A DNA stretch of 64,000 nucleotides, taken from contig DXHV01000083.1 in assembly GCA_019113165.1 (NCBI GenBank), positions 45,586 through 109,585 on the forward strand, in the 5' to 3' direction. Source of the DNA: Candidatus Desulfovibrio intestinipullorum (GTDB taxonomy: Bacteria > Desulfobacterota > Desulfovibrionia > Desulfovibrionales > Desulfovibrionaceae). This document shows positions 1-64,000 of the stretch, in pieces (position 1 is the stretch's first letter; each line of letters begins with the position of its first letter). Below the pieces are notes generated by a model, which ran no database searches, had not been told where the DNA came from, and saw only the letters and a program-made list of their open reading frames with translations. A program made the translations under genes and the position numbers.

Positions 1-630
1 AAACCCACAGGAAAAATTTGGCAGGAGGCGTCAGAGGAAGAAAAGGATGCAATTTTTGCATATACGCGAGGCTCTGGAGGATTTAATCGTCCTCTTCGCG
101 GCTATGATGGAGATTGGGATAATTTTAAGGGAGTAGGTTCTGTTGATTTGGACAATGAAGGCCGCGCTTCTGACATCAAGCTTATGACTGAGCTGATTGA
201 TCGTTCGTCATATGATAGAGATATTTGGTTGCAGCGTGGGGTGGAAACTGATGCGGGAATTGCTGGATTTCTTGGGATTTCAGAGGAATCTTTATACAGG
301 ATGCCCTGGGATAAACTCAAAAAACTTCTGGAAGGGCGCAAAACCATAGATCACGGTTTTGTCTCCTGCGGGAGCGCTAGTGGAAAGGGATTCAAAGGAC
401 ATATTCTTCGAATTTACTGTCCCAAAGGCACAAAAATGATGTACGCCGAGCCATTCAGCCACTATGGCAATGGAGACAAACGGGATTGGGACGGAGAAAA
501 GACACAAACTAGTTTTGGCAATGAAGATGAAACAGTTATACAGAGAGAAACAAAGTTTAGAATTATACATGTAGAGAGAAATTCATTTGGCTATTTGTCT
601 CTGGAAGTGGAAGTAATAAAACAAATTTGA
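1..630 (+). CDS. ADP-ribosyltransferase domain, C-terminal part of a cut-off phage gene
   Basis: The frame is open from base 1, so the start lies left of the window; 209 codons are visible. The visible part matches the ADP-ribosyltransferase exoenzyme fold (R-S-E class). YTRGSGGFNRPLRG at residues 21-34 is the usual helix motif, arginine 79 (LQRGVE) the NAD-binding arginine, FVSCGS near residue 120 the STS-like strand, and GNEDETVIQR contains the E-x-E pair (Glu175, Glu177) used for arginine-type transfer. In Mu-like phages such domains are often fused to the gpF/SPP1-gp7 head morphogenesis protein, which would sit just here; that fusion is inferred. The following gene is an ADP-ribosylglycohydrolase. 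Base composition is clearly AT-richer than the later phage genes, suggesting separate acquisition. Confidence 0.75.
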   Translation, partial: KPTGKIWQEASEEEKDAIFAYTRGSGGFNRPLRGYDGDWDNFKGVGSVDLDNEGRASDIKLMTELIDRSSYDRDIWLQRGVETDAGIAGFLGISEESLYRMPWDKLKKLLEGRKTIDHGFVSCGSASGKGFKGHILRIYCPKGTKMMYAEPFSHYGNGDKRDWDGEKTQTSFGNEDETVIQRETKFRIIHVERNSFGYLSLEVEVIKQI

Positions 631-641
631 GGTACGACAAC

Positions 642-1814
642 ATGAGTCAAAAGAGACCAAGATGGGAACATGAAATGTTTGCCTCGCGGGGGCCAAATGC
701 GGTGGCGTGTGCTACATGCCAGTTTCGCTCTACGGTTGCGGAAGATGGAGGCATATTGGATCATGCAGGGACGGATACCTGTGAAATTTATCAATTTCCA
801 GATAGCAAGCCAGAAGATGTTTATTATGACGGTGCCGAGTGTGAGTTCTATGAACCAGCTGACGACAAACCCCTGTCTTTACTACTAGGGGTAGCCGTGG
901 GCGATGCGCTCGGCGTACCCGTGGAATTCAAAAAACGTGGGACTTTTCACGTAGCGGGCATGCAAGGCTATGGAACTCATAATCAGCCACCTGGTACATG
1001 GTCCGATGATACTTCGCTGACACTGGCCCTGGCGGATAATCTTTTGCCTGATCGATGCAGCCTTGAGAGCATAGCAACTGGGCTCCAGCTTTGGTATTTC
1101 AATGCTTGGTATACGCCTCATGGCAAGGTTTTTGATGTTGGCAATGCAACGGCAAAAGCAATTAAGCGCTTGAAGGATGGCGTTACGCCCGAGAAGGCCG
1201 GAGGGACAGGAGAAAAAGATAACGGCAACGGAAGTCTCATGAGGATCTCTCCACTGACCTTTTATATGTATGGAGTTTGGGACAGAGCGAACCGTTATGA
1301 AATTGTCAAGCGCGTTTCCTCCATGACCCACGCTCATGAGTGGTCTGTTACGGCCTGCTTTATCTATGTTGAAATGCTTAACAAGATTCTCAAGGGCAGG
1401 GACAAAAAACAGGGCTACGCCGAACTGAGAGACGATTTTTCTAAGGGAACACCTTTCATCAGCCAGGAAGCATTGGCAAAATTTGATCGTATTCTCGGAG
1501 GCGACATCAGCAAGCTGGGTGAAAATGATATCCGTAGCAGCGGCTTTGTCGTTGACACATTAGAGGCCGCCCTATGGTGCTTTTTTACTACGGAAAATTA
1601 CAGGGATGCCGTTCTCAAGGCAGTCAATCTTGGCGATGATACGGACACAACAGGGGCGGTCACTGGCGCCCTTGCCGGTTTAGCATATGGAACAGAGGGC
1701 ATACCCAAAGAATGGGTAAAACAGCTTGCCGGGTACGAAGAAATTCAGCGCATAGCCCAAGAAATGCCAAGATGGGATTATTTTCGAAGCCCAGGATATG
1801 TAGAAAAATTTTAG
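642..1814 (+). CDS. ADP-ribosylglycohydrolase (DraG/ARH family) with Cys-rich N-terminus
   Basis: Predicted to remove ADP-ribose from modified side chains using two metal ions. Family motifs are present in order: GVAVGDALG (about residues 83-91), WSDDTSLTLAL (118-128), GNGSLMRI (193-200) and the C-terminal metal site LGDDTDTTGAVTG (330-342). The first 80 residues are an extra segment with CATC and further cysteines (C-E-I, ECEFYEP), possibly a small zinc-binding module. ATG 642 is chosen because GAGGT lies 8 bases upstream; an in-frame TTG at 627 overlaps the preceding stop. The gene follows the ADP-ribosyltransferase by 11 bases and shares its AT-rich composition, so the two probably form an add/remove or toxin/immunity pair. 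A terminator follows. Confidence 0.88.
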   Translation: MSQKRPRWEHEMFASRGPNAVACATCQFRSTVAEDGGILDHAGTDTCEIYQFPDSKPEDVYYDGAECEFYEPADDKPLSLLLGVAVGDALGVPVEFKKRGTFHVAGMQGYGTHNQPPGTWSDDTSLTLALADNLLPDRCSLESIATGLQLWYFNAWYTPHGKVFDVGNATAKAIKRLKDGVTPEKAGGTGEKDNGNGSLMRISPLTFYMYGVWDRANRYEIVKRVSSMTHAHEWSVTACFIYVEMLNKILKGRDKKQGYAELRDDFSKGTPFISQEALAKFDRILGGDISKLGENDIRSSGFVVDTLEAALWCFFTTENYRDAVLKAVNLGDDTDTTGAVTGALAGLAYGTEGIPKEWVKQLAGYEEIQRIAQEMPRWDYFRSPGYVEKF

Positions 1815-1834
1815 CTCATATCAAATAATTGTAT

Positions 1835-1880
1835 AGGCTCCTGCTTCTCGATTAACACGGGAAACAGGGGCCTTTTTTTT
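1835..1880 (+). terminator. Rho-independent terminator after the ADP-ribosylation pair
   Basis: Stem 1835-1843 pairs with 1865-1873 (one G-T wobble) and is followed by a run of T to 1880. It separates the ADP-ribosyltransferase/hydrolase pair from the head genes. Confidence 0.75.
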
Positions 1881-1886
1881 GCGCCC

Positions 1887-1953
1887 AAAATTCTCATCTT
1901 GGCTGAAAAATAGTCCCTCAAAATTGTTCGCATGGTTCGCGCTGTTTACGGGC
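1887..1953 (+). repeat. Dispersed phage repeat, copy 1
   Basis: A 67-bp intergenic element beginning AAAATTCTCATCTTGGCTG and ending in GCATGGTTCGCGCTG plus TTTACGGGC. Near-identical copies lie at 15163-15228 and, with an internal gap, at 24750-24799. All three sit in non-coding gaps before a new gene block, so a promoter or protein-binding role is likely. The left 16 bp also resembles the repeats at the prophage right end. Confidence 0.8.
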
Positions 1954-2053
1954 AAAGCTTCCCGAACTCTGGCATGGTGGCCAAACAAGGGCATTTTTCC
2001 AACCAGATTTCAGAGAAAAACGGGGCACTTTTTGCCCCGCCAGAGAGGCCACC

Positions 2054-2269
2054 ATGCTTGTCAAAGAATTCATCGAAGAGCTGCAAAAGCTGCCCCAGGA
2101 CGTACCCGTCATGTATGACAACCAGGCTACCAATGGGCTGGACATAGCGGCCGTGTACTACGGAGAGATTCAGCTTCCCCCGGAGCTGCAGAAGGAGCTT
2201 GGGGAGGAGTCGTACAAATGCGCGGTCGTATGTGGCGACGGTGAAGCGGCGGATGAAAGGGACAAATAG
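2054..2269 (+). CDS. Small phage protein of unknown function
   Basis: A 71-residue acidic protein beginning MLVKEFIEELQKLPQDVPV, a pattern seen in many small phage proteins of unknown role. A purine-rich ribosome site (AGAGAGG) precedes the ATG and the next gene starts 3 bases after its stop, so it is translated with the head genes. It is the first gene after the terminator at 1835-1880 and the repeat at 1887-1953. No catalytic or membrane motif is visible; function is not assigned. Confidence 0.65.
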   Translation: MLVKEFIEELQKLPQDVPVMYDNQATNGLDIAAVYYGEIQLPPELQKELGEESYKCAVVCGDGEAADERDK

Positions 2270-2272
2270 GGC

Positions 2273-3217
2273 ATGTCCGCTAACTGGATTGAGATAGCAC
2301 GCACAGGAACGTTTGCGGACAGTATGGGGCGCCCCCAGACCTTTACTGCCCGCGACCTGGAGGCCATAGCCGGCGCATATGATCCCCACAAGAGAGACGC
2401 GCCCCTGGTCTTTGGTCATCCGGAGAGTGATGCGGCCCCGGCGTTTGGCTGGGTTGAAAGGCTGAAAAGCGAGGGCGGCAAACTGCTCGCTACCTTTGCG
2501 GATGTTCCGCAGGAGGTGCGGGAACTGGTGGCAAAAGGCCACTACCGCCACGTCAGCATGAGCCTCATGCCGGACCGCACCACACTTCGTCACGTTGCCC
2601 TGCTGGGAGCAGCGCAGCCGGCAATTGACGGCCTGAAGGCTGTCAGTTTTGCGGCTGCCGAGGGGGCAATCACGATAGAGTTTGCCGCAACTGGCGGCGA
2701 GGGAGACGCTATGACAATAGAGGAACTGCAGCGCCAGGTGGGGCAGCTTCAGGCCCAGCTTGAGACACTGACGAATGAGAACAAGAGCCTCAAAAAGCAG
2801 CTTTCGGAAACCGGGACCGCGAAGACCAGCGCGGAAACGGCCAGAGCGGAAGCTGAAAAGAAGGCCGAAAAGGTGAGCGCCGATTTTGCCGCCTATCGCG
2901 ACAAGATAGAGACAGAGCGCCGAGAGGCCCGTGTGTCCGCCCTGGTCAAGGCGGGCAAGCTCAAGCCTGCGGAGAAGGCGGACACGCTGGCATTTGCCGC
3001 CGCCCTTGCAGCACAGGACGGCAGCGTTGACTTTGCGGCCCCGGACGGATCCGGGGGCAGCAAGACGGAAAAGATATCGCTTGAGGAGCGCTATTTCAGG
3101 GAACTGGAAGCCCGCCCTGTGGACGGCCGCTTTATGGAATTCACGGCGCCGCCCCGCCACGCGGAAGGCCAGGACAAGCAGACCTGGACTCCCGACGAAG
3201 TAGCGTCAAAGCTGTAG
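2273..3217 (+). CDS. Mu I-like prohead protease with fused scaffold region
   Basis: 314 residues. The first about 145 match the Mu gene I protease family: an opening TFTARDLEAIAGAYDP segment, then DAPLVFGHPE, PAFGWVERL, VAKGHYRHVSMSL and the VALLGAAQPAIDGL motif. It should cleave scaffold and head proteins during prohead maturation. From residue about 147 the protein becomes a coiled coil rich in Gln, Glu and Lys (EELQRQVGQLQAQLETL), the scaffold part. As in Mu, an internal in-frame start (2711) would give the scaffold alone. The short C-terminal tail (about 295-314) is a plausible capsid-binding end. It lies directly before the decoration-like and major capsid genes. Confidence 0.85.
   Translation: MSANWIEIARTGTFADSMGRPQTFTARDLEAIAGAYDPHKRDAPLVFGHPESDAAPAFGWVERLKSEGGKLLATFADVPQEVRELVAKGHYRHVSMSLMPDRTTLRHVALLGAAQPAIDGLKAVSFAAAEGAITIEFAATGGEGDAMTIEELQRQVGQLQAQLETLTNENKSLKKQLSETGTAKTSAETARAEAEKKAEKVSADFAAYRDKIETERREARVSALVKAGKLKPAEKADTLAFAAALAAQDGSVDFAAPDGSGGSKTEKISLEERYFRELEARPVDGRFMEFTAPPRHAEGQDKQTWTPDEVASKL
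2711..3217 (+). CDS. Nested scaffold protein (Mu Z-like), internal start in the protease gene
   Basis: In-frame ATG at 2711 (codon 147 of the protease) has a good ribosome site, GAGGGA, 6 bases upstream and sits exactly at the switch from protease domain to coiled coil. The product would be a 168-residue scaffold, beginning MTIEELQRQVGQLQ, that templates prohead assembly and is later removed by the protease. Nested scaffold genes of this kind are established for Mu (I/Z) and lambda (C/Nu3). Use of this start here is inferred from position and ribosome site only. Confidence 0.6.
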   Translation: MTIEELQRQVGQLQAQLETLTNENKSLKKQLSETGTAKTSAETARAEAEKKAEKVSADFAAYRDKIETERREARVSALVKAGKLKPAEKADTLAFAAALAAQDGSVDFAAPDGSGGSKTEKISLEERYFRELEARPVDGRFMEFTAPPRHAEGQDKQTWTPDEVASKL

Positions 3218-3227
3218 GAGAAGCCGC

Positions 3228-3818
3228 ATGAACGAAGGATTCCTTGGCAAATTTTCTTTTGGCGGCGAAAGGGCCGCAACGGACGATCACCCTGTAGTCC
3301 TGCATTACCTGCCCCTTGCCAGCACTGTGACGGCCAAACTTGAGCCTGGCACCCTGCTGAAGAGCACGGATGTTCCGGGCGCCACTGTGACCATTGGCGA
3401 ATCGAATACCGGCGTGACCGCGGCCACTGTTGACGCTGCGACCTTTGCCGCCAAGGCTGCGACTACCACGGGAAGCTTTGCCTTCAGCTATGACACGGAG
3501 TGGAAGCTTTCAGGCAGCGCGGCAACCATTGCCGACTACGGTATTTCCCTGACCGGTTCGCCAGTCAGTGGCGATACGCTGACCGTGACGCTGGCCGTCG
3601 CGGATGTGGCCTATGAGGCGTTTTTGTCCACCGATGAAGGCGAGCCTGTGGCTGTGGTGGATCTGCCCTGCGACCCGACCGGGGACAAGGGCGAAAAGAG
3701 TGTGTGCGCCGTGGTGCACGGCACAGTCAAAACGCGATTGCTCAAGACCGGTGACGCCGTTGCGCCCACAGGCGGACAGATTGCCGCCCTGGCAAGGCAT
3801 GGCGTGTTTGCCGTTTAG
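3228..3818 (+). CDS. Head decoration-like protein with Ig-like insert
   Basis: 196 residues between the protease/scaffold and the major capsid, the slot used by Mu gp33 or lambda D-type head-stabilising proteins. The ends (DHPVVLHYLPLASTVTAKLEPGTLL and VDLPCDPTGDKGEKSVCAVV, read as short segments) fit a small beta-tulip decoration protein with a C-terminal TGGQIAALARHGVFAV. Between about residues 55 and 120 is a Thr/Ala/Gly-rich segment ending GDTLTVTLAVADVAYEA, which looks like an inserted Ig-like beta domain; a similar style of insert occurs in the sheath gene. Assignment rests mainly on position and overall pattern. Confidence 0.6.
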   Translation: MNEGFLGKFSFGGERAATDDHPVVLHYLPLASTVTAKLEPGTLLKSTDVPGATVTIGESNTGVTAATVDAATFAAKAATTTGSFAFSYDTEWKLSGSAATIADYGISLTGSPVSGDTLTVTLAVADVAYEAFLSTDEGEPVAVVDLPCDPTGDKGEKSVCAVVHGTVKTRLLKTGDAVAPTGGQIAALARHGVFAV

Positions 3819-3827
3819 GAGAAGCAT

Positions 3828-4826
3828 ATGCTTGCACAACTGAAAGGACTTTTTACGCCAGAGGCCATTGCGCAGGCCCTGAAGCTGCTGCCGTCCCTGG
3901 AAACGACTATCATGGACAGCCTTTTCAAGGAACGTCCAACACATCCTCTGCCGACCATTGGGGTATCGGAGCTTGTGTCTGTTACCCAGACCGTGCCGGT
4001 GGTGCGCCGCGACGGCATGCCTGTTGCCCTTCAGGGGGAGACGGCCAACGTGCAATTCATCGCGCCGCTGCCCATCAAGGTGAAGATTCCGGTGACGGCT
4101 TCCGAGCTGAACGACCTGAAAGTGATCTTCGGCAACCAGGCTGCCCTGACTGCCTGGCGTACCCGCAAGCTGGACCAGATCCGCAGGGCCGTGCGCGATA
4201 CCACCGAGGCCATGTCCGCAATCGTTGCCACAACCGGCAAGCTGACCTGGCCTGTGGAACTGGAAGGCGGCCACAGGGAAACATACGAAGTCGACTATGG
4301 TCCGCTTCTGACCTACACGCCGGCAACCAAACTGACGGCTGCATCCAAGCTTCCGGACGTCTATCGCCTGCTGCGCGACATGGAGATGGAGGTCAAGCAC
4401 GCCGGACTTGGCGGCAATGTGGAGTTCTGGGCCGGTTCGGACGTGGTGGCTGCCCTGCTCGGCATTGTGGAGCAGTACATGTCCACTGCCGAAACCAAGC
4501 CGTACCGTGTCGCCCTGGACCAGGGCACTGTGAAGGTAGCCGGCTACACAATCCGCTTCATGGATGAAACCTACCCGAACCCCGAAGACGAAACCGAATG
4601 GCTGCCCAAGCTGGATCCCAAGACGCTGCTGGCCGTTGCGACGAACCAGGCAGGCAAGATCTGGTACTGCGCCATTGATTCCATATCCGCCAACAACGCG
4701 GCAACGCCCCTCCACGTGGTGCCAGTCCCCAGGGCGGATGACAGCGGGTACACGCTCATAGGCCAGGCAAAGCCCCTGCCGGCAAGGCCCTCAAGGGCCT
4801 CCTGCAAGGCTATTGTGGTGGACTAG
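3828..4826 (+). CDS. Major capsid protein (gpE-type, HK97 fold)
   Basis: 332 residues, with pattern and position of the phage major capsid protein E family, and of Mu T by role. The N-terminal arm includes LETTIMDSLFKERPTHPLPT and is followed by conserved PVVRRDGMPVALQGE and a C-terminal VVPVPRADDSGYTLIGQAKP segment. It should form the icosahedral shell after processing by the upstream protease. AGGAG lies before the ATG, 9 bases after the preceding stop. A hairpin at 4844-4875 follows, so head and tail genes may be separate transcripts. Confidence 0.82.
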   Translation: MLAQLKGLFTPEAIAQALKLLPSLETTIMDSLFKERPTHPLPTIGVSELVSVTQTVPVVRRDGMPVALQGETANVQFIAPLPIKVKIPVTASELNDLKVIFGNQAALTAWRTRKLDQIRRAVRDTTEAMSAIVATTGKLTWPVELEGGHRETYEVDYGPLLTYTPATKLTAASKLPDVYRLLRDMEMEVKHAGLGGNVEFWAGSDVVAALLGIVEQYMSTAETKPYRVALDQGTVKVAGYTIRFMDETYPNPEDETEWLPKLDPKTLLAVATNQAGKIWYCAIDSISANNAATPLHVVPVPRADDSGYTLIGQAKPLPARPSRASCKAIVVD

Positions 4827-4843
4827 TCCAAAACGCCCGCAAA

Positions 4844-4875
4844 TGCCCCTCGGTTGCGATGCACACTGAGGGGCA
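4844..4875 (+). other. Hairpin after the capsid gene
   Basis: Perfect 8-bp stem, TGCCCCTC at 4844-4851 with GAGGGGCA at 4868-4875, in the 118-bp gap between capsid and gp36-like genes. There is no clear T run, so termination is uncertain. Two ACTAGT-containing palindromes flank it (near 4822 and 4905-4918). Confidence 0.45.
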
Positions 4876-4944
4876 GCCAACCATAGCCAAACGCCTGTCG
4901 AACTAGTCTGAGACTAGTCTTAAACGCGATTTCAGGGGGTATGC

Positions 4945-5370
4945 ATGCTCCTGTGCAACCGAGATCACATCATTGACCTTCTTCACAAGGCATACGTGGA
5001 CGCCTGCGAGGCGCAGAACCCGGGCCTTGTGCAGAGAACCATAGAAGCCGTGTCCGGGGAAGTTGGCGACGCGCTTTCCTATCGCTACCCACAGCCCTGG
5101 CCGTATGTGCCGGAGCTTGTGCGCTACATAGCGGCCGTGATCAGCGCCTACCGGGTGGTGGAGGCCATTACCTCCCTGGTGGATACGGAAGCGAGTTCGG
5201 ACAACGAGTGGATCCCGCTGCAAAAGCAGTGGAAGTACTGCACGGACCTTCTGGAGGACATTGTTTCCGGCAAACAGAAGCTTCCTCTGGAAGAGGCAAA
5301 TCCGGATCGCGAGGAACCCAGCTTTGCCATTATGAGCCGCCCACGATTTTTTGATTTGCGGGGGCTGTAA
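4945..5370 (+). CDS. Mu gp36-like head-tail connector protein (DUF1320)
   Basis: 141 residues in the gp36 slot after the capsid. It shows the family features: an N-terminal alpha-helical part (HIIDLLHKAYVDACEAQ), then SGEVGDALSYRYPQPWPYVPEL with the conserved Arg-Tyr and prolines, then RYIAAVISAYRVVEA. Family members are thought to act in head-to-tail joining. CAGGGGG precedes the ATG. The last base of the stop is the first base of the next ATG (TAATG). Confidence 0.78.
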   Translation: MLLCNRDHIIDLLHKAYVDACEAQNPGLVQRTIEAVSGEVGDALSYRYPQPWPYVPELVRYIAAVISAYRVVEAITSLVDTEASSDNEWIPLQKQWKYCTDLLEDIVSGKQKLPLEEANPDREEPSFAIMSRPRFFDLRGL

Positions 5371-5813
5371 TGGCTGGCAAGAGTGGTGTTTCCCTGCACT
5401 GGGGCGGATTCGACAAGGCCCTTGGCAAGGCGGCGCACAAGCTCGCCAATACGCAGCCCCTCATGGAAACGATTGGCGAAGTCCTGGTGTCCGGCACGTT
5501 GCAGCGATTCCAGGACGAAGAGGATCCGGACGGCAAGAAGTGGAAGCCTTCTATCAGGGCCATGGCAACCGGTGACAAGACGCTGTCCGACACGGGCCGC
5601 CTGCAGCGTTCCATTGACTACGCGGCTACCTCGGACAAGGTCATGGTAGGCACAAACGTGGTGTATGGCCGTATCCACCAGCTGGGCGGCAAAACCGGCA
5701 AGGGACACAAGGTCGACATGCCGGCAAGGCCGTACCTGGGCGTTTCGGAAGAGGATATGAAGGAAATCAGGGGCACGGTTGAAGATTTTCTGAAGGACGC
5801 CCTCAAGGAGTAG
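5370..5813 (+). CDS. Phage virion morphogenesis protein (Mu gpG / P2 gpS-like tail completion)
   Basis: 147 residues with the family's layout: an N-terminal helix ending SGTLQRFQDEEDPDGKKWKP (read FxxxxDPxGxxW, the signature), followed by LSDTGRLQRSI, then VVYGRIHQLGGKTGKGHKVD and the MPARPYLGVS motif. These proteins complete the tail or the head-tail joint in Mu and P2. It overlaps the gp36-like gene by one base and is followed 3 bases later by the gp37-like gene. Confidence 0.88.
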   Translation: MAGKSGVSLHWGGFDKALGKAAHKLANTQPLMETIGEVLVSGTLQRFQDEEDPDGKKWKPSIRAMATGDKTLSDTGRLQRSIDYAATSDKVMVGTNVVYGRIHQLGGKTGKGHKVDMPARPYLGVSEEDMKEIRGTVEDFLKDALKE

Positions 5814-5816
5814 CCC

Positions 5817-6335
5817 ATGCAGGAATTCGCCAGGCAAACCATTACCCAGACGGCGCTTGCCGCGGGCCTGCCCGAGGGCCGGGTTATTGATATCACCAAA
5901 AAGGACAACCTCACCCTGGACCGCCCGCGCCTGGAAATCCAGTTTTTGCCGGAGCGCTTTACCCGGACAGGCCGCAAGCTTGCCGTGAGCAGGACCAGGG
6001 ATGAGCAGATCCGCAAGCGGGAATTGTACGAAGTGGAGCTGACGGTCAACGCCAACGTTTTCGCCGACAATTGGGAGTGGCTGGAGACCTTTTGCCATGA
6101 TTTTGTTGCCGAGCTTCCCACTGGTGGCAACGACAGCCGCGGCAATTACGTCAAGGTCCGTGCCCAGAAAGCTACCTTTGGCCGCAAGCCGGACAAGCGC
6201 GTGGGACAGGCAGTTATCGAAGTTTTTACCCGCGTCAATCGTCTTTTTGTCCTGACCTTTACGGGAAGAATCACAGCGGAAGAACGGGAACAGCTCATCA
6301 AAACCTTTACTATCAATGCAAAACTATCCTCGTAA
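5817..6335 (+). CDS. Mu gp37-like protein (probable tail terminator)
   Basis: 172 residues, located between the virion morphogenesis protein and the sheath region, as gp37 is in Mu. It has mixed alpha/beta character with a central RPRLEIQFLPERFTRTGRKL and a YEVELTVNANVFADN strand, consistent with a small tail-terminator-type fold. No catalytic motif is visible. The role is inferred from position; sequence alone would only allow 'conserved Mu-like protein'. Confidence 0.6.
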   Translation: MQEFARQTITQTALAAGLPEGRVIDITKKDNLTLDRPRLEIQFLPERFTRTGRKLAVSRTRDEQIRKRELYEVELTVNANVFADNWEWLETFCHDFVAELPTGGNDSRGNYVKVRAQKATFGRKPDKRVGQAVIEVFTRVNRLFVLTFTGRITAEEREQLIKTFTINAKLSS

Positions 6336-6353
6336 GAAGACGGAGGTCTTTGT

Positions 6354-6677
6354 ATGGCAACCAAGAAAGCGACTACGGAAGAGCAAGTACAGGAACAGGC
6401 CACACAGGAACAGACGGTCACAGAGACTGCCGAAGCGCAGGCAAAGGCGGTTTCCGCCCCTGCAGCAAAGCCCAGGGAGGCACAGGCCGTGGCCGAAGTC
6501 CCGACAGCCCTGGAAAGTCTTTCTGTCCTCGCGGACAGGCACCGCGTGCCAGCCTGGATGCAACAGGCTCTTTTGAGATTCATGGGCTGGCTGGATGACA
6601 AGAGCGTGAGCGATGAAGAATACACGGCCGCGCTGGAACAGCTGAAGACGCGTCGCATTGGCGGCGGACGGAGATAA
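6354..6677 (+). CDS. Mu gp38-position protein of unknown function
   Basis: 107 residues. The first about 55 are low-complexity Thr/Gln/Ala/Glu (TEEQVQEQATQEQTVTE) and likely disordered; the rest is helical and basic (RVPAWMQQALLRFMGWLDD, ending RRIGGGRR). It begins after GGAGG and lies just before the sheath gene, the place of the small gp38 gene in Mu. Function unknown; possibly an accessory of sheath or connector assembly. Confidence 0.6.
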   Translation: MATKKATTEEQVQEQATQEQTVTETAEAQAKAVSAPAAKPREAQAVAEVPTALESLSVLADRHRVPAWMQQALLRFMGWLDDKSVSDEEYTAALEQLKTRRIGGGRR

Positions 6678-6680
6678 TCT

Positions 6681-8399
6681 ATGGGCGATGTAATCACCTA
6701 TCTTGAAGACGGCACTTCCGGCATTGTGACTGGTGGCGTGGACGGTTCCGCCCTTGTGGTGGGCGTCTGCTCGAAGGGAACTGTCGGCAAGGGCTATCTG
6801 ATTGGCAAACGCTCCAACCTTGAGGACATTCTCGGCGTTGGCCCTCTGACAGAGCACGTGCGCGACATGCTGGCAACCGCCGGGCAGGAGCCGAACATTG
6901 TGGCCGTGCCTGTCCAGGGGCAGCAGGCCGGGTACATCACGGACCCGGTGATTACGGGCAGCGAAGTGGTGCCTACTGTCTCGGGAGTGCCTGCGCAAAA
7001 CGCGGATATCGTGGTGCGCGTGGCAACGCCTGGTGCTGTGGGAACCGCCACTGTGGAGATTTCCACAGACGGCGGCAAAACCTTCGGCGAAGCCCAGGCC
7101 TCGGCCGAACAGCTGGTACTCAAGCTGGAAGACGAGGAGCCCACTGGAGCCACACTGGTTTTCCCGGCCGAGGCAACGCTGGAAGCAGACGCAACATTTG
7201 CCGTGACTGTGCGCTGCGCGGTTGGCCCAGTGACCCGCATAGGGGAAGCCAGCAGTCCGCTCATCACAGCCGCTACGGAAAGCGGCGTTCTCGCGGGCGC
7301 GGAACTCGTTGTGCAGATAGTCAAGGGCGGCGCCCTGAACGAAGGCACCTATCAGCTTTCCACAGACGGCGGCGACAATTTTGACCGCGAGCGCACCATC
7401 CCTGTGGACGGCAAGGTGGTGCTTTCCGACTTTGGCGTCACGGTCACTTTCCCCAGTGGAACATACACGGCCGGAACGACCTATTCCTGCCGCCTGCTTG
7501 CCCCTGCGCCGTCCATTGTGGACGTGATGAGCGCCCTGGAAGGCCCGCTGGCCATTTACGACGTGGAGTATGTCCTGGTTGCCGGAGAAACGGATTCCGT
7601 TGACTGGGCCGCAGCCCAGACCAAGGCCGATGAGCTCTGGAACCTGCAGCGACCGACGTATTTCAAGATGGAAACTCGCTTGCCGCGTGATGGCGAGGAC
7701 CTGAACGACTTTGCCGCCTATCTTCTGGCCGAGAGCCAGGGCTTTGCCGGCCGCTTTGTCACAGTGTGTTGCCAGTACGGCGAGGTGACGGACACAACGG
7801 GCGCCACGCGCCTGCGCAATGCTGGTGGCCTGCAGGCCGGGCGCGTCATGTCCATTCCTGTCCAGAGGGCAACCGGCCGCGTGCGGGACGGCAACGTATC
7901 GCAGCTGTCCCTGCCCGAGAACTGGGAATCCGTGCAGAGCACCCTGGAAGAGGACGGCTACCTGACGGCCAAGAAGTATGCCGGCCTTGAGGGCGTCTAC
8001 TGGGGCGACTCCAGGACCATGGCGGATGACACCAGCGACTATCGCTATGAGGAAGTCCTGCGCACGGTCTTCAAGGCGGTTCGCCTGCTGAGAAACGCGG
8101 CCTTGAAGAGCATGTACGATGAGGCCGGAGACCCGCTCAAGCCGAACTCGACCAATGGCCTGGCCTATCTGAAGGCCAATCTGGAAAACGCCCTGGATAC
8201 CATGGTCAAGGCCAATCCCCAGGAGCTGGCTTCCTATGTGGTCGATATCGCGAGTGGCCAGGATATTGTGAACAACGGCGTGGCCGTGGACGTGACCCTG
8301 ATCGGTATCCCGATCATCCGCGAAATCAAGCTCTACGCCAGCTATGTCTATGCCGGATCTACCTTCGATCCGCGCATGAGCGACAGCAGCGCCGCATAG
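6681..8399 (+). CDS. Contractile tail sheath protein (Mu gpL position, DUF2586-like)
   Basis: 572 residues. The N-terminus (MGDVITYLEDGTSGIVTGG, GTVGKGYLIGK) and the C-terminus (RMSDSSAA after an RTVFKAVRLLRNAALKSMYDEAG helix) fit sheath proteins of Mu-like phages; the central TYFKMETRLP and RVMSIPVQRATGRVRDG are the conserved core. Residues about 105-275 hold two Ig-like beta repeats with the same motif (STDGGKTFGEAQ, then STDGGDNFDRER), probably surface-exposed decorations inserted into the sheath. It is followed by a short gene and the tube gene, as expected. Confidence 0.85.
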   Translation: MGDVITYLEDGTSGIVTGGVDGSALVVGVCSKGTVGKGYLIGKRSNLEDILGVGPLTEHVRDMLATAGQEPNIVAVPVQGQQAGYITDPVITGSEVVPTVSGVPAQNADIVVRVATPGAVGTATVEISTDGGKTFGEAQASAEQLVLKLEDEEPTGATLVFPAEATLEADATFAVTVRCAVGPVTRIGEASSPLITAATESGVLAGAELVVQIVKGGALNEGTYQLSTDGGDNFDRERTIPVDGKVVLSDFGVTVTFPSGTYTAGTTYSCRLLAPAPSIVDVMSALEGPLAIYDVEYVLVAGETDSVDWAAAQTKADELWNLQRPTYFKMETRLPRDGEDLNDFAAYLLAESQGFAGRFVTVCCQYGEVTDTTGATRLRNAGGLQAGRVMSIPVQRATGRVRDGNVSQLSLPENWESVQSTLEEDGYLTAKKYAGLEGVYWGDSRTMADDTSDYRYEEVLRTVFKAVRLLRNAALKSMYDEAGDPLKPNSTNGLAYLKANLENALDTMVKANPQELASYVVDIASGQDIVNNGVAVDVTLIGIPIIREIKLYASYVYAGSTFDPRMSDSSAA

Positions 8400-8409
8400 G
8401 AGTGCCGAT

Positions 8410-8679
8410 ATGACCGAGCTGGATGAAAAGATTCGGGCATTTGGCAACGCCAAAAAGGAATTTTATGGCTTCATGCTCCAGAAGTACTTTGATGCGGAAA
8501 ACGGGGAATGCGGCGCACTTGAATTTGAGAAGCTGTATAAATCCAGCAAAATGAATGCCAGGGTCCGCAAGTTTGCTGCTGAAAAGAGACATATTCGGCG
8601 CAATGACCTTGGAGCTCGCATTCTTACCGCGGAGGGTGTGGAGTACGCTTGTCAGCTGTGTGCTGACGAGGAGGAATGA
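8410..8679 (+). CDS. Small helical phage protein of unknown function
   Basis: 89 residues, charged and helical, between sheath and tube genes. The C-terminus has a lone CQLC motif followed by acidic residues (ADEEE). It overlaps the start region of the tube gene. No recognised domain; it may be an assembly accessory specific to this phage group. Confidence 0.6.
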   Translation: MTELDEKIRAFGNAKKEFYGFMLQKYFDAENGECGALEFEKLYKSSKMNARVRKFAAEKRHIRRNDLGARILTAEGVEYACQLCADEEE

Positions 8680-9140
8680 TGTCAGTCAACGGAAAAAATT
8701 ACGACTGGGAAGATATCCACGTGATGCTGCCGCACGGCGAGGCCGTGGGCATCACGGAAATCAAATACACGGACAGCCAGAGCATTGAGGCCCGCTATGG
8801 CAGGGGCGCGATCCCACGCGGCTGGGGCCGCAACAACTATGAGGCCTCTGGCTCCATGATCCTGGACAGGGACGAATGGGAACTGCTCAAGGTGGCGCTT
8901 GCCGCAGACCATGGGGCGATTTTTGACCATGACCCGTTCACGATTGTGGTTTCCTACGCCAACAACGACATGGGCACGGTTACGGACGTTCTGAAAAGCG
9001 TCAAGATCACCAGCTTTGACGGCGGCGGCGCTTCCCAGGGGGACGCCAACGCTTCGCCCATAACCTGCGAATTCACCATCCTTGAACCGATTCTCTACAA
9101 CGGCGTGCCTTCCAAGCAGCCTGCCGGCAACTTCATCTAA
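8679..9140 (+). CDS. Tail tube protein (Mu gpM-like)
   Basis: 153 residues with the tail-tube pattern: VNGKNYDWEDIHVMLPHGE, then VGITEIKYTDSQSIEARYGRG (read as two short strands) and SGSMILDRDEWELLKVA, ending in a beta-rich CEFTILEPILYNGVPS. It forms the inner tube contracted through by the sheath. Two ATGs are adjacent (8676 and 8679); the second has a more usable distance to AGGAGG (4 bases rather than 1). It lies between the sheath and the chaperone genes, as in Mu. Confidence 0.82.
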   Translation: MSVNGKNYDWEDIHVMLPHGEAVGITEIKYTDSQSIEARYGRGAIPRGWGRNNYEASGSMILDRDEWELLKVALAADHGAIFDHDPFTIVVSYANNDMGTVTDVLKSVKITSFDGGGASQGDANASPITCEFTILEPILYNGVPSKQPAGNFI

Positions 9141-9152
9141 CAGGAGCACAAA

Positions 9153-9488
9153 ATGCCTGAAGAAACCATGAACAGGACCGATTCCCGCAAGTTTGTCAAA
9201 TTCAGCCACACCTTTGCCGACCCCTGGGCTGGCGAAAGCGCAGATGACGCAAAGGACGTGACCCTGACCTATCGCTTTGCCAAGCCGACCAAGACGCAGA
9301 TCCAGCGCCTGCAGGACAAGGCCGGCAAAAATCCCGGGCAGGCCTCCCGCAACCTGGTGCTTGACGTGGTGCACCCCGAGGACAAGCAGGCCCTGCTGGA
9401 CGCCATGGAAGAGTACCCAGGCCTGTCTACTACCTTTGCGACCGCAATCATCAAGGGCGTTGGTATTTCGGCTGATCTGGGAAACTGA
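9153..9488 (+). CDS. Tail assembly chaperone, short form (Mu gp41 / lambda gpG analogue)
   Basis: 111 residues between the tube and tape measure genes, the invariant place for tail chaperones. It contains VTLTYRFAKPTKTQIQRL and DKQALLDAMEEYPGLS, typical of the gp41 family with an N-terminal beta segment and helical end. Just before its stop lies GGGAAAC in the correct frame, so part of the ribosomes should shift into the downstream frame and make a longer form (to 9664). Confidence 0.8.
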   Translation: MPEETMNRTDSRKFVKFSHTFADPWAGESADDAKDVTLTYRFAKPTKTQIQRLQDKAGKNPGQASRNLVLDVVHPEDKQALLDAMEEYPGLSTTFATAIIKGVGISADLGN

Positions 9489-9664
9489 CGCAGCCCGATT
9501 CCTTCGGCAAGGGGGACGCCCTGATCCGGTACTGGCTTCACAGCGTCCCTTCCGAAGACCTGGATGAATGGAAGGGGCAGCTTGGGCAGGCCCTCTGGCT
9601 GGAGGAAAGGATCTTCACAACGCTTGGCCGTATGATTCACGGCAACGGAAAGAAACGGAAATAG
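9153..9664 (+). CDS. Tail assembly chaperone, long form made by -1 frameshift (gp41' / gpGT analogue)
   Basis: After codon 109 the ribosome can slip back one base on G-GGA-AAC (9479-9485) and continue in the -1 frame, which is open to the TAG at 9662-9664 and encodes LTQPDSFGKGDALIRYWL, then HSVPSEDLDEWKGQLGQ and a basic end GNGKKRK. The downstream frame has a TGA at 9473-9475 and no good start, so it can only be reached by shifting in this 13-base interval. Long and short forms coat the tape measure protein during tail assembly in lambda and Mu. Expected length 170 residues. Confidence 0.78.
9479..9485 (+). promoter_or_regulatory. Programmed -1 ribosomal frameshift heptamer GGGAAAC
   Basis: The zero-frame reading is CTG GGA AAC TGA, giving the canonical X-XXY-YYZ layout with a stop immediately after it. 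Slipping gives GGG AAA CTG ACG and reads into the open -1 frame. Lambda uses GGGAAAG at the same place; Mu uses a -2 shift, so this phage differs from Mu in mechanism. Confidence 0.8.
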
Positions 9665-9668
9665 CCCC

Positions 9669-12600
9669 ATGGAAGTCTTCAGCATATTCGCCACATTGAG
9701 CCTGGTGGACCTGGTATCGGGCCCACTCGACAGGATTCGCGGCGCCATGGGCGGCGTGAACGCGAGCGTGGCGTCGCTTGGGCAGCGCATGGGCAACCTT
9801 GCCCTGGCCATGGCCCCGGTGGCTCTTGCCGCCGGAGCCATGATCGGGGCTTTTGGGCTTGCGGCCAGCAAGGCCATGGCCTTTGAAAGCGCCATGGCGG
9901 ACGTCAGGAAAGTTGTCAATTTTGACACTGCGGCCGAGTTTGACGCCATGAACAAGTCCGTCATGGACATGGCTGGCCGTATTCCCATGGCCGCGGACGG
10001 GATTGCCGCCATTATTGCTGCTGCGGGCCAGTCTGGCATTGCAAAGCAGGATTTGGCGGAGTTCGCCGAGCAGGCCGCCAAGATGGGCGTTGCCTTTGAC
10101 CTGACGGGCGACCAGGCTGGCAAGATGATGGCCGACTGGCGGGCCGGTATGGGGCTGACGTTGCCCCAGGTCTACTCCCTGGCAGATGCGGTCAACCACC
10201 TTTCCAACAACATGAATGCCACAGCCCCGGCCCTGGGCGAAGTCATTCAGCGTGTGGGCGCTGTGGCCATGACCTGCGGTCTTGGGGCAACGCAGGTTGC
10301 CGCCCTTGGCGCAGCCTTCCTGTCTGCAGGCGCTGGGCCCGAGATTGCGGCAACGGCCCTCAAGAATTTCACTGGCGCCCTGGTGCGCGGCACTGCCATG
10401 AGCAAGAGCCAGGCCGAGGCCTTCAAGGCAATAGGCTTTGAGGCAACGCAGCTTGCCAAGGACATGCAGACCGACGCCCAGGGGACGATTTTCAAGGTTT
10501 TGGAGGCGCTGGCCCAGAAGCCAAAGGAGCTGCAGGTGTCCCTCCTGTCCGAAATGTTCGGGCAGGAAAGTATCGGCGCCATTGCGCCCCTGCTGAAGAA
10601 CATGGACAACCTGCGCCAGGCTTTTGGCCTGGTTGGCGACGCCGCCAACTATGCCGGCTCCATGCAAAACGAATTCGACGTCCGCAGCAAGACCACGGAA
10701 AACGCCCTGCAGCTGCTTTCAAACAGGCTGACCAACCTGGCCATTGCTGTTGGCAACGCCTTTTTGCCCGCCATTGGTGGTGCTGCCAGCGTGCTCGGCG
10801 GTTTTGTGGACATTTTGCGCGCCGCAGCGGAAACAAAGGTGGGACAGGCGATCCTGCAGATTGCGGGCGCGTTTGGTACGGCCCTTGCGGCTGTGACCGC
10901 GCTCTCCGCAGCCATGTGGTTCTTTTCAGCCGTGGGTCCCATGATTACCAAGGTACTGCTGCCAGTCAAAGCGGCTCTCTTGGGTTTGAGTGCGCCTGTT
11001 CTGGCTGTCATTGCCGCCCTGGGCCTTCTGTACGCGGCCTGGCGCACAAATTTTGGCGGCATGGCCGACTATCTTTCCGACGCCTGGCAAAAAATCACTT
11101 TGACTGTACGCGGCGTCCTGGCCGTTTTCCAAAACCTGAAAGACGGATCCGGAGAGATACGCGGAGAGCTGGCAACCCAGATCAAGGCCTCCGGCCTGAC
11201 CGGGCTTGTGACGACCATTTCCCGCGTTGTCTATCGTATTCAGGCCCTTTTCCGCGGATTCCGGGACGCGCTATCGGCAAGCTTTGAGCGTATCCAGGTC
11301 ATTTTCCTGCCCCTGCGCATGGCCGTTGCCGAGCTGATGCAAACCCTTGGCGGGCTCTTTGGCCTGTTCACGGGCAATGAAATCACAAGCGCCACTTCAT
11401 CCTGGGAAGCTTTTGGCGCAACCCTGGGCGAGCTTGCGGGCGGCGTCCTGGAAGGCCTAGCGCAGGCGTTCGCGTGGGTCATTGAGGGTATACAGCAGTT
11501 TGCCACAATCATTGGCTATGCCCTGGGCTGGGTTTCCTCCCTGTGCAGCGGGCTGTTCACGCTGACTGGCGCGACTTCCGCGGCCAATGACAGCGCGGAT
11601 CCGACCTCCTGGGCGGCTCTTGGCAAAATGCTCGGCGTGGTGCTCGCTTCCGTTGCCGCGGTACGTGTGGGCCTTGTGGCCTATCGCGGGATCGTGATGG
11701 CCGTCTCTGTTGCCACAAAGGCCTTTGCCGCGGCGCAGATGATAGTCAACGCGGCCCTGCGCATGTCTCCCATTGGCCTTGTGATCACGCTGATCACGGC
11801 GCTTGCCGCAGCCGCCGGCTACCTCATGTCCAGGTGGGACGATATCAGCGCCTGGTGGAGCGAGCTGTGGGACGGCATAGGAGCCGCCCTGGACAACGCC
11901 TGGGACGCTATTACCGGGGCTTTGTCCGGGCTTGGGGCAAGCATACTTGCCGGGCTTCAGAGCGCCTGGACCGGCGTAACGGGCTGGCTGTCCGGCGCGG
12001 CGAAAACCGTTGCCGCAGCTCTTTCGGGAGCCTGGGATAGCGCAGTTGAAGGCCTGTCGGGGTTTGGGACAAGCATACTTGCAGGGCTTCAGGTGGCCTG
12101 GGCCAGTGTGATCGATTGGCTGTCTGGCGCTGCGGAAGCCGTTGTCGCCACGCTTTTGAGCGCCTGGACCGGGATAGGTGAGCTGACTGCCACAGCCTGG
12201 GCTGGAGTGACAGAAAGCGTTTCCGGGGCCTGGAGCAGCATCATCGAAGGCATTTCTTCCTTTGGCGCCTCCCTGCTGGCCGGAGTATCCGAAGCATGGA
12301 ACTCCGTTCGGTCCTTCTTTGACGGCCTCAACCTGTACGAAAGCGGCGCCAGGCTGCTGGGGACTTTCATAGAAGGTATCATGTCCAGGGTGTCGGCCCT
12401 GGTGGAAACAGTGTCCGGGGCTCTTTCCCGCGTCCGCTCCTACCTGCCCTTTTCCGATGCTCACGAAGGCCCCCTGTCCCAACTGACCCTGTCTGGTTCC
12501 CGGCTCATGACAACCCTTGCCGAGGGCGTCAAAGCAGGATCCTCAAGCCTTGTTTCTACAGTAGGCGGCGCCCTGTCTTCCGTGGGCAACCGCATTCAGT

Positions 12601-13121
12601 CCTGGTGGAGTGGACAAAAGCTGGAAGGAAATCCCGCAGTTTCGGCAATCGGCGTCCAGCCTGTGCCAGCTCTGCCGGCCATGCAGGTGCCCCAGCCCCA
12701 AATGCCAGCTGTGCCCCCTCTGGAGGTTGGCGTGGCACCAATCCCGGCCATTGCCGGGCCTCAACTGCCCGATGTTCCGGCTATGCAGGTGCCCCAGCCG
12801 CAAATGCCCACTGTGCCGCCTCTTGAGGTTGGTGTGGCGCCCATTCCGGCCATTGCGGCTCCTACTGCGCCGGAAGTGCCGGATATGCAGCTTCCCAGGA
12901 TTGAGGCCCCGCAGATTGACATTCCCCAGGTGGCAACGCCGGCAATGGCGCCGGCTGACGAAGGCTTTCCCGCTGATCAGAACAGGGCCGGCACAGACAA
13001 CCAGAGCATTACCATTTACGGGGATATTCACCTGCCCAACGTCAAGGATTTCCAGGGATTCATGGATCAGCTGAAGGCGGCGATGCAGGAAGAAATCAGC
13101 CCCATGGAGGGTATGGCATGA
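9669..13121 (+). CDS. Tail tape measure protein (Mu gp42 / TP901 type)
   Basis: 1150 residues, the longest phage gene, which sets tail length. The N-terminal region (about 25-330) is the TP901 core, with FESAMADVRKVVNFDT, AAAGQSGIAKQDLAEFAEQ and a MFGQESIGAIAPLLKNM segment. Hydrophobic helices follow between about 370 and 460 and near 670-720 (ALRMSPIGLVITLITALA). Residues about 730-870 hold imperfect repeats around SILAGLQSAWTGVTGWLSGAA. The C-terminal 150 residues include a 34-residue Pro/Val/Met repeat (positions 12681-12884). The stop overlaps the next start (ATGA). Chaperone genes are directly upstream. Confidence 0.93.
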   Translation: MEVFSIFATLSLVDLVSGPLDRIRGAMGGVNASVASLGQRMGNLALAMAPVALAAGAMIGAFGLAASKAMAFESAMADVRKVVNFDTAAEFDAMNKSVMDMAGRIPMAADGIAAIIAAAGQSGIAKQDLAEFAEQAAKMGVAFDLTGDQAGKMMADWRAGMGLTLPQVYSLADAVNHLSNNMNATAPALGEVIQRVGAVAMTCGLGATQVAALGAAFLSAGAGPEIAATALKNFTGALVRGTAMSKSQAEAFKAIGFEATQLAKDMQTDAQGTIFKVLEALAQKPKELQVSLLSEMFGQESIGAIAPLLKNMDNLRQAFGLVGDAANYAGSMQNEFDVRSKTTENALQLLSNRLTNLAIAVGNAFLPAIGGAASVLGGFVDILRAAAETKVGQAILQIAGAFGTALAAVTALSAAMWFFSAVGPMITKVLLPVKAALLGLSAPVLAVIAALGLLYAAWRTNFGGMADYLSDAWQKITLTVRGVLAVFQNLKDGSGEIRGELATQIKASGLTGLVTTISRVVYRIQALFRGFRDALSASFERIQVIFLPLRMAVAELMQTLGGLFGLFTGNEITSATSSWEAFGATLGELAGGVLEGLAQAFAWVIEGIQQFATIIGYALGWVSSLCSGLFTLTGATSAANDSADPTSWAALGKMLGVVLASVAAVRVGLVAYRGIVMAVSVATKAFAAAQMIVNAALRMSPIGLVITLITALAAAAGYLMSRWDDISAWWSELWDGIGAALDNAWDAITGALSGLGASILAGLQSAWTGVTGWLSGAAKTVAAALSGAWDSAVEGLSGFGTSILAGLQVAWASVIDWLSGAAEAVVATLLSAWTGIGELTATAWAGVTESVSGAWSSIIEGISSFGASLLAGVSEAWNSVRSFFDGLNLYESGARLLGTFIEGIMSRVSALVETVSGALSRVRSYLPFSDAHEGPLSQLTLSGSRLMTTLAEGVKAGSSSLVSTVGGALSSVGNRIQSWWSGQKLEGNPAVSAIGVQPVPALPAMQVPQPQMPAVPPLEVGVAPIPAIAGPQLPDVPAMQVPQPQMPTVPPLEVGVAPIPAIAAPTAPEVPDMQLPRIEAPQIDIPQVATPAMAPADEGFPADQNRAGTDNQSITIYGDIHLPNVKDFQGFMDQLKAAMQEEISPMEGMA
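12681..12884 (+). repeat. 102-bp tandem repeat inside the tape measure gene
   Basis: Two copies with period 102 bp (34 codons), starting ATGCAGGTGCCCCAG at 12681 and 12783; a third copy begins at 12885 and decays. Each encodes MQVPQPQMP, PPLEVGVAPIPAIA. Differences are mostly synonymous, so the reading frame is under selection. Repeat-number change here would alter tape length slightly. Confidence 0.85.
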
Positions 13122-13672
13122 AACTGATCACTTTCGAGGACGGCGTGGTCAAGCTCGGGGACGAAGAGGTGCCCGGCATCCTGCGCTCCCTGCGCGTCAG
13201 CGGCAAGGTACGCTTTGACGAACAGAAGGTGGACGGCAGCTCGGGCAAAAAGAAGACGCCCCAGGGTTTCGAGGACAGCGATATCATGATCTCGCTGTAC
13301 CTTGTGACCGAGGCGGATTCGGACTGTTACGACAAGCTGGAGAAGCTGTCCGGCATGTTCCGCAAGGTGGACGACAAGGCCAATCCCCAGATCTACACGG
13401 TTGCCAACAGGCACCTTCTGGCCCGCGGTATTCGCCAGGTTGTCTTCAGCCGCCTGCAGACTGCCGAAAATGATCGAACGGATGAAATTACAGCCACCCT
13501 TGGCTTTGTGGAACACAACCCGCCCATTGTGAAGACAGAGAAGGAACAGGCCAAGACACCGACCTCGAAGGAGCTGGCGGAAAAGGCCGCGGCCGCAGCC
13601 CAGTCAGCAGCCGGTGGCAATGCGGCGCCCCAGGAGGACAGTCTGATCATCGACGCGGAGGGACGGGCATGA
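13118..13672 (+). CDS. Phage tail/baseplate protein (gpN position)
   Basis: 184 residues in the slot after the tape measure where Mu has gpN. The N-terminal two thirds are beta-rich (LGDEEVPGILRSLRVSGKVRF, read in parts) and the C-terminal 50 residues are a charged, Ala-rich helix. It overlaps both neighbours by ATGA, so it is translationally coupled to the tape measure and hub genes. It probably contributes to the baseplate hub, but no specific domain can be named from the sequence. Confidence 0.6.
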   Translation: MKLITFEDGVVKLGDEEVPGILRSLRVSGKVRFDEQKVDGSSGKKKTPQGFEDSDIMISLYLVTEADSDCYDKLEKLSGMFRKVDDKANPQIYTVANRHLLARGIRQVVFSRLQTAENDRTDEITATLGFVEHNPPIVKTEKEQAKTPTSKELAEKAAAAAQSAAGGNAAPQEDSLIIDAEGRA

Positions 13673-14466
13673 TTGAGGGCATAAACATACGGTGCAACGT
13701 GGGACGCATTGAGGTTTTGCGCAGCCCCCGCATAGTGCTCTCCCTGCGCCGCCGCTCAGTTGTCTCTACCTGCGAGATAGATATCCCGGACGCGGATGGT
13801 AGCGTCCAGACAGGTCTTGCCCAAAAGCAGGCTGTGCGCGTGCGCTTTGGCCACCGCGGAGAAGGCGGCACCTGGCACGACTGGCAGGGCACAATCAAGG
13901 ACTTTGCTCCGGCCGGGGCCGACACCATCCGGGTTTTTACCGTAGGCCAGGAGCAGGCCCTGATTGATACGACTGTCTTGGGGGCCATGCACGGGGAGCC
14001 GTCGGACGTGGTGGCCCGGCGCCTACTTGCTGCCACAGGCCTGCCCGTGGCGGAGATCACCATCCCCGTGGAAACCTTTCCGCACATCGTTTTCAGCAAT
14101 GTCACCGTGGCCAGAGCCCTCAAGCAGCTTTCCTCCAGTCTTGAGCGCTCTTGGGGCCATGACCTTTCCAAACATGCGGTCTGGCTTGGCGAAGCCGGCC
14201 TGTACTGGTCGGACGGCAATGAGCCTGGTGATGTTTTCGTCATTGAGGCCGCGGCAAACATGATTACAAACAACCCCAACCCCGCAGGCATGTCCTATGC
14301 GATCTCCACAGTCCTGCCGGGCCTGACGCATTCGCGCATGGTGCGCATACGAGATCCTCGGCGCGACTACTCGGAACTTGTCCGCGCGGAAGAGGTTATT
14401 CATATTCTGGGGGTAGACGGCAACACGACGACAATTGGCTACGGCGCCAACCAGGGGTGGGGATAA
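13669..14466 (+). CDS. Baseplate hub protein (Mu gpP / gp44-like)
   Basis: 265 residues, upstream of the spike gene as in Mu. It shows the hub layout: an N-terminal beta domain with ISTCEIDIPD-type strand (VVSTCEIDIPDADGS), a WQGTIKDF strand, then EPSDVVARRLLAATGLPV and FSNVTVARALKQLSSSL, typical of phage late control D/gp27-like hubs. The C-terminus repeats the fold (RMVRIRDPRRDYSELV, HILGVDGNTTTIGYG). It should form the trimeric hub between tube and spike. Confidence 0.83.
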   Translation: MIEGINIRCNVGRIEVLRSPRIVLSLRRRSVVSTCEIDIPDADGSVQTGLAQKQAVRVRFGHRGEGGTWHDWQGTIKDFAPAGADTIRVFTVGQEQALIDTTVLGAMHGEPSDVVARRLLAATGLPVAEITIPVETFPHIVFSNVTVARALKQLSSSLERSWGHDLSKHAVWLGEAGLYWSDGNEPGDVFVIEAAANMITNNPNPAGMSYAISTVLPGLTHSRMVRIRDPRRDYSELVRAEEVIHILGVDGNTTTIGYGANQGWG

Positions 14467-15164
14467 TGGCAGAACAAAGCTTTTTGGCCCTGCTCAAAAG
14501 GGCAATCGAGCTGGCAATGCCGGACCTGCGTACCTACTACCGCATGACGCGCAAGGCGAAGGTGGTGGCGAGCTACGCCAGTGACGGCAAGTACTTTGCC
14601 GACGTGCAGCCCCTGCGCAACGACGAATCAGCCGACCCAAACGAGCCTGTCATCCCAAAGGTGGAGATCCCGATTATGTGGGGCGGCGCCAGGCGCGGCA
14701 TAGTCTGTCCGCCAGCCGTTGGTACGCTCTGTGACCTCTCCTATTACGACGGGGATCCCAACTATCCTCGCATCAGCAACTTCCGCTGGCAGGGCAATAC
14801 GGCCCCCGAGTGCGGCCTGGATGAGCTCATCATTCAGCAGACGCCCGGCGTGAGTCTGAAGATCCTGAAGGACGGCTCCTTCCTGACCATTTCCCCGAAG
14901 GACTGGACCGTAGAAATCGGCGGCAACGCGCAGATCAAGGCCAGTGGCAACACCACAGTGGAGGCCGCGGGTACGCTGACCCTGAAGGCTCCGCAAATCA
15001 TCAAACAGGGCAACGAAACCTGTACTGGGAGCAGTGGTGGCACAGGCACCACAGTAGAGAACGCCAACCGGACAACCAACGGAAGCATCACCATCAATGG
15101 CAACCTGGTAGTCAACGGCAACGCTTTTGCCACAAGCCGCAGCGGCGGCCCCTGTCCACACTAA
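14466..15164 (+). CDS. Baseplate assembly protein V / membrane-piercing spike (Mu gp45-like)
   Basis: 232 residues. After a helical N-terminus (LLKRAIELAMPDLRTYYRM) an OB-fold region contains RGIVCPPAVGTLCDLSYYDGDPNYPRI, seen in short strands, then a beta-helix stem of Thr/Asn/Gly repeats (GNTTVEAAGTLTLKAPQI, GSITINGNLVVNGNAF) and a short end RSGGPCPH. The last residues resemble the metal-binding tip of spike proteins. Start is ATG 14466 within TAATG, coupled to the hub gene. A dispersed phage repeat follows its stop. Confidence 0.87.
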   Translation: MAEQSFLALLKRAIELAMPDLRTYYRMTRKAKVVASYASDGKYFADVQPLRNDESADPNEPVIPKVEIPIMWGGARRGIVCPPAVGTLCDLSYYDGDPNYPRISNFRWQGNTAPECGLDELIIQQTPGVSLKILKDGSFLTISPKDWTVEIGGNAQIKASGNTTVEAAGTLTLKAPQIIKQGNETCTGSSGGTGTTVENANRTTNGSITINGNLVVNGNAFATSRSGGPCPH

Positions 15165-15228
15165 AATTCTCACCTTGGCTGAAAAACTTTCCTCAAAATT
15201 GTTCGCATGGTTCGCGCTGTTTACGGGC
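15163..15228 (+). repeat. Dispersed phage repeat, copy 2
   Basis: 66-bp copy of the element at 1887-1953, identical over GTTCGCATGGTTCGCGCTG and its flanks, filling most of the 96-bp gap between the spike and gp46-like genes. It lies just upstream of the second baseplate gene block. Confidence 0.85.
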
Positions 15229-15260
15229 GCGATGTTCAGCGGGCCTGATATGGTGCTGGC

Positions 15261-15719
15261 ATGAGTGACATTTCTACAGACTTGTGGGGGCAGGACATTG
15301 CCCTGGACGAAAACGATCAGGCACGGGTTGCCGCCAACGGCGAGCTTGTCCTGACCGAAGGCGTCGAGACCGGTGTCCAGGATATCAAGCTGCGCCTTGT
15401 GACGCGCCTTGGGGGCCTCTTCTATGATCTGGATTTCGGAAGCCTGATCCCTGACTGGATCTACGAGGACAGCACGGAAATCTCCAGGGCCGCGTTCCTG
15501 GCGGAAGTCACCATGCGCGTGGAGGAGGATCCCAGGGTTGTGGTTGGTTCCGTGAAGGCAAGCATTCTCACCTGGACTGAAAAACTCCTTGCCGTTGCTG
15601 TGGAATGGACCTTCATCGGCGAGGATCACCCCATGAACCTGGTTCTTCAGGTGGACAAGAGCGTCAGGGAACTTGTCGTTTTGGACGGAAGGTACGCGGA
15701 ACCGGAGGCAGCCATATGA
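15261..15719 (+). CDS. Baseplate wedge protein (Mu gp46 / GPW-gp25-like)
   Basis: 152 residues with the family pattern ELVLTEGVETGVQDIKLRLVTRLGGLFYDLDFGS, seen as short blocks, followed by AFLAEVTMRVEEDPRV. Members join tube, hub and wedge. There is no strong ribosome site, only GCTGGC before the ATG. The stop overlaps the next start in ATATGA. It follows the dispersed repeat, so it may begin a transcript. Confidence 0.83.
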   Translation: MSDISTDLWGQDIALDENDQARVAANGELVLTEGVETGVQDIKLRLVTRLGGLFYDLDFGSLIPDWIYEDSTEISRAAFLAEVTMRVEEDPRVVVGSVKASILTWTEKLLAVAVEWTFIGEDHPMNLVLQVDKSVRELVVLDGRYAEPEAAI

Positions 15720-16864
15720 GCATACGTCTGGCAAAGGACATAGGCACCATTCGCTCGGCGCTATTCGAGCGGATCGAGAACGTGCAGACAGAGTACGCCG
15801 CCAGGGGCTGGCTGCCCGCCAGACTCAATCTGAACAAGGGCATTGCCCGCGGCATGATTGAGCTGTTCGCCTGGGGCTTGTGGCAGCTCTACAACTTCCT
15901 GGACGTCATTCACAAGCAGGCCATTCCGCTTGAGTCCACAGGCGAGTGGCTGGATTTGCACGCGGCCCAGGTCAACGAGCAGCGCAAGGCGGCAACAAAG
16001 GCAAAGGGCCTTGTTCTCTTCCTGCGCGGCGATCAGACAGGAAACATTCGCATTCCCGCGGGCCGCATTGTTCGCACACTGCCTGACGGCAAGGGCGAGA
16101 TTTACCGCTATGTGACTGACGATTTGGCCGTTTTGCCAGACGGTGCCGACTCCGTTGCCGTGCCCGTGACGGCCGAGGAATACGGCCAGGACTCCAACGC
16201 GACAGTCGGGCAGATATGCGAGCTCGTTACCCCTGTGGAAGGAATCCGCGGCGTCACCAACGAAGCCGACTGGCTCACCGAGGAAGGAGCGGATGAAGAG
16301 AGCGATACCAGCCTGCAGGCGCGCTACGTGCTTGCCTGGAAGAAACAGGCCGGCGTGACCAGGGCAGCCTATGAGGCCGCGGCGCTTTCCGTTCCCGGCG
16401 TCATGGACGTCTATGTGGCGGACCAGCACCCCCGCGGCGAGGGCACAGTGGACGTCATTGTGCAGGGCAGCGCGGGTATTCCGACGCAAAGCCTTCTCGA
16501 CGAAGTCCGCGCCGCACTGGACGACAGTATCGTGATCAACCACGACCTGTTGGTCAAAGCGCCCGAGCAGGTGACAGTGCCCGTAAAGTGCACCCTGGAG
16601 CTTGTTTCCGGGGACAGCGATACGATCAAGGCCGAAGCCGAAAACTGGATCCGGGACATGTTCTCCCCGGGGGACGCCACGATTCCCCGCTTTTCCATAG
16701 GAAAGGACGTTGTCAGGGACCGCCTGGCTTCCGGCATGGTGAGCATTGCCGGCGTCAAGCGCATACGCTGGGAAAGCCCCGAACAGGACGTGGAGATACC
16801 CGTTGGGGGCCTTGCCGTGCTCGGGGATCTTTCCGTTTCAACTGTCTGGGTCGACGAGGAGTAG
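15716..16864 (+). CDS. Baseplate J-like protein (Mu gp47)
   Basis: 382 residues. The J family core is clear: SIRLAKDIGTIRSALF at the N-terminus, STGEWLDLHAAQVN, a beta insert GNIRIPAGRIVRTLPDG, the conserved GVTNEADWLTEEGADEES and RYVLAWKKQAGVTRAAYEAAA, then VPGVMDVYVADQHPRGEGTVDV. It builds the baseplate wedge with gp46 and gp48. ATG 15716 overlaps the gp46-like stop, which is preferred over longer in-frame starts inside that gene. Confidence 0.92.
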   Translation: MSIRLAKDIGTIRSALFERIENVQTEYAARGWLPARLNLNKGIARGMIELFAWGLWQLYNFLDVIHKQAIPLESTGEWLDLHAAQVNEQRKAATKAKGLVLFLRGDQTGNIRIPAGRIVRTLPDGKGEIYRYVTDDLAVLPDGADSVAVPVTAEEYGQDSNATVGQICELVTPVEGIRGVTNEADWLTEEGADEESDTSLQARYVLAWKKQAGVTRAAYEAAALSVPGVMDVYVADQHPRGEGTVDVIVQGSAGIPTQSLLDEVRAALDDSIVINHDLLVKAPEQVTVPVKCTLELVSGDSDTIKAEAENWIRDMFSPGDATIPRFSIGKDVVRDRLASGMVSIAGVKRIRWESPEQDVEIPVGGLAVLGDLSVSTVWVDEE

Positions 16865-16867
16865 GTC

Positions 16868-18238
16868 ATGAGCAGCCCCTTCTGGCGCTACTTCCATGAA
16901 AGGCTGAACTGGCCGGCCATTTTTCACCCAGGGCCTGTATCCGCCCTGGTCAAGGGGCTTGCCCTGTACCTGGATGATGTGCGGGAGGATATTCTCTGGC
17001 TGCGCCGCCAGTGGAATCCGGCCACGGCCGACGAGGAAATGATCGCACAGTATGGGGCCAGCCGCGGTATCCTGCGCACCCGCTTTGACACGGACGAAAG
17101 CTATCGCCTGCGCGTTGTCAACGCCTACGCCTGGCACAGGCTCGGCGGCAAGGTGAACGGCCTGATCCAAATCCTTGCGGAAAACGGTTTTCACGGGGCC
17201 GTCATTGTGCCCGTGACCGGGGCCCGTTGCCACGACGGCACACTGCTTCATGACGGCACGCAAACATACCGTTGCGGCTCTACCTGGGCCCAGTTTGACG
17301 TGATCCTGGTGGAAATTCCCGAAGCCGGGCTGAACGCCGAGATCATCGCCTGGTTCCGCTGGCTGATCAACGAATACAAGCCCGCCCGTTCCATTCTGCG
17401 TGCCCTGTCCTGGCGCACGAGCATGGAGGACGAAACTGATTTTTCGGACGAAGCTTGGATATCCGTGCAGCCGTCCTTCAGAGACATTCGTCCCTGGGGC
17501 TTCCCGCGCCATGATGGGACCATCCGCTACAACAATGGCACACGGCGTCGCCACGACGGCCGCCTGACCTATGGCGGCACAGTTCCGCACACAGGCTGGG
17601 AGGCCTCGGGCTATCGCCATGACGCCCGCCTGGACGTCCTTGAAACAGCCGTTTGCCCGATTCTGCTGGACACTGTGACCTATACGCCCAGGCACAATGG
17701 CGTCTTGCGCTACAGGGGCGAGGCCCGGCATGGGCCCATGTCGGCGCCCCAGGAAACCCTGGAAACGTACCTGAACAGCAGGCTGGATGAGCGCGTCGAA
17801 ACTACGGATGAGCTGGAGGAAACGGCCCTGGTTGCCGCGTTCCGCGATGAAATCGGGCTCTACCACGACGGCAGCATTACGCACGGGCAACAGTACATCA
17901 ATCTGTACAACGGCAAGATTTTCCATGACGGCTCCCGCAGGCGGGGGCCATACGGCGGCAACGCGAATTTCCGCCCCGTGCTGCACGACGGCTGGGCCAG
18001 ACGTGGCGAAGCCAGGCACAGTATCTGGGGCTGGAACGACGAGGCCGGAGACAAGGGACCGATCTTCACATACGGCGCCATGGCAGATTCCTGCGCCATG
18101 ACAGCGCAAAGCACAATGGAAGACAGCCTGGAGCTGTCGGATTCCATGGAAATTGAAATAGTTCGCTACACCTTGCACGACGGAGAGGCAAAACATGACG
18201 GGAAAACACGCTATGGGGGTGAGGAGGTGCGTCAATGA
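16868..18238 (+). CDS. Tail protein I / gp48-like with Gly-His-Asp repeat region
   Basis: 456 residues, longer than a normal gp48/P2 gpI (about 200). The first about 190 residues fit the family (FDTDESYRLRVVNAYAWHRLGG, seen in parts). The remainder is built of short degenerate repeats with H-D-G or Y-x-G cores (RHDGTIRYNNGTRR, YGGTVPHTG, RHNGVLRYRG, LYHDGSITHGQQYINLYNG), a likely beta-structured attachment segment for the fibre. It overlaps the next start by ATGA. The repeat extension is unusual and may be phage-group specific. Confidence 0.75.
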   Translation: MSSPFWRYFHERLNWPAIFHPGPVSALVKGLALYLDDVREDILWLRRQWNPATADEEMIAQYGASRGILRTRFDTDESYRLRVVNAYAWHRLGGKVNGLIQILAENGFHGAVIVPVTGARCHDGTLLHDGTQTYRCGSTWAQFDVILVEIPEAGLNAEIIAWFRWLINEYKPARSILRALSWRTSMEDETDFSDEAWISVQPSFRDIRPWGFPRHDGTIRYNNGTRRRHDGRLTYGGTVPHTGWEASGYRHDARLDVLETAVCPILLDTVTYTPRHNGVLRYRGEARHGPMSAPQETLETYLNSRLDERVETTDELEETALVAAFRDEIGLYHDGSITHGQQYINLYNGKIFHDGSRRRGPYGGNANFRPVLHDGWARRGEARHSIWGWNDEAGDKGPIFTYGAMADSCAMTAQSTMEDSLELSDSMEIEIVRYTLHDGEAKHDGKTRYGGEEVRQ

Positions 18239-18672
18239 AATTGAAAGACGAAGTACTCCTGCATGGGGACTTTGATATCCGCATTCTGAAAGCAGGCAGG
18301 GAAATAGAGCACTACAAGGATCACAACATGATCATGGCCACTGCCAGGGACGCGCTGGCACGTCTTGTCGGCGGCGACGGCACAGGCAAGACAGTGACGC
18401 AAATCGGCGTTGGCACCAACGGGGACGGCCCCTCGCCAGATGATACCGGCCTGACAAGCCCATACAAAAAGAACATCTCGGGCCGCACATACCCGGCTAC
18501 CGGGGAGGTCTGTTTTTCCTGGGTGATAGGCGTGGGCGAGGCAAACGGCAAGACAATCCGCGAGTTTGGCCTGTTGTGTGGCGACGGCACCCTGTTTGCT
18601 CGCAGGACCAGGGGAGCCATCGAAAAGGCCGATGACATCGAAATCCGCGGCACGTGGACGATCAAATTTTAA
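18235..18672 (+). CDS. Tail-tip / fibre-associated protein of unknown function
   Basis: 145 residues between the gp48-like gene and a fibre-like gene. It is beta-rich with AGREIEHYKDHNMIM, VTQIGVGTNGDGPSPDDTGL and GKTIREFGLLCGDGTLFARR, a pattern common in small tail-tip proteins of Mu-like phages. It probably caps or links the fibre. Coupled to the upstream gene by overlap and followed by AGGGGAAG for the next gene. Confidence 0.6.
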   Translation: MKLKDEVLLHGDFDIRILKAGREIEHYKDHNMIMATARDALARLVGGDGTGKTVTQIGVGTNGDGPSPDDTGLTSPYKKNISGRTYPATGEVCFSWVIGVGEANGKTIREFGLLCGDGTLFARRTRGAIEKADDIEIRGTWTIKF

Positions 18673-18681
18673 GGGGAAGAT

Positions 18682-19560
18682 ATGGCAAACATCAGTGTGA
18701 CACCCAAATGGGTAGACGTCTATCTCATCGAAGAGCAGGATCCCGTCCAGGGCGGCAACGACGGCGTCGACAATGTGCCGCACAAGCAAATAGTCCAGTG
18801 CCTGCTCTACCTGAAGCAGGTTGTGGACGGCATGCAGGGGACTGTGGACAGCTACTCGCCAGATATGCAGGAGGCCATGTTCGCCGCTCTGAAGGGCGCC
18901 CTGGATTTGGCTGCCCTGGCGCACAAGGAACACGATCAGACCAGGTTGACCCGATTCCAGGAAATCACGGCGACTATCAAGAACCGCGGGATCAAGAGTG
19001 GCGTGACGCTCACCAAAAGCAGCACGGCCACGCGCAACATTAGCTGCAGCGATGGCGTGGTGTTCATGAATGGGCGCAGCTATCCCGTTGCCAACCAGGA
19101 AAACACAGCCGCGGTTGCCAGCAACACGGGCACGTCCTCGGGCATTGTCATTTTGTACATGTTCCTGACGTCTGCCGGCGTCATTGACGTGGCCGCAACC
19201 ACCCTGAACGGCCCCATGCCGGACGGCGCCATAGAACTCGCTCGTATCACTGTCCCGGGCGGCAACACGGAAGAGACGGATCCCTATCTCGAGAACGTGG
19301 TGATTACCGAAAGCGCCCGCAGAGAGCCTGGCTGGCCCTCCATTCAGAAGGCGCCCGCACAGGTTTCCGTGGCATTGAATCGCACGCTGCCTGATACCGA
19401 ATACCAGGTCACTACCGAAGTAATAAGCAGCAAGGGCGGGGAATACCAGCCGGGCAACCTGACAGCAAAGGACAAGCTGAAGAACGGGTTCAAGCTGATG
19501 ATGAGCGGTACCGCAGACGATGTGAAGGTGCGCCTGCTCGTGCAGCACCCGTCCATGTGA
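18682..19560 (+). CDS. Probable tail fibre / adaptor protein
   Basis: 292 residues. The N-terminus (MANISVTPKWVDVYLIEEQDP) is followed by helical QIVQCLLYLKQVVDGMQG and a beta-rich body with SNTGTSSGIVILYMFLTSAG, typical of proteins that attach receptor-binding subunits. It lies two genes upstream of the DGR target and may form the fibre on which the variable protein is displayed. No enzyme motif is seen; role inferred from context. Confidence 0.55.
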   Translation: MANISVTPKWVDVYLIEEQDPVQGGNDGVDNVPHKQIVQCLLYLKQVVDGMQGTVDSYSPDMQEAMFAALKGALDLAALAHKEHDQTRLTRFQEITATIKNRGIKSGVTLTKSSTATRNISCSDGVVFMNGRSYPVANQENTAAVASNTGTSSGIVILYMFLTSAGVIDVAATTLNGPMPDGAIELARITVPGGNTEETDPYLENVVITESARREPGWPSIQKAPAQVSVALNRTLPDTEYQVTTEVISSKGGEYQPGNLTAKDKLKNGFKLMMSGTADDVKVRLLVQHPSM

Positions 19561-19570
19561 GGAGGCAAGT

Positions 19571-19978
19571 ATGCAGATTGAAAAAAAGGGAACGGGCCCC
19601 TGGCCCACTGTGTCGGTTGACGGCACGACTGTGTCCATTACGGCCTGCGGAGAAACCCGCGCCTACGATTGCAACGCGCTGCAGGGCGACGCCCAGGTGG
19701 TGCTCGACATAGTACGCACAGCAGACGGCGCTCTGGCCGAGGGCGTGGCAAACGGCGTTGAGTACGTGGCAAGCCTGATCATCCCGGCTTCCAGGTACGA
19801 AAATGTTCCGCTGCCCATGACGCTGGAGGAGCCCGTACTGCCCGAAGGCGTGGATCCTGCCTCGATTTCTCCGGCTCCCACAACCGAGACAGTACGCAAA
19901 GAGCTGGCGGCAACCGACATGGAAGCAATCCGGCTGATACTTTGGACCATCACTGAGAATTCCACCCAGGAGGGGTAA
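19571..19978 (+). CDS. Small phage protein upstream of the DGR target
   Basis: 135 residues, acidic, with DGTTVSITACGETRAYDC near the N-terminus and a Pro-rich middle (EEPVLPEGVDPASISPAP). It has GGAGG upstream and ends one base before the ATG of the variable target gene, so the two are coupled. It could be a chaperone or linker for the target protein. Not recognised. Confidence 0.55.
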   Translation: MQIEKKGTGPWPTVSVDGTTVSITACGETRAYDCNALQGDAQVVLDIVRTADGALAEGVANGVEYVASLIIPASRYENVPLPMTLEEPVLPEGVDPASISPAPTTETVRKELAATDMEAIRLILWTITENSTQEG

Positions 19979-19979
19979 T

Positions 19980-21077
19980 ATGGCAACCATCATCACAAAA
20001 GACTCTTTGCGCTCCAGTGTGGAAGCGGCAACCGGGGGCCTGTGCACGGTCCTGTACGATGATGCAGGGCACCCGAGCTACATGCGTGTCATACCCAAAA
20101 TGCGCATTGAGGACCTCTATCCGGATCTTGGGCTGACCGGCACGCATCCCGCCTTCATCGTGGACGGCGTGGAAAAGAGCGAGCTTTTCATTGGCATGTT
20201 CCAGGCGTCCGTTGTTGACAGCTATGCCGTCAGCCTTCCGGGCATGGATCCAACGGTCAACATCAATTTTGACACATCCCTGAACTATTGCCGCAACAAG
20301 GGCGAAGGCTGGCATTTGATGACCAACGCGGAATGGGCCCTTTTGGGCGCCCTTGGAATCAAGACCGGATTTCAGCCGCGCGGCAACACCTACTGGGGCC
20401 AGCACCACGAGCAGAAGCACGAGGTTGGTACCCTGGCCCCTGGGGCAAGCGAGCTTGGTGTGGATGACGATAGTTTGCACGGCCGCACGCTGACCGGTTC
20501 CGGCCCTGTGAGCTGGCGCCACGACAATACCCCTGCAGGCATTGCCGACCTGGTAGGCAATGTGTGGGAGTGGTGCGCTGGCCTGCGTTTGAATGCGGGC
20601 GAACTCCAGATCATTGCGGACAACAATGCGGCTGCCCATGATTGCGACATGAGCGCTGGCTCCTCGGCCTGGAGAGCGATTCTTGAGAACGGAACGCTGA
20701 CAACTCCGGGCACTGCTGATACCCTCAAGCTGGACGCGGCCGGTGAAAATGGGCTTGGGGCTCCCAAGCTCAATACCGAGATCACGAGCCAGTATCCCTC
20801 TACGGACAACAGTTCTTCCTCTTCGACCTCTTTCAAGAGTTTCACCGCAGTGGAGGGGGTAACCCCGCCACCGCTGCTCAAACTGCTGTCCCTGTATCCT
20901 ATTGATACGACCAACCCCGTGGGTAGTATCTGGATGCGCAACGCGGGAGAGCGGCTGGCTTTTCGCGGTGGCCCTTACTACAATGGGGCCGGTGCCGGCC
21001 TGTTTGCCCTCGGTCTGAATGGTACACGGACACACCGGTATCGTTCTCGGGGTTTCCGTCCCGCTTTTATCCTGTAA
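19980..21077 (+). CDS. DGR target protein, FGE-sulfatase/C-type-lectin fold with variable C-terminus
   Basis: 365 residues, probably the phage receptor-binding tip. The formylglycine-generating-enzyme fold is indicated by YCRNKGEGWHLMTNAEWALL (short blocks), the invariant GNVWEW near residue 200 and the C-terminal GFRPAF. No catalytic cysteine pair is evident, so it is a binding rather than enzymatic member. A Ser-rich stretch (TDNSSSSSTSF) precedes the last module. Codons 324-362 form the variable repeat; relative to the template, residues 345, 348, 352, 354 and 356 read Gly, Gly, His, Tyr and Ser instead of Asn, Glu, Asn, Asn and Asn. AGGAGGGG precedes the ATG. A branched hairpin follows the stop. 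Confidence 0.9.
   Translation: MATIITKDSLRSSVEAATGGLCTVLYDDAGHPSYMRVIPKMRIEDLYPDLGLTGTHPAFIVDGVEKSELFIGMFQASVVDSYAVSLPGMDPTVNINFDTSLNYCRNKGEGWHLMTNAEWALLGALGIKTGFQPRGNTYWGQHHEQKHEVGTLAPGASELGVDDDSLHGRTLTGSGPVSWRHDNTPAGIADLVGNVWEWCAGLRLNAGELQIIADNNAAAHDCDMSAGSSAWRAILENGTLTTPGTADTLKLDAAGENGLGAPKLNTEITSQYPSTDNSSSSSTSFKSFTAVEGVTPPPLLKLLSLYPIDTTNPVGSIWMRNAGERLAFRGGPYYNGAGAGLFALGLNGTRTHRYRSRGFRPAFIL
20951..21065 (+). repeat. DGR variable repeat (VR), 115 bp
   Basis: It aligns without gaps to the template at 23395-23509. Nine substitutions: template positions 62, 63, 72, 73, 83, 89, 95 and 96 are adenine, and position 94 is a G. The template has 20 adenines, so 8 of 20 adenines but only 1 of 95 other bases changed. 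The last 17 bases, GGGGTTTCCGTCCCGCT, are shared by VR, TR and most cassettes and are the likely IMH-type end. Confidence 0.92.
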
Positions 21078-21120
21078 TCCTGAACCCTGAAAAACTGAAA
21101 CCCTGAAATCTGGAAAAACC

Positions 21121-21176
21121 TGCGGCACAAGGATAGAATCATCCTGACCGGCGCAAGCCGGTCGCCGCATTTTTTT
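21121..21176 (+). terminator. Branched hairpin with T run after the DGR target gene
   Basis: An outer stem, TGCGGC (21121-21126) with GCCGCA (21164-21169), encloses AGGAT/ATCCT (21130-21134, 21141-21145) and GACCGGC/GCCGGTC with a GCAA loop (21146-21163), and is followed by a T run. It looks like an intrinsic terminator. Known DGRs also use a GC-rich hairpin with a 4-base loop beyond VR for retrohoming, so it may have a double role, though it lies about 80 bp from VR rather than a few. Confidence 0.65.
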
Positions 21177-21191
21177 GTTTCGGGGGAAGCC

Positions 21192-21548
21192 ATGGAAGGG
21201 GAACGCGGGCTGATTTTGCAGCAAAAATGGGAAGACTTGAGCGAGTACATCTTTACGGCCGTCCTGCGCGGCATGCCCAAGAGCGAGCGTTTCACGCTCG
21301 GCGCCGATATCCGCGCCCTTATCTGGCAGGTCGAAGAGGCGTTGATCCAGCTGTCTCTGCGCCAGGGCAATCGCTGGGCCCTTTTGAACCAGGTGGATAT
21401 CAAGGCAAAAATCTTGCTGACCATGATACGCCTTGGCATCCGTATTCGGGCAATCCCGGACAAAAGGTACGAAACCATTTCCACTCGCCTTGTGGAAATC
21501 GGCAAAATTGTCGGTGGCCTCAAGAAGGCCGGTGACGGCCGCCGCTGA
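21192..21548 (+). CDS. avd: DGR accessory variability determinant (Avd)
   Basis: 118 residues, basic and fully helical, matching the four-helix Avd family by length, position and pattern: KWEDLSEYIFTAVLRGMPKSERFTLGADIR (seen as helix 1-2 blocks), LIWQVEEALIQLSL, VDIKAKILLTMIRLGIRIRAI and a last helix RLVEIGKIVGGLKKA. Avd forms a pentamer that binds the reverse transcriptase and template RNA and is needed for mutagenic retrohoming. GGGGGAAG lies before the ATG. It stands between target and array, and the first cassette begins 26 bp after its stop. Confidence 0.9.
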   Translation: MEGERGLILQQKWEDLSEYIFTAVLRGMPKSERFTLGADIRALIWQVEEALIQLSLRQGNRWALLNQVDIKAKILLTMIRLGIRIRAIPDKRYETISTRLVEIGKIVGGLKKAGDGRR

Positions 21549-21573
21549 CATGGGGGAACGAATCAATAGCGAA

Positions 21574-21688
21574 GCGGCTGGCTTTGCGCGGAGGCGGCTA
21601 CAATAATACGTCCTCTGCCGGCCTGTTTGCCCTCAATCTGAATAATGCGCGCACGAATCGCAATCGGAATGTGGGTTTCCGTCCCGCT
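21574..21688 (+). repeat. DGR cassette C1 (template-like, Asn-codon-rich)
   Basis: 115 bp, first unit of the array. Read in the VR frame it gives RLALRGGGYNNTSSAGLFAL then NLNNARTNRNRN, with eight AAT codons exactly where DGR templates carry mutable adenines. It is therefore more template-like than C2-C6 and may be a second or older TR. It differs from TR at many non-adenine positions. Confidence 0.8.
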
Positions 21689-21879
21689 CTTATCCCATAC
21701 GTCAGAGGCTCTGTGGCTACGGCTGCCGGGACGGTACGGGGATAAAAGGGATTCGTTTCCGCCCCGAGGCAAAACGGGGGAATCGCAGCAGCCCCGCGTC
21801 GCAAGTAGACAACGAAAGCGGCGTGGGGCACTTTTTGTGCGTTGGCCTGGCGCCAACCAGGGAACGGCCCACAGACGAA

Positions 21880-21994
21880 GCGGCTGGCTTGTCGCGGCGG
21901 CAGATATATCTCTGGTGCCAATGCCGGCTTTTTTGCCCTTCTTGTACGGACTACACGTGTCATGTACGCGCCGTCATTGGGTTTCCGTCCCGCT
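21880..21994 (+). repeat. DGR cassette C2 (VR-like)
   Basis: 115 bp, 306 bp after C1. Frame-preserving reading RLACRGGRYISGANAGFFAL then LVRTTRVMYAPSLGFRPA; most asparagines of C1/TR are replaced, as in a diversified VR. The conserved start GCGGCTGGCT and end GGTTTCCGTCCCGCT are intact. Confidence 0.8.
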
Positions 21995-22185
21995 TTAGCT
22001 CCAGACGTCGGAAGCTTCATGGCCATGGCCGTGAAGTCGGAACAGGGGCAAAAGGGGGCCGTTTCCGCCCCGAGGCAAAACGGGGGAATCTCAGCAGCCC
22101 CACGCCACAAGTAGACAACGAAAGTGGTGTGGGGCAATTTCCCATGCGTTGGTGCTCTGCCAACCGGGGACGGCCCAAAGACGGA

Positions 22186-22300
22186 GCGGCTGGCTTATCG
22201 CGGTGGTAGATACTCCATCGGCGCAGGCAACGGCCTTTTTGCTCTTGCCCTGGACATGGTGCGGACCTACCGCCACCGAGGGAGGGGTTTCCGTCCCGCT
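22186..22300 (+). repeat. DGR cassette C3 (VR-like)
   Basis: 115 bp, 306 bp after C2. Reads RLAYRGGRYSIGAGNGLFAL then ALDMVRTYRHRGRGFRPAF in the VR frame without stops. Followed by its own spacer copy with both hairpins. Confidence 0.8.
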
Positions 22301-22487
22301 TTCGCCTCAGACGCCGGAAGCCTTATGGTTACGGCCATGAGGACGGAATGGGGCAAAAGGGGGCTGTTTCCGCCCCAAGCAACGGGGAAATACCAGCGGC
22401 CCCACGCCATGAGTAGACAACGAAAGCGGCGTGGGGCACTTTTTGTGCGTTGGCCCAGCGCCAACCAGGGAACGGCCCATAGATGGA

Positions 22488-22599
22488 GCGGCTGGCTTGT
22501 CGCGGTGGCTATTACAATACCGTGGGATCCGGCCTGTTTGCTCTCATTCTGAACGACTTACAGACCTATCGACACCGGAATCGGGGTTTCCGTCCCGCT
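22488..22599 (+). repeat. DGR cassette C4 (VR-like, one codon shorter)
   Basis: 112 bp, 302 bp after C3. Reads RLACRGGYYNTVGSGLFAL then ILNDLQTYRHRNRGFRPAF; a single in-frame codon is missing in the first variable patch, so the frame is kept. Confidence 0.8.
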
Positions 22600-22787
22600 T
22601 TCGCCCCAGACGTCGGAAGCCTCAAGGTTATGGCCGTGAGGACGGAACGGGGCAAAAGGGGGCTGTTTCCGCCCCAGGCAACGGGGAAATACCAAGTGGC
22701 CCCACGCGGCCGGTAGACAACGAAAGCGGCGTGGGGCACTTTTCATGTGTTGGCATCAGCGCCAACCGGGGACGGCCCAAAGATGGA

Positions 22788-22902
22788 GCGGCTGGCTTTT
22801 CGCGGCGGGGACTACCGTAATACTACCGCTGACGGCCTGTTTGCCCTCAGTCTGCATTTTCCCCGAGCCACGTTATATCGGTATCGGGGTTTCCGTCCCG
22901 CT
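22788..22902 (+). repeat. DGR cassette C5 (VR-like)
   Basis: 115 bp, 300 bp after C4. Reads RLAFRGGDYRNTTADGLFAL then SLHFPRATLYRYRGFRPAL. Variation is again limited to the two patches that differ among cassettes (about positions 19-45 and 62-97). Confidence 0.8.
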
Positions 22903-23088
22903 TTAGCCCTATGCTTCAGAAGCCTTGTGGTTACGGCCATGAGGACGAAACGGGGCAAAAGGGGGCCGTTTCCGCCCCAAGCAACGGGGAAATATCAGTG
23001 GCCCCACGCCATAAGTAGACAACGAAAGCGGCGTGGGGCACTTTTTGTGCGTTGGCCCAGCGTCAACCGGGGACGGCCCAAAGTAGGA

Positions 23089-23203
23089 GCGGCTGGCTTT
23101 TCGCGGTGGAGACTACCTTGCGGGCAGCCGCAGCGGTTTGTGTGCTCTCTATTTGAATGACACTCGGACGCGCATTGCTGGCACTCGGGGTTTCCGTCCC
23201 GCT
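23089..23203 (+). repeat. DGR cassette C6 (VR-like)
   Basis: 115 bp, 301 bp after C5 and 306 bp before TR. Reads RLAFRGGDYLAGSRSGLCAL then YLNDTRTRIAGTRGFRPAF in the VR frame. Flanks are the closest to those of the TR unit. Confidence 0.8.
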
Positions 23204-23394
23204 TTCGCCCCATGCGTCAGAAGCTTCACGGTCATGGCCGTGAGGACGGAACGGGGCAAAAGGGGGCCGTTTCCGCCCCGAGGCAAAACGGGGAAATCAC
23301 AGTGGCCCCACGCGGCCGGTAGACAACGAAAGCGGCGTGGGGCAAATTCTAAGCGTTGGCTTCATGCCAACTGGGAACAGCCTAACGAAATGGA

Positions 23395-23509
23395 GCGGCT
23401 GGCTTTTCGCGGTGGCCCTTACTACAATGGGGCCGGTGCCGGCCTGTTTGCCCTCAATCTGAATGAAACACGGACAAACCGGAATCGGAATCGGGGTTTC
23501 CGTCCCGCT
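23395..23509 (+). repeat. DGR template repeat (TR)
   Basis: 115 bp directly before the reverse transcriptase gene, the usual place of a template. Identical to VR for the first 61 bases; all differences lie in the second variable patch and eight of nine are at template adenines. It encodes NLNETRTNRNRN, rich in AAT/AAC codons, the typical source of varied codons. The start GCGGCTGGCT is common to all seven cassettes. Confidence 0.92.
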
Positions 23510-23669
23510 CTCATCCCCAGGCGTCAGAAGCCTCATGACTACGGTTATGGGGCCGGCACAGGGATAAAAGGAGGCTGTTTCCATCTCGTGGCAAAACGGG
23601 AAAACTACAGCGTCCCCACGTGGCAAGTAGATGACGAAAGCGGCGTGGGGACATTCAGGGATTCAAGAT
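23510..23669 (+). ncRNA. TR-to-RT spacer, probable 3' part of the DGR template RNA
   Basis: 160 bases between TR and the RT start, similar in length to the Sp region that primes cDNA synthesis in the Bordetella phage DGR. It has a long stem-loop: GTCCCCACG at 23612-23620 pairs with CGTGGGGAC at 23644-23652 around AAGTAGATGACGAAAGC. A related spacer with the same loop follows every cassette in the array. RNA function is inferred. Confidence 0.6.
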
Positions 23670-24722
23670 ATGCCCAAAACAGCTAAGCACATCTGGCACC
23701 AAATTCTCACCTGGGACAACCTGCTCAAGGCCGCCAAAGAGGCCGCCCGCAACAAACGCTATCGGCCCGAAGTGCTGCGCTTCAACGCACGGCTTGAGGA
23801 GAACCTGCTGGAGCTGCAGAGCCTCCTGGCAACAAAACAATGGCGCCCAGGTCCATACCGCCAACTGAAGGTTTTTGAGCCCAAGCCTAGGATTGTTCAC
23901 GCCCCCTGTTACGCCGACCGGGTGGTTCATCACGCTATCGTGCAGGTGATTGGGCCCTTTTTTGAGCGCCGCTTTATTGAGCACTCATACGCCTGCCGGG
24001 TCGGCAAGGGAACGCACGCGGCCAGCGAGTATCTGGGTTCTATGCTTCGTTCCGCCGAGTCCCGGTGGGGCCGGGTGTACGTTCTGAAAGCAGACATCAG
24101 CAAGTATTTCTACAGCATCGATCACGACATTCTCATGCGCATTGTGGCCCGCACAATAGGCGATCCCGATGTGCTGGATTTGCTGCGTACCCTCGTGACC
24201 GGCACGTCTTGTATTGAAGGCAACAGGGGATTGCCCCTTGGCGCGCTGACAAGCCAGACCCTGGCAAACGTCTACCTGGACCAGCTTGATCACTACGTCA
24301 AAGATCAGCTGGGAGTCAGGTACTATGTGCGCTATATGGACGACTTTGTTCTGCTCCATAATGACAAGGCCGAATTATGGCGCTTGCTGGCCGAAATCCA
24401 GGCATTCATTGTTTGGGAGCTCCATTTGGCGCTCAACCACAAAACCCGGATTTTTCCGGCCAGCCATGGTGTCGATTTTGCTGGGTACAGGCACTGGAGT
24501 GGCTACAAACTCCCTCGCAAGCGAAATGTGCGCAGGGCCAAAAAACGCTTTGCGGGCCTTACCAGGTGCTTTGCCGCCGGCAAGGTTGACCTGGATACTG
24601 TGCGCAGTTGTGTCGCCTCTTTTGTCGGCTACATGAAGCACTGCAAAGGCTGGCGGAGCGCCGGGAGCGCACTCTCAAAACTTGTCCTTGTGCGCCCCAG
24701 CAAAGAAGAAGAAAAACAGTGA
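23670..24722 (+). CDS. DGR reverse transcriptase
   Basis: 350 residues from ATG 23670 (AGGGA 9 bases upstream; an in-frame ATG at 23631 lies inside the spacer stem-loop and has no site). RT motifs in order: VLKADISKYFYSID (catalytic Asp in motif A), RGLPLGALTSQ (residues 186-196; the LGxxxSQ form is the DGR signature instead of QGxxxSP), and RYMDD (YMDD at 222-225). A basic C-terminal thumb follows (KLPRKRNVRRAKKRF). With Avd it copies the template RNA with errors at adenines and directs the cDNA to VR. No maturase or endonuclease domain is present. Confidence 0.95.
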   Translation: MPKTAKHIWHQILTWDNLLKAAKEAARNKRYRPEVLRFNARLEENLLELQSLLATKQWRPGPYRQLKVFEPKPRIVHAPCYADRVVHHAIVQVIGPFFERRFIEHSYACRVGKGTHAASEYLGSMLRSAESRWGRVYVLKADISKYFYSIDHDILMRIVARTIGDPDVLDLLRTLVTGTSCIEGNRGLPLGALTSQTLANVYLDQLDHYVKDQLGVRYYVRYMDDFVLLHNDKAELWRLLAEIQAFIVWELHLALNHKTRIFPASHGVDFAGYRHWSGYKLPRKRNVRRAKKRFAGLTRCFAAGKVDLDTVRSCVASFVGYMKHCKGWRSAGSALSKLVLVRPSKEEEKQ

Positions 24723-25027
24723 AAAGCGCGCCAATGGCCCATTTGTGCTTTTCTCAGTCAGGCTGAAAATTGTTCGCATGGTTCGCGCTGTTTACGTGCA
24801 GCGTCCCCGCGCCTGTGGTATGAAGCCGCAAATTGGCAGTGGCAGGGGCGGGTGCACCGCCCCCACCGAGATAGCGCCCACGCGCTACCCCACGGCTCCA
24901 CACGGAAGGAAAAGTTCCGTGCGAAGATTCCGCCTATGTTGGTATCCCTTGCGGGAATACTATATTGTAGAAGGATTTCTTCAGGGGCACAACACTTTGA
25001 AGTATTATGAAACAGGAGAATTTTGAT
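24723..25027 (+). promoter_or_regulatory. Leader region of the com-methylase pair, with hairpins
   Basis: A 305-bp gap. Besides the dispersed repeat it has a GGGGCGG/CCGCCCC hairpin (24845-24863), CACGGAA/TTCCGTG (24901-24921) and an imperfect GTATCCC/GGGAATAC hairpin (24942-24960) just before an AT-rich TACTATATTGTAG that could hold a -10 element. In Mu the corresponding mom promoter is tightly controlled. No start of transcription can be fixed from the sequence. Confidence 0.4.
24750..24799 (+). repeat. Dispersed phage repeat, copy 3 (internally shortened)
   Basis: About 50 bp. The left part (TTCTCAGTCAGGCTG) is joined directly to AAAATTGTTCGCATGG and TTCGCGCTGTTTACG; about 16 bp present in copies 1 and 2 are missing between them. 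It lies between the RT gene and the com/methylase pair. Confidence 0.75.
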
Positions 25028-25186
25028 GTGAGGTGCCCGCGCTGCAACAAGTTGCTGGCACGCGGCAAGGCGATCTTTATGTCTTTCAAATGCCCACGCT
25101 GTGGCACATTTTACGAGCTGAGGACCACGAGCCCCAACCATGAGCCCCAAGAGAGCCATGGAGATCAGCAGACAAATGACCGATGA
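25028..25186 (+). CDS. com: Com-like zinc-ribbon translational regulator
   Basis: 52 residues from GTG 25028, which has AGGAG 9 bases upstream; an in-frame ATG at 25007 would add seven residues but has no ribosome site. Two CxxC pairs, RCPRCNKLL and KCPRCGTFYEL, form a zinc ribbon like that of Mu Com, which binds the mom mRNA and opens its start site. The last 47 bases overlap the following methylase gene in another frame, as com overlaps mom in Mu. Too short for many automatic gene callers. Confidence 0.82.
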   Translation: MRCPRCNKLLARGKAIFMSFKCPRCGTFYELRTTSPNHEPQESHGDQQTNDR

Positions 25187-25964
25187 TGAAATCAGGCAGA
25201 TGCGTTCGCCCTTGACCGGGTGGATGGGCGGTAAAAGTCAACTGTCAAGACGCATCATTCCTCAAATCCCTGAACACCTGTGCTACGTTGAGCCCTTTGC
25301 AGGAGCCGCCTGGGTATTCTTTCGCAAAGCGGAGTCCCAGGTGGAGGTGCTCAACGATATCAATCATGAGCTTGTGACATTCTACAGGTGTGTTCAGCAC
25401 CATCTCGAGGAATTTATCAGGTATTTCAAATGGGTACTGATATCCCGAGATGAATTTGAGCGCTTGAAGCGAGTGGACCCGAGCACTTTAACGGATATCC
25501 AGCGTGCGGCGCGTTTCTACTACATACAACAGCAGTGCTTTGGCGGGAGACTCAGGTCTCCAACCTTTGGCTATGCCGCTGTTCGGGCCCCCAAGTTCAA
25601 CCTGCTGAGGATTGAGGAAACCCTCTCGGAAGCCCATGTTCGCCTGGCGCGTGTGTACGTTGAATGCCTGCCGTACAGTGAAATCATCAAACGCTATGAC
25701 AAGCCGACGACCTTTTTCTACTGTGACCCGCCCTATGAGGGCTGTGAGGCATATTATGGGAAGGGCGTTTTTGAGCAAGATGATTTTGAAAAGCTGGCCA
25801 ATCAGCTGGCAGGCATTCAGGGGAAATTCCTATTGTCCCTGAATGATTCCCCGCTCGTTCGCAGACTCTTTGCTTCCTTCAGTATTGAGCCCGTGAGCGT
25901 GGTCTACTCTTGCTCCAATGGCTCAAACAAAAAAGTCGGCGAAGTCTTGATCAAGAATTTCTAG
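25140..25964 (+). CDS. DNA adenine methylase (Dam / D12 class)
   Basis: 274 residues if started at ATG 25140. N6-adenine methyltransferase motifs: PLTGWMGGKSQLSRRI (AdoMet-binding FxGxK-like motif), ECLPYSEI, and the catalytic DPPY in FFYCDPPYEGC; the N-terminal YVEPFAGAAWVFF is the conserved PFxG block. It should modify phage DNA, probably against host restriction, taking the place of mom. The start is buried in com and has no ribosome site nearby, which suggests translation depends on Com. ATGs at 25158 and 25176 are alternatives. A hairpin follows the stop. Confidence 0.9.
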   Translation: MSPKRAMEISRQMTDDEIRQMRSPLTGWMGGKSQLSRRIIPQIPEHLCYVEPFAGAAWVFFRKAESQVEVLNDINHELVTFYRCVQHHLEEFIRYFKWVLISRDEFERLKRVDPSTLTDIQRAARFYYIQQQCFGGRLRSPTFGYAAVRAPKFNLLRIEETLSEAHVRLARVYVECLPYSEIIKRYDKPTTFFYCDPPYEGCEAYYGKGVFEQDDFEKLANQLAGIQGKFLLSLNDSPLVRRLFASFSIEPVSVVYSCSNGSNKKVGEVLIKNF

Positions 25965-25985
25965 ACCGACTCGCTCGACACAAAA

Positions 25986-26026
25986 ATGGCGACCATGAGG
26001 ACCTCAAAAAGACTCATGGCCGCCAT
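25986..26026 (+). terminator. Hairpin after the methylase gene
   Basis: ATGGCGACCATGAG (25986-25999) pairs with CTCATGGCCGCCAT (26013-26026), 13 of 14 bases, flanked by A runs on the left and a short T run (26033-26036) on the right. Probable end of the last phage transcript. Confidence 0.65.
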
Positions 26027-26066
26027 AAGCAATTTTCATGCCAAACACGAAAATTTGACATCGAAC

Positions 26067-26104
26067 ATTCTCAACTTGTCTGCACCAAATTCTCATCTTG
26101 GCTG
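26067..26104 (+). repeat. Paired 16-bp direct repeats near the prophage right end
   Basis: ATTCTCAACTTGTCTG (26067-26082) and ATTCTCATCTTGGCTG (26089-26104) differ at two positions and are 22 bp apart, two DNA turns. Mu ends carry 22-bp transposase sites in the same style. The second repeat matches the left part of the dispersed elements at 1888 and 15164. Confidence 0.55.
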
Positions 26105-26719
26105 ACAAGCCACAGCACATGTAGGAAGAAGACGTTGGGCAGGGTGTCCTGTAAGGGATGCCCTGCCCTTTCCGGCTTTGTGACACCTTGCAGGGACAGG
26201 AAGTCCGGCAGGGACGGTCTTCAGGGAGCGGGCATGGCACGCAAAACCTTTTTCCTCGCACGGCTCTGCAGGGGCGAATGTGCAGACAGGCTTTCCTGCT
26301 GGAGCCGGCTGCCAAGCTCTCCCTGGGAACGTGCTGTGCGCGAAAAGGGATCGGGATGGACAACAACGCTTCGCAATGCGGATATTGCCGACTACTTCAG
26401 GAGGCACGTGCTTGCCTGATGCTTCTGCCTGCAAAAAGCCCTCTTCAGGAGGGCTTTTTGCGTTTCCATGAGGGAAGCGTCTCCCGTGTCGGGTCTGCCT
26501 GGCCCGGGGCCCTGCGTCCGTCCAAGGCAGCAGACGGGCGTTATGGGGACATTGGGTGAACCATTGCGGAGTTCTTTAGTCGTATTTTATTTTTGTGTCG
26601 CAATCCCGAATTGTTAGCCTGAAAGCTCCGGATCCGGGGCTGGAAATTTCATGTGACTTGCGTACAAGATGGCTTTTTTCCTTGCCACAGGGCACCAATC
26701 AGCATACATTCGCACTACT
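26105..26719. other. Phage-host junction region without a convincing gene
   Basis: About 615 bp after the end repeats. It has a GGGCAGGG/CCCTGCCC hairpin (26137-26144, 26161-26168) followed by TTT, and a strong terminator at 26433-26459. Open frames here are short, Cys/Arg-rich and lack ribosome sites, so no protein is called. The region probably held the 3' end and terminator of a host unit and the nadK promoter. Confidence 0.5.
26433..26459 (+). terminator. Strong intrinsic terminator
   Basis: AAAAAGCCCTC (26433-26443) and GAGGGCTTTTT (26449-26459) form a perfect 11-bp stem with loop TTCAG. It works in both directions and lies between the prophage and nadK. Confidence 0.88.
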
Positions 26720-27637
26720 ATGGATACCATCTCTCTCCGCAACGTTCTCATTGTGACCAAGGCCCGCGTCCCCGAAGCCGAGGACCTGGGCATTGTCATT
26801 GCCAAGTGGATGCGCGAGCGCTGCCAGGACGTGAACATCATTCCTGCCGAACAGGGCTCTCCGTTCTACAACGATCCCGAACTGGATCTCATTGTGGTTC
26901 TGGGCGGGGACGGCACCATACTTGGCGTGGCCCGCCATGTCATAGGCCGCAAGATTCCCCTTGTCTGCATCAACTTCGGCAGGGTGGGCTTCCTCTCGGA
27001 CATAGAGCCGGACTCCTGGGAGGAAGGGCTCTCGGCCATGCTCAGGTCCAGGGACTACCGCTCTGCGGCCGGCCTGCGCTGGACGCTGCTGCGCTACGGC
27101 CACCACGTTGCCGGAGGCTATGCGGTCAATGACGTGGTTTTAAGCCGCTCGGCCATGGCCCGTCTGGTCTATGCCGACATCTACACGGACGGCGAGCTCA
27201 TGGGCGCCGTGCGCGCCGACGGCTTTCTGCTCAGCACGGCCATAGGCAGCTCAGGCTATTCCGTCGCTGCCAACGGCCCGCTCCTCTTTCCCACCCTCAA
27301 TGCCCTGGCCTTTGTGCCCATCTGCCCCTTTCTGAACACCATTCCGCCCATGGTCTTTCCCTGCCACACGGTCTTCCGCTTCCACCTGCTGCCCGGCACA
27401 ACGGAGAGCTACCTCACCGTGGACGGCCAGGAAGGCCATCTCATGCAGACCAACGACATTGTGGAAATAGAGGGTATCCCGGACTGCGTGCGCTTCCTTG
27501 GCAAGGGCCTCTCCTTCATCGAGCGCCTGCGCACGCGCAGCTTCATTCTCCAGAATCCGCTCAACTACAAGGACAAGCGGGAGACGCCGCCCAGACTGCA
27601 GGATGTGAGCGAGCAGAAGGCCGGGCCGCAGAGCTGA
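26720..27637 (+). CDS. nadK: NAD kinase
   Basis: 305 residues. Phosphorylates NAD to NADP with ATP. Diagnostic motifs: the N-terminal NVLIVTKARVPEAE, LGGDGTILGVAR (GGDGT near residues 64-68), and the NDVVLSRS motif followed by DGELMGAVRADGFLLSTAIGSSGYS (read in short blocks), which is the substrate-binding GSxxY segment. ATG 26720 gives the usual short lead before the first strand; an ATG at 26669 is possible but would add 17 atypical residues. No strong ribosome site is visible for either. The gene starts a host unit with the DUF89-like gene 75 bp downstream. Confidence 0.93.
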   Translation: MDTISLRNVLIVTKARVPEAEDLGIVIAKWMRERCQDVNIIPAEQGSPFYNDPELDLIVVLGGDGTILGVARHVIGRKIPLVCINFGRVGFLSDIEPDSWEEGLSAMLRSRDYRSAAGLRWTLLRYGHHVAGGYAVNDVVLSRSAMARLVYADIYTDGELMGAVRADGFLLSTAIGSSGYSVAANGPLLFPTLNALAFVPICPFLNTIPPMVFPCHTVFRFHLLPGTTESYLTVDGQEGHLMQTNDIVEIEGIPDCVRFLGKGLSFIERLRTRSFILQNPLNYKDKRETPPRLQDVSEQKAGPQS

Positions 27638-27712
27638 CGCTTTGTCCCCGAGCGATCCCTTTTCTCCCTGTCCCCCGTGTCCCCGAGCACAACACGCAGC
27701 GAGGCTTGCCCC

Positions 27713-29593
27713 ATGACCATTGATGTGCGCAGGGTGTGTGACATCCGCCTGGACGAGCAGGACTTCGAGCAGAATGTGGAGCTCTACAGCTTCCTTCTGG
27801 AAAACAACATCTACTACAAGCTCAACGAGCATCTGGTGGCCAGTCCCGAACAGCTGGCCTTCATGGTGGCCCTGAGCCACGATCAGCTCTATGTGCCCTG
27901 CTCGGACGCCATCTTCTTCGACCTCATGAAGAGGGAACTCCCCCCGCGCATCCGCAGGGAATACGGCAGGGCCTGGCGTATCAACATGGACGTGCTCAAC
28001 TCCCTGCCCCTGGATGACCACGCACGCCGCAACCTGCGCATCTTCTGCCTCAAGCGGCTGCGCAGAACGCTCCTCTTTCACGACATCATCCCCTCGCGCC
28101 TGGTCAAGCGGCTCACAAGCGTGCTCATTTCCCCGGCCGATGTGGACGGGGATCCCTGGAAAGCCAGGCGCAGTGCGCACACGGCCCTGCAGGCCCAGAG
28201 CCTCAAGCGGGAGGTGTTGCGGGCACTTCTTGACGAGCTGCCCCTGGGTCTGGCCTGCCCTGTGCCAAGGCAGCCGGCAGAACAGCAGACAGACAGGCAC
28301 AAAACAGACGGCCTGAAGACAGACAGCCAGGACAGCAGCCTGACGGCAGACGACCGGAAGCCAGACGGCCTGAAGACAGACGGTCAGGCAGCAGACGAGA
28401 CCAGCCAAAGCCTGCGGGCCCTGCGCCAGAGACTGGATCGCACCACCTTTGCGCGCCTGGCCTGCCTTTCGGCCCATGATCCCGAATGGGCCCTTGGCGA
28501 TGCGGGGCGCATCAGGACCTGCTTTGCCAGAGCCGAGGCGCGCCTGGCCGAGCTCTGGGACGAGGTGCCGGCCCTGAAGAGCAGGCATTCCACCATCCTC
28601 CTGCTCTGCGATGCCACAGGGGGCGCCTGCTACGATCTCAAGCTTGCCCATTTTCTCATCGAGCGCGGCCACAGGGTGGTCTACGCGGTCAAGAATTCCT
28701 TCTACTTCAATGCGCCCACCCTGCAGGACCTGCACACGGATCCCGCCCTGCACGAACTTGTACGCGATGCCTGCCTCTGCGAGAACGAGGCCCTCTCCAA
28801 GAAGGAGCTGCTCAGGCTTTTGCGCGAATGGCGGCTCATCATCATAGGCGACGGAACCAGGGAGCGCCTCAATCTGCTGCGCGTCTCCATCACCTTTTCC
28901 AGGGCCTGGAAGGAGGCTGATCTCGTGCTCGCCAAGGGCTGGCGCCTCAAAGACGTCCTCCTTGGCACAAGCCACGAGTTCACGCGGGACATTGTCTGCT
29001 GGCAGGCCAAAGGAAACGGCTTCGACGTGGCCTTCAAGCCCCATGCGCCATGGGTGCGCAAGCTGAGCGAGCGCGACATCAACGGCCTGGCCGACGGCAT
29101 CATTGCCCGCATGCGCGAGGCCCATGCCAGCGGCCGGCCCGTGATCTTCTACAGCTGCATCATAGGCTCCATCCCGGGCCAGACGAAGACGGCCCTGCGC
29201 CTGGCCGTGGCCATTGTGGATCATCTGCAGAAGCGCCTGCCCAATGCCTGCATCATCAATCCGGCCCGGCACTTTGTGGAGGGCATGGACGGCGACGATC
29301 TCATGTACATGTGGGAGCGCGTGCAGCGCAGCGGCCTCATCAACATCTGGTTCTTCCAGACGGCCGACGACATAGAGGAAGGCTTCCGCCTGCTGAACGA
29401 ACCCATGCCCGAGCAGTGGATTGGCAAGGACGCGACCTATTCCACGGGCTGCACCAAGGAAATGCACATTGCCCTGGAGGTGCAGAAGCTCAATCCGGAA
29501 ATGCAGATACGCGGCCCGGATCCCCGGACCTTCTTCAGGCGCGGCGAATACGGGGTGGGGAAATATTTCGACGCCACCCTTGTCCGTCGCTGA
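27713..29593 (+). CDS. ARMT1/DUF89-like domain protein
   Basis: 626 residues. The C-terminal half resembles DUF89/ARMT1 metal-dependent phosphatase-type proteins: [17 protein letters not shown] (first acidic motif), a [20 protein letters not shown] segment (read in parts), [10 protein letters not shown] and the [17 protein letters not shown] block corresponding to the family's D-L-I-x-S-K-G-x motif. The N-terminal 170 residues are helical and not recognised. Residues about 185-240 form a Thr/Asp/Lys-rich linker with a repeated DGLKTD motif. It follows nadK, but no direct link with NAD metabolism can be claimed. GCGAGG precedes the ATG. Confidence 0.6.
28302..28384 (+). repeat. Short direct repeats in the DUF89-like gene linker
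   Basis: CAGACGGCCTGAAGACAGAC occurs twice, about 60 bp apart, within a CAGAC-rich tract. It encodes the hydrophilic linker with DGLKTD repeats and is in frame, so slippage would change only linker length. Confidence 0.7.
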
Positions 29594-30044
29594 GATCGTC
29601 GCTAAGATACGGCCCTGCCGTTACTGCTGCCTGACATGCTTCAAGGCTGTCCATTCAGGGCCGATCAGGCCCAGACTGATCAGCCCAGGGCAGATCATTC
29701 CAAGGATGCTCATTCCAGTCTGCTCATTGCTCTTTTTTCAGGCACAAGGCCCTCAAGCCCGCACGCTCCAGTCCCTGGAGTCCGGGTTTCCCTGGGAGGG
29801 CCTGGCTGCGGCGTCCCTGTTCCTGCCCGCACGGCACACAAAAGGCTCTGACTTTTTGTCCGGCGCAAGGGATCGGGGCGTCTTCTTTTTTTGTCCTGCT
29901 CAGGTCTTCATCACCTCAAGCCTTTCATTCAGTTCAAGACCATACATTTGCCCACGATCCAGAGGCCCTGCCATCTGTCCCCCTGCGGACATCCGGGCCC
30001 TTCCTGGGAGAATTTGCGACCATGTCTCGCAAAGGAGTATCTCC
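29594..30044. other. Gap between DUF89-like gene and gatB
   Basis: About 450 bp. It is repetitive in GATCAGCCC/GATCAGGCCC-like short motifs near 29660-29700. A long open frame runs through it into gatB but lacks codon bias and a start site, so it is upstream extension by chance. The gatB ribosome site AAAGGAG is at its end. No RNA gene recognised. Confidence 0.5.
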
Positions 30045-31472
30045 ATGCCCGAATACGAAGCTGTCATCGGTCTGGAAGTCCATGTACAACTGGCCACGGC
30101 TTCCAAGCTCTTCTGCTCCTGCCCCAATGCCTTCGGACAGGCGCCCAACACCAATACCTGCGAAGTCTGCACCGGCATGCCCGGCGCCCTGCCGCGCATC
30201 AACAAGCAGGCCGTGCACTATGCCACCCTGGTCGGTCTGGCCACCAACTGCTCCATCAACCTGGACTCCGTCTTTGCCAGAAAGAACTACTTCTATCCCG
30301 ACCTGCCGGCAGGCTACCAGATTTCCCAGTACGAGCTGCCGCTGTGCGAGCACGGGCATGTGATCATCGAAACCCCGGCCGGGCCCAAGAAGATAGGCAT
30401 TACCCGCATCCACATGGAAAACGATGCCGGCAAGAACATCCACTCCCAGACCGAAAACCACAGCTACGTGGACCTCAACAGGGCAGGCACGCCCCTGGTG
30501 GAAATCGTCTCCGAGCCGGACATGAGCTCGCCTGAGGAAGCCGTGGCCTACCTGAAGGCCCTCTACCGCATTGTCACCTACCTGGGCGTGTGCGACGGCA
30601 ACATGGAAGAAGGCAGCTTCCGCTGCGATGCCAACGTCTCCATCCGTCCCAAGGGCCAGACGACCCTGGGCACCCGCACCGAGCTCAAGAACGTGAACTC
30701 CTTCCGCAATGTGGGCCGGGCCATAGCCTATGAAATTGCCAGGCAGGAGGACGTGCTGGAAGACGGCGGAAAAATCGTCCAGGAAACCCGCCTCTACGAT
30801 GCCGACAAGAACATCACGGCCGCCATGCGCAGCAAGGAAGAGGCCCAGGACTACTGCTACTTCCCGGATCCGGATCTTCTGCCCGTGCACATCGATCCCG
30901 AGGAATTCAAGGCCTGGCAGGAAGAACTGCCGGAACTGCCCAAGGAGCGCCTGCAGCGCTTCATGCAGATGACGGGCATTGCCGAGGACGAGGCCGAGGT
31001 GCTGGTCTCCAGCCGCGCCATGGCCGACTTCTTTGAAGAGGCCGCAGCCAAGGCAAACCCCAAGAAGGTGGCCAACTACATCCTGGGTCCCCTGCTGCGC
31101 GAGCTCAACAACAGCCAGACGACCTTCGGCGAGGTGAAGATGACCTCCGAGGCCCTGGCCGAGCTTGTCACCATCGTGGAAGAGGGCCTTATCAGCGCCA
31201 AGATTGCCAATGACATCTTTGCCGACCTCATGACCGGCGGCGCCATGCCCAGGGCCTACGTGACCGAGCACAAGCTCGCCCAGATCTCGGACAGCTCGGC
31301 CATTGACAGCGCCGTGGACAAGGTCATTGCCGCCAATCCGGCCGAAGTGGAAGCCTACAAGGCAGGCAAGAAGAAGCTTCTGAGCTTCTTCATGGGCCAG
31401 GTCATGCGCGAGACAAAGGGCAAGGCCAATCCCGGCATCGTGAACAAGCTTTTGCAGGAAAAGCTCGGTTAG
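30045..31472 (+). CDS. gatB: Asp-tRNA(Asn)/Glu-tRNA(Gln) amidotransferase subunit B
   Basis: 475 residues, the usual length. GatB converts misacylated Asp-tRNA(Asn) or Glu-tRNA(Gln) within the GatCAB complex. Family motifs: [15 protein letters not shown] at the start, [33 protein letters not shown] (short blocks), [29 protein letters not shown] and [13 protein letters not shown]; the C-terminal helical YqeY-like tail ends [16 protein letters not shown] 30045 follows AAAGGAG. No gatA or gatC lies beside it in the window. A large hairpin follows. Confidence 0.97.
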
Positions 31473-31511
31473 GGAGCCAGGCCTTTCCAGGGCGCTCTTC
31501 ACGTCTCAGCG

Positions 31512-31558
31512 TTCGGGGACAGGGACAGGGGAAAACGCCCCTTGTGCCTGTCCCCGAA
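31512..31558 (+). terminator. Long hairpin after gatB
   Basis: TTCGGGGACAGG (31512-31523) pairs perfectly with CCTGTCCCCGAA (31547-31558), with further pairing inside. It sits 40 bp after the gatB stop; no T run of note, so termination efficiency is uncertain. Confidence 0.55.
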
Positions 31559-31869
31559 TGTCCTTTGGTCATTGGGCCATACAGGGACCTCCGGGACCAC
31601 TCGAAAAGTCCCCTGAAGCAGCAGAGCGTGCGGAGTTTGCATGCTTTGGCGTCCATACGCCAGAATCAGGCAGAGACCGCGAATAAGGTATACGCCTTTC
31701 CGGCAGGCGTCTCGGTGAGTCCTCCAGCCCATTGCCCAAAGATCGATACTTGTGACTTGATCCAGGTTATCTGTTGTATACTCTTTATGCGTTTGCTGTA
31801 CTATCAGTATTCATCAATATTCTGTGATAGCCGAAATATATTGAAAAAGACTGACGATGACGGAAAAAT
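31559..31869. other. Gap before the DUF262 remnant
   Basis: About 310 bp, turning AT-rich from about 31740. TATACT near 31780 and several ATATT stretches could be promoter parts, but no -35/-10 pair with normal spacing stands out. No gene seen. Confidence 0.45.
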
Positions 31870-32508
31870 ATGCATAGAGATAATGCCATTAATATGGTAC
31901 AGGTTTCTGAATTGGAAGCTGTAATGGACGGAAGTGATACCAGCACCCTTCCTGAAGAGAAAGAGAACCGCATTATCCAGTCATTTGATACGCGTGCCAT
32001 TCGTATTGATTCCAGGTCCGGCAATGTGAATACCCTGTTGGCTCGACTGGAAAATGACGAAATTGATCTTGCACCTTATTTTCAACGACAGGCGGGCATA
32101 TGGAATGAAAGGGATCAGTCTCGTCTTATGGAATCGCTTATGTTGTGTATTCCTGTTCCCGCCTTCTATTTCGATGCAACAAACGATGAAAAATGGCTTG
32201 TTGTCGATGGATTGCAGCGCCTGACTGCTATTCGCCGTTTTGTTATTGCTCAAGATTTGAGATTGAGTGAGCCTGAGTACCTCAGGGAACACGAAGGCAA
32301 GACCTTTTCCGAACTTCCACGCCCTTTGCAACGGGCCATCCGGGGAGCGGACCTTGTCTGGTACCTTATCATGCCTGGTACTCCGGAAAAGGTGAAGTTT
32401 GATCTTTTTCGCCGCATCAATACCGGCAGGTTAGCGCTCAACGCGCAAGAAATTCGTCATGCACTCAATGGCAAGCCGGTGACTGATGTCTTTTGCAGTA
32501 CTTCCTGA
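31870..32508 (+). pseudogene. Truncated DUF262 (ParB-like) protein
   Basis: 212 codons, AT-rich against its surroundings. The DUF262 N-terminal domain is well kept: LENDEIDLAPYFQRQAGIW, LMESLMLCIPVPAFYF, KWLVVDGLQRLTAIRRF (the DGQQR-like motif, here DGLQR) and FRRINTGRLALNAQEIRHAL. Normal members continue for 150 or more residues beyond RHAL; here the frame ends 13 codons later in GKPVTDVFCSTS and the GC content jumps. It is best read as a 3'-truncated remnant of a horizontally acquired, possibly defence-related gene. Confidence 0.7.
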
Positions 32509-32688
32509 AGACAAAATCCAAAGTCTGGCAGGCCTCTTGCCGAACAGCACAAGGCCGATGTAGACTGATCCCTGTTTTCCCAGTCACTTGTGCGTGCTGC
32601 CTGTCCTGCTCCGACACGCGCGCCAGACGACGCCCGCCACCAGGTCGTCAGGACCTGCCTCTCCCTTTGTCCAAGGAGTCCCTGCCCC

Positions 32689-35436
32689 ATGTCCGACCAG
32701 GCCAGGCCTGCCTTTGAACAGACCATCACCCTCACCCCCTATGCCATCCTGCGCTTTGGCTCGCAGCACCCTGGCCCGGAACCTGGAACCAAAGCAAAGA
32801 CCAGAGCCTCTGCCCCAAAGGAGGTCTGGCCAGCCGAGCTCTTCTCCTTAGGCGCCGCCAGGGAGCGCACAAAGGAACCGGACCGGCTCTTCTGGGGCCG
32901 GCTCGCCGCAATGTGTCTTCGCGAGCTCTGCCATGCCGCCAATCCGGACGCACCCTCGCCCGAAGAAGCACAGGGGCTCTCCGATCTGCCCCTGCCCGAG
33001 GAAGCAGACAGTCTGCTTGCCTCGGCGCCGCCCATGGCCGGCGGCGAATACCTCTCTCGTGACGCCCTTGAGCACATCTGGCAGTGCCTGCTGTCCTGGT
33101 GTGCGGACCAGGTGGCTGCGGACGGAGGCCTTGCGCCCTTTCTGGCGCACCATGCCCCCAACTGGCAGCAGGTGGGCCGCGTCTTCTTTCATCTGGCAGA
33201 GAACAAGCTCAACACAGACCGGCCCTTTGTCTTTCTGGCCACCTATACCACAGGCTTCAATGCTTCAGGCCAGCTCAGGCACACGCCCCTCTCCCAGGCC
33301 GTGAAGCAGTACGGCAGCACGGGCAATGTGGCAGCCCTGCGCCATTTGCTCCTGCCCGTGCAGAAGGCCTCCGAGCATCTGCAGTGGGTGCAGAACATGC
33401 TGGAGACCAGGGCTCTCTTTGCGCCCAGGGCCTGGGTGCCGGAGCAGGCCTATGCCTTTCTGACCTCGGCCACGGCCCTGGAAGAAGACGGCATTGGCGT
33501 GCGCCTGCCGGACTGGTGGAAAAAGCGCTCCCGCCCAAGGGTCAAGGTGACCATCTCCTCTGCCGAGGGCAGGACGTCCCTGAGCATGGGCGCCCTGGCC
33601 CACTTCGACATAGGCTTTTCCATTGGCGACGAGGAACTCTCGAAAGAGGAACTGGAGGAGCTCCTCAAAAGGGCCGGCGACGGCCTCACCCTCTTCAAGG
33701 GCACCTGGATAGAGGTGGACCGGGAAAAGCTTGGCGAGGTGCTGGCCCACTGGGAACACGTCAAAAGGGAGGCAGAGGCCGGCACCATTTCCTACCTTGA
33801 CGGCGTGCGCATGCTCTCCGGCCTGCCCGGCCGCAGGGAGGACGGCGCAGACGCCGAGGACGAGGAAGCGATTGCCGAATGGTCCTTTCTCACCCCCGGC
33901 GAGGGCTTCAAAGAACTTCTGCAGGCAGCCCGGGGCGAGGTGCCCATTACCTGCGACTCCATTCCCAGTCTGCAGGCCACCCTCAGACCCTACCAGGTCT
34001 ACGGCGTCTCCTGGCTGCGGCTGCTGGGCAAGCTTGGCATGGGCGCCTGTCTTGCCGACGACATGGGCCTTGGCAAGACCATACAGGTACTGGCCCTGCT
34101 CCTGAGCCTGAAAGAGGAGGAACAGGGCCTGCCTCCCACCCTGCTCATTGTGCCGGCCTCCCTTATCTCCAACTGGAAGGCCGAGGCCGCCCGCTTTGCA
34201 CCGGCATTGCGCCTGGCCATTGTGCACCCCTCCGAGCAGCTCCTGCCGCGCACCCTGTCCGAGGTGCACGAGCTGATGCCGCTGGAGAGCCTTGATCTGG
34301 TCCTCACCACCTACAGCATGGGCCAGCGCCTGGAGTGGCTCAAAGAAGTGTCCTGGCGGCGCGTCATTCTGGACGAGGCCCAGGCCATCAAGAATGCCCA
34401 GACAAGGCAGAGCCGGGCGGTCCGCGCCCTGCAGGCCCAAAGCCGCATTGCTCTCACAGGCACCCCTATCGAAAACCGCCTCGCCGACCTCTGGTCGCTC
34501 TTCGACTTTTTGAACCCGGGGCTCCTGGGGTCCTCCGGCGCCTTTGCGGAACTGACGAAAAAGATGATGGAGAGCCGGGAGGGCCTGGCGCCCTTGCGCA
34601 GGGTCACGGCGCCCTACATCCTGCGCCGCCTCAAGACCGACAAATCCATCATCTCCTCCCTGCCGGACAAGGTGGAGACCACGCTCTACTGCTCGCTCAC
34701 GAAGGAGCAGGCCACCTTCTACCAGCAGATCACCGATCGCATTGCCGAGGACCTGGAAAAGGACAGCCTGGAAGACGGCACCAGCCGGCCCATGCGCATC
34801 ATCCAGTACATCATGCTCCTGAAGCAGCTCTGCAACCATCCGGCCCAGGCGGGCTTTCTTTCGGACAAGGGCAGCGACTTTGCGCCGGAGCGCTCGGGCA
34901 AGTTCCAGCGCGTAGGGGAGCTTTGCTCGGAAATTGCCGCACGCCAGGAGCGCGTGCTCCTCTTTACCCAGTTCAAGGAAATCATCGATCCCCTGGCGCA
35001 GTATCTCACCGGCATCTTCGGACGCCCCGGCCTCATCCTGCACGGCAGCGTGGCCGTGCGCAAGCGCGGGGAGCTTGTGAAGGAATTCCAGGCCGAGGAC
35101 GGACCGCCCTTCTTCATTCTCTCCCTCAAGGCTGGCGGCACGGGCCTCAACCTCACCAGAGCCTCCCATGTCATCCACGTGGACCGCTGGTGGAACCCGG
35201 CCGTGGAGGATCAGGCCACGGACCGTGCCTTCCGTATCGGCCAGAAAAACAATGTGCTCGTGCACAAATGCCTGACCAGAGGCACCATTGAGGAACATAT
35301 CGACCAGATGCTGCAGGAAAAGCGCTCCCTGGCAGAGGACGCCCTGGGCGATATGCAAAACAGCATTACCTCGCTGAGCGACGAGGACTTCCTGAAGCTC
35401 ATCCGGCTTGATCTGAAGCTGGCTGTGGAGGAGTAG
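32689..35436 (+). CDS. SNF2-family DEAD/DEAH-box helicase
   Basis: 915 residues. The C-terminal 500 hold the Swi2/Snf2 ATPase: ADDMGLGKTIQVLALL (Walker A, about 455-470), VILDEAQAIKN (DEAQ near 562), LTGTPIENRLADLWSLF, ILRRLKTDKSI, and motifs V/VI SLKAGGTGLNLT and QATDRAFRIGQ (near 842-852). The N-terminal about 400 residues are the bacterial SNF2-associated region. It should remodel protein-DNA complexes by ATP-driven translocation. ATG 32689 has AAGGAG 10 bases upstream. The SWIM-domain gene starts one base after its stop, a common bacterial pairing. Confidence 0.92.
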   Translation: MSDQARPAFEQTITLTPYAILRFGSQHPGPEPGTKAKTRASAPKEVWPAELFSLGAARERTKEPDRLFWGRLAAMCLRELCHAANPDAPSPEEAQGLSDLPLPEEADSLLASAPPMAGGEYLSRDALEHIWQCLLSWCADQVAADGGLAPFLAHHAPNWQQVGRVFFHLAENKLNTDRPFVFLATYTTGFNASGQLRHTPLSQAVKQYGSTGNVAALRHLLLPVQKASEHLQWVQNMLETRALFAPRAWVPEQAYAFLTSATALEEDGIGVRLPDWWKKRSRPRVKVTISSAEGRTSLSMGALAHFDIGFSIGDEELSKEELEELLKRAGDGLTLFKGTWIEVDREKLGEVLAHWEHVKREAEAGTISYLDGVRMLSGLPGRREDGADAEDEEAIAEWSFLTPGEGFKELLQAARGEVPITCDSIPSLQATLRPYQVYGVSWLRLLGKLGMGACLADDMGLGKTIQVLALLLSLKEEEQGLPPTLLIVPASLISNWKAEAARFAPALRLAIVHPSEQLLPRTLSEVHELMPLESLDLVLTTYSMGQRLEWLKEVSWRRVILDEAQAIKNAQTRQSRAVRALQAQSRIALTGTPIENRLADLWSLFDFLNPGLLGSSGAFAELTKKMMESREGLAPLRRVTAPYILRRLKTDKSIISSLPDKVETTLYCSLTKEQATFYQQITDRIAEDLEKDSLEDGTSRPMRIIQYIMLLKQLCNHPAQAGFLSDKGSDFAPERSGKFQRVGELCSEIAARQERVLLFTQFKEIIDPLAQYLTGIFGRPGLILHGSVAVRKRGELVKEFQAEDGPPFFILSLKAGGTGLNLTRASHVIHVDRWWNPAVEDQATDRAFRIGQKNNVLVHKCLTRGTIEEHIDQMLQEKRSLAEDALGDMQNSITSLSDEDFLKLIRLDLKLAVEE

Positions 35437-35437
35437 C

Positions 35438-36715
35438 ATGGCCTATTACGGATACGGCGGCTTTGGCCCCTATGTCTCGGTGGCGGAAAAGAAGCACAAG
35501 GCGGCCCAGCAGGTGGCCAAGCTGCGCAAGAAGGGCAAGAATGTCCAGCCCATCGAAGCCTTTACGGATCGCAAGATAGCCCACTCCTTCTGGGGCCAGA
35601 GCTGGTGCGACAACATGGAGCGCTACGCGGACTACGAAAACCGCCTGCCCAGAGGCAAGAGCTATCTGCGCCATGGCTGCGTCTGCGATCTGCAGATAGC
35701 GAAGGGTGAAGTCACGGCCCTTGTGAGCGGAACAAGCCTCTACAAGGTGCACATCACCATTGCCCCGCTCTCGCCAGAGCGCACCCGTCAGCTCACCGAG
35801 CTTCTGCATGGCAAAATCTCCTCCCAGCTCGATCTGTTGCAGGGCAAGATACCAAAGGATGTCAAGGAGCTGGTCGGCAACCCGGACAACGGCATCATTC
35901 CCTTCCCGAAAGAGATCCACATAGACTGCTCCTGCCCGGACTGGGCAACATTGTGCAAGCACGCGGCCAGCGTCCTCTACGGCATTGGACGGCGCCTGGA
36001 CACGGATCCCGGCGTGCTCTTCACCCTGCGCGGCCTGGATCCGGCGCTTTTGTGCGCCAGGGCCAGCGACATCGACTTCACGGTGGACGATTCTGCGGAA
36101 AGCCTGAGCGGCTCCGAAGATCTGGGCGCCCTCTTCGGCATTGACCTTGAGACCGGAGACGGCGAAAGGGGCATCCTTGATGCGGCCCTGGGCAGTCCTG
36201 CCCAGGAGAACTCTGCACAAGGAAATTCTGCACAAGGAGCAGCGCCTGCGCAGGCAGAGGCTGCCGGGAAAGCTGTCGACAAAAAGGCCAAAAAAGCGTC
36301 CGGGCCGTCTGCACAGGCTGGCGCGTCTGCGACCAAATCCGGGACAGCAGGGACCACCCTCTCGAAATCGGCCCTGCAAAAGGCCAAGGCGCAGGCAAAA
36401 GCCAGTGCAGCCACAGGCAAAAAGGCAACCGCCCAGGGCAAGACTGCCGGATCCTCCAAAGCGGCCAGTGCTGCCGCCTCAGGCAAGGCTGCCAAAGCCG
36501 CCGGGCCCTTTGATCCAGAGCATCCCACGGCAGAAGGCATACAGGCCCTCTACGAGCTCTCCGGCCTGACGCCGAAGGAGCTCTGCCGCGAGATGCGGGT
36601 GAGCATCACCATTCTCAATATCTGGCTTGCCAAGAAGGGGCCGCTCAATCTCATGGACAAGAGCGTGCGCAAGATTGAGGCCTATCAGAAGAAGCTGCTC
36701 AAGCAAAAGAAGTAG
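35438..36715 (+). CDS. SWIM zinc-finger protein
   Basis: 425 residues. The SWIM finger CSCPDWATLCKHA (C-x-C-x7-C-x-H, about residues 163-174) follows an N-terminal domain with RGKSYLRHGCVCDLQI and SFWGQSWCDNME. Residues about 245-360 are an Ala/Lys/Ser-rich disordered linker. The C-terminal 65 residues (TAEGIQALYELSGLTPKEL, REMRVSITILNIWLAKKG) look like a helix-turn-helix DNA-binding end. Together with the SNF2 gene it probably forms a DNA-associated remodelling or repair complex, with this protein supplying DNA or protein contacts. Confidence 0.88.
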   Translation: MAYYGYGGFGPYVSVAEKKHKAAQQVAKLRKKGKNVQPIEAFTDRKIAHSFWGQSWCDNMERYADYENRLPRGKSYLRHGCVCDLQIAKGEVTALVSGTSLYKVHITIAPLSPERTRQLTELLHGKISSQLDLLQGKIPKDVKELVGNPDNGIIPFPKEIHIDCSCPDWATLCKHAASVLYGIGRRLDTDPGVLFTLRGLDPALLCARASDIDFTVDDSAESLSGSEDLGALFGIDLETGDGERGILDAALGSPAQENSAQGNSAQGAAPAQAEAAGKAVDKKAKKASGPSAQAGASATKSGTAGTTLSKSALQKAKAQAKASAATGKKATAQGKTAGSSKAASAAASGKAAKAAGPFDPEHPTAEGIQALYELSGLTPKELCREMRVSITILNIWLAKKGPLNLMDKSVRKIEAYQKKLLKQKK

Positions 36716-36738
36716 GGGCTTTTGCCCAAAAAACGAGA

Positions 36739-36783
36739 GACAGGGAAGGAAAAGAGGCATCCGGTCTCTTCTCCTTCCCTGTC
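36739..36783 (+). terminator. Long terminator hairpin between convergent genes
   Basis: GACAGGGAAGGAAAAGAG (36739-36756) pairs with CTCTTCTCCTTCCCTGTC (36766-36783), 17 of 18 bases. It lies 24 bp after the SWIM gene stop and serves the convergent gene at 36854-37081 as well. Confidence 0.75.
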
Positions 36784-36853
36784 CTGTTGTGTTCTGGTCT
36801 GCCCTGTGTCCGGGGCACAGGGCCGTCGACAATCAGTGCGGGCCTCTGTCGTC

Positions 36854-37081
36854 CTAGAAGGAACGCTCGTTGCGGCTGGCCGCCACAAGCTCGGCCACTT
36901 CGTCTGCCGTGGCCTGCACGCCGTCTCTGTAGGCGGAAATGGTGCCGTCATTGTTCAGCACAAATTCGTAGCCATGGGTGGTTAGATAGGACGCCAGGGC
37001 ATCGGCTTCGTCGTCCTGGCCAAGGGTGGCGGTATCGGTTCCAAGAAAATCTGCCAGCTGCTGCTTGCTGAAGGGTTCCAT
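36854..37081 (-). CDS. Small acidic protein of unknown function
   Basis: 75 residues. The N-terminal FSKQQLADFLGTDTATL resembles a DNA-binding-like helix pair, followed by DDEADALASYLTTHGYEF, a beta segment VLNNDGTISAYRDGV and a helix ATADEVAELVAAS. GAGGAG lies 8 bases before the ATG on the minus strand. It stands alone between the SWIM gene and a membrane-protein gene. Function not assigned. Confidence 0.7.
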   Translation of the reverse strand: MEPFSKQQLADFLGTDTATLGQDDEADALASYLTTHGYEFVLNNDGTISAYRDGVQATADEVAELVAASRNERSF

Positions 37082-37329
37082 AGTGCATCTCCTCTGATGC
37101 TCAAGGGGGGCACAGCCCCCTCGCCAAAAGACAGGGGACCAGTCCCGCGAGGCTGAACACGGCCCCGGGGCTGATCCCGAAAAACTGATTTCCTGCAAGG
37201 ACAAATAAGCACGTCTCCTCAGGCAGGCAAGGGGCCGTGCGCCTGTGACCGGCCCGATGGCGTCCTGGTCCGATGCCATCCTGAACAGATGACCTCCCGG
37301 GACGACGTGTTCACCAGACTGCCGACCCT

Positions 37330-38106
37330 CTACTTCTTTGCCCTCTGCGGCCAGATCGTGCGGACAAGGAAACTGAAGAAGCGCACCACAAAGCCCGTGA
37401 ACACGGCGGACATGACCGTGCCCTCGCGTATGCCCACGATATGCCCGAGTCCGGCAAAGCCGATGACCATGGCAATGCAGACCATGGACACGTCGCAGAG
37501 GACCTTGATGGTGCCGAAATTGCGCCTGGTCTTGTAGGCAATGGCCATGACAATGCCTTCGCCGGGCAGCACGATGACGTGGCTTGCCACTTCTATGAGA
37601 ATGCCGATGGCCATGATCACGATGCCGGCGCACAGAAAGAGCATGCGCTCGGCATAGGGCAGCGCCACGATGAAGGAGGTGCAGTGCATCCAGAAGTCTA
37701 TGCACATGCCGAAAAAGAGGACAGGCGGCAGCTGCAGGGCATGGAAGAGGCGAAACTCCCGGCCCAGGACGAGTTTCTGCAACAGCACGAAGCAGGCATT
37801 GATGCCGCCCGTATAGACGCCGATGGTCAGGGGAAAGAGGGCATTGACCGCATAGGGGATGCTGGTGATGGGCGTGGTGCCCAGATCGGCATTGGTGATG
37901 GTGGCAATGCCGCAGGCCATGATGAACATGCCCAGGCAGAAGGCCAGGCAGCGCAGGACAAAGTCGAGCTTCTGCTTCCCGGTCCCGGGGCCTTTCCCGG
38001 ACTGCGAGGTTTGCCCTGATTTCGTGGCCTGGGCGTTTTTTTCGGAATTTTCGGAATTTTCGGATTGTGCGGACTGTGTGGATTTTTCGGAGTTCATGGT
38101 GGTCAT
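37330..38106 (-). CDS. YczE/YitT-like integral membrane protein
   Basis: 258 residues. After a 45-residue Ser/Gln/Asn-rich hydrophilic start come about five to six transmembrane segments (VLRCLAFCLGMFIMACG, LTIGVYTGGINACFVLL, LFLCAGIVIMAIGILIEVA, VLCDVSMVCIAMVIGF). GVYTGGINACF and GEGIVMAIAYKTRRNFGTIKVLCD (short blocks) are typical of the YczE/DUF6198 family. Transport or regulatory role unknown. ATG 38106 follows AGGAAGG on the minus strand. Confidence 0.75.
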   Translation of the reverse strand: MTTMNSEKSTQSAQSENSENSEKNAQATKSGQTSQSGKGPGTGKQKLDFVLRCLAFCLGMFIMACGIATITNADLGTTPITSIPYAVNALFPLTIGVYTGGINACFVLLQKLVLGREFRLFHALQLPPVLFFGMCIDFWMHCTSFIVALPYAERMLFLCAGIVIMAIGILIEVASHVIVLPGEGIVMAIAYKTRRNFGTIKVLCDVSMVCIAMVIGFAGLGHIVGIREGTVMSAVFTGFVVRFFSFLVRTIWPQRAKK

Positions 38107-38192
38107 GGATGCAGCCTTCCTGAAGACAGAGGAGAAACGGAACGATGGTTCAGAAGTGAAACCGGCAGATGCGGATCTGTCGTTTTCTCCTG

Positions 38193-39617
38193 TCAGGAAA
38201 AGGGCTTCGTCATTTCGGCAAAGTCCACGAGCGTGACAAGGCTGCGCTCCTCTTTGCGCAGCGCGTCTGCCAGGGCGCGACAGTCCGGGGCAAAGCCCCT
38301 GGCAGAAAAGAGGAAGAGACGCCGGCCGGCAAAGGGCAGCAGACGGGCCCTGCGCTGCAGGGTCTGCAGATCGGACGCCTGTGCCGGCCTGTCCCACACA
38401 CAGGCCCCCACGCTCGCGTCTCCCGGCTTGTTCGCTGTCTCGTCCCCAGTCGCTTCAGCAGCCACAAGATCCACAAAGACGCGCTCCTTCGTCTGCTCAT
38501 CCCTGCCCCACCAGGGCCCGACAGTTGCGCCACTGCCCACAAGGGGACTTGTCTGCAGCCACTGCCGGCAGATGTCGGCAAAGATACGCTGCATGTAGAC
38601 AGGCTCGTCCTGCACGATGCGCTCCCAGACCTCTTCGGTCCTGCCTGCGGCAAGCAGGGAAATAGTCTGCGGGATGTAGCGGTACCAGAAGCGGAAGAGC
38701 GGGTATTTGATGCGGTAGATGGTCTTGCGGCGATTTTTGGGCTCACCCAGGGGCAGCTCTCTGGCCACAAAGTCCAGGGTCATGAGCCGATTCAGATAGA
38801 GGGTGCAGGCACTGGTGTCGAGGCCTGCGCCTGCCGCTATGTCCGAGAGTCGGCGTGCGCCTGTAGCCATGGCCGAGAGCACGGCATTGTACATGGCAGC
38901 CTCACGTATTTCCTGCTGCAGAAGGTGCCCTGGCTCCTCGAAGAGCTGGGAGCCTGGCGTGAGCACATGCTGCTGTACATTCTCCTTCAGGCTCTGCTCC
39001 TGACTGAGCCAGGAGAGGTACTGCGGCGTACCGCCGATAATGCCGTAGGTGCGGGCCGCGTCCTGAAGGGAATAGCGGTGGAAATGGCGGTGCAGGGTCA
39101 GAAAGTCCAGGGGCCTGAGCTTGAGCACCCGGGCGCCAAGATCGGCGAGCGTGCCATCCTGTGCGAGCTGTTTTTCCATCCAGGAGAGGGAGGAGCCGCA
39201 GACAAGCAGCAAGAGTCTGGCCCTGCTCCGGTACTCTGTCACAAAGCCGGTCAGAAGACGGCTGATGTCCGGAAAGGAACGGGCAAGAAGCGGATAGTCG
39301 TCAAAGACGAGCACAACATGTTCCCCGCAGGCCTTGTGGAAGAGGGCTGCCAGGGTGCGGTCAAAGTCCGTGAGATCCCCCGTTTCCTCTTCCGTGAAAA
39401 GCCCGGAGAGCACCATGGCATGATGGAGGTTGTGCAGGTTCTGGACAAGGCTGGACTCAAGGGCCGTGAAGAAGACGGCCCTCCTGCCGGCAAGAAATTC
39501 GCGCACAAGGGCTGTCTTGCCCACCCTGCGGCCTCCGTAGAGGACAAGGGTGCCCAGGCCCTCCTCTTTCCATGCGCTCTCAAGGAGCTTCAGTTCCTGT
39601 GTGCGGCCAATGAGCAT
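38193..39617 (-). CDS. ATP-binding protein (archaeal ATPase/DUF234 type)
   Basis: 474 residues. P-loop near the N-terminus (LVLYGGRRVGKTALVREFL), Walker B VLVFDDYPLLA, and the sensor LLLLVCGSSLSWME, as in the STAND-like archaeal ATPase family. The middle contains a winged-helix segment (ARRLSDIAAGAGLDTSACTLYLNRL) and the C-terminal DUF234 part (YRIKYPLFRFWYRYI) which resembles a nuclease-like domain. Substrate unknown; such genes are often mobile. ATG 39617 follows GGGGAGG; an upstream in-frame GTG at 39653 is less likely. Confidence 0.85.
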   Translation of the reverse strand: MLIGRTQELKLLESAWKEEGLGTLVLYGGRRVGKTALVREFLAGRRAVFFTALESSLVQNLHNLHHAMVLSGLFTEEETGDLTDFDRTLAALFHKACGEHVVLVFDDYPLLARSFPDISRLLTGFVTEYRSRARLLLLVCGSSLSWMEKQLAQDGTLADLGARVLKLRPLDFLTLHRHFHRYSLQDAARTYGIIGGTPQYLSWLSQEQSLKENVQQHVLTPGSQLFEEPGHLLQQEIREAAMYNAVLSAMATGARRLSDIAAGAGLDTSACTLYLNRLMTLDFVARELPLGEPKNRRKTIYRIKYPLFRFWYRYIPQTISLLAAGRTEEVWERIVQDEPVYMQRIFADICRQWLQTSPLVGSGATVGPWWGRDEQTKERVFVDLVAAEATGDETANKPGDASVGACVWDRPAQASDLQTLQRRARLLPFAGRRLFLFSARGFAPDCRALADALRKEERSLVTLVDFAEMTKPFS

Positions 39618-39796
39618 ACGCCTCCCCGAACACACTTTCTTGCTGGTGTACACTTTACTAAAACACGATTAAGTGAACTATACTCCAGCAAGTTCTGCTG
39701 TCAAGGTGTGCCTGTGCCGGCAGCCCGGTCCCCTTGCGGGCTGCCTGATTGCCTGATGATCGGTCTGTCGGGCGGCCGGACGGCCAGACAGCAAAA

Positions 39797-39834
39797 GCCC
39801 GGGTGATGCAGCATCCTCACTGCACCTCCCGGGC
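39797..39834 (-). terminator. Terminator of the selenium-type operon
   Basis: GCCCGGG (39797-39803) pairs with CCCGGGC (39828-39834), with TGCA arms inside; on the minus strand it is followed by TTTT. It lies 60 bp after the last gene of the leftward operon. Confidence 0.7.
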
Positions 39835-39891
39835 GTTTCTGTGCTCCCGTTGCTCTGCTCTCGTTACTCTGCTCCCGTTCCTGTCCGGATA

Positions 39892-40794
39892 TTACGCCGG
39901 CATTGCCGGCTCGTCCTCTGCAAGCGTCTGCTGCAGGGCTTGTGCGATAAAGGGCAAAATCGCTGCCACCTGCGTGGCAGGCGTCGGCCTGGCCAGAGCC
40001 CCTGCCCTGCGGGCCGCACGGGCAGCGGCAAGGCAGGCTTTGTGCATGGGCAGACCCTTGTGAAGAAGGGCTGTGGCAAGGCCTGCCACAAGGTCCCCTG
40101 TGCCGCCTATGGCCTCAAGGGCCGGCACCATGGGCTCGTCCACCCTGGCCACAATCTGCCCCTCGCTGACAAGAACGTCGCTTTGGCCCTTCACAAGCAG
40201 ATTTTTGGCTGCATTGCCCGCCTTCCAGGCCCTGGCCGCAAGCTCCGGCACATCGGCCTCGCCGGCCGAGAGAAAGCCCCTGGTATACAGGGGATGAGGC
40301 GCTGCCTCGTCGGCCAGAAAGGCGAGCTCGCCCGCATCCGGGGTGAAGAGGTCGTAGCTCTGGGCATAGCCGCTCATCTTGGCCGCATACATGAAGCCCG
40401 CATCGGCCACGAGCAGGGGCCTTTGCTCGCAGTCCTCCAGGGCGGCCAGTACCCTGTTGTGACCGTCCAGCTCGGGGAAAAGGTAGTGGAAGGTGAGGCC
40501 GGCATAGCGGGTTTCGCCATACTCCTGCCCCAGCATGCCGGCCAGGCGGGCATAGAGCGCTCTGCTGCCAGAACCGTCTCCGGTGTCGCCCACAAGCAGA
40601 ACGTCCGGGGGCGGCATATGAAGGCAGTGCGCTGCCAGAAAGGCCGTGGCCACCAGGGTGGCACTGCCCCGCTGCACGGGCAAAGGATCAAGATCTGCCA
40701 GATGGAGCAGACCTGCCTCCGGATCACAGTGACCAGTCCCCAGGTACAGGGAAAAGGACTGGTCGGGAATGGTGCCGCACACTAGCCATGCCAT
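39892..40794 (-). CDS. Carbohydrate-kinase-like protein (YjeF C-terminal / NAD(P)HX dehydratase type)
   Basis: 300 residues. The ribokinase-like signature IGGTGDLVAGLATALL near residue 230 and the earlier SYDLFTPDAGELAFLAD match the NAD(P)H-hydrate dehydratase fold, while the N-terminal half (LVCGTIPDQSFSLYLGTGH) is unusual. There is no YjeF epimerase domain. It is the last gene of a four-gene leftward operon and overlaps the DUF3343 gene by 13 bases. Its role with the selenium-type genes is unknown; substrate may not be NAD(P)HX. Confidence 0.7.
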   Translation of the reverse strand: MAWLVCGTIPDQSFSLYLGTGHCDPEAGLLHLADLDPLPVQRGSATLVATAFLAAHCLHMPPPDVLLVGDTGDGSGSRALYARLAGMLGQEYGETRYAGLTFHYLFPELDGHNRVLAALEDCEQRPLLVADAGFMYAAKMSGYAQSYDLFTPDAGELAFLADEAAPHPLYTRGFLSAGEADVPELAARAWKAGNAAKNLLVKGQSDVLVSEGQIVARVDEPMVPALEAIGGTGDLVAGLATALLHKGLPMHKACLAAARAARRAGALARPTPATQVAAILPFIAQALQQTLAEDEPAMPA

Positions 40795-41384
40795 TGTCGT
40801 CGTGCCTCCTCAAGGGCCTTTTGCAGGGCATAGGAACACAGGGTCCGGCCCTTCAGGACAGGCTCCCCGGCCTCGTCCAAATGTCTGCCCAGCAGAAGGC
40901 CTGCCAGATAGGGCACATCCGGGCAGCCGCCGCCGGAGACATTCACAATGCGGCCCGTGGCCTTTTCCACCGTGATCTTCATGTTGGCTGCCCGCACCAT
41001 GAACCAGTCGCCGAAATCCGTGGTCTGAAAGAGGGACACGGGCGCAAGCAGGGGATCGGACACGGGCACAAAGTCCAGGGGCTCAAGCTGCTGTTCCTTC
41101 AAAAGACTCTGCACCTGCAGACAGGCCATGAGCGGACAGACCACCACCATGTCGCAGCCCCGGCGCAGAGCGGCAGGCGGCGCCTTCACCTCCACGGCAA
41201 AGCCCTTTTGTTTCAGCAGGCGCTCGGCCGCAAGGACCTCGCCCGTCTGCTCGAAGACCAGAAAGCCCAGATCCACCTCTCCCCGGGCCGGCTTCTGGGC
41301 CGGGGCCGGGGCCGGTGGGGCAGACGTGCTTTGGTCTGCCCCCCTGCCCAGAACACCTCGAAAGAAACGCTGCCAGACGCTCAC
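40782..41384 (-). CDS. DUF3343 protein (putative Se/S carrier-like)
   Basis: 200 residues. The DUF3343 part (about 35-110) reads LGFLVFEQTGEVLAAERLL, AALRRGCDMVVVCPL; family members are predicted sulfur or selenium carriers near yedE/yedF. The C-terminal half has an extra domain with VSGGGCPDVPYLAGLLLG and a C-S-Y motif whose cysteines could carry the chalcogen. The GTG start overlaps the tusA-like stop (GTGA), so translation is coupled. Confidence 0.78.
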   Translation of the reverse strand: MSVWQRFFRGVLGRGADQSTSAPPAPAPAQKPARGEVDLGFLVFEQTGEVLAAERLLKQKGFAVEVKAPPAALRRGCDMVVVCPLMACLQVQSLLKEQQLEPLDFVPVSDPLLAPVSLFQTTDFGDWFMVRAANMKITVEKATGRIVNVSGGGCPDVPYLAGLLLGRHLDEAGEPVLKGRTLCSYALQKALEEARRQWHG

Positions 41385-41602
41385 CGCCTGAGCTCCAGGC
41401 GGACCACGTCAGGCCCCATGTCCGCCGCGTCCACGGCAGTGACCTGCCAGCCCTTCTTGCGGGCGGCACGGCTCACGTTTTCCACGCTGGCCATATTGTC
41501 CACGAGCACATCCATGGGATCGGTACTGTTTTCCTTGTGGGCCTGGGTGAAGAGGACCACGGGCTGCGGGCAGGAAAGGCCCCGGCAATCAATAGTACGC
41601 AT
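41381..41602 (-). CDS. TusA/YedF-like sulfurtransferase family protein
   Basis: 73 residues. The signature DCRGLSCPQPVVLF with the carrier cysteine (Cys10) is at the N-terminus; the rest has the small alpha/beta fold (MDVLVDNMASVENVSRAARKKG). In selenium-type clusters the TusA-like protein is thought to hand selenium or sulfur between enzymes. AAGGAG lies 8 bases before ATG 41602 on the minus strand. It is placed directly after the membrane transporter gene. Confidence 0.88.
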   Translation of the reverse strand: MRTIDCRGLSCPQPVVLFTQAHKENSTDPMDVLVDNMASVENVSRAARKKGWQVTAVDAADMGPDVVRLELRR

Positions 41603-41694
41603 GCTGCATTCTCCTTGCATCTTGCTGACTTGCTTCTTGTCTGCGCCACATACGGTGGCAGTCGCTGAACATTGCCAACCTCAACGGGATGCCC

Positions 41695-42780
41695 CTACGC
41701 CTTGCGGCAGTGGGCAAAGCCAATGACAAGGCAGACGCCAAGGCCAATGAGGGTGGCTTCCACGCCATAGGCGCCAATGCCGGCACCGGAGCTGGCCGTG
41801 CCGAGATTGTGGGCCATGGCAGCGCCCACCAGCATGCCCAGGGCAAAGAGACCGGCATCGGCGTCACCCTCGCCTGCCATGAAGAGCTGCCGACCCGGGC
41901 AGCCGCCGGCCAGGGCAAAGGCCAGACCTGCGGTCACCATGCCAAGGAAGTTCCACAGGGAGACGGTGTGGGCCACGGGCTGGCCCTCAAAGCCGAAGTG
42001 GAAGGAGCCCAGGGCCAGGTTGGCCACAAGGGCTGCGGCAAACATGGCAAAGAGGCCTGAAAAGAGGTGGGTGGAGCCAAAGAGGAAGAGGTCGCGCAGG
42101 GCGCCCATGGTGCAGAAGCGGCTGCGCTGGGCGGCAAAGCCCACCAGAAAGGCTATGCCCAGGGACGCCAGGAAGGGGGCGTGCTGGGAGCCCGGTCCCT
42201 TGACGGAATAGAAGAGGGGTCCGCTCTGGGGCTGGCCGGAAATTTGCGGAAAGACCAGGGCCAGGACGAGCAGGCAGACAATGAGAAAGGGAAAGGCTGC
42301 GCCTGTGACCACACTCTGCGTGCTGCTGCGGCCAAGGGAGTAGCCGTTGCGGAAGAAGAGCGTGCCCGCAAAGATGCCTGTGGCAAGGCCCGCCAGGCCC
42401 AGGATGGCATTGGCATCACCGCCGGCCAGGCGCAGAATGGCCCGCCAGGGGCAGCCCAGGAAGACCAGGGCGCCCATGGCCGCAATGATGCCCAGCACAA
42501 AGCGCACAATGGGGGCAGAGCCTGCCCTGGGCCTGAACTCGCCGGAGATGAGGGCTGCTGCCAGGGCGCCCAGCACAAGGCCCATGATTTCGGGACGCAG
42601 GTACTGCACAATGGCTGCCCTGTGCAGGCCCAGGCCGCCTGCCACGTCGCGCTCGAAGCAGGCGACACAGATGCCCATGTTGCCGGGGTTGCCCAGCTTT
42701 TGCAGAAGAATGGCCAGAAGGCCAATGAGGGCGCCGGTGCAGATGATGCCGGCTGTGGTGGCAAAGAAATTGTTCTTCAC
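41695..42780 (-). CDS. yedE: YedE-family putative selenium transporter
   Basis: 361 residues, about ten transmembrane helices, two homologous halves. Conserved motifs: GNPGNMGICVACFERDVAG (short blocks), LGCPWRAILRLAGGDANA, RSRFCTMGALRDLFLFG and GGCPGRQLFMAGEGDAD with the family's conserved cysteines. The start chosen is GTG 42780 (MKNNFFATTAG), which has AAGGAG 7 bases upstream; longer frames run through the leader terminator. First gene of the operon with tusA-like, DUF3343 and kinase-like genes. An intrinsic terminator stands 75 bp upstream, suggesting attenuation. Confidence 0.9.
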   Translation of the reverse strand: MKNNFFATTAGIICTGALIGLLAILLQKLGNPGNMGICVACFERDVAGGLGLHRAAIVQYLRPEIMGLVLGALAAALISGEFRPRAGSAPIVRFVLGIIAAMGALVFLGCPWRAILRLAGGDANAILGLAGLATGIFAGTLFFRNGYSLGRSSTQSVVTGAAFPFLIVCLLVLALVFPQISGQPQSGPLFYSVKGPGSQHAPFLASLGIAFLVGFAAQRSRFCTMGALRDLFLFGSTHLFSGLFAMFAAALVANLALGSFHFGFEGQPVAHTVSLWNFLGMVTAGLAFALAGGCPGRQLFMAGEGDADAGLFALGMLVGAAMAHNLGTASSGAGIGAYGVEATLIGLGVCLVIGFAHCRKA

Positions 42781-42854
42781 AAGACCGCTCCTTGTCTTTT
42801 GCCTGATGAGAAACGGGACGACAGATACGTCCGGGTACGGCTTTTTTTCAGGCA

Positions 42855-42898
42855 CAAAAAAACCGCATAACCAAAAGCAGACTGCTTTCAGATGCGGT
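42855..42898 (-). promoter_or_regulatory. Intrinsic terminator in the yedE leader (candidate attenuator)
   Basis: On the minus strand ACCGCAT and ATGCGGT close an inner AAAGCAG/CTGCTTT hairpin and are followed by seven T. It lies 75 bases before the yedE start codon, with no convincing full-length gene ending just before it, so readthrough control of the operon is plausible. Confidence 0.65.
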
Positions 42899-43433
42899 GG
42901 AACGTCTTGTTTGTCAGGGCCTTGCGAAGGAACAGGATCGCGTCAGACCTCAGGGTCTGCGTGCGCCGGGAATGCGCCCTGGCAAAAGGATGCGGGACAT
43001 CCAGCCCCACCGCACGCACACGCGTCAGGTTGCGCCTGAAACTGCCACGGAGCACAGGATGCTCTGCAGATGGGCAGTGCGGGTGGGGGTGAACATTGGA
43101 ATGCGTCTCCTTGCAGGACGAACGTTGTGGTGAATCTGTTTTTTGGGGCATGGGGAGAAGCCTGCTCCCTTGCCTGATGACTGGTCCGATACATCTGGAC
43201 CAGATATGTGTCAGCCCGGCTACCTGCCACGCAGGCAGATACATCAGGGACAGACACGAAGGCTTGTCCTTCTTCTCTTGTGCTCCCTGCAGGGCCTGCG
43301 CGTCAAGGGGTGGAAGAAATTTGCGGACTCTTTTCTGCCACGGCAAGGCCTTTTGCCCGTCTTGTCAGGACCCTGGCCAGGAAAAAAAAGCCTGGCCCCG
43401 AACCTGTCAGACCAGGTCCTGCCAGTCGGGGTT
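42899..43433. other. Leader / intergenic region upstream of the yedE operon
   Basis: About 535 bp. Contains the 23-codon minus-strand frame at 43025-43096. A longer minus frame ending at 42888 (last residues ALTNKTFHRI) is open for 152 codons but has poor start signals. No tRNA, including tRNA-Sec, was recognised by eye. Confidence 0.4.
43025..43096 (-). CDS. Possible 23-residue leader peptide before yedE
   Basis: Minus-strand ATG at 43096 has AAGGAG 10 bases upstream and encodes MFTPTRTAHLQSILCSVAV and four more residues before TGA. It lies about 125 bases before the leader terminator. No run of a regulatory amino acid is present. Listed because the ribosome site is good; it may be chance. 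Confidence 0.25.
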   Translation of the reverse strand: MFTPTRTAHLQSILCSVAVSGAT

Positions 43434-44078
43434 CTACCAGCTGACGCCAGGGAGCTTGAGCTTCCAGCGCACGGCTGCCAGTCGCAGGATGAGACAGAGC
43501 AGGCCTCCGGCCCACAGTCCCAGGGAACCCGGCACATTGACCACGACAATGCAGCCAAGGAGCGTGGGCGTGGCATAGAACTCGCCGTTCTTGCGCATAA
43601 CAAAGGGCACCTGGCGCGTGTAGGTGTCGCGCATCATGCCGCCGCTGATGCCGGTCATGAGGCCCATGAGCACGGAGGTCACCGGTCCCATGCCCAGTTC
43701 CTGGGCCTTGACGGCGCCCATGACCGAAAAATAGGCAAGGCCAATGGCGTCACAGACCGTGATCATGAGGTCCAGATTGGGGTGCACGCGGTCCTTGGTG
43801 ATCACGAAGCCGGCCAGACCGGCCAGGATGGGGCAGTAGATAAAGCTTGTGTCCTCCAGCCAGAAGACCGGCACATCCAGGAGGACGTCGCGCAGGGTGC
43901 CGCCGCCAATGGCCGTGACCACGGCCACGACAACCACGCCGAACATGTCCAGCTCGGCCTTGCGGTCTCTGGCGGCCAGCACGCCGCTCAGGGCAAAGGC
44001 GGCCACGCAGGCCATGTCGACGGCAAAACGGAACAGGGCAAAAAGGGCTTCATTATCCATGGAAACATCCGAAAGCAT
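43434..44078 (-). CDS. TRIC/UPF0126-type membrane protein (YadS/YicG-like)
   Basis: 214 residues with seven predicted membrane segments in two repeats. Family motifs: FALSGVLAARDRKAELDMFG, VTAIGGGTLRDVLLD (the GGGxxRD motif) and its second copy GISGGMMRDTYT, and VCDAIGLAYFSVMGA. Members form trimeric channels; bacterial ones may pass cations or glycine. Starts at 44078 or 44060 are both possible; neither has a strong ribosome site. A long hairpin lies upstream at 44262-44288. Confidence 0.85.
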   Translation of the reverse strand: MLSDVSMDNEALFALFRFAVDMACVAAFALSGVLAARDRKAELDMFGVVVVAVVTAIGGGTLRDVLLDVPVFWLEDTSFIYCPILAGLAGFVITKDRVHPNLDLMITVCDAIGLAYFSVMGAVKAQELGMGPVTSVLMGLMTGISGGMMRDTYTRQVPFVMRKNGEFYATPTLLGCIVVVNVPGSLGLWAGGLLCLILRLAAVRWKLKLPGVSW

Positions 44079-44261
44079 GACGAAGAGGAGATGTCCTGCA
44101 CGTCTGGCCTGGCCTGCCTGACAAGGAGCAGGGCAGAGAGCGGTTCTTGCAGAGACCATGTACACAGGGGACGCAAGAACTAAACTTTTGCCGCAGGAAA
44201 CTCAAGAGCTCCTGGCACCTGGCCTGCCTCCTCTGCCCCTGCTTTTCTTGCCAGATACGCC

Positions 44262-44288
44262 GAGAGCCGCCCTTTTGAGGCGGCTCTC
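44262..44288 (-). terminator. Perfect hairpin after the symporter gene
   Basis: GAGAGCCGCC (44262-44271) and GGCGGCTCTC (44279-44288) form a 10-bp stem with a 7-base loop, 49 bp beyond the symporter stop. Only a weak U tract follows on either strand. Confidence 0.6.
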
Positions 44289-44336
44289 TGTGGCAAAAAG
44301 GGTCAGCTTGCGTGTTTTCGTAAAGAGCGTGTTCTC

Positions 44337-45572
44337 TTAGCCCCTGTCGGAAACACCGTCACCGGACTGCAGGGGCCCAAGTTCGCCATGCTTGTTGAAC
44401 AGGCCTTCCATCATGAGGGCCAGGGCGCCGTCGCCGGTCACGTTGCAGGCTGTGCCAAAGCTGTCCTGCAGGGCAAAGATGGCGATGAGCAGGGCCACAC
44501 CGTTGGCATCAAAGCCAAGGACGCCGGTCACGATGCCAAGGGAAGCCACCACTGTGCCGCCGGGCACGCCGGGAGCGCCCACGGCAAAGATGGCCAGCAG
44601 CACGCTGAAAAGAATCATGGTGCCGGCATCAGGCAGGGAACCGTAGAGCATGAGGTGCAATGTCATGCAGAAGAAGGTCTCGGTGAGCACGCTGCCGCAC
44701 AGATGCACGGTGGCGCCCAGGGGGATCATGAATTCCGTCATGGTCTTGCTCAGCACCGTGGACTTGCGGGCGCACTGCAGGGCTACGGGCAGAGTGGCCG
44801 CACTGGACATGGTGCCCACGGCCGTCAGGTAGGCCGGCAGGTAGTGACGGAAGACCTGGACAGGGCTTCTGCCGGACAGGATGCCGCCAATGCCGTAGAG
44901 GACGGCCAGCCAGATGAAGTGGCCGCAGATGACAATGAGCACCATGGAAATGAAGACCGGCAGATGGATGCTCAAAAGGCCCTCATAGGAGAGGGACAGG
45001 AAGCACAGGCCCACGAAGAAGGGCAGCACGGGAATGAGCACAAGGGAGATGAGCTTGCTCACCACGGCTTCCAGTTCCCGGAAGAGGCTCGCCATGGTGT
45101 CGGACCTGGTCAGGGCAATGGCCACGCCAAAGAAGAGCGCCAGCACCAGAGCCGTCATCACGGAGAACACGGGCGGAATGTCCAGGCGGAAGATGATCTC
45201 CGGCAGCTTGCGCAGGGGCTCGACGGACGTGGCCACAGAAAGATGCGGAATGATGGTGTAGCCTGCTGCGGTCGAAAAGAGCGCTGCAGCCAGAGAGGAA
45301 ATGTAGGCCAGAGAGACGGCCACAAAGAGCATCTTGCTGGCATTCTGCCCCAGGCGGACAATGGCAGGAGTAATGAAGCCCACAATGACCAGAGGCACAA
45401 GAAAGAAGATGACCTGGCCGAAGACATGCTTCAGGGATACAACCACGTTCATGATGCGGCCAACGGTCGCGCTGTCCGCATTGGCGCCCAGGAACATGCC
45501 CAGGATGGCTCCGAGGAAGATGCCTGCCAGGAGTTTGAAGATCAGGGAAAATTCTCCCACAACTTTAGCCAT
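44337..45572 (-). CDS. Dicarboxylate/amino acid:cation symporter (DAACS family)
   Basis: 411 residues, about eight membrane helices plus two re-entrant loops. Typical motifs: a Ser-rich hairpin near AVGTMSSAATLPVAL, PLGATVHLCGS, and GAPGVPGGTVVASLG in the C-terminal re-entrant region, followed by the substrate-binding TACNVTGDGALALMME (N-V-x-G-D). It should take up acidic amino acids or C4-dicarboxylates with H+ or Na+. ATG 45572 follows GGGAGGGTGG. Single-gene unit. Confidence 0.92.
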   Translation of the reverse strand: MAKVVGEFSLIFKLLAGIFLGAILGMFLGANADSATVGRIMNVVVSLKHVFGQVIFFLVPLVIVGFITPAIVRLGQNASKMLFVAVSLAYISSLAAALFSTAAGYTIIPHLSVATSVEPLRKLPEIIFRLDIPPVFSVMTALVLALFFGVAIALTRSDTMASLFRELEAVVSKLISLVLIPVLPFFVGLCFLSLSYEGLLSIHLPVFISMVLIVICGHFIWLAVLYGIGGILSGRSPVQVFRHYLPAYLTAVGTMSSAATLPVALQCARKSTVLSKTMTEFMIPLGATVHLCGSVLTETFFCMTLHLMLYGSLPDAGTMILFSVLLAIFAVGAPGVPGGTVVASLGIVTGVLGFDANGVALLIAIFALQDSFGTACNVTGDGALALMMEGLFNKHGELGPLQSGDGVSDRG

Positions 45573-45743
45573 TATCCACCCTCCCAAGTGAAAATGAAGT
45601 TCATCCCCCGAATTTTTTGAGGATCACTCAAGTGACTATAGACTTGTTCCGGCAAAGTGGCAATGTATGCGCGAAAAAAAGCGCCCGTAGCCAGACGGGG
45701 GCAGAAGAAAGGGTCCCGGTCCCCTGGCTCTGGCCTGAGCGAT

Positions 45744-45781
45744 CAAAAAAAGGGCCCTGCCTCCTGTGAAAGACAGAGCCC
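45744..45781 (-). terminator. Terminator of the outer-membrane protein gene
   Basis: On the minus strand GGGCTCTGTC pairs with GGCAGGGCCC (two wobble pairs), followed by seven T. It lies 33 bp after the stop of the barrel gene. Confidence 0.75.
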
Positions 45782-45814
45782 CCTGAACGGGTCGTTCAGC
45801 TGTGCGCAGGCCGA

Positions 45815-46468
45815 TTAGAAGCCGAAGCGCAGGCCGAGCATGAATTCGTGGTTGTAGGGACGGATGCCGGCATCGCCGTAGTAGGAATCGACCTGGGTAT
45901 AGCCGAGATCCAGGTAGCGGTAGGCCACATCCACGGCAATGTTTTCGTTGATGGCATAGGCCACGCCGGCGCCCACCTGCCAGGCAAAGTTGGTCTGGCG
46001 GTCGTCCATGGAGTATCCGCCACCATTGTAATACTCGGTATCGAAGCCCAGGTAGTTGAAGGCCAGGCCGAGACCGGCGCCAATGTAGGGAGTGAAGGCC
46101 GTGCTGTTGTGGAAGTCGTAGTAGACGTTGGCAAGCAGGGTGGTGCTGTTGAAGGTCATTTCGGAGGTGCCACGGACACCGCTCCACTCGGTCTCGCTGT
46201 TGCCACGCATGGCAAATTCAATTTCCACGCGCAGGGGCAGCATCTGCTGGGGCCAGAAGTCATAACCTGCGGCCAGGGCGCCGCCCAGGGTGAACTGGGA
46301 GTAGGGATCCAGGCCAAAGCCGCCCATGGAGCTGCTGCGGTCCACGATCCCTGTGTTCTGTACGGTCATGAGGAACTTGGGAGCGAGGTACATGCCGCTG
46401 GCGGCCGAAGAGACGCTGGGCAGGGCCAGAGCGAACACCATGGCCAGCGCAAGAATGAGACGTTTCAT
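45815..46468 (-). CDS. Outer-membrane beta-barrel (porin-family) protein
   Basis: 217 residues. A clear signal peptide (MKRLILALAMVFALALPSVS, cleavage likely after SSAA) is followed by alternating beta strands with Gly/aromatic pattern: GGALAAGYDFWPQQMLPLRVE, NVYYDFHNSTAFTPYIGAGLG, VGAGVAYAINENIAVDVAYRYL, and a C-terminal EFMLGLRFGF ending in Phe, the BAM recognition residue. An eight-stranded barrel of the OmpA/Opa-like type. AGGAG precedes the ATG. Confidence 0.9.
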   Translation of the reverse strand: MKRLILALAMVFALALPSVSSAASGMYLAPKFLMTVQNTGIVDRSSSMGGFGLDPYSQFTLGGALAAGYDFWPQQMLPLRVEIEFAMRGNSETEWSGVRGTSEMTFNSTTLLANVYYDFHNSTAFTPYIGAGLGLAFNYLGFDTEYYNGGGYSMDDRQTNFAWQVGAGVAYAINENIAVDVAYRYLDLGYTQVDSYYGDAGIRPYNHEFMLGLRFGF

Positions 46469-46855
46469 GCGAATATCTCCTAAAGATTGTCCTGTGCCCG
46501 ACAGGAGTTTGTGCGACCGTGCCGAAAAAAGTCCGGGAAGTCAAGAGGGGTGCTGTATCCGAAGGAAAAGGCAGGGGACAAAAGAGGCACAGACAGAAGA
46601 TGTTTCCTTCTTCATTGTTCTGAAGAGCAGGAAAAATGCATTGTACATGGCCCTGCATCTTGCCAAAAGAACAGAAAAAGGAACTGTATCCGCAGGAAGG
46701 ATACAGAGTTCTGTCTCCTCTTTGGCCCTGTTTTCCGACTCTCTGCCCCGCAGGACCAGCCAAGAAGCACGGCTTTTCAGAGACCGGTATGCGATCTTGT
46801 GCACAGTACAGTGTCCTGTACCGACCCTGAAAGGTCAGCCTGGCCCTGACACATC
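46469..46855. other. Gap upstream of the outer-membrane protein gene
   Basis: About 390 bp with the ribosome site of the barrel gene at its left end. The rest shows no gene, hairpin with T run or RNA that could be recognised. Probably holds the promoter of the barrel gene. Confidence 0.45.
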
Positions 46856-47440
46856 CTAGCCCTGACAGAAGATGCGCGGCTCCTTCCTCTGTGCCTCGGG
46901 CATGTGGCCCTTGGCGTAGCCAAGGCTCAGGGTGCTCACAATGCGATACTCGGCAGGCACATGAAAGCGTTCCTTGATCTCGGGCAGATCCATGAAGGAC
47001 TCGGCAAAGCCAATCCAGCAGGAGCCAAGCCCCTGGGCATGGGCGGCCAGCATGATGTTGGCCGTGCAGAGGCTTGCGTCATAGACGTACCAGTGCGAGG
47101 CCGGATCGCCGTAGATGATCACGACATTGTGGGCATTGTAGAAGATGTTGTAGGAGTCGCGGCCAAGCCACTCCTCGTACTGGGCAAGCCAGGGCAACTC
47201 GCCCAAGCGCGGCCGCAGCCAGGCCTTGATCTCGTCCGACAGGGCCTGAATCTTCTCCCTGCCATCGATGAGCACAAAGCCCCAGGGCTCCATGCCGGAT
47301 CCCGTGGCCGCACGGGTACCCAGGGTGAGCAGTTCCTGCAGCGTCTCGGGCGCCACGGGCCTGTCCTCGTAGGAGCGGCAGGAACGGCGGGTGCGGATGC
47401 ACTGCAAAGCGTCCATGCAAGTCTTCGCGGTTGTCTCCAT
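46856..47440 (-). CDS. Nitroreductase family protein
   Basis: 194 residues. FMN-binding family pattern: MDALQCIRTRRSCRSYEDRPV at the start (R-x-S-x-R-x-Y/F), then ATGSGMEPWGFVLI (P-W-x-F), an internal helix DASLCTANIMLAAHAQGLGSCWIGF and the C-terminal VSTLSLGYAKG. Reduces nitro compounds, quinones or flavin substrates with NAD(P)H; true substrate unknown. ATG 47440 has GGAGG 5 bases upstream and is preferred to two ATGs five codons earlier. Confidence 0.92.
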   Translation of the reverse strand: METTAKTCMDALQCIRTRRSCRSYEDRPVAPETLQELLTLGTRAATGSGMEPWGFVLIDGREKIQALSDEIKAWLRPRLGELPWLAQYEEWLGRDSYNIFYNAHNVVIIYGDPASHWYVYDASLCTANIMLAAHAQGLGSCWIGFAESFMDLPEIKERFHVPAEYRIVSTLSLGYAKGHMPEAQRKEPRIFCQG

Positions 47441-47567
47441 GAGTTCCTCCATCATGTCTTTAGGATGGTGATCGTGCCTGTCTGTCCGGGCACGGGACTC
47501 CCTGTACCAGGGGGCTTGCGTCCGGGCACGGGCGTCTTTTTGAAAATTGTGCCAGGTCGGACAGGGG

Positions 47568-48107
47568 CTAGCGGCGCAGGTCGGCGTTCCAGTCCGTGAT
47601 GATGCCGGTGCCGGCGTCCACCTCGAATTCGTACTTTATGCCCCGAAACTGGCAGAAGCCCTCGTAGCGGGGCTGCCCGTCCCCTTCCCTGCGCACACGG
47701 ATATCTTCGGCCCGTGCGCCGGGAATCCTGGAGGCCACCAGGCGCCGCACATCGGCTGCGGACACAGGGTGCCCTCCCAGATGGTGTACCCATTCCTCCT
47801 GCACCTCGTAGTCCGCATCGACGATTTCCCCGTCCCTGCGGGTCACGCAAAAGTCGTAGTCCCCGTATTCGGTCTCGAACTCTATCTTGTAGACGGGCAG
47901 ACCGCCCTCCTCTTCTCTCTGTATCTTGAGGTCGGTGAGGTCGCGCCTGGGCACTTTGGCGTTCTCCAGGGCAATGGCCAGGGCGTCTTCCGGACTTACT
48001 GCACAGGCAGGCTGCGCGTCGGCCAGCACAAGCGGAACAAAAAGAAGGGCAGGTAGGAGGAGCGAGGCGAGCCTGCGCGGGCGAAGATGTTTTGGGCAGA
48101 ACAGCAT
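47568..48107 (-). CDS. Secreted PepSY-domain protein
   Basis: 179 residues. Signal peptide with hydrophobic core ASLLLPALLFVPLVLADAQ after a basic start. Two PepSY-like repeats follow: SPEDALAIALENAKVPRRDL with VYKIEFETEYGDYDFCV, and SAADVRRLVASRIPGARAED with YEFEVDAGTGIITDWNAD. PepSY proteins are periplasmic and may bind or inhibit peptidases or sense metals. It ends near nothing obvious; upp lies 21 bp upstream on the same strand. Confidence 0.85.
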   Translation of the reverse strand: MLFCPKHLRPRRLASLLLPALLFVPLVLADAQPACAVSPEDALAIALENAKVPRRDLTDLKIQREEEGGLPVYKIEFETEYGDYDFCVTRRDGEIVDADYEVQEEWVHHLGGHPVSAADVRRLVASRIPGARAEDIRVRREGDGQPRYEGFCQFRGIKYEFEVDAGTGIITDWNADLRR

Positions 48108-48128
48108 GGGGCCTCCTGGGAAAAAGGG

Positions 48129-48755
48129 TTAGCGTGTGCCGAAAAGGCGGTCTCCGGCATCGCCAAGTCCTGGCAGAATGTAGCCATTTTCGTCCAGTGT
48201 CTCGTCTATGGAGGCCGTAAAGATGTCCACATCGGGGTGGGCTTCCTGCACCCTGGCAATGCCTTGAGGCGCACAGACCAGGTTCAGACTGCAGATGTGC
48301 CTGCAGCCGTGTCTTTTGAGCAAATCTATGGCGGCCACCAGGGATCCGCCCGTGGCCAGCATGGGGTCCAGGATGATGGCCAGGCGGCTGTGCAGGCTGG
48401 TGGCAAACTTGGCGTAGTATTCCACGGGCTCCAGGGTCTCTTCGTTCCTGTACATGCCAACAACGCTTATCTTGGCACCGGGAATCATGTTGAGAACCCC
48501 GTCCATGAGTCCCAGGCCAGCCCGCAGGATGGGGACAATGGTGACCTTGCGGCCTGAGAGAACATCTATCTCCACAGGGCCTGCCCAGCCCTGTACCGTG
48601 GTCTTCTCGGTGGCAAAGTACTTGCTCGCCTCATAGATGAGCAGGCCCGCAATTTCTTTGGCAACCTGACGAAATTCGCTGGTACCTGTACTGTCCCTGC
48701 GCAGGATGCCCAGCTTGTGGCGCACCAGGGGATGATCAACAACCAGGACGGACAT
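48129..48755 (-). CDS. upp: Uracil phosphoribosyltransferase
   Basis: 208 residues, the standard length. Salvages uracil to UMP with PRPP. Motifs: [15 protein letters not shown] at the start, [15 protein letters not shown], the PRPP loop [16 protein letters not shown] and the uracil-binding end [24 protein letters not shown] (short blocks). ATG 48755 has AAGGAG 8 bases upstream. Divergent from the polyphosphate:AMP phosphotransferase gene, with a 222-bp shared upstream region. Confidence 0.97.
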
Positions 48756-48977
48756 GGCCTCACTCCTTTGTGTGGTTTTGTGCAAAGGGCTGCAGTGCCC
48801 ATGCTTGCAGGGACGCTATGCTGCCCCCCTTTCCCTGTCAAGGCGGTCCTGTCCTCCTGGCCCGCTCCCCGGCTCCGCTTGCCTGTACAGGCTTTTTCGC
48901 ACATACTTGCGACCTCTGAAAAGACACGTTCCGCTTTTTTGTCCTTTGCATGGTCCCAAGGGACCAGGGAGCATCCC

Positions 48978-50687
48978 ATGTTTGACACTGTCGTCCTGGG
49001 CCGATCCTGCCCAAAGAAAGAATACGAAACCTATGCACCGCACATGCGCATGAAGCTCTTCCAGGCCCAGCGCATCTGCAGGGATCGCAAGATTCCGCTG
49101 CTCATCATTATCAGCGGCGTGGACGGCTCGGGCCGCGGTGCAGTCATGAACCTGCTCTCCGAATGGATGGACGGGAAATTTTTGCACAACTTTGTCTTCT
49201 GGCAGCCCACGGACGACGAGCGCGAGCGTCCCCTGGAATGGCGCTTCTGGCGCTGCCTGCCCGGCAAGGGCGAGACCTCGGTCTTCTTTGACGGCTGGTA
49301 CGGCTCCACCATGCGCCAGCACTGCTGCGGAGAACTCGATGCCAAGGAATTTCTCTCCCGCATGTACGAGTTCAAGGGCCTGGAGGAAAGCCTGGCCCTG
49401 TCCGGCATGGCCATTGTGAAGATCTGGCTGCACCTGGACCGCAAGACCCATGACAAGCGTCTCAAGAACAGGCTGGAGCACAAGACCCTGCGCCACTTCA
49501 CGCCCTACGACAAGAAGACCTCGGGCAACTACGATGCCCTGGTGGCCGCAGCCTCCCAGGGCATTACCCTGACCGACCGCAACTACGCGCCCTGGACCAT
49601 CATCGACGCAGCCGATGCCAACTTCCGCAACCTGGCCGTGGCCAAGGCCATCGTGGACACGGTCAATCGCGTCCTGCCCATTCAGAAGGCCAGGGAGGCA
49701 GGCCTGAAAATCGCGGCCAAGGCCGAGGAAAAGCTCGAGCAGGCCTCCCTGAGCTTTGCCAGCCCAGAGGCGCATCAGGTTGGGGAGGCTGCCGACGCAA
49801 CAGCTGTACAGGACCAGAAAGATCCGAAAAAAGGGAAGGACCAGAAGGACGGATTCGACAATGCCCATGCTGCGGACACGGCCTACGTCCCCACGCAGAC
49901 CGGCACAGGCATGCAGCCCATCGAGCGCCGAGGCTTTCTGGCCACAGTTCCCCTGACCACCCTGGAGGCCATTGATCTTTCGCCCACCATTGCGCAGGAC
50001 GAGTACAAGAAGGAATTGAAGAAGCTGCAGGAAGAGCTGCAGGATCTCACCTATCAGGCCTACAAAAATCACATATCCAGCACACTTATCTTCGAGGGTA
50101 TGGACGCTGCCGGCAAGGGCGGCACCATCCGCCGCCTGCTGGCCGGCGTGGACGCCCGTATCTCCCGCGTCATTCCCATCAGCTCGCCCTCGGACGAAGA
50201 ACTGGCCCACCACTATCTGTGGCGCTTCTGGCGCCACATCCCGCGCTCGGGCTTTGTGACCATCTACGACCGATCCTGGTACGGCCGCGTGCTGGTGGAG
50301 CGGGTGGAGGAACTCACCCCCCGCAGGGACTGGAGCCGGGCCTACGAGGAAATCAACCACTTCGAGCATCAGCTCACCAAGAACAACAACATCCTGCTCA
50401 AGTTCTGGCTGCACATCTCCTCCGAAGAGGAGCTCAGACGCTTCAAGGAACGCGAGAACACGCCCTGGAAGCGCTATAAGATAACACCCGAAGACTGGCG
50501 CAACCGGGAAAAGTGGGATCAGTACCTGGTGGCTGCGGACGAGATGTTCCTGCGCACCAGCACAGCCTACGCGCCCTGGCACATCCTCTCGGCCGAGGAC
50601 AAGAAGTACGCCCGCGTCACGGCCCTGAAGATCTGGCGCGATGCCCTGGTCCGGGCCCTGGAAGCCGCAAAGGCCGGCGAGAAGTAG
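48978..50687 (+). CDS. pap: Polyphosphate:AMP phosphotransferase (two PPK2 domains)
   Basis: 569 residues. Uses polyphosphate to turn AMP into ADP. Two PPK2 kinase domains in tandem: the first has Walker A GVDGSGRGAVMN (about 47-58), the second GMDAAGKGGTIRRLL (about 374-388) with the lid motif YDRSWYGRVLVERVE. Residues about 240-310 form a charged linker. The duplicated layout marks class II PPK2 (PAP); in such proteins the C-terminal domain is the active one, and the first domain's GSGRGA lacks the usual lysine here. AGGGA precedes ATG 48978. Confidence 0.93.
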   Translation: MFDTVVLGRSCPKKEYETYAPHMRMKLFQAQRICRDRKIPLLIIISGVDGSGRGAVMNLLSEWMDGKFLHNFVFWQPTDDERERPLEWRFWRCLPGKGETSVFFDGWYGSTMRQHCCGELDAKEFLSRMYEFKGLEESLALSGMAIVKIWLHLDRKTHDKRLKNRLEHKTLRHFTPYDKKTSGNYDALVAAASQGITLTDRNYAPWTIIDAADANFRNLAVAKAIVDTVNRVLPIQKAREAGLKIAAKAEEKLEQASLSFASPEAHQVGEAADATAVQDQKDPKKGKDQKDGFDNAHAADTAYVPTQTGTGMQPIERRGFLATVPLTTLEAIDLSPTIAQDEYKKELKKLQEELQDLTYQAYKNHISSTLIFEGMDAAGKGGTIRRLLAGVDARISRVIPISSPSDEELAHHYLWRFWRHIPRSGFVTIYDRSWYGRVLVERVEELTPRRDWSRAYEEINHFEHQLTKNNNILLKFWLHISSEEELRRFKERENTPWKRYKITPEDWRNREKWDQYLVAADEMFLRTSTAYAPWHILSAEDKKYARVTALKIWRDALVRALEAAKAGEK

Positions 50688-50816
50688 TCCGCCTGACACT
50701 CCGGACGGCGAACTTCCTGATCATCCCAACAGGCTTGCATCCTGCAACAACGGAGGCAGACGCCCGTGCCACCTGTCCGCTCCGCATGGACAGGAGGCAG
50801 CGGGCCTGAAAGCGAC

Positions 50817-51590
50817 ATGAACACACTCTTTTTCCCATTCTTGAAACGGGCCGCCTGTGCCCTGGCCGTGGCGGCGTCCCTGAGCCTGCCGACTGCTGCC
50901 CAGGCTCAGGGCAATACCACCAACGACAGCTTCAACACGGCCAAGCGCCTGCTCGAGCGCCAAGTCTACCACGACCACAGGGTCACTCTCTACTGCGGCG
51001 CGTCCTTTGACAACAGGAAAAACATAGATCTGCCCTCGGGCTTTGTGACGCCATCCCATGCCAGGCGCGCCCTGCGCGTGGAATGGGAGCACGCCGTGCC
51101 GGCGGAAAACTTCGGCCGGGCCTTCAGGGAATGGCGCGAGGGCGATGCGCAGTGCGTGAGCAACAAGGGCAAGGCCTTCAAGGGCCGTCGCTGCGCCGAA
51201 AAGGTGAACCAGCGCTACCGCTACATGCAGGCCGACATGTACAACCTCTTTCCGGCCATAGGTGCCGTCAATGCCGTGCGCGGCAACAAGCAGTACTCCG
51301 AGCTGCCGGGCACGGCCCCGACCTTCGGCAGCTGCGAGGCCAGGGTGGACGGCAACCGCTTCGAGCCGCCGGCCCGCGCCAGGGGCGCCGTGGCCAGGGC
51401 AGCCCTCTACATGGCCGATTCCTACCCCGAATACCGCCTGAGCCGGCAGCAGCAGCGCCTCTTTACGGCCTGGGATCGCCAGTATCCCGTGGATGCCTGG
51501 GAGTGCACGCGCACGCGGCGCATAGAAAAGCTGCAGGGCAATGAAAACCGCTTTGTGAAGCGGGCCTGCCAGGAACGCAACCTTTGGTAG
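50817..51590 (+). CDS. endA: Endonuclease I (EndA-like), secreted
   Basis: 257 residues. Signal peptide with core ALAVAASLSLPTAAQAQ, then the endonuclease I fold: HRVTLYCGASFD, the catalytic block RVEWEHAVPAENFGRAF (E-W-E-H-x-V-P), VNQRYRYMQADMYNLFPA and FEPPARARGAVARA (R-G-x-x-A-R). Non-specific periplasmic nuclease that degrades double-stranded DNA. ATG 50817 gives the proper signal peptide; AGGAGG is farther upstream than usual. A perfect stem follows at 51615-51637. Confidence 0.93.
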   Translation: MNTLFFPFLKRAACALAVAASLSLPTAAQAQGNTTNDSFNTAKRLLERQVYHDHRVTLYCGASFDNRKNIDLPSGFVTPSHARRALRVEWEHAVPAENFGRAFREWREGDAQCVSNKGKAFKGRRCAEKVNQRYRYMQADMYNLFPAIGAVNAVRGNKQYSELPGTAPTFGSCEARVDGNRFEPPARARGAVARAALYMADSYPEYRLSRQQQRLFTAWDRQYPVDAWECTRTRRIEKLQGNENRFVKRACQERNLW

Positions 51591-51614
51591 GCCGATTGCC
51601 GACAGCCTGATTCC

Positions 51615-51637
51615 AGGGCTCCTGCTGCAGGAGCCCT
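51615..51637 (+). terminator. Hairpin after the endonuclease gene
   Basis: AGGGCTCCTG and CAGGAGCCCT form a perfect 10-bp stem with a CTG loop. No T run; a second perfect 12-bp stem (51665-51676 with 51689-51700) follows before the acetyltransferase gene. Confidence 0.6.
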
Positions 51638-51758
51638 GCCCATACCACAGCCTGAAAAATACAGCATGGTGCAGAAAGGATCTGTCCCTTCTGCACCATG
51701 TGCGTCCTTGCAGATAGTCCTCTTTGTTCCCCCAGGACGACGTCAGGGAGGTCTCCCC

Positions 51759-52328
51759 TTGTCCACGTTATCCCCATTGTCCGCGGCTTCCTCCGGCAGC
51801 CCCCTGTTCCGCAAGGCAACAGAACAGGACCTTGATGCCATTACAGCCATCTACGACCGCATTCTTGCCCTGGAAGAGGCAGGCTCTGGCACCACAGGCT
51901 GGGTCCGCCACATCTATCCCACCAGGGACACGGCCCTGACGGCCCTGAAACGGGACGACCTCTTTGTGCAGGAAACGGACGGTCAGGTGACCGGAGCCGC
52001 TGTCCTCAACCAGCTGCAGGTGGACGTTTACAAGGGCGCGCCCTGGCAGCATGCGGCCCCGGACGAAAAGGTTATGGTGCTGCACACCCTGGTCATCGAT
52101 CCCCTGCACAAGGGCAAGGGCCTGGGCCGGGCCTTTGTGCGCTTCTACGAGGACTATGCCCTGCAGCAGGGCTGCCCCTTCCTGCGCATGGACACCAATG
52201 CCCGCAACCTGCCGGCCAGGGCCTTCTACAAGAAGCTCAACTACCAGGAGATTGCCATCGTGCCCTGCGTCTTCAACGGCATAGCCGACGTGCAGCTCGT
52301 GCTGCTGGAAAAGAAGCTCTCCGCCTGA
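51759..52328 (+). CDS. GNAT-family N-acetyltransferase
   Basis: 189 residues if started at TTG 51759 (GGGAGG 7 bases upstream); an ATG at 51666 would add 31 residues but lies inside a strong hairpin. GNAT motifs: FRKATEQDLDAITAIYDRIL, VMVLHTLVIDPLHKGKGLG (motif A, Q/R-x-x-G-x-G/A with K-G-K-G-L-G) and RNLPARAFYKKLNYQEI (motif B). Substrate unknown. Single gene between endA and a convergent MarR gene. Confidence 0.88.
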   Translation: MSTLSPLSAASSGSPLFRKATEQDLDAITAIYDRILALEEAGSGTTGWVRHIYPTRDTALTALKRDDLFVQETDGQVTGAAVLNQLQVDVYKGAPWQHAAPDEKVMVLHTLVIDPLHKGKGLGRAFVRFYEDYALQQGCPFLRMDTNARNLPARAFYKKLNYQEIAIVPCVFNGIADVQLVLLEKKLSA

Positions 52329-52374
52329 GCCCCCTGCAGGCAAAGGCAGGGATCGTCGCAAAGGAACGAGGTCC

Positions 52375-52881
52375 TCAGGCCCCCGGTTCCCTCTCTCCGG
52401 GCGCCCGGGTCGCCGGCTCGTCCACGCAGCGGGCCAGCAGGCGCTCCAGCATGTCCAGTTCTTCCGTTGTGAGCCGCTCTTCCAGCAGGGCATTGAGGCC
52501 TGTGGAAATGCGGTCCACGGCAGGCCTGATCGCCCGCCCCTTTTCGGTGAGATGCACGCGCAGGCTGCGCAAATCCCTGGGATTCTGCTCGCGCTGCACA
52601 TAGCCGTGCTTTTCCAGCTTTTCCACCAGCACCGTGGAGGTGGACTTGCTGCGGCCTATGAGACGGGCCAGCTCGCTCATGGTGCAGCTCTCCCGCACAA
52701 AAAGGTGGGCCAGGATGTCGCCGTGACTTGGCACCACGCCGACCATGCCGGCCCGTTCCAGCTCCTGCACAATATAGGCATGCCCCTTCTTGTGGAGCCT
52801 GGACACGTAGGAGAACACCATGCGCTGCCGTGGCGCCTGTTCTCCGGCCTCTTCCCGTCTTGCTTCGCTCTCTGCTTCCAT
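52375..52881 (-). CDS. MarR-family transcriptional regulator
   Basis: 168 residues. Winged helix: CTMSELARLIGRSKSTSTVLVEKLEKHGYV (recognition helix, read in parts), wing RDLRSLRVHLTEKG, and dimerising helices at both ends. Start ATG 52881 has GGGAG upstream; an ATG at 52920 would add 13 residues without a ribosome site. The next gene on the same strand upstream encodes a PNPOx-like flavoprotein, a plausible partner. Confidence 0.87.
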   Translation of the reverse strand: MEAESEARREEAGEQAPRQRMVFSYVSRLHKKGHAYIVQELERAGMVGVVPSHGDILAHLFVRESCTMSELARLIGRSKSTSTVLVEKLEKHGYVQREQNPRDLRSLRVHLTEKGRAIRPAVDRISTGLNALLEERLTTEELDMLERLLARCVDEPATRAPGEREPGA

Positions 52882-53004
52882 TGCCTTGCTCCCGTGCCCT
52901 CTGCCGTGCGCTGTGCCCATGAATGTTCATCAAGGACCAGAAGCTCCCAGGTCGCAGGCCCCGGAGCAATGCACAGGCAGCAGGCCTCCCGAATGTCCAG
53001 GGGA

Positions 53005-53541
53005 CTAGCCGCGTTCCTTGCAGGTGATGGTGTCGGCCACCACCTTGAACAGGCAGAGCCTGGCCAGCCGCTCTGCGCTCTCTTCCCGGTCCGGCCGGCC
53101 ATTGTGCCTGCGCAGGGCCGAGAGGGCCGCACGCCGCTCCGCCTCGTCTTCCAGAATGGTGGCTGTGCCTGTGGCCACGACGCACTGATAGCGCAGGCCG
53201 CGATGGCCCCTGTGCCCGTTTCCGCCCGCTTCGCCACTCCGATCGGCGTCTTCCCTGCCGCAGCAGGCTTCCGTGCTCCCGGCCTCGGGCCTGGGGCGCG
53301 GCGTATAGATGGTGGCCTCCACGCAGACCCTGGGATTTTTGGCCATGATGTCCAGCTTGCGGCCTTCCCTGGCACAGTGGAAATAGAAGACGCACGTCTG
53401 CTCGTCCATCTCCACGCCAAAGTTCATGGGAATTACGTAGGGTTCGCTGCCGTCAGAGAGGCCCAAGTGGACAAGGGGGCAGTCCTCGAGAATTTCCCGC
53501 ATGTGTTTGCGATCGGTGACTTCCAGATCTGTTCTGCGCAT
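53005..53541 (-). CDS. Pyridoxamine 5'-phosphate oxidase-like flavoprotein (Nim-type)
   Basis: 178 residues. Split-barrel FMN-binding pattern: RRTDLEVTDRKHMREILED, LGLSDGSEPYVIPMNFGVE, CVFYFHCAREGRKLDIMAKNPRVCVE (read in parts). This matches the 5-nitroimidazole antibiotic resistance (NimA)-like group. A Cys/Gly/Arg-rich loop about residues 90-115 (EACCGREDADRSGEAGG) is an odd insertion. GGAG precedes the ATG. Probably reduces a small molecule with FMN; it may be controlled by the MarR gene. Confidence 0.85.
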   Translation of the reverse strand: MRRTDLEVTDRKHMREILEDCPLVHLGLSDGSEPYVIPMNFGVEMDEQTCVFYFHCAREGRKLDIMAKNPRVCVEATIYTPRPRPEAGSTEACCGREDADRSGEAGGNGHRGHRGLRYQCVVATGTATILEDEAERRAALSALRRHNGRPDREESAERLARLCLFKVVADTITCKERG

Positions 53542-54018
53542 GGGTACTCCGTGATGTGCTCCGTGCTGGATGTGCTCCGTTGAGAGGTGCTCTTTTTGGA
53601 TGGTGTGCCGGACAGGTTGCCAGGCAGGAGCCAGGACCTGTCTGCTTCCGGATGGACGTTTTTGGTGCGAGCCATTCGGGCCCTGCGGCCCAGGACTCGC
53701 CTGGTCCCCGGGGTCGTTCGGCGTCGAACAGGAAGAACTACCCCGAAGCCGTCCCTTTGACAACACGCGGGATCCGGGCCCTGCAATCTGAACCTGCAGA
53801 AGGACAGGGCACGACCCCTGTCTGCCAGTGAGCAGCAGATCGGGGACAACGGACAAAGAACAGGGGCCAGGGGACAAAAACCATCTGACGCCCAGGTTCG
53901 ATGTCTGACAAGGATCCAGGTCACACGACTCGCAAAAAGAGGCTGCCAGCAGGTCCCCGGACTGCCAGATCCCCATTTTTTCCTTTTCTCCCCTCTTTTT
54001 CTTCCCCAAGGAGGCATC
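53542..54018. other. Divergent intergenic region
   Basis: About 480 bp between the divergent PNPOx-like and ketopantoate-reductase genes. Many short open frames, none with a good start. No clear promoter pair, hairpin with T run or RNA gene recognised. AAGGAGG of the panE-like gene is at its right end. Confidence 0.45.
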
Positions 54019-54951
54019 ATGTCCGCCACAGGCTTTCACACTCCGGCTGCCGTCTCGCTCATCGGCCTTGGCGCCCTGGGCATTCTCTATGCCCACAGGC
54101 TCTCCCAGAAGCCCGAGGTCTGCACGCTCACCTGCATTGCCGACAGGGCAAGGCAGGCCCACTACGGCCAGGAAGGCATCTTCTGCAACGGCACGCCCTG
54201 CCACTTCACCCTGGCCGCTCCCGAGGACCCGCAGCCTCGTCCGGCCGATCTGCTCATCGTGGCCGTGAAGGGCACAACCCTTGCTTCGGCCATCACAGAC
54301 TGCAGGCAGCATGTGGGCCCTGGCACCGTCATCATCTCCCTTCTGAACGGCATCACCAGCGAAGAACACCTCGCCAGGGCCTACCCCGAAGCCCGCGTCC
54401 TCCACTGCATAGCCCAGGGCATGGACGCCCTGCGCACAAGGCACAGCCTCGTCTGCGGCCATCCCGGCGAGCTCATTCTGGGTACGGACAGGGAAGCCCT
54501 GCAGCCGGATGTTGCCCGGGTGCTTGCGCTCCTGCAGGCCTGCGACATTCCCTGCCGGGAAGACAAAGACATCATCCACAGGCTCTATGCCAAGTGGATG
54601 TTCAATGTGGGCATCAATCAGGTGGTGGCTGTCTTCGAGGGCACCTACGGCACCATACAGGTGGAAGGCCGGGCCAGGGACCTGTTCATCGCGGCCATGC
54701 GCGAAGCCATTGCGGTTGCCAACGCCTGCGGCATTGCCCTGAGCGAGCAGGATCTGCAGGAATACATTGCCCTGGCTGCTACTCTTGCCCCCGAGAGCAT
54801 GCCCTCCATGCGTCAGGACGCCCTGGCCCACAGAAAGACAGAAGTGGAGCTCTTTGCCGGCACTGTCCTTGCCAGGGCACGAGAGCTCGGCCTGGAGACA
54901 CCGATCAATGCCTGGCTCTACGAAAGGCTGCAGGCGCTGGAGAACGCCTAG
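54019..54951 (+). CDS. panE: 2-dehydropantoate 2-reductase (ketopantoate reductase family)
   Basis: 310 residues. Reduces 2-dehydropantoate to pantoate with NADPH in coenzyme A synthesis. Rossmann motif SLIGLGALGILYAHRL (G-x-G-A-x-G) at residues 13-28, catalytic lysine in LLIVAVKGTTL, LLNGITSEEHL, and the C-terminal YAKWMFNVGINQVVAV (K-W-x-x-N-x-x-x-N). Helical ending with SMRQDALAHRKTEVELFAG (S-M-x-Q-D, K-T-E) is diagnostic. AAGGAGG lies upstream. Confidence 0.9.
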   Translation: MSATGFHTPAAVSLIGLGALGILYAHRLSQKPEVCTLTCIADRARQAHYGQEGIFCNGTPCHFTLAAPEDPQPRPADLLIVAVKGTTLASAITDCRQHVGPGTVIISLLNGITSEEHLARAYPEARVLHCIAQGMDALRTRHSLVCGHPGELILGTDREALQPDVARVLALLQACDIPCREDKDIIHRLYAKWMFNVGINQVVAVFEGTYGTIQVEGRARDLFIAAMREAIAVANACGIALSEQDLQEYIALAATLAPESMPSMRQDALAHRKTEVELFAGTVLARARELGLETPINAWLYERLQALENA

Positions 54952-55082
54952 GCACGAGGAAGCAAAGAAGAGAACAGGCGAGCAGGACAGGACGGCCCCC
55001 GGGTGCGCCGGCGATTTTTCCCTCCTGCCAGACTCGTCCTGCCAGATGCCTCCTGGCGAGCCGCACCCTGACCGGCCCCGCC

Positions 55083-58000
55083 CTACCAGCTCACGGGAAT
55101 GCGCACCCTTTGTCCGGCCTTGTTGGCAAAGAGCACATAGCCGTGTTCCTGACCAAACTCGAAAAGCCCTCTGGTGATGACCACATCCTGCTGGCAGTAG
55201 GCGCGAATCTTGTCGATCTCGCCCTTCTTCCACCAGGCAAGGGCCTGCATGCCGTCACTGCTCTTGGCACGGCCCAGGGTGGCCATGCCCACATTGTCCA
55301 GGGAGACACGGTAGTGCAGGTACTTGTAGATCTCGGCCAGGATATCCAGACCCTTCAGCTTGTGCAGATCAAAGCCGGCAAAGGGCTGCAGCACCTTGTA
55401 GTCGAAGCGGAAGCTGTTGAAGCCCACCACCAGGCCTGCTGTGCGCAGCAGGGCAAAGAAGGCGCCCAGTTCCTCCTGGGCAAAGGATCGGTAGGCCGAC
55501 CCGTCCCAGCACACCACCACGCTCACGCCCATGCGCTCCGCATGCTGCCAGCCGCCGACCTCGGCGGCAGAGCGCCTGGTCTCCACGTCAAAGAACACGA
55601 CCGGACCGCCGTAATCCCTGCGCTGTCTGGGCGTTGCGGGCTGCACAGGGGCTGACGGGACGGACGGGACTGGCGGGGCTGGCGGCTGAACTGCGGACCG
55701 GGCTGCATGCCGGACGGCGGTTGCTGAGCCTGGCTCTGTGTCCGCGTCCCTGCCCGTCTTTGTGCCCGTCTTTATGTCAGTCTGTGCGGATCCGGCTCCA
55801 GGCACAGAGTCGGCTGTCCCGGCTCTGGCGGCACGCCTGCTGCCCGTGCCCGCTGCGGCCTTGTTGTCCCTGTGCAGTGCCCTGTCGGCAGCAGACAGAA
55901 AATCGAGCAGGCTGCCGGGCCGGCGCACGGGCTTCTGTACGCTTGCAGAAGCAGGATTGCTGTCCGCTGCAGCCTGTCCCCTGCGGGGCAGGGCCCGGGC
56001 TGCGGCTGCAGATTTGTCCGGATCATTCGGGTCATTCGGAGTATTCGGTTCATTCGGCCCGTCGTCTGCCCGTGCTTCAGCCTCCCCGCTCCCGGCAAAG
56101 ACAATGCTCTCGCCGGAGAAGGGGTCCACCAGGATGTCCTCTGCCGCTTCGGCCCCGGCCCTCTCCGGCCCGGACGTCAGATCAGACTCCGGGGCAGACT
56201 CCTGGCCAGGAAAACCGTCTGCTGCTTCCCTGTCGTCCGCTTCGGTCGCCTCATCCGGGCCCGACACCCGTGCAGACCTTTTCCTGCCTGTCCTGCGACC
56301 TGCCGGCTTTCCGGTCTGCTCATCAGCCTGCGCTCTGGGCGATTCCCGGGGTGCAGCAGCATCCTGATTCGTGTCCGAAACAGCGTCCGCCATCCTGGCA
56401 GCCTCGCGAACACTTTCGCCAGTCCCGTCCCCGTCTGGTCCGTCTGGTCCGTCAGAGCCGGCTGCCTGTTCCCCGGCCGCCGAGGCTGCCTCGATCACTT
56501 CTTCAAAGGACATGCCCTCGTCCCGGTGGGCCAGCAGGCATTCCACCAGGCACAGGGCGCCCTGCTTGTCCAGGGGCCTGTTGCCGGATCCGCACTTGGG
56601 CGACTGTATGCAGGAGGGGCAGCCCGTCTCGCAGGGGCACTGCACCAGGGTCTTGTGCACGCTCAACAAAAGCTCGTCGAGATGCCGGTAGGCGCCGGCG
56701 CACAGGCCGGCTCCCCCTGGCAGGCCGTCGTACACAAAGACCGCCGGTCCGCCCACCTGCAGATGCATGGGGATGGAGATGCCGCCAAAGTCGTTGCGAT
56801 CCGCCATGACCAGCAGGGGCATGAGGCCTATGGAGACGTGCTCCAGGGCATGGATGGAGCCCATGAAGTGATAAAACTGCTCTTCGACCTTCAGGCGGGC
56901 TTCCTCGGGGATGCACATCCACAGGCCCTCGGTCTCGAAGACCTGGGGCGGCAGCTCCAGGGGCTGTATGTCCAAAAGCCTGCGGCTGCCGTTGTCGCGG
57001 CGCTCGAAGCCCGTGACCTGCTCCGTGACCTTCAGCCGGCCCAGGTACACGGGCATGCCGAAGACCGTGCCCCGGCAGCGTGTGCTCAGAATTTCCGTGG
57101 ACTTGCTTGTGCGCACGCTGGTGTGCCAGTGCACCCTTCCGGGCCTGGCCAGGGCCGTGTGGCTGCCGAGATCGAGCTTGTCTATGACATAGGAGCGGCC
57201 CCTGTGCAGATAGACCGCGCCCTCATGGGTTTCCCTGAAGGCCTGATGGGCGTCCACGGATCCTATGATATGGCCCTCCGGGTCCACTATCTGAAAGGAC
57301 GTGCCGCTGCCGCGCAGGCTCACCTGACGCTGCGGCCGCTTGCGGGCAGCCAGCAGCTGGCGCCCGTCTGCCGAGCGCAGGAGCGTGCCCGTTTTTTCCA
57401 GATCCGTCAGGCAGGCGGCCACGGCCTCCCGGCGCAGCCAAGGCTCGCCGGCCACAAGAGGGGATTCCGCAGCCGCGCACTCAAGATGCCTTGAGAGGAT
57501 GACGGGATTGTCCGGGTTGAGCATGGCGCTCTCCGGGGGCCTGGCAAAGAACTGCTCCGGGTTGTGCACAAAGTACTGGTCCAGGGCGTCCTCGCCGCCA
57601 ATGAGCAGGACGCAGGACTCCTGGCCCTTGCGGCCCACCCGGCCGCCGCGCTGCAGGGTGGCCATGATGCTGCCGGGGTAGCCTACCAGGATGCAGACAT
57701 CCAGGGCGCCTATGTCGATGCCGAGCTCCAGGGCGCTTGTGCTCACCACGGCCAGCAGATCGCCGGAGGCCATGCGGGCCTCTATCTGGCGGCGCTCCTC
57801 GGGCAGGTAGCCTGCCCTGTAGGCGGAAATGCGCCTGGCTATGGGGCCTGCCTGCTGCGAGGCCCAGAGGCTCACAAGCTCGGTCATGCGCCGGGAGCGG
57901 CAGTAGACAATGGTGCGCAGCCTGCGGGCCAGGGCGGCCTTGAGGAGGTTGATGGCCAGGGTCGCGGGACTGGTCTCGGGCTCCATGAAGAGCATGTGCC

Positions 58001-58778
58001 GCCGGCCCCTGGGCGCGCCAGAGCGGGAGATCACGCACGGGTCCGTGTCACTGCCAAGAAGCAGCCGCCCGAGCTGGCCGGGATTGCCCAGGGTGGCCGT
58101 GCAGAGCACGTGCACGGGGTGGGCGTTGTAGCGGCGGGCCACACGGGCAAGCCGCTGCAATATGCAGGCCATGTGGGCGCCAAAGACGCCGCGGTAGATG
58201 TGGGCCTCGTCCAGCACCACCAGGGAGAGGCTCGCCAGAAAGGTGGTCCATCGCTCGTGATGGGGCAGAATCCCTAAGTGCAGCATCTCGGGGTTGGTGA
58301 TGAGCACGGCCGGAGGCTGCTTGCGGATTTTTGTCCGCTGGGCTTCCGGGGTATCGCCGTCGTAGAGGGCGACTGTTGGCCGTGCGTGCTCGGGCCAGTG
58401 CAGGGTCAGGGCGTCCAGGGACTTTTTCTGGTCCTGGGCCAGGGCCTTGAGGGGAAAAAGGTAGAGGGCCGTTGCGTCCGGATCCTCCAGCCGGCGCTCC
58501 AGAAAGGGCAGGTTGTAGGTCAGGGTCTTGCCGCTGGCCGTGGGCGTGGTCACCACCACATCCCGGCCCTGGCGGACAAGATCCAGGGCCTCGGCCTGAT
58601 GGCTGTAGAGGCCGGGCACGCCCAGGGCGGTCAGGACGTCCTGCAGGGCACGCGGCAGGGGACGCCTGGTGGCGGCCAGATGCGCGGGCTCCTCGTCCAG
58701 GATTCTGTGGCCCGTGACCTGGCGTGCGTACTCCTCCCTGTCCAGCAGGGCCTGCACATACTCGACGGCTGTGGCCAT
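55083..58778 (-). CDS. MrfA-like DEAD/DEAH helicase fused to MrfB-like DEDD exonuclease domain
   Basis: 1231 residues. N-terminal helicase: VTTPTASGKTLTYNL (Walker A, about 75-90), VVLDEAHIYRGVFGAHM (DEAH near 190), CTATLGNPGQLG, then VVSTSALELGIDIGAL and QRGGRVGRKGQ. A C-terminal MZB/DUF1998 part carries four cysteines in CPCETGCPSCIQSPKCG (about 713-730). Residues about 760-1050 are a low-complexity Asp/Ala/Gly/Arg linker. The last 180 form an RNase H-like exonuclease: VVFFDVETRRS (D, E), GFNSFRFDYKVL (D), DILAEIYKYL and YCQQDVVITRGLFEFG (final D). In Bacillus these are two proteins, MrfA and MrfB, acting in mitomycin C lesion repair. GGAGG precedes ATG 58778. Confidence 0.88.
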   Translation of the reverse strand: MATAVEYVQALLDREEYARQVTGHRILDEEPAHLAATRRPLPRALQDVLTALGVPGLYSHQAEALDLVRQGRDVVVTTPTASGKTLTYNLPFLERRLEDPDATALYLFPLKALAQDQKKSLDALTLHWPEHARPTVALYDGDTPEAQRTKIRKQPPAVLITNPEMLHLGILPHHERWTTFLASLSLVVLDEAHIYRGVFGAHMACILQRLARVARRYNAHPVHVLCTATLGNPGQLGRLLLGSDTDPCVISRSGAPRGRRHMLFMEPETSPATLAINLLKAALARRLRTIVYCRSRRMTELVSLWASQQAGPIARRISAYRAGYLPEERRQIEARMASGDLLAVVSTSALELGIDIGALDVCILVGYPGSIMATLQRGGRVGRKGQESCVLLIGGEDALDQYFVHNPEQFFARPPESAMLNPDNPVILSRHLECAAAESPLVAGEPWLRREAVAACLTDLEKTGTLLRSADGRQLLAARKRPQRQVSLRGSGTSFQIVDPEGHIIGSVDAHQAFRETHEGAVYLHRGRSYVIDKLDLGSHTALARPGRVHWHTSVRTSKSTEILSTRCRGTVFGMPVYLGRLKVTEQVTGFERRDNGSRRLLDIQPLELPPQVFETEGLWMCIPEEARLKVEEQFYHFMGSIHALEHVSIGLMPLLVMADRNDFGGISIPMHLQVGGPAVFVYDGLPGGAGLCAGAYRHLDELLLSVHKTLVQCPCETGCPSCIQSPKCGSGNRPLDKQGALCLVECLLAHRDEGMSFEEVIEAASAAGEQAAGSDGPDGPDGDGTGESVREAARMADAVSDTNQDAAAPRESPRAQADEQTGKPAGRRTGRKRSARVSGPDEATEADDREAADGFPGQESAPESDLTSGPERAGAEAAEDILVDPFSGESIVFAGSGEAEARADDGPNEPNTPNDPNDPDKSAAAARALPRRGQAAADSNPASASVQKPVRRPGSLLDFLSAADRALHRDNKAAAGTGSRRAARAGTADSVPGAGSAQTDIKTGTKTGRDADTEPGSATAVRHAARSAVQPPAPPVPSVPSAPVQPATPRQRRDYGGPVVFFDVETRRSAAEVGGWQHAERMGVSVVVCWDGSAYRSFAQEELGAFFALLRTAGLVVGFNSFRFDYKVLQPFAGFDLHKLKGLDILAEIYKYLHYRVSLDNVGMATLGRAKSSDGMQALAWWKKGEIDKIRAYCQQDVVITRGLFEFGQEHGYVLFANKAGQRVRIPVSW

Positions 58779-59264
58779 GCCTCCCTGCCCTCCATAAGAC
58801 TCTGGCACTGATCTCTTCTGCGATACCGGACAACCGGCACCAGACAGCTGTCCTGTCCCGGGGCACATCCCTTCTTCAAGGACCAGGGCCCTGCCTGCCG
58901 GTTCTGTCAGACAGGAATAGAGGAGGCCGGGCAGTTTGGCAAGAAGCAGGCTGCGGCCCTGCACGACCTGTCCGGCCCCTGTCTCCGGCAGCAGTCAGCG
59001 GCCCTGCTGCACCTGTACCTGCGGTCCAGCGGCTCAGCTGCCCTGCCAGCTGCTCCGGCCAGGGCCGGACACAAGCCTGCCAGCCCATGGCAGGAGCCCC
59101 GGAGGCTGTCACGCCGGGACTTTCCCCTTGATCCATGGGCCTCTTTGGCATACATGGATTCAGCCTTCCCTTTTGCCGGGCCGATCGTCAAGGACAAGGA
59201 CCTGCAGGCATTGTCAAGGGAACGGCCCCCATTACCTGTCTTCGTCCCAAGGAGAAGCATCCCC
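58779..59264. other. Divergent intergenic region between helicase and SIS genes
   Basis: About 485 bp. Dense CAGG/CCTG short motifs but no clear gene, terminator or RNA. It must hold promoters for both divergent units; none with consensus spacing was recognised. AAGGAG for the SIS gene is at its right end. Confidence 0.45.
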
Positions 59265-59939
59265 ATGCCCATTCAACTGAGTCTCAAGGACGACTGCCCG
59301 GAAATGATTGCCCAGCGCGCCCAGGGCGCACTCAGGGTCATCAGTGACTTCTACGACATGTTCAGCGAGGACATTCAGGAAGCCGCCAAGCTCCTGGCCC
59401 TGGCCTTTTCCGGCGAGCAGCGCCTCATTGTGGCGGGCCTCGGCCTGTCCTCCTGCCTGGCCGGCATGCTGGCCAGGCGTCTTGTGCACGGCAAGGCCCC
59501 GGATCGCTCTCCCCTGCCGGTCCAGGCCCTGAACTGCCACTCCGTCCTCAGCGAGGACGATCCGGCCGACACGGACCGCAACCAGGTCTTTGCCAGGCAG
59601 ATAGAGGCCTTTGGCAGCGACGGCGACATTCTCATCCTGATCACCCAGGACGGCGCCCATCCGGCCCTGCAGGAGGCGGCCACCGCAGCCCATGAACAGG
59701 GCATGTTCACGGTGGGCTTCACGGGCGGCGACGGCGGCGCCCTGGCCCAGAACGATCTGCTCGATCTGGAGCTGCGCGTGCCGAGCATTGAAGAGGCCCT
59801 CATTCACGAGGTGCACATGAACCTCATCTGCCTGCTCGACGACCTTATCGACTACTACCTGTCCAGCAAGCCGGAAATCCTGAACGAGATGCTTCAGGCC
59901 GGCGTGTCCCGTCTCAGGGACGATCTGAACGCAGACTAA
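59265..59939 (+). CDS. SIS-domain protein (GmhA/DiaA-like)
   Basis: 224 residues. Phosphosugar-binding SIS fold: LLALAFSGEQRLIVAGLGLSSCLAGMLARRLV (read in parts) as first strand/helix, ALNCHSVLSEDDPADTDRNQVFARQIEAFG, DILILITQDGAHPALQEAATAA and the C-terminal SIEEALIHEVHMNLICLLDDLID. It resembles sedoheptulose-7-phosphate isomerase or the DnaA-binding DiaA. The usual S-x-S of the first loop is degenerate (LSSCLAG), so activity is uncertain. AAGGAG precedes ATG 59265. First gene of a run with FmdB-like and hemC. Confidence 0.82.
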   Translation: MPIQLSLKDDCPEMIAQRAQGALRVISDFYDMFSEDIQEAAKLLALAFSGEQRLIVAGLGLSSCLAGMLARRLVHGKAPDRSPLPVQALNCHSVLSEDDPADTDRNQVFARQIEAFGSDGDILILITQDGAHPALQEAATAAHEQGMFTVGFTGGDGGALAQNDLLDLELRVPSIEEALIHEVHMNLICLLDDLIDYYLSSKPEILNEMLQAGVSRLRDDLNAD

Positions 59940-59985
59940 GGGGCTTACAGCAAGGCCCCCTTCCATACATACGGAGAGACAACTC

Positions 59986-60216
59986 ATGCCCATGTACGAA
60001 TACCATTGCCACAAGTGCAATGAACATTTCGAGGAACTGGCTGCGGCCGACGAGACCGTCAGCTGCCCCAACTGCGGCAGCACGGATACGGAGCGCCTCA
60101 TGAGCGCCTGCTGCTGCCGGACCGGCTCTGCCAGCGCGGACGGCGGCTCTTCCTCCGGCGGCAGCTGCGGCTGCGCCGGCTGCTCCGGCGGACACTGCGC
60201 CACCTGCGGTCACTAG
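59986..60216 (+). CDS. FmdB-family zinc-ribbon protein
   Basis: 76 residues. Starts MPMYEYHCHKCNEHFEEL with CHKC and CPNCGS, the two CxxC knuckles of the FmdB regulatory-type zinc ribbon, then a Ser/Gly/Cys-rich tail with further cysteines (SACCCRTG, CGCAGCSGGHCATCGH). The Cys-rich tail is typical of delta-proteobacterial members. One base separates its stop from the hemC start, so the two are co-translated. Confidence 0.9.
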   Translation: MPMYEYHCHKCNEHFEELAAADETVSCPNCGSTDTERLMSACCCRTGSASADGGSSSGGSCGCAGCSGGHCATCGH

Positions 60217-60217
60217 C

Positions 60218-61156
60218 ATGCGTTCCTGCATCATAGCCACACGCGGAAGCCAGCTGGCCCTGTGGCAGGCCAATCACATCCGCGACGCCCTGCTGGCCCT
60301 TGAACCCGATCTCCACATCGAGCTCTCCATCATCCACACCCGCGGCGACAAGATTCAGGACGTCCCCCTGGCCCAGGTGGGCGGCAAGGGCCTGTTCGTG
60401 AAGGAAATAGAGGAAGCCCTGCTGGAAGGCCGTGCGGATCTGGCCGTGCACAGCATCAAGGACGTGCCCATGGTGCTGCCCGAAGGCCTCACGCTGGGCT
60501 GCGTGCCGAAACGCGAATCCTGCCGCGACTGCCTGGTCTCCGAACACTACGCGTCCCTGGACGCCCTGCCGAAAGGGGCGAAGGTGGGCACAAGCAGCCT
60601 GCGCAGGCAGGCCCAGCTGCTGGCCCTGCGCCCGGATCTGGACATCCTCACCCTGCGCGGCAATGTGGACACCAGGCTCAGAAAGCTGCGCGAAGGCCAG
60701 TACGATGCCATTGTGCTGGCCACGGCCGGCTTGAAGCGCCTGCAGCTTGCGGCCACCCACATGTGCGAGCTGGCAGAGAAGGACTTTGTGCCGGCTGTCG
60801 GCCAGGGCGCCCTGGGCATAGAATGCCGGGCCGATGACACGGACATCCTCAACCTCGTGGGCCGTCTCGACGACTACGAGACCAGGGTCTGCGTGGAGGC
60901 CGAGCGCGCCTTTTTGCGCGAGCTGGACGGCGGCTGCCAGGTGCCCATCGGCGCCCATGCCGTGCTGAGAGGCGAAGCCCTCAGCCTGGATGGCCTGGTA
61001 GCCGAGACGGACGGAAGCACGGTCTACAGGAAGACGATGGCCGCCAGGGCCCAAAAGGCCGAAGCCCTGGGCCTGGAGCTTGCGAGAACCCTGAAGGCAG
61101 CAGGTGCCGCAGACCTGCTGGCCCGCCTCTACGGCCAGGATCAGCCATCCATGTAG
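60218..61156 (+). CDS. hemC: Porphobilinogen deaminase (hydroxymethylbilane synthase)
   Basis: 312 residues, standard length. Polymerises four porphobilinogens in tetrapyrrole synthesis. Motifs: IIATRGSQLALWQANHI, DVPLAQVGGKGLFVKEIE, ADLAVHSIKDVPM, GTSSLRRQAQL, LRGNVDTRLRKL and the cofactor-binding LDGGCQVPIGAHA (dipyrromethane on Cys240). Co-translated with the FmdB gene. A perfect 9-bp hairpin (61201-61226) follows. Other haem or sirohaem genes are not adjacent. Confidence 0.98.
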   Translation: MRSCIIATRGSQLALWQANHIRDALLALEPDLHIELSIIHTRGDKIQDVPLAQVGGKGLFVKEIEEALLEGRADLAVHSIKDVPMVLPEGLTLGCVPKRESCRDCLVSEHYASLDALPKGAKVGTSSLRRQAQLLALRPDLDILTLRGNVDTRLRKLREGQYDAIVLATAGLKRLQLAATHMCELAEKDFVPAVGQGALGIECRADDTDILNLVGRLDDYETRVCVEAERAFLRELDGGCQVPIGAHAVLRGEALSLDGLVAETDGSTVYRKTMAARAQKAEALGLELARTLKAAGAADLLARLYGQDQPSM

Positions 61157-61200
61157 CGGGACCGGCCTTGCCGGGGCGCAGTCCCGGAGGTTTTCGACAA

Positions 61201-61226
61201 GATCCTGCCCTGTTCCAGGCAGGATC
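61201..61226 (+). terminator. Hairpin after hemC
   Basis: GATCCTGCC (61201-61209) pairs perfectly with GGCAGGATC (61218-61226). No T run follows; may be a processing or weak termination structure. Confidence 0.5.
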
Positions 61227-61366
61227 CTGATCATGGGCCCGGTGATCCCTGCACTGCAGGGGCACAGGGCCTGTTCCCTTTTCCTTCCGAAAACGCTCTC
61301 CTTCCCGAAAAGCTCTCCTTCCCGAAACGTTTTTTCCACAAAAGCTTCATCGTACTTTGAGGTCCC

Positions 61367-63829
61367 ATGGGTACACCCACCCCGCTTCCCTCCTCGCGGC
61401 TGCACGCCACCTACGATCCCGCCCTCATTCCCGTGGACATGAGCACGGATCTGCGGCTCAGCCCGGCCCAGGGAAGAATTCCCTATCAGGACAGGGCCAT
61501 GAAGGCCCTGGATCTGGCCCTGAACATTCAGGCCAGCGGTTTCAATGTCTATCTGGCCGGCTCTGCCAACCTGGGCCGCAGCCACATCATCCTGCACTAC
61601 CTGGCGCCCCTGGCCAAAAAACTGCCCACGCCGCCGGATCTGGTCTACGTGAACAACTTCACGGATGCCGACCGCCCCGTGCTCATTGCCCTGCCCTCGG
61701 GCCTCGGGCGCAGGCTGCGCCAGTCCATGCAGGACGTGATGAAGAACGTGTGCACGACCCTGGAGAACAGGCTGCACGGCCAGGGCTTCATGAAGCAGCG
61801 GGCCCTGCTGGTCGAATCCTACCAGAGCGAGCGCAACCGTCTGCTGGACCGCATGAACAGCGTGGCCGCGCACAAGGGCTTTACCCTGGACTTTGACGAG
61901 AGCGGGAACATCACCCTCTTTCCCATGGTCAAGGGCCGCAGGGTCACAGACGACGAGTTTGCCCACCTGGATGCCGAGGTGCAGCGCGTGCTCAAGAACA
62001 AGAGCGCCGATCTCGTGCAGCACATGTCGGGCTTTGTGCAGGAGCTGACCCGCACCGAAGAGGGCTTTCAGGACAAGGAAAAGGACCTGGAAAAGTCCGT
62101 GCTCTCGGCCGTGCTGGACACGCATCTCAAGCCCCTGGCCGAGAGAACCCTGAAAGCGTGCACCCAGGCCGGCATGACAGCCTCCGTGGAAACGCTTTCG
62201 GCCTTCTTTGACGAGGTGCGCAGGGACATGGTCGAGAACACCGAGTCCCTGCTCGCGCCCAAGCCCAAGAACGATCCCGGCCAGTCCGGGGGCAGCGGCC
62301 AGTCCCCTGCCTGGAGCAGGGAGGCCGTGCTCTCCCGCTACAAGATCAACCTCTTCGTGGACAATGCCGCCTCGAAAGGCGCGCCCATCATCCTGGAAGA
62401 TCACCCCACAGCCAGCAATCTCCTGGGCTGCATAGAACGCGAGAGCGAGCTTGGCGCCCTGGTCACGGACTTCACCCTGGTCAAGTCCGGCAGCCTCCAC
62501 CGTGCCAACGGCGGCTTCCTCGTCCTGCGCATGGACGACCTTGTGCACTATGCCGCAGCCTGGGAAGGCCTTTTGCGATCCCTGCGCACGGGCTCTGCCC
62601 GCATGGACGAGAGCGCCGACACGCCGGAAACGGCCCTGCGCACCAAGGGCCTGCGCCCGGATCCCGTGCCCCTGAACCTCAAGGTCATCCTCATAGGTGA
62701 CGAATTCCTCTACGAGGGCCTGCTGGACTCGGACGAACGCTTTGGCAAGCTCTTCCGCATCAAGGCCGAGCTCACGGACGTCATGCCGCGCACGGCCGCA
62801 GGCATTCGCCAGTACCTGAGCGCTGTCTGCCGCATCATCCAGAACGACGGCCTTCTGCCCTTTGACCGCACGGCCCTGGCCTGGCTTGTGGAACTTGGCT
62901 CCCACATCAGCGAGGATCAGAAGCGCCTCTCCCTGAAGTTCCCGCTCATCCGCGAGTACATGGTGGAGGCCGCGGCCCTGGCCCGCATGGAAAAGGCCTG
63001 TGCCGTCACGGGATCCATTCTGGAAAAGGCCTACGCAGCCCGCACCTACCGCGTCAATCTGGTCGAAGACATCTACATGGAAGAGTACGACCGCAACATG
63101 ATACGCGTGGAGACCAAGGGCCAGGCCGTGGGCCAGGTCAACGGCCTGGCCGTGACCACCTACGGCAACTTCGAGTTCGGCCTGCCCCACCGCATCTCCT
63201 GCACAGTGGGCGTGGGCCACGACGGCATCACCGACCTGGAGCGCGAGGCGGAGCTCGGCGGCCCCATCCACACCAAGGCCATGATGATCCTCATCAGCTA
63301 CCTGACCGGGGTCTTTGCCAGCCGCAAGCCCCTCTCCCTGTCGGGCTCCCTTTTCTTCGAGCAGAGCTATGCCGGCATTGAGGGCGACTCGGCCTCGGGC
63401 GCGGAACTCGCTGCCCTGCTCTCGGCCCTGGCCGAAGTGCCCATCCGCCTGGACCTGGCCTTTACGGGCGCAGTGAGCCACTCCGGCCAGATCATGGCTG
63501 TGGGCGGCGTCACCCAGAAGGTGGAAGGCTTCTTCAAGGTCTGCTCGCGCCAGAAACTCACCGGCACCCAGGGCGTCATCCTGCCTGCGGACAATGTGGA
63601 CCATCTCATGCTGGCCCCCACTGTCCTCAAGGCCGTGGACGAGGGCAAGTTCGCCGTCTATGCCGTGCGCACCATAGAGGAAGCCCTCTTCCTGCTCACC
63701 GGCATGCCGGCCGGCCGCAGGCGCAAGGACGGCACCTTTACCCGAGGCTCCCTCTACGAGAAGGTGGACCGCCGGCTGACCAGGCTTGGCGAATACGGGC
63801 AGAACGCCTTCCGGCGCACGCGCAGCTAG
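61367..63829 (+). CDS. AAA-domain Lon-type protease (LonB/LonC-like, no substrate N-domain)
   Basis: 820 residues. N-terminal AAA module with a degenerate P-loop LAGSANLGRSHIIL, a long coiled-coil insert (about 130-310), then ANGGFLVLRMDDL, LNLKVILIGDEFLY and an arginine-finger-like region RFGKLFRIKAEL. The C-terminal Lon protease domain has the Ser/Lys dyad: Ser675 in EGDSASGAELAALL and Lys718 in AVGGVTQKVEGFF, after YGNFEFGLPHRISCTVGVG. Unlike LonA it lacks the N-terminal LAN domain. Degrades unfolded or regulatory proteins. A strong terminator follows. Confidence 0.9.
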   Translation: MGTPTPLPSSRLHATYDPALIPVDMSTDLRLSPAQGRIPYQDRAMKALDLALNIQASGFNVYLAGSANLGRSHIILHYLAPLAKKLPTPPDLVYVNNFTDADRPVLIALPSGLGRRLRQSMQDVMKNVCTTLENRLHGQGFMKQRALLVESYQSERNRLLDRMNSVAAHKGFTLDFDESGNITLFPMVKGRRVTDDEFAHLDAEVQRVLKNKSADLVQHMSGFVQELTRTEEGFQDKEKDLEKSVLSAVLDTHLKPLAERTLKACTQAGMTASVETLSAFFDEVRRDMVENTESLLAPKPKNDPGQSGGSGQSPAWSREAVLSRYKINLFVDNAASKGAPIILEDHPTASNLLGCIERESELGALVTDFTLVKSGSLHRANGGFLVLRMDDLVHYAAAWEGLLRSLRTGSARMDESADTPETALRTKGLRPDPVPLNLKVILIGDEFLYEGLLDSDERFGKLFRIKAELTDVMPRTAAGIRQYLSAVCRIIQNDGLLPFDRTALAWLVELGSHISEDQKRLSLKFPLIREYMVEAAALARMEKACAVTGSILEKAYAARTYRVNLVEDIYMEEYDRNMIRVETKGQAVGQVNGLAVTTYGNFEFGLPHRISCTVGVGHDGITDLEREAELGGPIHTKAMMILISYLTGVFASRKPLSLSGSLFFEQSYAGIEGDSASGAELAALLSALAEVPIRLDLAFTGAVSHSGQIMAVGGVTQKVEGFFKVCSRQKLTGTQGVILPADNVDHLMLAPTVLKAVDEGKFAVYAVRTIEEALFLLTGMPAGRRRKDGTFTRGSLYEKVDRRLTRLGEYGQNAFRRTRS

Positions 63830-63878
63830 CGGACAGTCCCCTGCCTCCCGGCCATCGTCCCCTCGGCACCCTTTTTTC

Positions 63879-63925
63879 AGGCTCCCCGGCACGACCACAA
63901 GTTGTCCTGCCGGGGAGCCTTTTTC
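63879..63925 (+). terminator. Strong intrinsic terminator after the Lon-type protease gene
   Basis: AGGCTCCCCGGCA (63879-63891) pairs perfectly with TGCCGGGGAGCCT (63908-63920), followed by TTTTT. The remaining 75 bases of the window show no further feature. Confidence 0.88.
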
Positions 63926-64000
63926 TTGTGCCCCCAATGGCCTTCCTTGCCCGGCCAATTGGTCCAGCCAATCGCATGGAGACATTTTTTCTTCTTTTTG

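What the first reader, a model, noticed from the sequence alone, without database searches (positions are those of the whole stretch)
21574..23509. Seven-unit tandem array of DGR template/variable cassettes between avd and the reverse transcriptase
Known DGRs normally have one template repeat beside the RT gene. Here seven cassettes, all beginning GCGGCTGGCT and ending GGTTTCCGTCCCGCT, start at 21574, 21880, 22186, 22488, 22788, 23089 and 23395 (period 300-306 bp). Six are exactly 115 bp and one is 112 bp, a whole codon shorter. All keep the VR reading frame and vary mainly in the same two patches. This looks like a store of alternative templates or of former VR sequences, so a phage could switch between ready-made receptor tips as well as mutate one.
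Basis: partly seen in the sequence, partly recalled or inferred. Interest (0 to 1): 0.95.

Follow-up and report, generated by a model that had tools for sequence, protein, structure and literature searches.

The report
DGR with seven interchangeable templates
A prophage in a Desulfovibrio-type bacterium carries seven complete template units in a row, where known systems of this kind usually have one, and comparison with related phages indicates that different units have been copied into the same predicted receptor-binding protein, so the phage would likely be able to switch tips as well as mutate them.

Summary
The array is real: seven cassettes at the stated places, 115 bp (one 112), between avd and a DGR reverse transcriptase (RT), all open in the frame of the variable region (VR). 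Each is followed by its own spacer RNA, kept by compensatory base changes, so these are seven whole template units, not decaying scraps. The window's VR comes from the last unit: mismatches at 8 of 20 template adenines, 1 of 95 other bases. Other units have been donors elsewhere. A near-identical target protein (4 of 327 residues different outside the VR) carries the allele of unit 3, 2 of 37 residues different. A same-genus phage in a single-contig genome has five units and a VR copied from its second. Eight more array loci lie in a distant RT clade, mostly MAGs named Bacilli or Tenericutes. In 9 of 9 array loci with a VR a donor could be named: one unit in eight, two joined units in one; only the window uses the RT-proximal unit. 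Units 2-6 hold fewer adenines (13-18 against 20) and should install more nearly fixed alleles. Best reading: a multi-template DGR, a new variant of a known kind. Transcription, live switching and write-back were not tested.

The parts
19980..21077 (+). target gene: DGR variable protein, predicted receptor-binding tail protein, 365 aa
   Evidence: PF03781 E 3.3e-8, phrog_2889 E 2e-130; AlphaFold model matches Thermus aquaticus DGR variable protein 5vf4, TM 0.86, 48% identity; profile hit E 2.7e-137
20951..21065 (+). variable region (VR), the single recipient copy
   Evidence: from C7 by adenine-site changes, 8/20 A and 1/95 non-A
21145..21164 (+). GC-rich hairpin with T tail about 80 nt after the VR; terminator or DGR target hairpin, not decided
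21192..21548 (+). avd, accessory variability determinant
   Evidence: bAvd PF22296 E 3.2e-18, phrog_3206 E 7.5e-18
21574..21688 (+). cassette C1, adenine-rich (20 A, 8 AAY codons)
21689..21830 (+). spacer RNA of unit 1
   Evidence: Rfam RT-14 42.2 bits, below the gathering score 48.1; hold-out model R2 125.1 bits
21880..21994 (+). cassette C2 (13 A, 1 AAY codon)
21995..22136 (+). spacer RNA of unit 2
   Evidence: R2 131.9 bits
22186..22300 (+). cassette C3 (15 A, 1 AAY codon); its allele is the VR of protein P0001
22301..22438 (+). spacer RNA of unit 3
   Evidence: R2 112.6 bits
22488..22599 (+). cassette C4 (18 A, 3 AAY codons), one codon shorter
22600..22738 (+). spacer RNA of unit 4
   Evidence: R2 125 bits
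22788..22902 (+). cassette C5 (14 A, 1 AAY codon)
22903..23040 (+). spacer RNA of unit 5
   Evidence: R2 114.2 bits
23089..23203 (+). cassette C6 (13 A, 1 AAY codon)
23204..23344 (+). spacer RNA of unit 6
   Evidence: R2 143.5 bits
23395..23509 (+). cassette C7 (20 A, 6 AAY codons), donor of the present VR
23510..23652 (+). spacer RNA of unit 7
   Evidence: R2 144.6 bits
21841..21857 (+). leader hairpin GTTGGC...GCCAAC before C2; similar hairpins before C3-C7, none before C1; a GGG(A/G)AC motif starts about 20 nt before all seven cassettes
23670..24722 (+). DGR reverse transcriptase (ORF opens at 23631; start at 23670 inferred, since the first 13 codons overlap the unit-7 RNA)
   Evidence: RVT_1 PF00078 E 2.6e-23, phrog_1423 E 2.9e-134; the only match of this RT in the genome

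Best explanation
This prophage DGR holds seven complete template units in tandem, each a template repeat with its own structured spacer RNA, and its reverse transcriptase likely copies any one of them, with errors at adenines, into the single variable region of a predicted receptor-binding protein. Shown: seven units with open cassettes and covarying spacers; a VR that matches C7 except at adenines in the window; the C3 allele as the VR of a near-identical target protein; donors at other positions in related arrays, once two units joined. Inferred: every unit is transcribed, bound by RT-Avd at its spacer and self-primed there, as described for the single template of BPP-1 (PMC12875486, passages). 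Adenine-rich units (C1, C7) would then act as randomisers, and units with fewer adenines (C2, C3, C5, C6, less so C4) would install more nearly fixed alleles. Partial homing over an older VR would give mosaics. Weaker inference: the units with fewer adenines were made when mutated cDNA, or the VR itself, was copied back into the array.
For: (1) Donor differs by locus: Viterbi assignment names unit 7/7 in the window, 2/5 in L180, 3/5 in L051, 2/6 in L064, 1/5 in L071, 2/5 in L043, 1/11 in L059, one distal unit of four in L036, and units 6+1 of 11 in L055. Mismatches at donor adenines against other bases: window 8/20 vs 1/95; L180 7/21 vs 1/89; L051 11/27 vs 1/87; L064 17/29 vs 0/83; L043 13/28 vs 3/82; L036 16/35 vs 1/100; L055 6/13 vs 1/46 and 11/20 vs 0/62. 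(2) P0001 differs from the window target at 4 of 327 residues outside the VR, but its tail is C3 with 2 of 37 residues different; the next best of 12 units has 11 different. P0045 fits unit D5 of L180 with 4 of 37, next best 11. (3) Spacers of the seven units: 94.4% of pair cells paired against 36-50% when slid, 11 of 33 pairs with two-sided changes against 1-3 slid; 0 of 500 shuffles as high for four of five measures, 4 of 500 for the fifth. A model built without the window finds all seven at 113-145 bits; the next match has 12. (4) No stop in 7 of 7 cassettes; 15 of 38 codons keep one amino acid, against a mean of 0.9 and a maximum of 5 in 5000 random placements; nine of the 15 are identical to the base and six vary only silently. 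(5) Sites that are A in C1 and C7 are changed in C2-C6 at 44/79, other sites of the same span at 56/194 (p 3e-5); in L180 57/96 vs 50/200 (p 1e-8). (6) Arrays recur in a distant RT clade.
Against: The window alone shows only C7 as donor. One of the two P0001 differences from C3 is not at a template adenine, so copying in the other direction, or a diverged C3 in that phage, is possible; its array was not seen. Being stop-free is weak evidence: 5.2% of random placements gave no stop in seven units, 16.5% in the five of L180. Codons identical to the base at the cassette ends may be kept as DNA for homing, not as protein. Non-adenine sites in the cassettes are also much changed (56/194), so adenine mutagenesis alone did not make them; in C4 adenines changed no more than other sites (3/15 vs 10/38). 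A test on third codon bases was not specific (32/40 vs control 27/34). The structure tested came from an alignment that held these units. Unit 1's Rfam RT-14 score is below the gathering score. No RNA or population reads were available; the terminator scan found no excess (4 vs 4.5 expected). In L180, L059 and L071 the target gene is broken just before or in the VR, so some arrays may sit in failing prophages. In L071 the VR equals its donor at all 16 adenines and in L059 at 9 of 10, which plain gene conversion would also explain.
Confidence: 0.8

Rival explanations
1. Passive tandem duplication: only the RT-proximal unit C7 is a template; C1-C6 are duplicates that drift.
For: The window's VR comes from C7. 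Most relatives have one unit: of 12 family genomes with an RNA match, 10 have one.
Against: Two-sided pair changes in the spacers, silent framework changes in the cassettes, the C3 allele in another target's VR, non-proximal donors in 8 of 9 array loci.
Confidence: 0.07
2. Silent-cassette gene conversion: ordinary homologous recombination, not reverse transcription, moves cassettes into the VR, as in the Borrelia vls system.
For: L071 VR is 113/113 identical to its unit, adenines included, and L059 VR differs at one adenine and one T run; window cassettes share exact ends.
Against: In 7 of 9 loci the VR differs from its donor mainly at adenines; RT and avd are open in the window and every unit keeps the spacer RNA, which recombination would not need.
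Confidence: 0.1
3. The units serve different VRs in other genes or other prophages.
For: DGRs with several TRs and several VRs are reported (PMC6642488, section 13).
Against: The VR as a DNA query finds only itself and six of the seven cassettes in the genome, all at this locus; one RT match only. Each cassette was not searched on its own.
Confidence: 0.03
4. Assembly artefact.
For: The host assembly has 87 contigs.
Against: Units differ by 10-30% in spacers and lie inside a long contig; an array is present in a single-contig genome and in other assemblies.
Confidence: 0.01

Closest known systems
BPP-1-type diversity-generating retroelement (DGR)
   Same: RT, avd, spacer RNA after the template, adenine-specific template-to-VR changes, C-type-lectin-fold target
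   Different: seven template units for one VR instead of one; units differ in adenine content and in fixed residues
DGRs with more than one TR (Yan et al. 2019, PMC6642488, section 13 read)
   Same: more than one template in one DGR: 216 of 271 multi-VR DGRs have one TR, so some have more
   Different: the examples given have several VRs (two TRs and six VRs; six TRs and 91 TR-VR pairs with few adenine changes); no tandem array feeding one VR is described in the section read
RT-14 RNA (Rfam RF02921)
   Same: the spacer of unit 1 resembles it; single-TR relatives L089 and L091 and array locus L055 pass its gathering score
   Different: the related spacer stands in seven tandem copies; unit 1 is the only window unit listed for RT-14, below the gathering score
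Borrelia vlsE silent cassettes (PMC2632889, abstract read)
   Same: works like it: silent partial copies feed one expressed site, and variants with stop codons occur
   Different: donor copying here bears the adenine mark of a DGR reverse transcriptase in 7 of 9 loci and each donor carries an RNA element; not a member of that family
Thermus aquaticus DGR variable protein TaqVP (PDB 5vf4)
   Same: target fold, TM 0.86, 48% identity
   Different: here in a phage tail gene cluster with a multi-template DGR

Membership tests
Diversity-generating retroelement | DGR-type reverse transcriptase | tested here: met
   phrog_1423 E 2.9e-134, RVT_1; BPP-1 bRT is a tblastn match at 36.5%; LGxxxSQ and YMDD seen in the sequence (meaning of the motifs recalled)
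Diversity-generating retroelement | avd beside the RT | tested here: met
   bAvd PF22296
Diversity-generating retroelement | VR differs from a template mainly at template adenines | tested here: met
   8/20 A, 1/95 non-A, p 1.7e-6
Diversity-generating retroelement | structured spacer RNA after the template | tested here: met
Diversity-generating retroelement | target with the fold of DGR variable proteins | tested here: met
   matches 5vf4
Diversity-generating retroelement | hairpin 4-34 bp after the VR with a GRNA loop (phage DGRs, PMC3240598 passages) | tested here: inconclusive
   an 8-pair stem with loop GCAA lies about 80 bp after the VR and has a T tail
Diversity-generating retroelement | one template per VR, as in the usual form (not required for membership) | tested here: not met
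   seven units for one VR; hence a variant
Diversity-generating retroelement | active retrohoming | not testable with these tools
   needs cDNA or VR read data
RT-14 RNA RF02921 | score at or above 48.1 bits | tested here: not met
   window unit 1 42.2 bits; met in L089, L091 and L055
vls-type silent-cassette gene conversion | non-mutagenic copying by recombination | tested here: not met
   adenine-biased differences in 7 of 9 loci, the window included; L071 and L059 would fit

The most novel reading that the evidence does not exclude
A genetic memory written by reverse transcription: VR alleles made by adenine mutagenesis are copied back into spare template units, stored as adenine-poor RNA-coded cassettes, and later re-read, singly or as mosaics, to restore proven receptor tips; in the Bacilli group the first unit has become a dedicated OFF template that shuts the target off by a stop codon.
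Probability: 0.35. Interest if true: 0.95.

Novelty: new variant of a known kind. Interest (0 to 1): 0.87.

Why it matters
DGRs are usually treated as one-template randomisers without memory. An array of interchangeable templates would let a phage combine random search with a bank of pre-set tips, and would join two ways of making diversity that are otherwise separate: reverse-transcription mutagenesis and silent-cassette switching. It makes clear tests possible: which unit made each VR, whether arrays grow or record, and how an RT chooses among similar RNAs. A survey that keeps one TR per RT could miss such arrays.

Tried and rejected
Third-base (NNY) test for an adenine-mutagenesis origin of C2-C6: 32/40, but other changed codons gave 27/34, so not used. 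Terminator scan: no excess. Other recipients in the genome: the VR as query finds none. Repeats at L037 were dropped from the arrays because they lie in a 763-aa ORF after the RT. L075 was dropped because its repeats are scattered over the locus, not tandem. Viral-contig scans with the RTs of L051 and L055 and with a spacer pattern gave no relatives; a scan with the target found none closer than 49%; a scan with the L180 RT brought mostly records already held. Phage records held no close relative of the locus (3% of it covered at best; RT matches all under 60%). One literature search returned nothing and the RT-14 search gave mostly HIV papers.

Full report
What is there. Eight copies of one 112-115-bp sequence stand in a row on the plus strand. 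The first, 20951-21065, is the 3' end of a 365-aa gene and is the VR. The other seven lie between avd (21192-21548) and an RT gene. Pfam and PHROG name the RT, avd and an FGE-sulfatase-like target. An AlphaFold model of the target (mean pLDDT 79) has as its best solved match the Thermus aquaticus DGR variable protein 5vf4, TM 0.86. The gene lies after sheath, minor-tail (tape-measure type) and baseplate-like genes, so a tail receptor-binding role is predicted. The host belongs to the same genus as G075, whose 4,610-bp contig agrees in length and RT position with that of a Desulfovibrio sp. MAG (L009). The genome has one match to this RT, and the VR as a query finds only this locus.

Seven units, not seven fragments. 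After every cassette follow about 140 bp that align across units. On the seven window units the consensus structure pairs in 94.4% of cells, against 36-50% with the partner slid, and 11 of 33 pairs have changes on both sides, against 1-3 slid. That structure came from an alignment of 17 sequences that included these seven. As a check, a covariance model built from 12 sequences without the window finds exactly these seven places at 113-145 bits; the next match has 12 bits. The RNA resembles Rfam RT-14: unit 1 scores 42.2 bits, below the gathering score, while relatives L089, L091 and L055 pass it. Six units have a leader hairpin and all seven a GGG(A/G)AC motif before the cassette. In BPP-1 the spacer recruits RT-Avd and primes cDNA (PMC12875486, passages), so each unit has the parts expected of a template.

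Cassettes keep coding sense. All seven are open, though 5.2% of random placements would give that too. Six framework codons vary only silently, and 15 of 38 codons keep one amino acid, against at most 5 in 5000 random placements; nine of these are identical to the base, at or near the ends, and may be kept as DNA for homing. Among codons with at most two amino acids 16 of 23 changes are at the third base, among the others 32 of 103; this split was made after seeing the data. The frame could matter through transfer into the VR (inference). C1 and C7 are adenine-rich (20 A each, 8 and 6 AAY codons); C2-C6 have 13, 15, 18, 14 and 13 A and 1-3 AAY codons. Sites that are A in both rich units are changed in the others at 44/79, other sites of the span at 56/194; C4 alone shows no such excess. 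Within C2-C6 the spacers are 82-90% identical and the cassettes 54-69%.

Which unit made the VR. In the window it is C7 (8/20 A, 1/95 other). In L180 (same genus, single-contig genome, five units) it is unit 2 (7/21, 1/89), not the RT-proximal unit (9/16, 22/94). Among 160 RT loci fetched, 131 had 1500 bp or more before the RT; 8 loci passed a tandem-repeat test, of which L037 was dropped; L036, with two units at each end of its record, was added by eye. Of these eight array loci L038 has no VR identified in the stretch held. For the other seven plus the window and L180, all 9 could be assigned: eight to one unit with 0-3 non-adenine mismatches, L055 to two joined units (1/46 and 0/62 non-adenine). 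Only the window uses the RT-proximal unit. The adenine mark is clear in 7 of 9; L071 (0/16) and L059 (1/10) do not show it.

The sibling protein. A protein search listed 120 of 2004 matches; 96 had the tail motif and were scored. P0001, from another 113-kb contig, differs from the window target at 4 of 327 residues outside the VR, yet its VR is C3 with 2 of 37 residues different, against 11 or more for every other unit. One difference is an adenine change from C3, the other is not. So a non-proximal unit with few adenines and the VR of a near-identical target hold the same allele. Donation from C3 is the simpler reading; write-back from VR to C3 is the other. P0045 fits unit D5 of L180 with 4 of 37, next best 11. 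The other tails mostly fit the adenine-rich D1 best, with 1-4 unexplained residues, which says little.

Spread. In 288 genomes of the family, 12 have an RNA match; the window has seven, G052 five, the other ten one each, some of them weak. On a FastTree of 114 RTs (155 before near-copies were dropped) the eight other array loci fall in one 36-row clade and the window and L180 in another; the label needs at least six changes, but rows counted as 'no array' include cut contigs. In L051 the array lies before a 118-aa ORF and the RT rather than after avd (that ORF was not tested as avd).

Known or new. Passages of surveys mention DGRs with several VRs (PMC3521204), some with more than one TR, among them six TRs with 91 TR-VR pairs and few adenine changes (PMC6642488, section 13), or several TR types across a population (PMC4891356). 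Passages found in PMC8144416, PMC10907252 and PMC11792537 mention no TR array. I saw no tandem TR array that feeds one VR in the listings of searches. The library lacks preprints and most subscription journals, and a large 2018 survey I recall was not held. The system is a DGR by five tested features and departs from the usual form in template number. It works like vls silent cassettes (PMC2632889, abstract) but is not one.

Limits. No transcripts, no reads, no experiment. Copying direction for C3, origin of the units with few adenines and live switching are inferences.

Noticed in passing
L071 5838-5950 and 6996-7108; L059 4533-4640 and 5185-5291: The VR equals the first array unit (113/113 in L071; one A change and one T-run difference in L059), which is T-rich and carries an in-frame stop, so the target ORF ends inside the VR. 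T-rich first units with in-frame stops also stand in L051, L064 and L043, 5 of 5 looked at: a possible OFF template.
   Followed up: partly
L180 5710-5835: The target gene is out of frame just before its VR; that stretch matches the leader of unit 1 while the VR body matches unit 2, as if two homing events were laid over each other.
   Followed up: partly
L055 140-280: VR is a mosaic: first 59 bases fit unit 6, the rest unit 1.
   Followed up: yes
L010 1780-3100; protein P0046: Target followed at once by the spacer RNA and RT with no avd match; P0046 reads from an N-rich repeat into other sequence that looks like spacer. Looks like deletion between VR and template.
   Followed up: no
window 25140-25964: D12-class adenine-specific DNA methyltransferase right after the RT, then an NAD kinase gene at 26669-27637, which may mark the prophage end.
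   Followed up: no
L091 4039-4124: sRNA-Xcc1 match, 74.7 bits, after the RT.
   Followed up: no
L038 37-8648: Largest array seen, 21 exact end motifs before the RT; no VR identified in the stretch held.
   Followed up: no
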